The notes beneath the pieces were generated by a model. The model was not told where the DNA came from. It searched no databases and saw only the letters and a list, made by a program, of their open reading frames with translations. A DNA stretch of 34,149 nucleotides from an uncultured Sphingomonas sp. (GTDB taxonomy: Bacteria; Pseudomonadota; Alphaproteobacteria; Sphingomonadales; Sphingomonadaceae), in NCBI GenBank assembly GCA_913777325.1, contig CAJYSA010000114.1, forward strand, positions 1-34,149, written 5' to 3'. Both the position numbers and the translations under genes were made by a program. Positions 1-34,149 of the stretch are shown one piece after another; position 1 is the stretch's first letter; each line of letters begins with the position of its first letter.

Positions 1-816
1 ATCTTCGAGGTGATGGCCGGCCTGCCGGTGACCGTCCGCCTGCTCGACCCGCCGCTCCACGAATTCCTGCCGCACGAGGAAAACGAGTTCGTCGAGGTCG
101 CCGAGGCCGCAGGCATCGCGGTCGAGCAGTTGAAGCGCCGCGCGGCGGAACTCCATGAATTCAATCCGATGCTCGGCCATCGCGGTTGCCGGTTGGGGGT
201 CACCTATCCCGAAATCTACGAGATGCAGGCGCGCGCGATCTTCGAGGCGGCGATCGACGTCGCCGAAAAGTCCGGAGAGGCGCCGATTCCGGAGGTGATG
301 ATCCCGCTGGTCGCGACCAAGCGCGAGCTGGAATTGATGAAGACCGTCGTCGATGCCGCCGCCCAGGCGGTGTTCGCGGAGCGCGGTCGTACGATCGAAT
401 ATCTGGTCGGCACGATGATCGAGCTGCCGCGCGCCGCGCTGCGCGCGGGTGATATTGCAGAGGCCGGCGAGTTCTTCTCCTTCGGCACCAACGATCTGAC
501 GCAGACGACGCTCGGCGTCAGCCGTGACGACGCCAGCCGCTTCCTGGGCGCCTATGTCGAAAAGGGCATCTACGCGCGCGATCCGTTCGTCAGCCTCGAT
601 GTCGAAGGCGTTGGCGAACTGGTCGAGCTCGCCGCCGAACGCGGGCGCAAGAGCCGGCCCGGCATCAAGCTGGGCATCTGCGGGGAGCATGGCGGCGATC
701 CGGCCTCGATCGCGTTCTGCGAACAGGTCGGCCTCGATTACGTCTCGGCCTCGCCGTACCGCGTGCCGATCGCGCGGCTGGCGGCAGCGCAGGCGGCGCT
801 GAAGGCGCGCGCGTGA
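1..816 (+). CDS. ppdK: pyruvate, phosphate dikinase, C-terminal part (5' end outside window)
   Basis: The reading frame is open from base 1, so this is the 3' end of a longer gene; only about 271 residues are visible of a family usually near 880-900. The enzyme interconverts pyruvate, ATP and phosphate with phosphoenolpyruvate, AMP and pyrophosphate in the cytoplasm. The visible part is the PEP/pyruvate-binding TIM-barrel domain. Recognisable blocks are [12 protein letters not shown] near the start, the [10 protein letters not shown] segment, [14 protein letters not shown], and the catalytic-cysteine motif [10 protein letters not shown] (Cys codon at 679-681), followed by the family-typical ending [18 protein letters not shown]. 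The stop overlaps the start of the next gene (GTGA). PEP synthase and enzyme I share the fold, but the spacing and motifs fit PPDK best. Confidence 0.95.
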
Positions 817-1568
817 TCCGTTCGGCGGGGCTCGCCGCTGCCGTTCTGGCGGCGAGCCCCGCTGCGGCTGCCGTTACGGTCGGAGCGCAGATCGTCGACA
901 CGCGCCTGACCGGCACGATCGCGGGCATGCCGGTCGACTCGGCTGATAGTGATGCGCTCACCCGCACCGGAACGATCAATGCGTCGGCGCAACTCGTGGA
1001 GCGTGGACAAGGCTCGTCGTTGGTACGCGCCAACTCGACGGTGATCGCCGAACTCCCTGTCGCCGAGCGCGGTCGGGTAACCTTTCGCCGAACGCTCACT
1101 CCCGGCTCCGTCGCCGGTGGCAATGACGTGACGTCAAGTGCCGCCACCTATCGTTATGTGTTCACCACCGACACGCCGATCGCCTTCGATGTGAACTGGG
1201 GCGTGGCGACGTTCGGCACAGCGGCGGACTGGAATCTGCCATCGCAAATGCTGTCGCTCGCCATTCCGGGCGGTGGCGATACACTCTTGCGACTCGACGA
1301 CCTTGGCAACGGTGCGAGCGGATTGCGACAGCTAACGCTCGATCCGGGCAGCTATGAGCTGCGGATCCAGGACGCGTTCTCGCCAGTCGCGGGTGCGGGC
1401 AACAGCAGCGGCCTGTCCGGCCAATATAGCTTTGCGATGCGGGCGGTGCCCGAGCCGGCAAGCTGGACCATGCTGTTGATCGGTTTCGCGGTGACGGGCG
1501 CGGTGATGCGCCGGGGTGCCCACCGATCGCCCGCGCGCCGTCAGATGAAGTTGCGATCGCGCGGATAG
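813..1568 (+). CDS. PEPxxWA-CTERM sorting-domain surface/exported protein
   Basis: A 251-residue secreted protein of unknown function. The GTG start overlaps the preceding stop codon by 4 nt. It begins with a hydrophobic signal peptide (about residues 1-20, ending AAAA). The body is beta-rich, low in cysteine and has no enzyme motif I recognise. Near the C-terminus it carries the PEP-CTERM tripartite signal: [13 protein letters not shown], a hydrophobic helix, then Arg-Arg. In known systems this signal directs export and processing by an exosortase, and the PEPxxWA variant is typical of sphingomonads. A tail of about 17 residues rich in Arg/Lys follows the usual end point, which is odd. Its 3' end overlaps the convergent gene at 1541-1990 by 28 nt. 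No exosortase gene is in this window. Confidence 0.8.
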
Positions 1569-1990
1569 CCGGGGGCCGGGCGATCGTCTTCGACATACCG
1601 GTCGCCGAGCGGACGATCGTCGCGGGCAAATCGATCGTCCAGCGCAGGACGCGCCGCCGACAGTCGGCTGTTCTCCCGCTCCAGTTCGTCATTCTCGCGC
1701 TTCAGTTCGGCAACCCGCGCGTTGGCGTTGTCCCGTTCGCGCTCCAGCTCTGTCACGCGCGTTCCGATCGTGCCGTGATCACGCTCCAGCTCCACGGCGC
1801 GCTTGCTAGCCGAGTCGTGATCGCGCTCGAGCTCGCCGACCCGCTTGCTGGTCACCGCATGCGCGTCGCGCTCGGCGACATAGCGCGCCTTCCATTTGCG
1901 GCCGCCCGGATGGCTCGCCAGCCCGAACAGCCATCCTGCGACCAGCGCTACCGCCAGTGCGATATATTGCGTCGTCGTGGTGAACAGCAT
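1541..1990 (-). CDS. small membrane-anchored coiled-coil protein, function unknown
   Basis: A 149-residue hypothetical protein. Residues about 8-26 form one hydrophobic transmembrane helix (or uncleaved signal anchor). After a short basic stretch comes a long charged helix, residues about 50-110, made of four consecutive 14-residue units that start at Arg50, Arg64, Arg78 and Arg92, each with the core RVxELERxxD. The spacing is exactly two heptads, which predicts a parallel coiled coil. The C-terminal 40 residues are proline/aspartate/arginine-rich and probably disordered ([21 protein letters not shown]). It follows the tad genes on the same strand after a 53-nt gap, so it may be read through from them, but nothing ties it to pili. 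I do not recognise a family. Confidence 0.65.
   Translation of the reverse strand: MLFTTTTQYIALAVALVAGWLFGLASHPGGRKWKARYVAERDAHAVTSKRVGELERDHDSASKRAVELERDHGTIGTRVTELERERDNANARVAELKRENDELERENSRLSAARPALDDRFARDDRPLGDRYVEDDRPAPGYPRDRNFI
1676..1843 (-). repeat. four in-frame 42-bp (14-aa) tandem repeats
   Basis: Within the coiled-coil gene, four 14-codon units follow each other without gaps, with first Arg codons exactly 42 nt apart. The protein repeat core is RVxELERxxD. Units have diverged at the DNA level but keep ELER or ELKR in each copy. This is seen directly in the translation. Confidence 0.75.
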
Positions 1991-2043
1991 GGCGGTGACT
2001 CCGATCGTTTCACGTCGTGAACGATGAAGCGCCGCCGCTGTTC

Positions 2044-3027
2044 CTAGGTCTTGGCGTTGATGAACGAGTCGTTGAGCGAACAGGCCGCCGGACCGAGGAT
2101 GACCACGAACAACACCGGCAGGATGAACATGATCAGCGGCACGGTCATGATCGCCGGCAACCGCGCCGCCTTTTCCTCGGCGCGCATCATGCGTTCGTTG
2201 CGGAATTCGGCGGACAGCACCCGCAGCGCGCTGGCGAGGGGAGTGCCGTACTTCTCGGTCTGGATCATCGTCGTGACCACGCCGCGTACCGCATCCAGAT
2301 CGACGCGGTTCGCCAGATTTTCAAAAGCGTGCCGACGATCGGTGAGGAAGCCCAATTCGATCGCGGTCAGCGCGAATTCCTCGCCCAGTTCGGGATAGGC
2401 CTTCCCCAATTCGCGGGAGACGCGGTGGAAGGCGGCATCGACGGTCAAGCCCGCCTCGGCACAGATCACCAGCAGGTCGAGCGCGTCGGGCAACCCCTTG
2501 CGGATCGCGTCGCTGCGCTTCGTGATCTTGTTCTTGAGGAAGATATCGGGCGCCTTGTACGCCAGCACGAAGGTGCAGGCGACCAGCGCATAGCGCTTGA
2601 GCGCGCCCCAATCCGGAAAGGCGTCGAGCAGATAGACCCAGATGACCATCAGGCCGCCGAAGACGATCGGCAAGACCAGCCGACCGAAGATCACCGCGAC
2701 CGCCCACTCCTTGTTGCGGATGCCGGCCTGGAGCAGCTTGCGCTGCGCCTCCTTCAACTGTTCGTCCTGCAGCACCCGCAGCGAGGACAGCAGACTGCGC
2801 AGCCGGTCCGCCGCATTGCTTTGATGCACCAGCTTGGTGCGTCGCTTGGCGGTGGAGGCGGTGATCCCGGCCTTCAACTGCTCGCGGCGATCGTTGAGCG
2901 TGCGGATGCGCCGGCCCATCGGGTCGCGTAGTCCGCGGGCCGCGTGACCCGCGACCAGCAGCGGCGCGGAGAGCGCCGGCAGCAGCATCATGACGGTCAT
3001 GGCGTCGAAGCCGAGGATCGTGGTCAT
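2044..3027 (-). CDS. tadC: Tad pilus inner-membrane platform protein TadC (type II secretion F domain)
   Basis: A 327-residue integral membrane protein of the GspF/T2SSF superfamily. With TadB it should form the inner-membrane platform on which the Tad ATPase drives pilus assembly. Hydrophobic helices are visible at the N-terminus (residues about 5-28), around 125-175 and at the very C-terminus (about 295-318). The cytoplasmic T2SSF domain lies between, with family-like segments PDALDLLVICAEAGLTVDAAFHRVSREL and TEKYGTPLASALRVLSAEFRNERMMRAEEKAARLPAIMTVPL. The start lies 1 nt past the tadB stop, indicating translational coupling. It is the last clear tad gene in the operon. Confidence 0.92.
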   Translation of the reverse strand: MTTILGFDAMTVMMLLPALSAPLLVAGHAARGLRDPMGRRIRTLNDRREQLKAGITASTAKRRTKLVHQSNAADRLRSLLSSLRVLQDEQLKEAQRKLLQAGIRNKEWAVAVIFGRLVLPIVFGGLMVIWVYLLDAFPDWGALKRYALVACTFVLAYKAPDIFLKNKITKRSDAIRKGLPDALDLLVICAEAGLTVDAAFHRVSRELGKAYPELGEEFALTAIELGFLTDRRHAFENLANRVDLDAVRGVVTTMIQTEKYGTPLASALRVLSAEFRNERMMRAEEKAARLPAIMTVPLIMFILPVLFVVILGPAACSLNDSFINAKT

Positions 3028-3028
3028 A

Positions 3029-3997
3029 TCAGATCTCGAAGCTCACCATACGGGACATGATGAAGGCGCCGATCCCCATCCAGATCAGTCCGCCGGTCGC
3101 GGTGATCATCAGCCGCATGTCGGTGAAGAACGTGAGCATGTATGAGGGGTTGATCATGTAGATCAGGCCGAACACGATGAAGGGCAGCGAACCGATGATG
3201 TAGGCCGATGCCTTCGATTCCGAGGACATCGCTTTGATCTTCAGCTTCATCTGTCCGCGCTGGCGCAGCACGGTGGCAAGGTTCTGAAGAGTTTCGGCCA
3301 AGTTGCCGCCGGTCTCCCGCTGGATCGCGATCGTGATCACGAAAAACTGGAACTCCGGCGTCACCAACCGGTCGGCGGTTTCCTGAAGCGCGACGTCCAT
3401 CGATCGTCCGATCCGCATCTTGTCGGATACCGAGCGGAACTCCTCCCCGACCGGCCCGGGCACCTCCGCGCCGACGACCTGCATGGTCTCGGAGATCGGC
3501 AGGCCTGAGCGCAGGCCGCGCACCAGCAACTCGATGGCGTCGGGAAATTTGGCGATGAACGCGGCGATGCGTCGCTTGATCAGGTGACCGACCACCAAAT
3601 GCGGGATCGCGGCGCCCACGATCATCCCGGCGAATAGGGCGATAAGCAGCGGCAGCCCCTTGAGCAACAACAGCAGGAACACCACCGCCGCGATCGCCAC
3701 GGCCCCGATGCCATACTGACCGACCGTCCAGGTCTTCCCAGTCATTCCCAAGCGCTTCTTCAGCTCGGCTTCGTTGGGCAGGATGCGCATCACCGCGAGA
3801 TCGGCGCGCGTTGCGCTCCGCCCGGTGATGCGGCGAAGTTGCGCCTCCATGGTGTTGACCGGCGAGGTGACATGCCGCTCGCGCAGCCCCGCGAGCCGAC
3901 GCGCCGTCGCCTTCTCGGTCGATGGCGACGCCAAGGCGAAGACCAGCAGGCCGATCGTCATCGTCGCGGCGGCGAGCAGCAGGATCAGCGGCGACAT
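3029..3997 (-). CDS. tadB: Tad pilus inner-membrane platform protein TadB (type II secretion F domain)
   Basis: A 322-residue membrane protein with an N-terminal helix (residues about 3-23), two central helices (about 95-135) and C-terminal helices (about 262-315). Between them is a T2SSF domain with FPDAIELLVRGLRSGLPISE and the conserved stretch QRETGGNLAETLQNLATVLRQR. It partners TadC in the pilus platform. It starts 31 nt downstream of cpaE. In most Tad loci the secretion ATPase gene cpaF (tadA) sits exactly here, and it is absent. Together with TadC the identification is firm. Confidence 0.93.
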   Translation of the reverse strand: MSPLILLLAAATMTIGLLVFALASPSTEKATARRLAGLRERHVTSPVNTMEAQLRRITGRSATRADLAVMRILPNEAELKKRLGMTGKTWTVGQYGIGAVAIAAVVFLLLLLKGLPLLIALFAGMIVGAAIPHLVVGHLIKRRIAAFIAKFPDAIELLVRGLRSGLPISETMQVVGAEVPGPVGEEFRSVSDKMRIGRSMDVALQETADRLVTPEFQFFVITIAIQRETGGNLAETLQNLATVLRQRGQMKLKIKAMSSESKASAYIIGSLPFIVFGLIYMINPSYMLTFFTDMRLMITATGGLIWMGIGAFIMSRMVSFEI

Positions 3998-4028
3998 GGC
4001 GGCTCCGCGAAGAGGACTGTGACGTCGA

Positions 4029-5297
4029 TCACTTGGCGGCGGGCTTCTTGGCGAGCAGCTCGGAGATCCGGGCCAGCAGCGACCCGCCCTTGGTACCAGC
4101 GTCCAGCGGCACCGGATTCTCGCCGGTCGCCGCCAGCAGGCGCTCCGTCAGCTCGACGAGCGGCGCCAAGGTCTTGGACCCCTTGCCAACGGCCGCCATC
4201 GGCTTCCCGAGCTTCGCCGCCTGCGTCGCCAGCTTGTGGTCGTAAGGGACGGCGACGTCGATCTTGCGCTCGATCGATCCCTCGAAATCCTTACGCAGCA
4301 CCTCCTGCTGCGCCCCCACGTGGACGCGATTGGCGAGCACGCAGAGCTGCGCTTGCGGCGCGTTGGTGCGCAACCACGAAAGGAGGCGGATGGTGTCGCG
4401 TGCCGCGGCGAGTGTCAGGTCGGTGACCAGCACGACCGCCTGCACTTCCGTCATCAGGTGCGGATGCTGGATCAGCATCGCGCGCGGCAGGTCCATCACG
4501 CTCATCTCGAACGCGCCGCGCAGTTCCTCCTGAAGCTGGTAATAGGCCGCCCCGTCGGTGACGATTGGATTGCTGATCGGCGCCTCGGCAGACAGCACTG
4601 ACAGCTTGTCCGACGCACGGACGAGTGCCCGTTCGAGGAACAGCCCGTCGATCCGGCTGGGATTGTCGATCGCATCGATCAGCCCGCGTCCCGGTTCCAG
4701 GTCCATCGCCAATGCGTTGGTGCCGAAATGAACGTCGAGGTCGAGCAGCGCGGTCGAACGTTTGCCGGCCTCGCTGATCTGCCAGGCGAGCGAGCTCGCG
4801 ATCGTCGATGCGCCGACTCCGCCGCGACATCCGATGACGGCCAGTGCGGCATGCGGCCGATCGATCGCAGCTTCGGTGAAGCGCGACGCATTGAGCATTG
4901 TTTGCGCGGCGGCAAAGGCGTCGCGCACCGCGTCGATGCTCAGCGGCTTCAGCAGATAATCGTGGATTCCACTGGCGAGCAGGTCACGGTACAGCCGCAC
5001 GTCGTTGATCTGTCCGGCGGCGATCACGATCGTCCCCGGTTCGCAAACCTCGGCCAAACCGTTGATCTCGTTGAGCGGGTCGCTGGCCGCACTCAGGTCG
5101 ACGAACAGCACCTGCGGGCTGGACGTGACCGCCAGCGTCTGGACAGCCTCGCGCAGGCCGCCTTTCTGTACGTTGTCCGGCTGCCAGCCTAGGTCGTCGA
5201 CGACGGTGCGCAGCGTCGCCACCGACGCATCGTCGCAGCAGAAGGCGAGGAACGGTGCCCGCGCGGCGGCGCCAGCGACTTTCCATGGTGCGTTCAC
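4029..5297 (-). CDS. cpaE: pilus assembly protein CpaE/TadZ (receiver-like plus MinD/ParA-type ATPase-fold)
   Basis: 422 residues from a GTG start at 5297, chosen because a GGGAGG Shine-Dalgarno lies 8 nt upstream and cpaD ends only 1 nt before it. Longer starts would run deep into cpaD. Residues about 13-135 form an atypical response-regulator-like domain (LFVDL, IHDYLLKPLS). From about 150 onward is a MinD/ParA-fold domain, with a degenerate Walker A CRGGVGAST at residues 157-165 and ALLDLDVHFGTNALAMDLEP after it. The family localises the Tad machinery, often to a cell pole. The signature lysines of the deviant Walker A motif are replaced by Arg and Ala, so ATP hydrolysis is doubtful. It is part of the cpaA-tadC operon. 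Confidence 0.92.
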   Translation of the reverse strand: MNAPWKVAGAAARAPFLAFCCDDASVATLRTVVDDLGWQPDNVQKGGLREAVQTLAVTSSPQVLFVDLSAASDPLNEINGLAEVCEPGTIVIAAGQINDVRLYRDLLASGIHDYLLKPLSIDAVRDAFAAAQTMLNASRFTEAAIDRPHAALAVIGCRGGVGASTIASSLAWQISEAGKRSTALLDLDVHFGTNALAMDLEPGRGLIDAIDNPSRIDGLFLERALVRASDKLSVLSAEAPISNPIVTDGAAYYQLQEELRGAFEMSVMDLPRAMLIQHPHLMTEVQAVVLVTDLTLAAARDTIRLLSWLRTNAPQAQLCVLANRVHVGAQQEVLRKDFEGSIERKIDVAVPYDHKLATQAAKLGKPMAAVGKGSKTLAPLVELTERLLAATGENPVPLDAGTKGGSLLARISELLAKKPAAK

Positions 5298-5298
5298 G

Positions 5299-5928
5299 TC
5301 AGCGCCCTCCCGTGGTTTCGCTCTTGAGGACCGTGCCACCGCCGCCGGTCGGGGCGGCCTTGCGCCAGATGGTGACTCCCTTCGTCGCGGTGTTGGTCGT
5401 GCGCGCGCCATCGTCAGCGCGGCCGCGAACCAGATCGTTGGGATCGGCGACCATCGCCGCCAGTGTTCCGTTCACCGCGCAGCCGAAGCCGCTGCCGGTG
5501 TGAGCGTCGAAATTCACCAGGGAGGCGCGGGCAGCGGGGGTGTCGCAACTGGGCACCGAGGCATTGCTGCGCGTCACGATGACGCGAACCGTGCCGGGCG
5601 TCGGTGCCGAGCCTTGCGCCGGCGCGGATACGACGTGCAGATCGCGTTCTGCGGCGAGCGCGACGATCTCGCTGGAGACGCCGGGGGAGGCGGACGGGTC
5701 GTCGATCGCCATGGTCGCGCCGGGCGCGGGCGCGAGCACGTCGAGCCAGCCTCGAAGCCGCTGCGCCTCGCCGCTGCCCAGCCCGTCGGGGCCAGCGAGC
5801 AGGTCGAGCGCGTAATCGGTCTGCGTGACGACCGGCTGATGCGCGGTCTCCATGCCGCGATAGTCGCCGCAGCCGGCAAGCGGGTAGCAGAGCGCCAAGG
5901 TGGCGAGCAGAAGCGGACGCTTGATCAT
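5299..5928 (-). CDS. cpaD: pilus assembly lipoprotein CpaD
   Basis: About 209 residues. The N-terminus MIKRPLLLATLALCYPLAGC is a lipoprotein signal with a lipobox (LAGC, Cys about residue 20). CpaD is an outer-membrane-associated lipoprotein thought to assist the CpaC secretin. Family-like segments near the C-terminus include NFDAHTGSGFGCAVNGTLAAMVADPNDLVRGRADDGARTTNTATKGV, with the Asn-Asp-Leu-Val block typical of CpaD. The ATG at 5928 is preferred because GAGG lies about 9 nt upstream; an ATG at 5937 and a GTG at 5943 are in frame but have no usable spacing. The gene begins just after the cpaC stop at 5940-5942. Confidence 0.87.
   Translation of the reverse strand: MIKRPLLLATLALCYPLAGCGDYRGMETAHQPVVTQTDYALDLLAGPDGLGSGEAQRLRGWLDVLAPAPGATMAIDDPSASPGVSSEIVALAAERDLHVVSAPAQGSAPTPGTVRVIVTRSNASVPSCDTPAARASLVNFDAHTGSGFGCAVNGTLAAMVADPNDLVRGRADDGARTTNTATKGVTIWRKAAPTGGGGTVLKSETTGGR
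5306..5311 (-). promoter_or_regulatory. Shine-Dalgarno that sets the cpaE GTG start
   Basis: Reading the minus strand gives GGGAGG, 8 nt before the GTG at 5297. It lies inside the last codons of cpaD, so cpaE translation is probably coupled to cpaD. Confidence 0.6.
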
Positions 5929-5939
5929 CGGGCGCATCC

Positions 5940-7502
5940 TCACTTGATTGAGAAGCCGGGGGCCGCCGGCGCGGCGCGACGGTCGGCGGGCGCGGGTGCG
6001 GGCGGGGCCAGCTGCGGCTTCGGGCGATCGACGCCGCGGGTGCCGCTTTCCAGCTTGCCGAGGAGCGCACGTTCCAGATCGGTGGGCGCCTTGTACCCGT
6101 CGGTGGGCAATTTTACGTCCGTCGCGTTCACCGGGTGCACCAGATACGGCGTAATGATGATCACCAATTCCGTCTCGTTGCGCTGGAAGCTGTTCGAGCG
6201 GAACAGCGCCCCCAGGATCGGGATGTCGCCGATGCCGGGCGTCTTGGTGTAGCTGTTGTTGTGCGTGTTCTGCATCAGACCGGCGATCATGAAGCTCTGG
6301 CCGGAGCCAAGCTCGACCGTCGTTTCGGCGCGGCGGGTGGTGAGCGCCGGGACGCGCGCGCTGCCGACCGATACGGCATTGCCATAGTCGAGCTGCGACA
6401 CTTCCGGCTTCACGCGCAGCGAAATGCGACCGTCGGACAGGACCGTCGGGGTATAGGCGAGGCTGACGCCGAATTGCTTGTACTCGATCGAATTGGTGCC
6501 CAGCGCCTGCGCGATCGGGATCGGGATTTCACCGCCGGCCAGGAAGGTGCCGGTTTCGCCCGACAAGGCGGTCAGGTTCGGGTTGGCCAGCGTCGTGACC
6601 TGCCCCAGCGTTTCGCCGAGATCGAGCGCGTTGATGAAATCGGTGCCGAGCAGGCGGCCGAACAGGCTGAACGTGCCACCGCCGTTGGCGACACCCGGTA
6701 GCGAGAAGCTGGTGCCGCCAGCGGGCAGGCTGGGATCCGCCCCCGGCAGCACGCTGGTGATCGTACCCTGCCGCCCGAAACCATAACTGAGCAGCGGGTT
6801 GCCCGTACCCAGCGTGCGCGTGGTGACGTTGTTCGCAATGTTCTTCAGGAACGACCGGCTGACTTCGGCGAACTTGACCTGCAAGTTCACCTGCAGCGGC
6901 GTCGCGATGCGGATGCGGTTGATGACCGCGATCTTGAGCGGGGTTGCCTCGACGCTGGAATCGACGCCCGGGTTGAGCAGGCCCGTCACCAGCCGCTGCG
7001 CCTGTTCGGCGTCGACGGGAGCGGCGGCATTGCCGTTGATGACCGCGATCTGGCCGACCAGCGTGACGCGGAAATCACTGCCGGGCAACGCGGCCTGGAG
7101 CATCCGGTCGATCTGCGTCGCATTGGGCGCCACGCGAACCGTGGCGGCGAAGATCACGCCACCGGCGCGATCGGTGGCGAAGATGGTCGCCTCGCCGCTC
7201 GCCTTGCCGAACAGATGGATCTGGCGTGGATTGGCGACATAGACGTCCGCTGCTTCCGCATTGGACGTCCAGACCTCGCTGACGGCGGAGGGAAGGGTGA
7301 TGAGCTCGCCTTCGCCGACCGACAGCCACTTCTCGACGCTCGGCTTCGTCACGCCGACCGGCGGAAGGCCGGAGCGCACGACCGGACGGGCGGGGACGAA
7401 CGATGGCCGGGCGGCGCGGGGCGCGGCGGCACCGATGGTGGGCGACAGCGCCGCCGTGAGTGCCGCAGCCAGTGCCGCGCCGTGGAAGAAGGACGGACGC
7501 AT
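5940..7502 (-). CDS. cpaC: Tad pilus outer-membrane secretin CpaC (RcpA)
   Basis: A 520-residue type II/III secretin family protein forming the outer-membrane pore for the Flp-type pilus. Residues 1 to about 27 are a signal peptide. An N-terminal pilus-assembly domain follows (VGEGELITLPSAVSEVWTSNAEAADVYVANPRQIHLFGKASGEATI, about 60-115), then a BON-like segment (about 125-190). The secretin domain covers about 195-460 and carries NLQVKFAEVSRSFLKNI, PNLTALSGETGTFLAGGEIPIP, TRRAETTVELGSGQSFMIAGL and the hallmark GIGDIPILGALFRS. The C-terminal 50 residues are proline/alanine-rich. It starts 1 nt downstream of the cpaB stop. Confidence 0.95.
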   Translation of the reverse strand: MRPSFFHGAALAAALTAALSPTIGAAAPRAARPSFVPARPVVRSGLPPVGVTKPSVEKWLSVGEGELITLPSAVSEVWTSNAEAADVYVANPRQIHLFGKASGEATIFATDRAGGVIFAATVRVAPNATQIDRMLQAALPGSDFRVTLVGQIAVINGNAAAPVDAEQAQRLVTGLLNPGVDSSVEATPLKIAVINRIRIATPLQVNLQVKFAEVSRSFLKNIANNVTTRTLGTGNPLLSYGFGRQGTITSVLPGADPSLPAGGTSFSLPGVANGGGTFSLFGRLLGTDFINALDLGETLGQVTTLANPNLTALSGETGTFLAGGEIPIPIAQALGTNSIEYKQFGVSLAYTPTVLSDGRISLRVKPEVSQLDYGNAVSVGSARVPALTTRRAETTVELGSGQSFMIAGLMQNTHNNSYTKTPGIGDIPILGALFRSNSFQRNETELVIIITPYLVHPVNATDVKLPTDGYKAPTDLERALLGKLESGTRGVDRPKPQLAPPAPAPADRRAAPAAPGFSIK

Positions 7503-7503
7503 T

Positions 7504-8520
7504 TCAGTTCTTTCCTGCGACGGCGACTTCGGTCACGGCATTACCGCGCGCGACGCGCACCTTGGGGCCGGCGGGTGCCGGCATGTTGGCGGCGACGGGC
7601 GCGCCGGGGATCGCAGGGCTATTCCGAATCTGGCTGTCGCGCGCCGGCACGGTGCGACGCTGGAAACGCGACACGTCGGCGCCGACCGCATAAGTGGTGT
7701 TGCCCGTCTGCGGCGTGTTGGCGAGGCGATCGAGGACCGCCTCCTCGGTGCGGGCGTCCTTGCTGTCGCCGATGTTGACGTTGCCGGAGGCGATCGCCCG
7801 ATCCAGTTCGGACGCATTGTCGGCCAGCGAGCGGAGCGAGAGCGACAGCGTGCCGATCGTTTGCGCCACCGCGATCTGCTCGGCGAGTTTCGGCGTCGCC
7901 TCGACGGTGATGGTCGAGAAGGTCTGGACGACGGTGTTACCCTGATCGTCCTTCTGGTCGGTGGTCCGCTGATCGGTGGCGAGGACACGGAGGTTGCGCA
8001 TCACCGTCTCGCTGGCGCGCAGCGGCGGCCCGTCGCCCTCGACGGACTGGGTCAGGATCAGGTCGATATGGTCGCCCGGGAAGACGAAGCCCGCGACGCT
8101 GGTCTGCGTCGACACCGGCACCGTCACCGCGCGCATCCCCGGGCCGAGTGCGGCAGCCAGGAAGCCACGATCGCCGGGCTTCACCAACTGCCCCTGCGTG
8201 ACCGGTTGCCCGGCGGTGATCGGCAGGCGCACGACCGTGCCGATCAGCTTGCCCATGTCGGTGCCGGTGCGCAGATAGTAAGCGTTCTCCACCAGTTCCT
8301 TCGGCCACGGCTGAAACTTCAGCGCGCTGGCGTCCAGGATCGTACCGACCGGCAGCGCGCGCGTGGCGACCAGTACTTCCGGGCCGTCGACCTTGGCCGG
8401 GGCCGGCATCGCCGCCGCTTGCGGCGCGGCGGAACCGGCGAGCATCGAGCGCGCGGCGAAGGCGGTGATCGCCGCCACCATCAGCGCTCCGACCAGCAAT
8501 ATGAGCTTGCGACTGTCCAT
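7504..8520 (-). CDS. cpaB: Flp pilus assembly protein CpaB (RcpC), SAF domain
   Basis: 338 residues from the ATG at 8518-8520. This start is chosen because it opens directly into a membrane anchor/signal sequence (KLILLVGALMVAAITAFAARSML). A SAF-type domain spans about residues 48-115 (VLVATRALPVGTILDASAL, GTVVRLPITAGQPVTQGQLVKP). The RcpC-like region follows (AVTVPVSTQTSVAGFVFPGDHIDLILTQ, about 128-158). CpaB is periplasmic and needed for Tad pilus biogenesis, probably contacting peptidoglycan and the secretin. It lies 49 nt downstream of cpaA and 1 nt before cpaC. Confidence 0.93.
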   Translation of the reverse strand: MDSRKLILLVGALMVAAITAFAARSMLAGSAAPQAAAMPAPAKVDGPEVLVATRALPVGTILDASALKFQPWPKELVENAYYLRTGTDMGKLIGTVVRLPITAGQPVTQGQLVKPGDRGFLAAALGPGMRAVTVPVSTQTSVAGFVFPGDHIDLILTQSVEGDGPPLRASETVMRNLRVLATDQRTTDQKDDQGNTVVQTFSTITVEATPKLAEQIAVAQTIGTLSLSLRSLADNASELDRAIASGNVNIGDSKDARTEEAVLDRLANTPQTGNTTYAVGADVSRFQRRTVPARDSQIRNSPAIPGAPVAANMPAPAGPKVRVARGNAVTEVAVAGKN

Positions 8521-8569
8521 GAGTGACCTTGTCCCGGCGCGACGCCAGCGGCGTCCGAATGCAAAGCGA

Positions 8570-9046
8570 TTATTGGGTAAATTGGTTAAGGAGCGGTTCG
8601 CGAAGCGCGAGCAGCCCGGCCAGTGCGATCGCCACGCCATACGGGACCTCGATCGCCGCATCGCTGCGCCGCCAGCGCCGCTCGACGAGCATGGCAACCG
8701 TCAGCGCGCCACCGATGACCGACATGACCAGCAGCATGTCGAGCACGCGCAACGGCGTGAGCCAAAGCGCGAGGGCGCCGATCAACTTCACATCCCCGCC
8801 GCCCATCTGGCCCATGGCAAAGGCACCGACGAACAGCGCGAAGACGAGGAGCGCCACCAGCAGCTGCACCGCCATGCCGGGCCAAACGTCGAGTCCGATC
8901 GCCAGCCACCAGAGCGGCGCCAGCAGCGCGATCGCGGCATTCTTCCAATTGGCGATCTCGCGCGATCGCACGTCTTGGATGCCCGCGGAGAGCAGCAACG
9001 CGCCCACGATCGCGGGCAGCAGCCATGTAAGAAATCCCCCGTGCAT
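8570..9046 (-). CDS. cpaA: prepilin peptidase CpaA/TadV (A24 family)
   Basis: A 158-residue polytopic membrane aspartic protease that removes the leader from Flp-type prepilins. The two catalytic aspartates are visible: Asp25 in GIQDVRSREI and Asp85 in the GGGDVKL motif. About six hydrophobic helices span the protein. It lacks the N-terminal methylase domain of GspO/PilD, as expected for the short Tad-type enzymes. It is the first gene of the minus-strand pilus operon. The promoter should lie in the 41-nt gap to the divergent hydrolase gene or overlap its 5' end; no convincing -35/-10 pair stands out. No pilin gene precedes it. Confidence 0.92.
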   Translation of the reverse strand: MHGGFLTWLLPAIVGALLLSAGIQDVRSREIANWKNAAIALLAPLWWLAIGLDVWPGMAVQLLVALLVFALFVGAFAMGQMGGGDVKLIGALALWLTPLRVLDMLLVMSVIGGALTVAMLVERRWRRSDAAIEVPYGVAIALAGLLALREPLLNQFTQ

Positions 9047-9087
9047 GGTGCATGGCGCTAGACGGAATGGTTTGAGAAACCGTAACC

Positions 9088-10035
9088 ATGGCCGCGATGC
9101 CGACCATCATGGATCCCAGCGCGCTCCGCCGCGCCATTCCGGGCGACGCGCGGATCTCGTTCGACACCGCCGCCGACGGCTGGCGGTTGCGTCGGTTCAC
9201 CCGGGCGGGGACAGGACGCGGCGCGCTGATGTTCCAGGGCGGGCGCGGCGACATTATCGAGAAATATCTTGAGGCCCTCGCAGGCTGGCACGATCGCGGC
9301 TGGGCGGTCACGGCCTTCGACTGGCGAGGGCAGGGTGGCTCGGGGCGGCTGTGTCCCGACCATCACGTCGGGCATTGCGACGATTTTGGGCCGTGGATCG
9401 ACGATCTGGCGGCGATCTGGCGTGACTGGACCACGGCGACCGATGGCCCACATGTGATCGTCGGCCATTCGATGGGCGGCTATCTGGTGCTTCGCGCGCT
9501 GCTCGATGGCGTGATTCGCGCCGATGCGGTGGTGCTGGTTGCGCCGATGCTGGGGCTGCGCTCGCCGGTCGGCGCCGTCGCTGGCGGGCAGATCGCGCGT
9601 TTGATGCGCCATATCGGCGATCCGACCCGCCCGGCGTGGAAGAACCACGAGCGTCCGGGAAGGTTGGATCGACGAACCTTGCTGACCGCCGATGCGGATC
9701 GCTACGCCGACGAGGCGTGGTGGCTGGCCGCGCGGCCCGAACTGCAGCTCGGCCCGCCGAGCTGGGCGTGGCTGGACGAGGCGTTCAAGGCGACGGCCCG
9801 GCTGCGCGCGGATCCGAAGCTTGCCGAGGTGACGACGCCGATCCTGATGCTGGTGGCGGAGCATGACCGGCTGGTCGATGCGCGTGCCGCGGCGACCGTC
9901 GCCGCCCGGATTCCGACGGCGACGCTGGTGCGATACGGCAAGGATGCCGCGCATGAGCTTCTGCGCGAGGCCGATCCCGTCCGTACGCACGCGATGGCGG
10001 CGATCGATGCGTTCCTCGATCGGCATGCCGCATGA
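9088..10035 (+). CDS. alpha/beta hydrolase, lysophospholipase/monoacylglycerol-lipase-like
   Basis: A 315-residue alpha/beta-hydrolase-fold protein of the PldB-like serine hydrolases. The nucleophile elbow GHSMGG is present (Ser128). The oxyanion region is represented by LMFQGGRGDIIEKYLEAL, and DWRGQGGSGR follows in the position usual for lysophospholipases. A C-terminal acid/His pair fits MLVAEHDRLVD (Asp) and GKDAAHELLRE (His). No signal peptide is seen, so it is probably cytoplasmic or loosely membrane-bound. In-frame ATGs also occur at 9097 and 9109 and none has a strong Shine-Dalgarno, so the exact start is uncertain. The stop overlaps the next start (ATGA). The substrate cannot be told from sequence. 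Confidence 0.85.
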   Translation: MAAMPTIMDPSALRRAIPGDARISFDTAADGWRLRRFTRAGTGRGALMFQGGRGDIIEKYLEALAGWHDRGWAVTAFDWRGQGGSGRLCPDHHVGHCDDFGPWIDDLAAIWRDWTTATDGPHVIVGHSMGGYLVLRALLDGVIRADAVVLVAPMLGLRSPVGAVAGGQIARLMRHIGDPTRPAWKNHERPGRLDRRTLLTADADRYADEAWWLAARPELQLGPPSWAWLDEAFKATARLRADPKLAEVTTPILMLVAEHDRLVDARAAATVAARIPTATLVRYGKDAAHELLREADPVRTHAMAAIDAFLDRHAA

Positions 10036-11102
10036 CCTTCGACATCGCGATCGTCGGCGCCGGGATCGCTGGCGCCAGTCTGGCGGCGGCGATCGGCGAC
10101 CGCGCACGCATCGTGCTGATCGAGGGAGAAGAGCGACCCGGCTATCACGCGACGGGTCGGTCGGCGGCCTTCTGGTCCGAAACCTATGGCGGACCTGGGG
10201 TCCAGCCGCTGACCACCGCATCCGGCGCCGCGTTGCGGGCGGGCGGATACCTCGACCCGCTGGGCGCGGTGCATATCGGGCGTCAGGAAGATGCCGGCGC
10301 GATCGCCGCGCTGCTGGATGAGTTCGCGGGCACGCCGGTCGCGCTGTCAGAGGTCGATCCGCGCCCGCTGGTGCCGGGATTGCGGCGCAACTGGGCGTTG
10401 GGGGTGAGCGAGCCGACGTGTGCCTATATCGACGTGGGCAAGCTGCACGGTGACTATCTGGCGGCCGCGCAGCGATCGGGTGCGGTCGTGGAGAGCTCGG
10501 CGCGGCTGGCGCGGGCGGTGCGGCGGGCTGGCGCGTGGCGGATCGACACGGACGATGGGCGTTCGTTCGCCGCGACGATGCTGGTCGACGCGGCGGGCGC
10601 GTGGGCGGACGAGGTAGCCGAACGCTCGGGCGTCGCGCCGATCGGGATCACCGCGTATCGGCGCACGATGGTGCAATTGGAAACCGACCCGCCGGCGCCC
10701 TCCGCGATGCCGTTCGTGATCGACGTCAGTGGCGGCTTCTACTTCAAGCCTGAGGCGGGAGGGCGATTGTGGTTGAGCCCGCATGACGAACATGCGGTGA
10801 CGCCGCACGATGTCGCCGCCGAGGAATGGGACGTCGCGGTGGCCATCGACCGGTTCGAGCGGGCGGTCGACTGGCGTGTGGTGCGGGTGGAGCGGCGCTG
10901 GGCAGGGCTACGGTCGTTCGCGCCCGATCGTTTGCCGGTGTTCGGAATGGCGGAGCCGGGCTTCTTCTGGTTCGCGGGCCAGGGCGGTTTTGGAATTCAG
11001 ACGGCGCCGGCGGCGGCGGCGGTCGGGGCGGCGCTGTTGTTGGGCCACTTGCCGCCGGCGGGCGTGGATGTCGAACGGTATCTGCCCGCCCGGTTGCGCT
11101 GA
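10032..11102 (+). CDS. FAD-dependent oxidoreductase, DAO family
   Basis: A 356-residue D-amino-acid-oxidase-type flavoprotein (DadA/GlpD/L2HGDH superfamily). The Rossmann dinucleotide-binding motif GAGIAG is at residues 9-14, with an acidic end of the second strand at LIEGE. A second FAD contact is ATMLVDAAGAWADEVAE, and near the C-terminus is GFFWFAGQGGFGIQTAPAAAAVGAALLLG. The segment ERPGYHATGRSAAFWSETYGG resembles sarcosine/glycine-oxidase-like members. The substrate is unknown. It is translationally coupled to the hydrolase by a 4-nt ATGA overlap, so the two probably act in one process. It is followed by a region largely without genes. Confidence 0.87.
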   Translation: MTFDIAIVGAGIAGASLAAAIGDRARIVLIEGEERPGYHATGRSAAFWSETYGGPGVQPLTTASGAALRAGGYLDPLGAVHIGRQEDAGAIAALLDEFAGTPVALSEVDPRPLVPGLRRNWALGVSEPTCAYIDVGKLHGDYLAAAQRSGAVVESSARLARAVRRAGAWRIDTDDGRSFAATMLVDAAGAWADEVAERSGVAPIGITAYRRTMVQLETDPPAPSAMPFVIDVSGGFYFKPEAGGRLWLSPHDEHAVTPHDVAAEEWDVAVAIDRFERAVDWRVVRVERRWAGLRSFAPDRLPVFGMAEPGFFWFAGQGGFGIQTAPAAAAVGAALLLGHLPPAGVDVERYLPARLR

Positions 11103-11108
11103 GTTGCG

Positions 11109-11234
11109 TTAGCGGGCCTTGTGGTCCGGCACGGCGGGCACCTGGCCGAGCAAGGTGAGCAGCGTGGGCATGTCGTCGGTGATATAGGTGTCGGTGGGAA
11201 CGCGCACGCTGGAGCGGAGTGCCTTGCCCATCAT
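11109..11234 (-). CDS. possible small protein, 41 aa, unknown
   Basis: A short frame reading MMGKALRSSVRVPTDTYITD and ending VPAVPDHKAR. An AGGAG Shine-Dalgarno lies about 8 nt upstream of the double ATG. The frame stays open far upstream, but the upstream translation looks non-coding (Arg/Ser/Pro-rich with no start of its own). No family is recognised. It is convergent with the FAD oxidoreductase, 6 nt from its stop. It could also be the C-terminal remnant of a decayed gene. Confidence 0.3.
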   Translation of the reverse strand: MMGKALRSSVRVPTDTYITDDMPTLLTLLGQVPAVPDHKAR

Positions 11235-11483
11235 GGCCAATCGCTCCTGACGCTCCCGCTCCTTCGCCTGCACCACTTCGATCCCGTACGCTGGATGACG
11301 ACGCCAGAAAACATGCGGCGTCCGATGCGATCTAGAACCGGTCGTCGACCCGGCGGTTCCAGTGAGCGGCGCGGTTCGTCGTGCAGGACCGTCCGGCGGT
11401 CGGAGAAAATCGTTCAGCCTGGCGAAACATTTGCGGTCGCCGACGATTATGTGCGGCATCGATGAACGGCAACGAAGGTCGCC
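11235..11483. other. intergenic stretch, no supported gene
   Basis: With the flanking weak small ORFs, this belongs to the roughly 570-nt stretch between the FAD oxidoreductase and rplI. Translations in all frames look like random high-GC sequence. No tRNA or recognisable RNA was found. Short inverted pieces such as GAACCG with CGGTTC near 11335-11360 are too short to mean much. Confidence 0.5.
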
Positions 11484-11564
11484 ATGCTCAAGCACTTCAT
11501 GCCTTTGGCTCTTGCGCTCATGCCGCTCGCCGCCGTGGTCGGCGCGGTTTACGCAGTTCCCTGA
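11484..11564 (+). CDS. possible hydrophobic microprotein, 26 aa
   Basis: The ATG at 11484 opens a 26-codon frame whose product is a single hydrophobic helix after a lysine/histidine (MLKHFMPLALALMPLAAVVG, then six more residues). It looks like a small membrane protein or a bare signal peptide. A weak GAAGG lies about 6 nt upstream. It is followed within 50 nt by inverted repeats, including the strong bidirectional terminator, which would end its transcript. The hydrophobic composition could be chance. Confidence 0.35.
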   Translation: MLKHFMPLALALMPLAAVVGAVYAVP

Positions 11565-11580
11565 CACCCGTCCCCCCGAG

Positions 11581-11606
11581 CGCCACCCCACCCCCCGAGG
11601 GTGGCG
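11581..11606. repeat. short inverted repeat (8-bp stem)
   Basis: CGCCACCC (11581-11588) pairs with GGGTGGCG (11599-11606) around a C-rich loop. It lies just before the strong terminator and has no T-run of its own. Confidence 0.45.
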
Positions 11607-11614
11607 CCACACGG

Positions 11615-11648
11615 AAAGGCCCGCCCGGATCGCTCCGGGCGGGCCTTT
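11615..11648. terminator. strong bidirectional intrinsic terminator downstream of rplI
   Basis: A perfect 15-bp stem, AAAGGCCCGCCCGGA (11615-11629) and TCCGGGCGGGCCTTT (11634-11648), closes a 4-nt loop TCGC. The stem ends in an A/T run on both sides, so it can act on either strand. On the minus strand it lies 26 nt past the rplI stop and should end the rpsF-rpsR-rplI transcript. On the plus strand it would stop transcripts coming from the upstream microORF region. Confidence 0.88.
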
Positions 11649-11673
11649 CTCATGGTCCGACAGGCGGCGGGCG

Positions 11674-12267
11674 TCAGCCCTGCGCGTCGTCCGACTGCAC
11701 TTCGGCGGTCGCGCCCGGCTCGGCGTTCGGATCGTAATCCTCGGTGAAACCGCCCTGATCGCGGCCTTCCTCGAAGACCTGCTGCATGACGTCGACACCC
11801 GCCGACTGCATCTCGGCCTCTTCGGGCGAGCGCGCGACGTTGACCTTGACCGTGACGACGACCTCCGGGTGCAGCTGCACCTTGACGTCGTACAGGCCGA
11901 TCGACTTGATCGGACGGTCCAGCACCACCTGGCTCTTGGTCACCTTGTGACCATCGGCCTGAAGCGCCTCGACCAGATCGCGCACGGCGACCGAGCCGTA
12001 GAGCTGGCCGGTGTTCGACGACTGGCGGATCAGCGTGATCTGCGCGTCCTTGAACGAACCGGCTTCCTTCTCGGCCTCGCCGCGACGGTTGGCGTTCTCG
12101 CTCTCGATGCGGGCGCGGTTCGCCTCGAACACCTTGCGGTTCGCCTCGTTGGCGCGCAGCGCCTTCTTGTTCGGGAGCAGGTAGTTACGGGCGAACCCGT
12201 CCTTGACCTTCACCACGTCGCCGATGCCGCCGAGCTTCTCGACGCGCTCAAGCAGGATGATATCCAT
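11674..12267 (-). CDS. rplI: 50S ribosomal protein L9
   Basis: A 197-residue ribosomal protein. The N-terminal rRNA-binding domain is clear: MDIILLERVEKLGGIGDVVKV, then the L9 signature region with NYLLPNKKALRAN. A connecting helix (about 45-75) and the C-terminal domain (LYGSVAVRDLVEALQADGHKV, PIKSIGLYDVKVQLHPEV) follow. Bacterial L9 is usually near 150 residues; here an acidic tail of roughly 45 residues is added (GGFTEDYDPNAEPGATAEVQ and onward), as found in many alphaproteobacteria. It lies 12 nt downstream of rpsR and is the last gene of the operon. Confidence 0.97.
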   Translation of the reverse strand: MDIILLERVEKLGGIGDVVKVKDGFARNYLLPNKKALRANEANRKVFEANRARIESENANRRGEAEKEAGSFKDAQITLIRQSSNTGQLYGSVAVRDLVEALQADGHKVTKSQVVLDRPIKSIGLYDVKVQLHPEVVVTVKVNVARSPEEAEMQSAGVDVMQQVFEEGRDQGGFTEDYDPNAEPGATAEVQSDDAQG

Positions 12268-12279
12268 CTGCTCTTCTCC

Positions 12280-12504
12280 TTACTTCACGACGTAGGGCAG
12301 CAGGCCCAGGTGACGTGCGCGCTTGATGGCCTGCGCCAGCTCGCGCTGCTTCTTGGCGCTCACCGAGGTGATGCGCGACGGGACGATCTTGCCACGCTCG
12401 GATACGAAGCCCTGGAGCAGACGCACGTCCTTATAGTCGATCCGGGGCGCATCCTTGGCGCTGAACGGGCACGACTTGCGGCGGCGGAAAAACGGACGCG
12501 CCAT
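12280..12504 (-). CDS. rpsR: 30S ribosomal protein S18
   Basis: A 74-residue protein with the usual S18 body: basic N-terminus [14 protein letters not shown], then [25 protein letters not shown] and [22 protein letters not shown]. It binds the 30S platform together with S6. The start overlaps the rpsF stop by one base (TAATG), consistent with coupled, balanced synthesis of the S6:S18 pair. Confidence 0.98.
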
Positions 12505-12929
12505 TATGCGGCCTCCTCTTCACGGTCACGACGGGGGCCACGATCGCCGCGGTCACCACGCTCGCCACGGCCGCCTTCGCGGTCGCTGCGGCGCTCACGG
12601 TCGCGCTCCTGCTTGCGCATCATCACGGTCGGACCCTCTTCGTGGCCGTCGACGCGGACGGTCATGTAGCGGATCACGTCCTCGTTGATGCTGGTCTGAC
12701 GCTCCAGCTCGGCGACGGTGTCGCCCGGCGCGTCGATCTCGAGCATCACGTAATGTGCCTTGCGGTTCTTCGCGATGCGATAGGCCAGCGAACGCAGACC
12801 CCAGGTCTCGGTCTTGACGACCTTGCCGCCGCGTTCCTCGACGATCTTGGTGGCGGTTTCCGCCAGCGTGTCCACCTGCGCCTGTGCCAGATCCTGGCGC
12901 GCAAGGAACACATGCTCGTACAGAGCCAT
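12504..12929 (-). CDS. rpsF: 30S ribosomal protein S6
   Basis: 141 residues from the ATG at 12927-12929 ([14 protein letters not shown]). This start is chosen because it matches the family N-terminus and has GAAGG about 8 nt upstream; a longer open frame to 13058 has no S6-like sequence. Core S6 motifs are [25 protein letters not shown] and the end of the fold at [11 protein letters not shown]. The last 35 residues are a charged low-complexity tail of Arg, Glu, Asp and Gly (repeats of RGDRG type), as common in alphaproteobacteria. It is the first gene of the S6-S18-L9 operon. Confidence 0.96.
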
Positions 12930-13046
12930 GCATGTACCTTCATGTTGGCCGATCGCTGACGTGCGCCCCATGCGCAACGCCCCTCCGGCTGTCGTTCCAA
13001 CGGCAAAGGGCGGCAAGGGTGATTCCCTTCCGCCCGACGCCGTCGC

Positions 13047-13075
13047 GCTATGGCCCAATACCGCAGCTCACGCAA
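13047..13075 (-). promoter_or_regulatory. possible rpsF promoter
   Basis: Read on the minus strand, TTGCGT (13075-13070) is followed after 17 nt by CATAGC (13052-13047), about 118 nt before the rpsF start. The -35 is good and the -10 weak, as often in alphaproteobacteria. The GAATGTTG repeats begin immediately upstream. Confidence 0.35.
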
Positions 13076-13076
13076 C

Positions 13077-13137
13077 CGAATGTTGAGGCGTGAATGTTGC
13101 GAATGTTGAGACGATAACGCGTTGGATTCAACATTCG
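13077..13137. repeat. clustered GAATGTTG repeats with a 10-bp inverted pair between rpsF and fabD
   Basis: Three direct copies of GAATGTTG (13078-13085, 13092-13099, 13101-13108) and one inverted copy CAACATTC (13129-13136) lie in 60 nt. Two direct copies extend to CGAATGTTGA (13077-13086 and 13100-13109), and the inverted copy extends to TCAACATTCG (13128-13137). This gives a perfect 10-bp inverted repeat with an 18-nt spacer. They sit in the divergent promoter region, a likely place for a regulator binding site. Confidence 0.7.
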
Positions 13138-13241
13138 TGGGCCTGCCCGATCTTCTACCACATTACCCCGCGAATCGCCAGCGCGGTTGACCGGACGCGG
13201 GCGTGCGGCCTAGCAGCGCGGCCTTCAAACGGAGGTCCATC

Positions 13242-14201
13242 ATGCGCGCGTTCATCTTTCCGGGTCAGGGCAGCCAGGCGGTCGGCATGGGTGCGGCGCT
13301 GGCCGATGCCTCGCCAATAGCGCGCGAGGTGTTCGGCGAGGTGGACGAGGCGCTGGGGCAGAACCTGCGTCGCCTGATGGCGGAGGGGCCGGCGGACGAA
13401 CTGACGCTGACCGAGAATGCGCAGCCCGCGATCATGGCCAACGCGATCGCGACGCTGAGCGTCTTGACGCGCGAGGGCAATGTGCGGCTGTCGGAAAAGG
13501 CCGATTACGTCGCCGGGCACTCGCTGGGCGAATATAGCGCCTTGTGCGCGGCGGAGGCGTTGGACCTCGGGACGACCGCACGGCTGCTGAAGACGCGTGG
13601 GCGCGCGATGCAGGCGGCGGTGCCGGTCGGCGAAGGCGCGATGGCCGCGCTGCTGGGGGCCGACGTCGAGAAGGCGCAGACGATCGCCGGCGCGGCGGTC
13701 GATGCGATCCTGGCGGAGGGCGGCGAGGAACTGGTCTGCACCGTCGCCAACGACAACGACCCGTCGCAGGTGGTGATCTCCGGCCACCGTATCGCGGTGG
13801 AGCGCGCGGTGGCGTTGGCCAAGGAGCTGGGCGCCAAGCGCGCGGTGTTGCTGCCGGTGTCGGCGCCGTTCCACTGCGCGCTGATGGAGGATGCGGCGCG
13901 GGTGATGGAGGGCGCGCTGGCCGATGCCGATTTGCGCGCGCCGCTGGTGCCGGTGTTCGCGAACGTCGATGCGGCGGCGGTGGCCGATCCGGGCGCGATC
14001 CGCCGCCTGCTGGTCGAGCAGGTGACGGGGCGCGTGCGGTGGCGCGAGTCGGTGCTGGCGATGGTCGACGCGGGGGTGACGGAGTTCGTCGAATTCGGCG
14101 GCAAGGTGCTGTCGCCGATGGTCAAGCGCATCGCGCCGGATGTCGAGGCGGTGAGCGTCGTTTCGATGGACGATATCGAGGCGGTGCTGAAGAAGATGTG
14201 A
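13242..14201 (+). CDS. fabD: malonyl-CoA:ACP transacylase
   Basis: 319 residues from the ATG at 13242 with GGAGG 6 nt upstream. The enzyme moves malonyl from CoA to acyl carrier protein, the entry step of type II fatty-acid synthesis. Motifs: N-terminal FPGQGSQAVGMG, active-site GHSLGEY (Ser94), the catalytic His in SAPFHCALM (His211), and PVFANVDAAAV near the end. It heads fabD-(insert)-fabG-acpP-fabF-mltG. In related genomes fabG usually follows directly; here a GxxExxY gene with flanking inverted repeats intervenes. Confidence 0.97.
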   Translation: MRAFIFPGQGSQAVGMGAALADASPIAREVFGEVDEALGQNLRRLMAEGPADELTLTENAQPAIMANAIATLSVLTREGNVRLSEKADYVAGHSLGEYSALCAAEALDLGTTARLLKTRGRAMQAAVPVGEGAMAALLGADVEKAQTIAGAAVDAILAEGGEELVCTVANDNDPSQVVISGHRIAVERAVALAKELGAKRAVLLPVSAPFHCALMEDAARVMEGALADADLRAPLVPVFANVDAAAVADPGAIRRLLVEQVTGRVRWRESVLAMVDAGVTEFVEFGGKVLSPMVKRIAPDVEAVSVVSMDDIEAVLKKM

Positions 14202-14202
14202 T

Positions 14203-14230
14203 GTTCACGCGGAGGCGCGGAGGCGCGGAG
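14203..14230 (+). repeat. left arm of the 28-bp inverted repeat
   Basis: Built from three near-tandem GCGGAG(G)C steps. It contains the GGAG (14227-14230) that serves as Shine-Dalgarno for the GxxExxY gene. Confidence 0.9.
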
Positions 14231-14235
14231 AAGAA

Positions 14236-14661
14236 GTGAGAGACATCGATGCCATCAGCGGTGACGTTCTCGATCTCGCGTTGCGCCTTCATCGCGAGCT
14301 CGGACCGGGGCTGCTGGAGAGCGTGTACGAGACCGTCATGGCCGGGCGTCTGAGCGCGATGGGCTATTCCGTCTCCCGACAGCATCCGGTGGACATTCAC
14401 TTCGACGGGCAGATCTTTCCGGCGGCGTTTCGCATCGATCTGCTGATCGACGGTCGGCTTGTTGTCGAGATAAAATCGGTCGAGAAGTTGCTGGCGGTGC
14501 ACGGCAAGCAACTGCTGACGTATCTGAGGCTTATCGAGCAGCCTGTCGGGCTGCTCATCAATTTCGGAGGTGAGACCTTGAAGGAAGGAGTGCGACGTGT
14601 CGTCAATAACCATCGCCCCTCCGCGTCTCCGCGCCTCCGCGTGAACCAATCAACGGAGTAA
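14236..14661 (+). CDS. GxxExxY family protein (PD-(D/E)XK nuclease-like)
   Basis: 141 residues from a GTG at 14236, the only in-frame start before the conserved core, with GGAG upstream. The name-giving motif is seen as GLLESVY within LRLHRELGPGLLESVYETVM (about residues 22-37). A nuclease-like core follows: Asp in RIDLLIDG, then Glu-x-Lys in LVVEIKSVEKL, and a Gln/Tyr helix KQLLTYLRL, matching the PD-(D/E)XK plan with the QxxxY element of RecB-like nucleases. The family's function is not established. The C-terminal 15 or so residues are encoded by the right inverted repeat and by host sequence beyond it. The stop TAA lies 3 nt before fabG, overlapping the fabG ribosome-binding region. Confidence 0.85.
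   Translation: MRDIDAISGDVLDLALRLHRELGPGLLESVYETVMAGRLSAMGYSVSRQHPVDIHFDGQIFPAAFRIDLLIDGRLVVEIKSVEKLLAVHGKQLLTYLRLIEQPVGLLINFGGETLKEGVRRVVNNHRPSASPRLRVNQSTE
14619..14646 (-). repeat. right arm of the 28-bp inverted repeat
   Basis: The reverse complement matches the left arm at 27 of 28 positions. It lies inside the 3' end of the GxxExxY reading frame, encoding roughly SPRLRVN. Confidence 0.9.
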
Positions 14662-14664
14662 CCA

Positions 14665-15420
14665 ATGTTCGACCTTACAGGCATGACCGCGCTGGTGACG
14701 GGCGCTTCGGGGGGGATCGGGTCGGCGATCGCGACGGGGTTGGCGGCGCAGGGCGCGCGGCTGGCGGTGTCGGGGTCGAATGTCGCCAAGCTGGAGGCGT
14801 TCCTGGCGACGCTGCCGGGGGATGGGCCGGGCGAGGGGCATGTCGCGGTGCCGTGCGACCTGTCGGATTCGGCGGCGGTCGATGCGCTGGTGCCGCAGGC
14901 GGTGGAGAAACTGGGCGGGCGGATCGACATCCTGGTCAACAATGCCGGGGTCACGCGCGACAATCTGGCGATGCGCATGAAGGACGACGAATGGGATCAG
15001 GTGATCCGCGTCAACCTGGAGGCCGCGTTCCGGCTGATCCGCGCCGCCGCGAAGCCGATGATGAAGCAGCGCTTCGGACGCGTGATCTCGATCACCTCGG
15101 TGGTGGGACAGACCGGCAATCCGGGTCAGGCGAATTATGCCGCGTCGAAGGCCGGGTTGGTCGGCATGTCCAAGGCGCTGGCGCAGGAACTGGCCAGCCG
15201 CAACATCACCGTCAATTGCGTCGCGCCGGGCTTCATCCGCTCGGCGATGACCGACGGGCTGCCGGAGGCGCAGAAGAGCGCACTGACCGCGCGCATCCCG
15301 GCGGGCGACCTGGGCAGCGGAGATGACATCGCCGCGGCGGTCGTCTACCTGGCCTCGAAGGAGGCGGGTTACGTCACCGGGCAGACCATCCACGTCAACG
15401 GGGGTATGGCGATGGTCTGA
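14665..15420 (+). CDS. fabG: 3-oxoacyl-ACP reductase
   Basis: A 251-residue short-chain dehydrogenase that reduces 3-oxoacyl-ACP with NADPH in fatty-acid elongation. The cofactor motif TGASGGIG lies near residues 12-19 and NNAG near 92-95. The catalytic triad is Ser145 (in ITSVVG), Tyr158 and Lys162 (in NYAASKAG). The C-terminal YVTGQTIHVNGGMAMV ending is typical of FabG. A GGAG precedes the ATG. The GxxExxY frame ends just upstream, so translation of the two may be coupled. Confidence 0.96.
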   Translation: MFDLTGMTALVTGASGGIGSAIATGLAAQGARLAVSGSNVAKLEAFLATLPGDGPGEGHVAVPCDLSDSAAVDALVPQAVEKLGGRIDILVNNAGVTRDNLAMRMKDDEWDQVIRVNLEAAFRLIRAAAKPMMKQRFGRVISITSVVGQTGNPGQANYAASKAGLVGMSKALAQELASRNITVNCVAPGFIRSAMTDGLPEAQKSALTARIPAGDLGSGDDIAAAVVYLASKEAGYVTGQTIHVNGGMAMV

Positions 15421-15424
15421 GCCA

Positions 15425-15446
15425 TGCGTGTGTCGAGACACACGCA
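15425..15446. terminator. 10-bp hairpin between fabG and acpP
   Basis: TGCGTGTGTC (15425-15434) and GACACACGCA (15437-15446) are perfectly complementary around GA; in RNA the innermost pair would open to a 4-nt loop. No T-run follows, so it is more likely an attenuator, mRNA 3'-end stabiliser or processing site than a full terminator. It could help acpP be expressed separately from fabG. Confidence 0.5.
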
Positions 15447-15451
15447 CGGAC

Positions 15452-15480
15452 TTGTCAGGCGGGCCGACCGGCTCTACCTG
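15452..15480 (+). promoter_or_regulatory. possible acpP promoter
   Basis: TTGTCA (15452-15457), then a 17-nt spacer, then TACCTG (15475-15480), about 45 nt before the acpP start. The -35 is strong and the -10 weak. acpP is normally expressed far above its neighbours, so an internal promoter is expected here. Confidence 0.4.
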
Positions 15481-15525
15481 CGTTCAGGAATTTGAAATCT
15501 ACCCCCAATCGAAAGAGGGAAAGTT

Positions 15526-15762
15526 ATGAGCGAGACCGCCGACCGCGTGAAGAAGATCGTCGTCGAGCATCTCGGCGTCGAGGCCGACAAGGTGACTGAG
15601 GACGCCAGCTTCATCGACGATCTGGGCGCGGACAGCCTCGACATCGTCGAGCTGGTCATGGCGTTCGAGGAAGAGTTCGGGGTCGAGATCCCGGACGACG
15701 CCGCCGAGAAGATCTCGACCGTCAAGGACGCGATCACCTATATCGACGAGCACAAGGGCTGA
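15526..15762 (+). CDS. acpP: acyl carrier protein
   Basis: A 78-residue acidic protein carrying growing acyl chains on a 4'-phosphopantetheine arm. The attachment site is the DSL motif in [12 protein letters not shown] (Ser37). Sequence and length are standard ([27 protein letters not shown] at the start, [11 protein letters not shown] at the end). A strong GAGGGAAAG ribosome-binding site precedes the ATG. It sits between fabG and fabF in the usual order. Confidence 0.98.
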
Positions 15763-15781
15763 GCCCGAAGTGCGGGGCGCA

Positions 15782-15798
15782 GGCCGGATCATCCGGCC
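15782..15798. repeat. 17-nt palindrome between acpP and fabF
   Basis: GGCCGGAT and ATCCGGCC flank a single C (15790). It is 20 nt after the acpP stop. With no T-run it is probably an mRNA-processing or attenuation hairpin; a role as protein-binding site is possible. Confidence 0.45.
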
Positions 15799-15922
15799 GG
15801 CACCCGGCAGTCGAATGATTTGAGCGGCTTCCCGTCCTTCGCTAGAGGATGGGGAGCCGTTCTGTTTTGCAAGACCGTCGCCTGCGTAGGAGAGGCGCAA
15901 GGGGCGGCAAGAAGGGAAGCCT

Positions 15923-17179
15923 ATGCGTCGCGTCGTCGTCACCGGACTTGGCCTCGTCACCCCGCTGGGTGCCGACGTGGAAACCGTCTGGGCCAATCTG
16001 ATCGCCAGCAAGTCGGGTGCCGGGCCGATCACGCGCTTCGACGCGTCGGATCAGAAATGCCAAATCGCCTGCGAGGTGAAGCCGGCGGACCATGAATATG
16101 GCTTCGACCCGGGCAAGCGCGTCGATCACAAGATCCAGCGGCAGGTCGACCCCTTCATTGTCTATGGCATCGACGCCGCCGGGCAGGCGCTGGAGGATGC
16201 CGGGCTGACCGACATGGACGAGGCGACGAAGCTGCGCGCCGGCGTGTCGATCGGCTCGGGGATCGGCGGCCTGCCGGGGATCGAGATCGAATCGGTCAAT
16301 CTGCACGAGCGCGGGCCGGGCCGCGTCAGCCCGCATTTCGTCCACGGGCGGCTGATCAACCTGATCTCGGGGCAGGTCTCGATCAAATACGGGCTGATGG
16401 GGCCGAACCATGCGGTCGTCACCGCCTGTTCGACCGGCGCGCATTCGATCGGCGACGCGGCGCGGATGATCAAGGACGATGATGCCGACATCATGCTGGC
16501 GGGCGGCGCGGAAAGCACCGTGAACCCGCTGGGCGTCGCCGGCTTCGCACAGGCGCGCGCGCTGAACATGAGCATGAACGACCGCCCCACCGAGGCGAGC
16601 CGGCCCTATGACAAGGACCGCGACGGCTTCGTGATGGGCGAGGGCGCGGGCGTGCTGGTGCTGGAGGAATATGAGCACGCCAAGGCGCGCGGCGCGAAGA
16701 TCTATGCCGAGGTCGTCGGCTACGGCCTGTCGGGCGACGCCTATCACGTGACCGCGCCGCATCCGGAGGGCAAGGGCGCGGAACTGGCGATGCGCATGGC
16801 GCTGCGCAAGGCGGGGATGGAGCCGTCCGACATCGATTATATCAACGCGCACGGCACCTCGACGATGGCCGACACGATCGAGCTGGCGGCGGCCAAGCGG
16901 GTGTTCGGGGACGATCTGTCGGGCGCGTCGATGTCGAGCACCAAGTCGGCGATCGGCCACCTGCTGGGTGGCGCGGGCGCGGTGGAGAGCATCTTCTGCA
17001 TCCTGGCGCTGCGCGACCAGATCGTGCCGCCAACGCTGAACCTCGACAACCCCGACGAGGGGACCGAAGGCGTCGACCTGGTGCCGCATGTCGCCAAGAA
17101 GCGGCCGGTGCGCGCGGTGCTGAACAATTCGTTCGGCTTTGGCGGCACCAACGCCTCTCTGGTGATGAAGGCGATCTGA
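15923..17179 (+). CDS. fabF: 3-oxoacyl-ACP synthase II (KAS II)
   Basis: A 418-residue condensing enzyme that extends acyl-ACP with malonyl-ACP. The Cys-His-His triad is visible: Cys169 in TACSTGAHSIGDAARM, His310 in INAHGTSTMADT, and His346 in KSAIGHLLGGAGAVE. The N-terminus RRVVVTGLGLVTPLG and C-terminus NNSFGFGGTNASLVMKAI are typical of FabF. AAGGGAAG precedes the ATG. mltG follows after 7 nt. Confidence 0.97.
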   Translation: MRRVVVTGLGLVTPLGADVETVWANLIASKSGAGPITRFDASDQKCQIACEVKPADHEYGFDPGKRVDHKIQRQVDPFIVYGIDAAGQALEDAGLTDMDEATKLRAGVSIGSGIGGLPGIEIESVNLHERGPGRVSPHFVHGRLINLISGQVSIKYGLMGPNHAVVTACSTGAHSIGDAARMIKDDDADIMLAGGAESTVNPLGVAGFAQARALNMSMNDRPTEASRPYDKDRDGFVMGEGAGVLVLEEYEHAKARGAKIYAEVVGYGLSGDAYHVTAPHPEGKGAELAMRMALRKAGMEPSDIDYINAHGTSTMADTIELAAAKRVFGDDLSGASMSSTKSAIGHLLGGAGAVESIFCILALRDQIVPPTLNLDNPDEGTEGVDLVPHVAKKRPVRAVLNNSFGFGGTNASLVMKAI

Positions 17180-17186
17180 TCCGGTC

Positions 17187-18155
17187 ATGCGCAGGCTCGG
17201 CTGTTTCGTTCTTGTCGCCGGCCTGCTGCTGATCGCGGGCGGGTTCTGGGTCGGTTACGGCTGGAAGGGCGCGGGGCCGCTGCCGCGCGCCGCCAATGTC
17301 GAGATCGCGGAAGGGTCGAGCCTGGCCGCCGCCGCGCGGACGCTGGAGAAGGCGGGCGTGATCGCGTCCGCCAGCCGTTTCCGGTTGCAGGCGCGCGTGT
17401 TCGGATCGGGCGCCCCGATCAAGGCGGGCGAATATGCCTTCCCCGACCACGCGAGCGCGGCGCAGGTGCTGGAGATCCTGCAGGGCGGCAAGGCGGTGCA
17501 GCGGCTGGTGGTGATTCCCGAGGGGTTGCCGTCGGTGATGGTGCGCGACGCGCTGATGAAGGCCGCGACGCTGACCGGCGACGTCGGGGTGCCCGCCGAG
17601 GGATCGGTGCTGCCCGATGGCTATACGTTCGAGCGTGGCGAGCCGCGCGCGGCGGTGCTGGCGCGGATGCAGGCGGCGATGAAGACCTATCTGGCCAAGG
17701 CGTGGAAGGCGCGCACGCCGCGCGCGGTGGTGAAGACGCCCGCCGAGGCGATCGTGCTGGCATCGATCGTCGAGAAGGAAACCGGCAAGCCCGAGGAGCG
17801 GCGGACGGTGGCGGCGGTCTATGGCAATCGCCTGCGGCTGGGGATGCCGTTGCAGGCCGATCCGACCGTGATCTATCCGATCACCAAGGGGCGCCCGCTG
17901 GGGCGGCGCATTCGCCAGTCGGAGCTGCGCGCGAAGAACGGGTACAATACCTATGCCTCGCCGGGATTGCCGGTCGGCCCGATCGCCAATCCGGGGCGGC
18001 TGTCGATCGACGCCGTGCTGAACCCCGCCGAGACGAAGGCGCTGTATTTCGTGGCGGACGGAACCGGCGGGCACGTCTTCGCCGACACGCTGGCCGAGCA
18101 TAACGCCAACGTGAAGAAATGGTACGCGATCCGCCACGCGCGCGGAGAGATGTAG
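17187..18155 (+). CDS. mltG: endolytic peptidoglycan transglycosylase MltG (YceG family)
   Basis: A 322-residue membrane-anchored lytic transglycosylase that cuts nascent glycan strands and sets their length. An N-terminal transmembrane helix covers about residues 4-25. A LysM-like segment follows (EIAEGSSLAAAARTLEKAGVI). The catalytic Glu lies in SIVEKETGKPEE (Glu196 is the first Glu of EKET). Downstream are conserved VAAVYGNRLRLGMPLQADPTVIYP, the YNTYASPGLPVGPIANPG block and ALYFVADGTGGHVFA. The position after acpP-fabF is conserved in alphaproteobacteria. Its stop is 3 nt from the end of the convergent DUF389 gene. Confidence 0.96.
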   Translation: MRRLGCFVLVAGLLLIAGGFWVGYGWKGAGPLPRAANVEIAEGSSLAAAARTLEKAGVIASASRFRLQARVFGSGAPIKAGEYAFPDHASAAQVLEILQGGKAVQRLVVIPEGLPSVMVRDALMKAATLTGDVGVPAEGSVLPDGYTFERGEPRAAVLARMQAAMKTYLAKAWKARTPRAVVKTPAEAIVLASIVEKETGKPEERRTVAAVYGNRLRLGMPLQADPTVIYPITKGRPLGRRIRQSELRAKNGYNTYASPGLPVGPIANPGRLSIDAVLNPAETKALYFVADGTGGHVFADTLAEHNANVKKWYAIRHARGEM

Positions 18156-18158
18156 GCG

Positions 18159-19649
18159 CTATTCCTCCGTCGGCGCGGTTTGCCAGGAGGCGCGAAGCCG
18201 TCCGCCGGCAACGCCCGCCACGCCCTGTGCACCGCGCGTGACCAAAGCGGCGGCAACCACGCGCCGCTGCGCCGGGGTGCCGCCGTCGATCACGAGCGTC
18301 CGGTCGAGCCGCGCCGCACCCCAGGCCAGCGCGTCGAGGGCGGCGATGTCGACCACGCCCTGCTCGATCGGGATCGTGGGCAGTTGAGCGTCATCGGGCG
18401 GAGCGAGCAGGATGCGCCATTGCGTCAGCAGCCGGTCCGCGCGGGCCTCCAGCGCGCGATAGCCCGCCAGCCCGAGTCCCGGCAGCGGGGCGGCGGTGAC
18501 GCGCAAGGTGCGGTCGCCAGGGTCGACCGCCACCGCCGCTGGCGCGACTCCGGCGATCAGCGCGAGATCGGCGACGGCGCGGTCGCGCGTGTCCGCCGCA
18601 TCGTCGCGCGGGGTGCTGGCGCGCGCGATCTGCGCCGCCTCCACACCCGGTGCGTCGAGCGAGACGCGCAACTGATCGACGTGCAAGTCGAGCGGGCGGT
18701 TCAGCCGGCGGCGCAGGTCGGCGATCAGGATGCGATCGGCCTCCGGATCGAGGCGCGGGGTCAGGACGACCGCGCGGACGCGGATCGGATCGCTGGCATA
18801 ATCGATGTCGAGCTGCCCGAGCCGCGCGGCATCGGGAAAGCGATCGCGGATCGTGTCGCGCACCTGCCGCTGCGCCACCGCCTCGAACGCGATCTGACGC
18901 AACGCGGCCATCAGCGGCACCGACAGCAGCCCGACCGCGCCGACGAACAAGGCGAGCTGCCAGCCCGTGTGGTGGCGCGACAGATGGCTGCCGAAGCCAT
19001 ACAGCCGCGCGACCAGCGCGGCGGTGAGCGCGATCGTGACGGCGTTGGTGGTGAACAGCAGCAGCGCGCCCGCGAACACCGTCCAGTTGCGGGTCGCGAT
19101 TCCGAACCCGACCACCGCGAGCGGCGGCATCAGCGCGATCGCGATGGCGACCCCGACGACCGTGCCGCCCCGCCCGCGAATCAGCGCATAGGCACCGGCG
19201 ACCGCCGACAGCAGCGCGACGAGCAGGTCGAACAACGTCGGACGGGTGCGGCCGGCGATTTCGCTGGTGATCGTCTGGATCGGCGACAAGGTGACGAACA
19301 CGACCGACAAGGCGATCGCGATCGCGGCGCCGGCCAGCAGCGCGGTGGCCGCGCGACGCATCGCGAGCGTATCGAAGGTCGCGATCCCGAACCCCAGCCC
19401 GATGATCGGCATCATCAACGGCGAGAGCAGCATCGCGCCGATCAGCACCGCGACCGACGGCATCAACAGCCCGAGCAGCGAGATCGCCGCCGAGATGACG
19501 ATCAGGAAGGCATAGCGCCCCGACCATCCCGAATCGGCCGCGATCTGATGCAGCACCGCATCATGATCCACGCCGCCGGTCACCCACATCGACCACCACC
19601 GGCTGAGCTTGTGTCGGCGGCGGGTGGCCGCCTCCATCGTCGTCGCCAT
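18159..19649 (-). CDS. DUF389 family membrane protein
   Basis: 496 residues. The N-terminal half carries the DUF389 core: about six transmembrane helices with family-like motifs SVAVLIGAMLLSPLMMPIIGLG and GVAIAIALMPPLAVVGFGIA plus LLFTTNAVTIALTAAL (roughly residues 45-260). The C-terminal half (about 265-496) is soluble and alternates short alpha/beta stretches, including RVRAVVLTPRLDPEADRILIADLRRRLN; I do not recognise a named domain in it. Function of DUF389 proteins is not established. The gene is divergent from the ClC channel across a 107-nt gap. In-frame ATGs exist at codons 1 and 5. Confidence 0.85.
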   Translation of the reverse strand: MATTMEAATRRRHKLSRWWSMWVTGGVDHDAVLHQIAADSGWSGRYAFLIVISAAISLLGLLMPSVAVLIGAMLLSPLMMPIIGLGFGIATFDTLAMRRAATALLAGAAIAIALSVVFVTLSPIQTITSEIAGRTRPTLFDLLVALLSAVAGAYALIRGRGGTVVGVAIAIALMPPLAVVGFGIATRNWTVFAGALLLFTTNAVTIALTAALVARLYGFGSHLSRHHTGWQLALFVGAVGLLSVPLMAALRQIAFEAVAQRQVRDTIRDRFPDAARLGQLDIDYASDPIRVRAVVLTPRLDPEADRILIADLRRRLNRPLDLHVDQLRVSLDAPGVEAAQIARASTPRDDAADTRDRAVADLALIAGVAPAAVAVDPGDRTLRVTAAPLPGLGLAGYRALEARADRLLTQWRILLAPPDDAQLPTIPIEQGVVDIAALDALAWGAARLDRTLVIDGGTPAQRRVVAAALVTRGAQGVAGVAGGRLRASWQTAPTEE

Positions 19650-19756
19650 CGACCCGGCGTTCCCCCTGACTTCGTTTCGCCCATGCCACCAAACGGTTTA
19701 CGTCGCGCGGGGGTCCGTGCTGGTCTTTTCCCCGCCTGCGCGTGTAAGCCGGTGGC

Positions 19757-21085
19757 ATGTCGGACAACACCTCCTCACGCGGCGGCGTCGCCGGATGGAC
19801 GCCCGCGCGCGTGCGCGCGCTGTTCCGGTCGCAGCGCCCGCGCGCGCGGCGGCTGCGCGCGCGACTGGCGATCCTGACGGGCGCCGTGGCGATCGGGCTG
19901 GCCGCAACCTTGTTCGCCGCGGCGGCGGATGCGTGCGGCGCGCTGTTCAAGGAACTGGCGCGCGCGCATCGCTGGGCGCCGCTGGCGACGACGCCACTGA
20001 CGTTCGCGGCGCTGGTGTGGCTGACGCGGCGCTACGTGCCGCTGGCGCGCGGATCGGGCATCCCGCAGGTGATGGCGGCGCAGGCCGATCCGGAGGCGGC
20101 GCGGACGTCCCTGGTGTCGGTGCCGACCGTGATCGGCAAGGCCGTGCTGACGCTGGCGGCGGTGCTGGCGGGGGCGTCGGTGGGGCGCGAGGGGCCGACC
20201 GTGCAGATCGCGGCGGCGGTGATGGGGGTGACGCACCGCATCCTGCGCGTGCCGTTGCGCGCGGGCGTCCTGATCGCGGGCGGCGCGGCGGGGGTGGCGG
20301 CGGCGTTCAATACGCCGCTGGCCGGATTGCTGTTCGCGATCGAGGAACTCGCGTCGGCCTATGAGCAGAAGGTGACGTTGCTGGTGATCGCCGCGATCGT
20401 CATTGCGGGGATGATCGCACAGTCGGTGCAGGGCGATTATCTGTATTTCGGGCTGGTCGGCGCGCATATGCCGATCGGATCGGGATTGGTCGTCGCGGGC
20501 GTGGCCGGGGTGATCGGGGGTCTCTCCGGCGGTGCGTTCGCGCGCGTCATGCTGGCGCTGAGCGGAACCGCGCACCCGCTGGCGGCCTGGAGCAAGCGTC
20601 GGCCGGTGCTGTTCGCCGCCGGGTGCGGCGTGATCGTCGCCGCGCTGGGCTGCAGCACCGGGCTGACCTGGGGCACCGGCTATAGCGCGGCGCGCGCGAT
20701 GATCGGCGGGGTCGATGCGCCCTTATGGTTCGGACCGGCCAAGATGCTGGCGACGCTGGCCACCGCGGTGGCGGGATTGCCGGGCGGCATCTTCGCGCCA
20801 TCGCTGGCGGTGGGGGCGGGGATCGGCAATCTGCTGCGCCCGATCTTCAGCGGCTCGCCCGCCTCCGCCGTGGTGATCCTGGGCATGGTCGGCTATTTCG
20901 CGGGCGTGGTGCGCGCGCCGCTGACCGCCGTCATCATTCTGGCGGAGACGACCGGTAGCCGCGGCTTGATGCTGCCGATGTTCGCCACCGCCTTCGTCGC
21001 CGACGGTGCCAGCCAATTGGTATGCCGCGAAAAGCTGTATCACGGCCTAGCCCGAACCTTCGCGATGACCCCGCGCGACAAATAA
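19757..21085 (+). CDS. ClC-family chloride channel / Cl-/H+ antiporter
   Basis: A 442-residue polytopic protein with the ClC signature motifs in order: GSGIPQV (about residue 98), GREGPTVQ with the gating Glu, and GLPGGIFAPSLAVGA. The double Glu in AGLLFAIEELA matches the position of the internal proton glutamate of the exchanger CLC-ec1, so proton-coupled antiport is plausible. No C-terminal CBS domains are present. The N-terminus is Arg-rich and cytoplasmic. Expected role: anion/proton exchange, often linked to acid tolerance. It is divergent from the DUF389 gene. Confidence 0.93.
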   Translation: MSDNTSSRGGVAGWTPARVRALFRSQRPRARRLRARLAILTGAVAIGLAATLFAAAADACGALFKELARAHRWAPLATTPLTFAALVWLTRRYVPLARGSGIPQVMAAQADPEAARTSLVSVPTVIGKAVLTLAAVLAGASVGREGPTVQIAAAVMGVTHRILRVPLRAGVLIAGGAAGVAAAFNTPLAGLLFAIEELASAYEQKVTLLVIAAIVIAGMIAQSVQGDYLYFGLVGAHMPIGSGLVVAGVAGVIGGLSGGAFARVMLALSGTAHPLAAWSKRRPVLFAAGCGVIVAALGCSTGLTWGTGYSAARAMIGGVDAPLWFGPAKMLATLATAVAGLPGGIFAPSLAVGAGIGNLLRPIFSGSPASAVVILGMVGYFAGVVRAPLTAVIILAETTGSRGLMLPMFATAFVADGASQLVCREKLYHGLARTFAMTPRDK

Positions 21086-21104
21086 CTTTGTCTCTCGCAT
21101 TTTA

Positions 21105-21118
21105 TATCGTATACGAAT
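21105..21118. promoter_or_regulatory. palindromic operator-like site before the hydroxyproline operon
   Basis: A perfect 10-bp palindrome TCGTATACGA (21107-21116) lies inside TATCGTATACGAAT, 25 nt before the GTG start at 21141. The 9-mer TATCGTATA recurs at 26683-26691 in front of the TonB-receptor gene. Size and form suit a GntR/FCD dimer, and such a regulator is encoded at 25894. Confidence 0.6.
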
Positions 21119-21130
21119 GCCAACTTGAGT

Positions 21131-21136
21131 GGAGGG
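21131..21136 (+). promoter_or_regulatory. Shine-Dalgarno setting a GTG start
   Basis: GGAGGG lies 4 nt before the GTG at 21141. It rules against the upstream GTG at 21129, which overlaps it. Confidence 0.6.
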
Positions 21137-21140
21137 CAAT

Positions 21141-22064
21141 GTGGTTTCTGGTTCGGGCATGTGGACGGGCGTCTATCCTGCGGCGACGACGCAGTTCGCG
21201 GCGGACGGCTCGGTCGATATCGATGCGACGCAGCGTGGATTGGTCGCGCTGGTGGAGGACGGTGTCGACGGGCTGATCCTGCTCGGCACCTGCGGCGAGA
21301 ACAACTCGCTGGACGTCGAGGAAAAGCATGCCGTGCTGCGCGCGGGGGTCGAAGCGGTCGGCGGGCGTGTGCCGCTGGTGTGCGGCGTGTCGGAATTCAC
21401 GACGCGGCGCGCGGCGGCGTTCGCGAAGGAAGTCGAAGACATCGGTGTCGATGCGCTGATGCTGCTGCCCGCGATGGTCTATGTGCCGACACCCAATGAG
21501 CTGGCGACGCACTTCCGCACGGTGGCCGAGACGACCGGGCTGCCGATCATGCTCTATAACAATCCGCCCGCGTATCGCGTGTCGGTCGACTTCAACACGC
21601 TGGAGCTGCTGGAGCCGGTCAAGAACATCGTGGCGGTCAAGGAAAGCGCGCCCGATCCGCGCCGCTTCACCGACGTCATCAATCGGTTCGGCGACCGCTA
21701 CATCGTGATGGCCGGGCTGGACGACGTGGCGCTGGAGGGCATGTTGCTGGGCGCGAGCGGCTGGGTCTCCGGCCTGACCAGCGCGTTCCCGCAGGAATCG
21801 GTCGCGCTGATCGCGGCGGTCGATCGTGGCGATTGGGAAGAGGCGCGGCGCATCTATCGCTGGTTCATGCCGCTGCTCCACCTGGATGCCGAGCATGATC
21901 TGGTCCAGTCGATCAAGCTGGCCGAGGAGATCATGGGGCGCGGGTCCGAGCGCGTCCGCCTGCCGCGTCTGCCGCTGGAAGGCGCGCGCCGGGCCGAGGT
22001 GATCGCGATGGTCGAGACGTGCGCGGCGACCCGTCCGGTCCTCAAGGAAGCGCTCGCGGCCTGA
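21141..22064 (+). CDS. DapA-family enzyme, probable 1-pyrroline-4-hydroxy-2-carboxylate deaminase
   Basis: 307 residues. A dihydrodipicolinate-synthase/N-acetylneuraminate-lyase-type TIM barrel. Seen: GTCGENNSL substrate loop, catalytic Tyr139 in MLYNNPPAYRV and the Schiff-base Lys167 in NIVAVKESAPDPRR. True DapA would not sit in this context. The next genes are a hydroxyproline/proline epimerase, a permease and a D-amino-acid dehydrogenase, and known bacterial trans-4-hydroxyproline pathways use a DapA-family deaminase that converts 1-pyrroline-4-hydroxy-2-carboxylate to alpha-ketoglutarate semialdehyde and ammonia. The function is inferred from this neighbourhood. It overlaps the epimerase start by 1 nt (TGATG). 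Confidence 0.8.
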   Translation: MVSGSGMWTGVYPAATTQFAADGSVDIDATQRGLVALVEDGVDGLILLGTCGENNSLDVEEKHAVLRAGVEAVGGRVPLVCGVSEFTTRRAAAFAKEVEDIGVDALMLLPAMVYVPTPNELATHFRTVAETTGLPIMLYNNPPAYRVSVDFNTLELLEPVKNIVAVKESAPDPRRFTDVINRFGDRYIVMAGLDDVALEGMLLGASGWVSGLTSAFPQESVALIAAVDRGDWEEARRIYRWFMPLLHLDAEHDLVQSIKLAEEIMGRGSERVRLPRLPLEGARRAEVIAMVETCAATRPVLKEALAA

Positions 22065-23059
22065 TGCGTCACACCTTCTTCTGCATCGACGGCCATACGG
22101 CGGGCAATCCCGTCCGCCTGGTGGCCGGAGGCGCCCCGCTGTTGCGGGGTGCCAGCATGGCGGAGCGGCGGCAGGATTTCCTGGCGCGGTTCGACTGGAT
22201 CCGCACCGGCCTGTGCTTCGAGCCGCGCGGACACGACATGATGTCGGGCGGATTCCTGTACCCGCCGTGCGGCGATGCGGATGCGGCGATCCTGTTCATC
22301 GAGACGTCCGGGTGCCTGCCGATGTGCGGGCACGGGACGATCGGGATGATCACCTTCGGGCTGGAGAACGGCCTGATCACCCCGCGCGAGCCCGGGCGGC
22401 TGCGCGTTGAGGTGCCCGCGGGCGTGATCGACATCGATTATGTCGCGGAGGGCAACCGGGTGCGTTCGGTGAAGATCCGCAACGTGCCCGCCTATCTGGC
22501 GACACAGGGGCTGACGATCGACGTGCCGGGCTTCGGCCCGTTGTCGATCGATGTCGCCTATGGCGGCAATTATTACGCGATCGTCGAGCCGCAGGGGGCA
22601 TATACCGGGCTGGACGATCTGGGCGCGGCGCGGATCGTGGAGCTGAGCCGCACGATCCGGGCGATGGTGCGCGACATCTATGAGCCGGTGCATCCGCTGG
22701 AGCCGACGATCCGCGGCGTCAGCCACGTGCTGTGGGCCGACGCGCCCCGGGGTGAGGGCGCGGACGGGCGCAACGCGGTATTCTACGGTGAGCGCGCGAT
22801 CGACCGCAGCCCGTGCGGGACGGGCACGTCGGCACGGCTGGCGCATCTGCATGCGACCGGGCGGCTGCGCGTCGGCGACCGCTTCGTGCACGAAAGCTAT
22901 ATCGGCAGCCGGTTCATCGGCCGGGTGGAGGCGGCGACGTCGATCGGCGATCAGGCGGCGATCGTGCCGTCGATCGAGGGATCGGCGATCGCGACGGGGT
23001 TCAACACGATCTGGATCGATCGCGAGGATCCGTTCTTTGCAGGGTTTACGGTGGTGTGA
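22064..23059 (+). CDS. 4-hydroxyproline 2-epimerase (proline racemase family)
   Basis: 331 residues from the ATG that overlaps the upstream stop. The fold and motifs are of the proline racemase family: FFCIDGHTAGNPVRLV at the N-terminus, MCGHGTIG with Cys88, and DRSPCGTGTSARLA with Cys251. Two catalytic cysteines mean an epimerase/racemase; trans-3-hydroxyproline dehydratases carry Thr at the second site. The family converts trans-4-hydroxy-L-proline to cis-4-hydroxy-D-proline. Neighbouring genes supply the following oxidation and deamination steps, favouring hydroxyproline over proline. A REP-like palindrome separates it from the permease gene. Confidence 0.88.
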   Translation: MRHTFFCIDGHTAGNPVRLVAGGAPLLRGASMAERRQDFLARFDWIRTGLCFEPRGHDMMSGGFLYPPCGDADAAILFIETSGCLPMCGHGTIGMITFGLENGLITPREPGRLRVEVPAGVIDIDYVAEGNRVRSVKIRNVPAYLATQGLTIDVPGFGPLSIDVAYGGNYYAIVEPQGAYTGLDDLGAARIVELSRTIRAMVRDIYEPVHPLEPTIRGVSHVLWADAPRGEGADGRNAVFYGERAIDRSPCGTGTSARLAHLHATGRLRVGDRFVHESYIGSRFIGRVEAATSIGDQAAIVPSIEGSAIATGFNTIWIDREDPFFAGFTVV

Positions 23060-23067
23060 GCGAGCTT

Positions 23068-23145
23068 CGTCATGGCGAGCGGAGCGAAGCCATCCAGAGC
23101 CCGGCGCGTGACGCCCTGGATTGCTTCGCTGCGCTCGCAATGACG
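23068..23145. repeat. REP-like intergenic palindrome
   Basis: Two 33-nt arms (23068-23100 and 23113-23145) are inverted copies matching at 29 of 33 positions with a 12-nt spacer. The arm begins CGTCAT(G/T)GCGAGCG. It contains no gene. From memory, sequences of this type recur between genes in sphingomonad genomes. Inside an operon it may stabilise upstream mRNA or reduce read-through. Confidence 0.7.
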
Positions 23146-23161
23146 ACGAGATAACGACAAA

Positions 23162-23169
23162 GGGAGGGG
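23162..23169 (+). promoter_or_regulatory. Shine-Dalgarno setting a TTG start
   Basis: GGGAGGGG lies just upstream of the TTG at 23173, with about 5 nt between its GGAGG core and the codon. No ATG or GTG in frame precedes the first membrane helix. Confidence 0.55.
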
Positions 23170-23172
23170 CGC

Positions 23173-24588
23173 TTGGCACGAGGAATACTGGGGCCGTTGA
23201 AGCCCCTCGATGCGAACGAGGCCGATCCGGATCGCAAGCTGCGCAAGACGCTGAGCTGGCCGCATCTGATCGCGCTGGGGATCGGTGCGATCGTCGGGAC
23301 CGGCATCTATACGCTGACCGGGGTGGGGGCGGATCGCGCGGGGCCGGCGGTGATCCTGTCGTTCGCGATCGCCGGCGCGGTGTGTGCGTGCGCGGCGCTG
23401 GCCTATGCCGAGATGGCGACGCTGATCCCCACCGCGGGCAGCGCCTATACCTATACCTATTCCGTGATCGGCGAGACGATCGCCTGGATCGTGGGGTGGA
23501 GCCTGATCCTCGAATATTCGCTGGCCTGTTCGACCGTCGCGGTCGGATGGTCCGCGTATCTGGTCGGGTGGTTGCAGAGCGTCGGCGTGCATCTGCCCGC
23601 GATGCTGCTGTCGGGGCCGCATGGCGGCGGGATCGTCAACCTGCCCGCCGTGCTGGTCGCGCTCGGCATCGCGGCGATGCTGGTGGCGGGGACGAAGGAG
23701 AGCGCGACGTTCAACATCGTGCTGGTCGCGATCAAGATGGTCGCGCTGGCGGTGTTCGTCGTCTTCGCGCTGCCGGCCTTCTCGGGCAGCAATTTCGAAC
23801 CGTTCATGCCGTACGGTTTCGGCAGCCATGTCGAGAATGGCGCGACGCGCGGGGTGATGGCGGCGGCGGCGATCGTGTTCTTCGCTTTCTACGGCTTCGA
23901 CGCGGTGGCGACGTCCGCCGAGGAGGCGCGCAATCCGGGGCGCGACCTGACGATCGGGATCGTCGGATCGATGGCGGCGTGTACCGCGATCTATATGGGC
24001 GTCGCGGTCGCGGCGATCGGCGCGGTCAGCTATATCGACCTCGGGCGGTCGGCCGAGCCGCTGGCCTATGTGTTGCGCACGTTGCAGCATCCGTTCGCGG
24101 CCTGGGCGATCGGGCTGGCGGCGCTGATCGCGCTGCCGTCGGTCATCCTCGTCATGATGTACGGGCAGAGCCGCATCTTCTTCGTGATGTCGCGTGACGG
24201 GCTGTTGCCGCGTGCGCTGAGCCGCGTGTCGGCGCGCACCGGGTCACCCGCGCTGGTGACGATGGTGACGGGGGTGTTCGTCGCCGGCGTGGCGGGGTTC
24301 TTTCGGCTGGACGAGATCGCCGAACTCGCCAATGCCGGGACGCTGCTGGCGTTCATCGCGGTGGCGGCGTGCATGATGGTGCTCCGCAAGCGCGCGCCGG
24401 ACCTGAAGCGCGTGTTCCGCTGCCCGGCGCCGTTCGTGGTGGGCACGCTGGCGATCCTGGGGTGCGTGTACCTGCTCGTCAGCCTGCCGACGCATACGCT
24501 GGTGCGGTTCGGTATGTGGAACGTGGTCGGCGTGTTGTTCTACCTGGCTTATGGCCGCACGCGCAGCCTGGTGCGGGCGCGCGCGTGA
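23173..24588 (+). CDS. APC-superfamily amino acid permease, probable hydroxyproline/proline importer
   Basis: 471 residues starting at a TTG backed by a strong Shine-Dalgarno. About twelve hydrophobic helices. APC motifs: LSWPHLIALGIGAIVGTGIYTLTG in helix 1, with the unwound Gly-rich region, and AYAEMATLIPTAGSAYTYTY after helix 2, as in YfnA/CAT-type cationic amino acid transporters. The C-terminal part includes FFAFYGFDAVATSAEEARNPGRD and MMYGQSRIFFVMSRDGLLP. The substrate is inferred from the operon, which encodes hydroxyproline breakdown. The stop overlaps the next GTG start (GTGA). Confidence 0.88.
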   Translation: MARGILGPLKPLDANEADPDRKLRKTLSWPHLIALGIGAIVGTGIYTLTGVGADRAGPAVILSFAIAGAVCACAALAYAEMATLIPTAGSAYTYTYSVIGETIAWIVGWSLILEYSLACSTVAVGWSAYLVGWLQSVGVHLPAMLLSGPHGGGIVNLPAVLVALGIAAMLVAGTKESATFNIVLVAIKMVALAVFVVFALPAFSGSNFEPFMPYGFGSHVENGATRGVMAAAAIVFFAFYGFDAVATSAEEARNPGRDLTIGIVGSMAACTAIYMGVAVAAIGAVSYIDLGRSAEPLAYVLRTLQHPFAAWAIGLAALIALPSVILVMMYGQSRIFFVMSRDGLLPRALSRVSARTGSPALVTMVTGVFVAGVAGFFRLDEIAELANAGTLLAFIAVAACMMVLRKRAPDLKRVFRCPAPFVVGTLAILGCVYLLVSLPTHTLVRFGMWNVVGVLFYLAYGRTRSLVRARA

Positions 24589-25817
24589 TCCGCGACGCGA
24601 TCGTCGTCGGCGACGGGGTCGTTGGGCTGAACGTCGCGTTGGCGCTGCAACGGCGCGGCACGGTGGTGACGCTGGTGGCACCCGATGCGCCGTGGCGCGG
24701 CGCGTCCTGGGGGAATGCCGGGCATATCGCGGTCGAGCAGGTCGAGCCGCTCGCCTCGCGCGCGACGATCAGGAGCGTGCCGAAGCGGCTGTTCTCGCTG
24801 GGCGGGGCGCTGGCATTGCCGCCGCGCGCGGTCGCGGCGTGGTTGCCGTTCTCGCTGCGGATGCTGCGCGCGAGTGCGCCGGAGCGGTTCTCGCGCGGCA
24901 AGGCGGCGCTGTCGGCGATGCTGGCCACCGCGGTGCCGGCGTGGCGTGATGTACTGGACGATGTGAAGGCGGCGCATCTGCTGCGCGTCGACGGGCATTT
25001 CGTGGTGTGGGAAACGCTGGAGAGCGCGGCGCGCGGTCGCGCGGCGTGGATGGCCGCGGACACCGGCACCGCGACGGTGCGCGATGCGACCGCCGACGAA
25101 CTGGCGCGGCTGGCAACGCTGATCAGCGTGCCGATTGCGGGGGCGGTGCGCTTCGAGGGCAGCGGGCAGATCACCGATACGGGCGCGCTGGGCCATGTGC
25201 TGGACGATGTGTTCATGACACGCGGCGGGATGCGGGTCTATGGTCGGGCGGTCGGCATCACGACCGGCGGGCGCGGTGCGCAGGTGCAGATCGAGAACAC
25301 CGCCACCTATGACGCCGATATCGTCGTGGTGGCGGCGGGCGCCGCGTCGGCACCGCTGATCGCGCCGCTGGGGCTGCGCGCGCCGCTGATCGCGGAGCGC
25401 GGCTATCACATCGAGGGCGATCCCGGCGACTGGCCAGACGACATGCCCCCGGTGGTGTTCGAGGATCGCTCGATGATCGTCACCCGCTTCGCCAAGCGGC
25501 TGCGGGCGGCGAGCATCGTCGAGTTCGCGCGGGTCGACACGCCCGCCGACCCGCGCAAATGGGCGCGGCTGCGCGCGCACGTCGCGGCACTGGGGCTCGG
25601 CCTGCGCGAGCCGGTCGAGCCGTGGATCGGCGCGCGGCCGACCTTGCCGGACTATCTGCCCGCGATCGGCCGGCGCGGCGCGATCGCTTATGCGTTCGGG
25701 CACCAGCATCTGGGGCTGACGCTGTCGGCGACCAGCGGCGAGGCGTTGGCCGCGATGCTCCACGGAGAGACGCCCGCATTCGACCTCGGGCCGTTCGATC
25801 TGGCCCGCTTTGGATGA
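24585..25817 (+). CDS. FAD-dependent D-amino-acid dehydrogenase, probable D-hydroxyproline dehydrogenase
   Basis: 410 residues from a GTG that overlaps the permease stop. A DadA-like flavoprotein: dinucleotide-binding GDGVVGLNVALALQRRG at residues about 8-24, GASWGNAGHIAVEQVEPLAS (the WGNAG segment typical of DadA-type enzymes), an FAD strand DIVVVAAGAASAPLI and a C-terminal GHQHLGLTLSATSGEALA. In hydroxyproline pathways this enzyme oxidises cis-4-hydroxy-D-proline to 1-pyrroline-4-hydroxy-2-carboxylate, passing electrons to the respiratory chain. It sits in order with epimerase and deaminase, supporting this over D-alanine. The aldehyde dehydrogenase for the last step is not in the window. 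Confidence 0.87.
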   Translation: MIRDAIVVGDGVVGLNVALALQRRGTVVTLVAPDAPWRGASWGNAGHIAVEQVEPLASRATIRSVPKRLFSLGGALALPPRAVAAWLPFSLRMLRASAPERFSRGKAALSAMLATAVPAWRDVLDDVKAAHLLRVDGHFVVWETLESAARGRAAWMAADTGTATVRDATADELARLATLISVPIAGAVRFEGSGQITDTGALGHVLDDVFMTRGGMRVYGRAVGITTGGRGAQVQIENTATYDADIVVVAAGAASAPLIAPLGLRAPLIAERGYHIEGDPGDWPDDMPPVVFEDRSMIVTRFAKRLRAASIVEFARVDTPADPRKWARLRAHVAALGLGLREPVEPWIGARPTLPDYLPAIGRRGAIAYAFGHQHLGLTLSATSGEALAAMLHGETPAFDLGPFDLARFG

Positions 25818-25893
25818 GCGGCGGTTGCGCGTCGCGACGCCAGCGGGCTAAGTGGCTGTCCCCGGTCGATCTTCGCCGGGCGAGGCGCTTTCC

Positions 25894-26559
25894 ATGACCG
25901 GCATCATCGTCCGCAATCTTTCCGAACAGCTCGTCGACCTGGTGCGCGACCGTATTTTGGCCGGAAAGGTCGACGTGGATCGCGCGATCCGGCAGGATGC
26001 GCTCGCCGCCGAACTGGGCGTCAGCAAGATCCCGTTGCGCGAGGCGCTGACGCGGTTGGAGCAGGAAGGGCTGGTGCGGTCGCGCGCGAATCGCGGCTAT
26101 TTCGTGCGCGAGCTGACGATCGCGGAGGCCGAAGAGGTCTATGCGCTGCGGCTGACGCTGGAGCCGGACGTCGCGGCACAGGCGGCGGAGCGCGCGACGG
26201 AGGAGGAGCGTGCGGTCGCCCGGCAGACGCTGGCGCAGCTCGACGAGGTGACGCACGCGCATGGCGACGGCGTGGGCGCGTTCAATCGCGCGTTCCACCT
26301 CGCGCTGCTGCGCCCGTCGCGGCAACCGATCACGACGACGATGCTGGAGCGGCTGCACGTGCTCGGCGAGCGGTACGTGCGCAAGCATCTGGAGCCGCTG
26401 GGTCGCGACCAGCGCGCGAACGACGAACATGCCCAGCTGCTCGACTGCTGGCTGGCGCGCGACGCGGCGGCGGTGCGCGTGCGGATGTATGCGCATATCG
26501 AGCAGACCGTGCTCGACCTGCGGCGCGAGTTCCGCGGCGATACCGTCAGCGTTCAATAG
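25894..26559 (+). CDS. GntR-family regulator, FCD (FadR) subfamily
   Basis: 221 residues from the ATG at 25894 (GAGG upstream; a GTG at 25852 is possible). An N-terminal winged helix-turn-helix spans about residues 5-72: LVDLVRDRILAGKVDVDRAIRQDALAAELGVSKIPLREALTRLEQEGLVRSRANRGYFV. A C-terminal all-helical FCD ligand domain follows; the family's metal-binding residues may include Asp95-region LEPDV, the His in FHLAL (about 131) and the later His in DEHAQLLDCWLARDA. Such proteins usually repress a nearby catabolic operon and release on binding the substrate or an intermediate. Candidate sites lie at 21105 and 26657-26691. Confidence 0.9.
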   Translation: MTGIIVRNLSEQLVDLVRDRILAGKVDVDRAIRQDALAAELGVSKIPLREALTRLEQEGLVRSRANRGYFVRELTIAEAEEVYALRLTLEPDVAAQAAERATEEERAVARQTLAQLDEVTHAHGDGVGAFNRAFHLALLRPSRQPITTTMLERLHVLGERYVRKHLEPLGRDQRANDEHAQLLDCWLARDAAAVRVRMYAHIEQTVLDLRREFRGDTVSVQ

Positions 26560-26656
26560 CGAACGTCACTGCCTTATGTCGGCGCCTCGCTCTTGCGGCG
26601 CTGATATGATCATGCGCATCAGGCGCGCCCATCGTCTCGAACGAACACCATTAACC

Positions 26657-26693
26657 TACGATACGAAACGAATGTGCGTGAGTATCGTATAAT
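26657..26693. promoter_or_regulatory. operator-like inverted repeat and -10 box before the TonB receptor
   Basis: TACGATAC (26657-26664) and GTATCGTA (26682-26689) form an 8-bp inverted repeat with a 17-nt spacer. The right half continues into a perfect TATAAT (26688-26693), which suits a -10 box. It shares TATCGTATA and ATACGAA with the site at 21105. A bound regulator would block the promoter. The region is markedly AT-rich compared with the rest of the window. Confidence 0.6.
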
Positions 26694-26755
26694 ATATTTG
26701 ATGTACGTTTGATGACGTGTATGATCCCGGTCGATAAAAATCGAAGGGGGTAGAC

Positions 26756-34149
<7,394 letters not shown>

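Follow-up and report, generated by a model that had tools for sequence, protein, structure and literature searches.

The GxxExxY unit in the window

The window, the whole stretch of 34,149 nucleotides analysed here, comes from an uncultured Sphingomonas sp. and harbors a GxxExxY gene between two ORFs that we take to be fabD and fabG (Table 1), names given by sequence recognition without a family search. In brief, two inverted arms of 28 nt, 96% complementary and 388 nt apart in an inverted-repeat search, bound a unit in which the GxxExxY gene is the sole gene. The arm pair is the longest inverted repeat listed for positions 13000-15800. The near-perfect terminal repeats (27 of 28 bases) of the preliminary description were confirmed, with a local score of 25 for the pair and a maximum of 13 in 1000 dinucleotide shuffles. 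A general arm pattern matched four times in the entire window, always within the two arms, with 0.05 matches expected. The shuffles and pattern counts rule out a chance or low-complexity repeat as the origin of the arms.

Table 1. Features of the GxxExxY unit and its neighbours (positions in the window)
Feature	Position	Strand	Remarks
fabD, upstream neighbour	13242..14201	+	Intact reading frame; presumed name, from recognition of the sequence
Left arm	14203..14230	+	GTTCA, then three units (CGCGGAG) spaced by 8 bp
GxxExxY gene, 141 aa, predicted PD-(D/E)XK fold	14236..14661	+	Profile matches, invariant residues, structure model
Right arm, inverted copy of the left arm (27/28)	14619..14646	-	Inside the 3' end of the GxxExxY gene
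fabG, downstream neighbour	14665..15420	+	Intact reading frame; presumed name, from recognition of the sequence

Two points of that description need revision. The arm consists of arrayed 8-bp units instead of one 28-bp sequence, and the repeats frame the gene on the left side only, where the arm lies outside it; the right arm is part of the coding sequence and encodes the variable C-terminal tail of the protein. The ORF has a GTG start and a stop codon at 14659-14661.

The GxxExxY protein

The window protein matches TIGR04256 with 119.3 bits (curated cut-off 35) and PF13366, PDDEXK_3, with an E-value of 2.4e-34, likewise above the curated cut-off. These matches supply a name only; together with the intact frames on either side they bear out that a GxxExxY gene is placed between fabD and fabG. 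PF13366 was the only Pfam family matching up to E 0.001, a HUH/Y1 transposase domain was absent at that threshold, and the TIGR04256-type and Pfam profile searches gave no match to transposase families. Residues E28, D68, E78 and K80 are among those invariant in 67 GxxExxY sequences; D68, E78 and K80 supply the D and E-x-K of a PD-(D/E)XK core, in addition to E28. A structure model (pLDDT 90.9) gave PD-(D/E)XK fold matches, and the protein is thus predicted by fold to be a small PD-(D/E)XK nuclease. The dN/dS values of ten GxxExxY pairs are 0.05-0.15, indicating that the protein is kept under purifying selection.

A search for solved structures related by sequence to the window protein gave none up to E 10. 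Likeness to PADLOC models is weak, with RT-associated PDDEXK (E 0.0078) as the best match and Cas4 at E 0.013. The best PHROGs match had an E-value of only 0.45 and phage records gave no match at E 1e-5. Five relatives were found in a collection of viral contigs, and 8 of 72,556 plasmid records carry a GxxExxY gene. In a gammaproteobacterial MAG (L194:1501-2091) the gene is broken by roughly 150-200 bp (a very rough estimate) containing a stop.

Arms at GxxExxY loci in other genomes

We scored GxxExxY loci for an inverted pair of score at least 14 close to the gene ends. A wide set was made of the best 80 of at least 582 relatives, from many phyla, plus the five viral contigs; seven of these 85 loci were left out for short flanks. 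Such a pair was found at 65 of the remaining 78 loci and in 0 of 70 control windows shifted by 700 bp, while a clear inverted repeat was missing at 13 of these loci from the best 80 relatives and the viral contigs. Three of the 65 are viral contigs (L215-L217) with an AT-rich repeat of a different kind. In the first family set, which leaves out L054 at a contig edge, 28 of 30 loci had the pair and L049 and L066 did not. Arms paired across different loci reach the same score in 10 of 60 cases (first set) and 71 of 500 (wide set), a weak control because the loci have arms in common. The link between the arm and GxxExxY genes elsewhere, which the preliminary description had proposed as a check on mobility, is present at most loci of both sets.

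The arms of 91 of 95 non-redundant loci contain the loose unit CRCNNMGN, a pattern with some positions fixed by construction and with CRCRRAGR as its commonest letters; the other four have the unit in the opposite orientation. The spacing from one unit to the next is 8 bp in 244 of 349 cases.

An acidobacterial genome contains a palindrome family, from which 20 copies were picked (L277-L296), with cores of 79-81 bp, outward-facing arms and opposite unit orientation. Left and right arm variants are shuffled among these palindromes.

Gene-less elements in the source genome

The source genome (3.6 Mb in 123 contigs) has a single GxxExxY gene; elements whose arms are clearly paired but which lack the gene number at least eight, on contigs C14, C18, C37, C70, C75 (two), C100 and C105. 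Partial units with repeats and without the gene, which had been proposed as something to look for, thus occur in the same genome. Two further elements (C54 and C58) have a partial partner arm, and solo arms were found too. The paired elements are about 125 to 290 bp long, with inward-facing arms and varied loops. Several of them are nested: a second pair, built of CGCGAAG or CGCAGAG units, surrounds the CGCGGAG pair or lies within it. Strong hairpins are predicted for the two elements tested (z -5.7 and -10.1), and an Rfam search of 11 sources gave no match.

At the sites orthologous to C37 and C105, nested elements are common to several relatives and missing in others. The inner arms of C105 are of the GGAG type in G000 (the source genome), G267, G289 and G282; those of G306 and G253 are of the AGAG type. 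The type holds for the arms on either side and for almost all their units. Compared with G000, G267 and G306, the loop is inverted in G253 and G289; that of G282 is unrelated. The C105 element is absent from the gene-less genome G284, where an apparent arm relic remains, so this absence is read as a loss. No fresh gain was proved, and at the sites compared no target-site duplication was noticed; divergence between the sequences is too great to rule out short ones.

Terminal inverted repeats and gene-less copies are also features of MITEs, and would suit a MITE family of ordinary IS origin whose transposase has been lost. We consider this origin very improbable. The unit lacks a transposase gene, unlike insertion sequences and MITEs, its only gene is a nuclease-family gene under purifying selection, and no transposase family was matched. 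Moreover, the arms occur at the loci of most relatives and are arrays with varying unit number. The nuclease- or repair-driven route suggested in the preliminary description fits better than a transposase.

A different palindromic repeat, of the CATTGCGAGCGTAGCGAAGCAATCCAG type, lies inside arm elements or replaces them at L004, L020 and L021 of the source genome and at L267. Intergenic gaps seem to be common to several palindrome families.

Arm number and presence of the gene

Arms of three patterns were counted in 61 congeners, assigned to the genus Sphingomonas from their names, and genomes with at least 10 arms were called arm-rich. The gene is present in 22 of the 25 arm-rich congeners. 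The exceptions are G267 (79% complete, no joined fab flanks), G278 (a unit remnant) and G294, which has 12 arms and no GxxExxY gene. Conversely, 22 of 26 gene-bearing congeners reach 10 arms. The four below 10 arms of the three patterns are G252, with arms of another type, G304, with an odd N-terminus, and G258 and G269, where the gene is located away from the fab site. Arm numbers in congeners go with the gene, with medians of 50.5 and 1 and p values that ignore kinship. A fab-flank tree of 58 genomes yields 7-8 independent pairs, in about 5 of which more arms accompany the gene, with 0-0.2 pairs showing the opposite; with so few pairs, the sign test gives a borderline result (median p 0.06).

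Of 249 family genomes, 21 contain 5 or more arms of a single pattern, and 16 of these have the gene, vs 53 of 249 overall (Fisher 2e-8, kinship ignored). In the remaining five (G155, G069, G094, G196 and G209) no GxxExxY gene was found; it may have been lost recently or missed, or the arms may have another driver. Outside the sphingomonads, we counted at least 10 matches to the general pattern in 29 of 35 genomes picked by title, all of them gene-bearing, with a chance expectation estimated at about 2 per 4 Mb; matches in a backward control likewise increase in the richest genomes, owing to the periodicity of the arms.

Since arms bracket the gene, recur without it and abound in gene-bearing relatives, the GxxExxY enzyme, as far as can be read from sequences, probably maintains or disseminates a short DNA repeat family of its own.

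The fabD-fabG site

Among the 61 congeners, the fabD-fabG gap holds a full unit in 24, a probable remnant in 5 (G259, G266, G268, G274 and G278) and other sequence in 10; it is plain in 19, and joined flanks are missing in 3. The empty sites that the preliminary description had proposed to seek in relatives thus exist, as a plain gap of 9-25 bp in 19 of the 58 congeners with both flanks. The gap of G280, G290, G294 and G295 holds other palindromes.

In G307, G284 and G257 the gap holds a stretch of 1.2-1.3 kb. That of G307 (L100) is 1.3 kb long, stands in place of the unit and contains a reverse-strand ORF of 355 aa, which by eye, without a family search, resembles an acyltransferase.

In the wider sets, where 118 loci were picked by similarity to the window protein or its family, 27 lie between fabD and fabG. 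The other 91 do not have fab flanks on both sides, a few of them lying near contig ends, and many units therefore live elsewhere. With full units in 24 of 61 congeners and 27 of 118 wider loci, a recent insertion into the fab operon is unsupported; the window copy, described earlier as inserted in the fab operon, occupies an old site. From its distribution we regard the fabD-fabG unit as an old resident that apparently underwent repeated loss and type switches. What stands of the proposed minimal mobile unit is the link between arm and gene, the gene-less pairs and the empty sites; it does not look like a fresh insertion, and a minimal transposon describes it less well. One wider-set locus, L135, is titled Arthrobacter sp. 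TPD3018, with fabD 84% and fabG 90% identical to those of the window, and is probably misnamed.

Arms at the fab site are far more alike within a unit (similarity 0.94) than between units of different species (0.66). None of 20000 permutations equalled the within-unit pairing, and the own partner is the best or tied match in 20 of 24 units. Trees were made for 23 of the 24 fab units, leaving out G276, and 22 units bore an A/G label; on these the arm class changes once on the protein tree and eight times on the flank tree. Arms that simply follow species ancestry were rejected for the fab site, as the flank tree does not group the RAAG units in a single clade (p-AU 6e-55).

In pairs of close relatives fabG has a pS of 0.19-0.33, yet that of the unit is 0.59-0.72; the fabG comparisons are ungapped and usable for low-pN pairs only. 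The arm class differs in the close pairs G279/G276, G253/G306 and G264/G256, and G305/G281 have GGAG and AGAG arms, respectively. Plain vertical descent is seen in G265/G271 (0.20 and 0.17). Genome G291 retains a GAAG-type arm outside its AGAG-type unit. Judged by these comparisons, units of different type have evidently replaced one another at fabD-fabG between conserved flanks.

A fixed site where types switch repeatedly, the existence of alleles that have the unit and others that do not, and a predicted PD-(D/E)XK fold would all be expected of a homing-type allele. Here the nuclease would cut fabD-fabG sites that are unoccupied or of another type, the unit would be copied in, and the dispersed arms would be a by-product of off-target repair. 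Many units are located elsewhere, however, and the feature they have in common is the arm and not the host flank, which makes this account unlikely. Homing endonuclease genes resemble the unit in having alleles with and without it at one site; unlike them, the unit is intergenic, and neither an intron nor an intein was noticed.

Type turnover at one site bears also on a purely host-related function, where non-mobile structural or regulatory arms (mRNA stabilisers, terminators or a defence sensor) would be selected together with the nuclease. Intergenic sites, the strong predicted hairpins and the weak likeness to defence models agree with such a pairing. We find it quite improbable in view of the turnover, the nesting and the loop inversion, and of the Rfam searches, without a match in 11 sources.

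Arm type and protein subtype

Paralogs within one genome tend to have their own arms. Genome G108 encodes eight paralogs with matched arm pairs; these differ between paralogs, and only the two proteins closest to each other (85%) have a type in common. The four paralogs of G104 have differing, internally matched arms, and in G243 clear arms are absent at L312 and L313.

Protein and arm similarity were compared for 95 loci, the number left after 34 of 136 loci had been dropped and near-duplicates had been removed from the 102 kept. They are correlated (Mantel rho 0.33, 0 of 2000 permutations), also below 60% protein identity (rho 0.20, 0 of 1000). Common descent of linked DNA contributes part of this correlation.

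The commonest dispersed arm type counted is that of the gene's own arms in 14 of 23 genomes (p 0.002, kinship ignored). This was first seen for the 18 of 24 units with clean arms and holds with 23 of 24; arms mixing GAAG and AAAG units were left out of the type counts. Seven of the eight RAAG-type units are in genomes whose commonest counted arm is of another type, a mismatch that recent unit replacement, loose specificity or the uncounted GAAG/AAAG mixtures would explain.

The arms might also be the repeats of another mobile system, such as a RAYT or an IS acting in trans, with the GxxExxY gene as bracketed cargo. The dispersed elements do lie in the same gaps as other palindromic repeats. 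We nevertheless hold this to be doubtful, as the genes of this one family are bracketed by similar 8-bp units across many phyla, arm numbers go with the gene, and arm type follows protein subtype even among the paralogs of one genome.

Relation to REP/RAYT and other systems

We compared the GxxExxY units with the traits published for REP/RAYT/REPIN systems (REPtrons), drawing on parts of PMC2817692, PMC8049555 and PMC8266576. In the parts of PMC2817692 used, RAYT genes are always flanked by two inverted REPs with which they coevolve; they stay put while the REPs change, and the number of REPs is conditional on the RAYT. The corresponding parts of PMC8049555 describe RAYTs as single-copy, vertically inherited and not observed on plasmids.

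Similarly, the GxxExxY gene lies between two inverted repeats in the window and at 65 of 78 loci, three of these with repeats of another kind. Many GxxExxY-type arms are dispersed, their number is associated with the gene (22 of 25 arm-rich congeners), protein and arms covary, and a fixed position is combined with changing, still paired repeats. The picture for copy number and plasmids is mixed: the gene occurs once in the source genome and is rare on plasmids (8 of 72,556 records), but several family genomes have 2-8 matches. Unlike the vertically inherited RAYTs, GxxExxY units are replaced between lineages. The enzyme is of the PD-(D/E)XK type (PF13366) and not a HUH/Y1 transposase. The arms, unlike REPs, are arrays of 8-bp units with pairs tens to several hundred bases apart, and the GTAG palindromes of REPs have no counterpart in the window arms, the only arms read for this, where neither arm contains GTAG or CTAC. 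Given the different enzyme fold and repeat design, the GxxExxY system would work like REP/RAYT without being a member of it. By this analogy, a resident nuclease gene with a dispersed repeat population seems a better picture than a minimal transposon.

Arms at the gene ends, pairing, number association, type matching, type switching, nesting and loop inversion were all observed; recognition and cutting of arms by the GxxExxY protein, with movement and repair copying, we infer. The reading that we favour, and consider fairly likely, is a nuclease-repeat system that resembles REP/RAYT, is unrelated to it, and spreads arm-bounded DNA by arm cutting and repair copying. We suggest that the protein would recognise arms whose 8-bp units match its own subtype, probably in the form of a hairpin or cruciform made by two paired arms, and cut them. 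Repair would then copy arm-bounded DNA into other arm sites, often in intergenic gaps. This copying could spread and homogenise the gene-less copies, and one unit type could replace another at fabD-fabG. Such a nuclease-repair route would explain why arms are homogenised and elements nested, why loops are inverted and types replaced at a fixed site, and why a transposase is lacking.

More broadly, we speculate that REP/RAYT-like domesticated mobility was invented at least twice, and that GxxExxY proteins of many phyla are site-readers, each with a private code of 8-bp units, that propagate arm-bounded DNA by nuclease-triggered repair, nesting it in older copies and overwriting them; in our judgement this could equally turn out right or wrong. 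If the favoured reading is true, it is a second, unrelated case of the lifestyle of one gene plus a repeat population, so far tied to RAYTs. The lifestyle is already known from REP/RAYT; new would be the machinery, with its enzyme fold and repeat design. The reading offers a named, widespread family of unknown function a role that can be tested, and ties a repeat motif of many phyla to one gene family. If the protein reads the arm code, paralogs with different 8-bp codes form a natural series for nuclease-DNA recognition.

Cas4-like and Hjc nucleases were also compared. Cas4 proteins are defined by an iron-sulphur site with cysteines; the window protein contains no cysteine and so lacks the site.

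A literature search, with preprints and most subscription journals outside its scope, found no published description of the nuclease-repeat system; in its texts the name GxxExxY occurs in two papers and PF13366 in one, and six arm 15-mers had no occurrence in a literature text search. A search for six arm 12-14-mers gave two papers, on plant allergen genes and human UPF1, which we take as chance.
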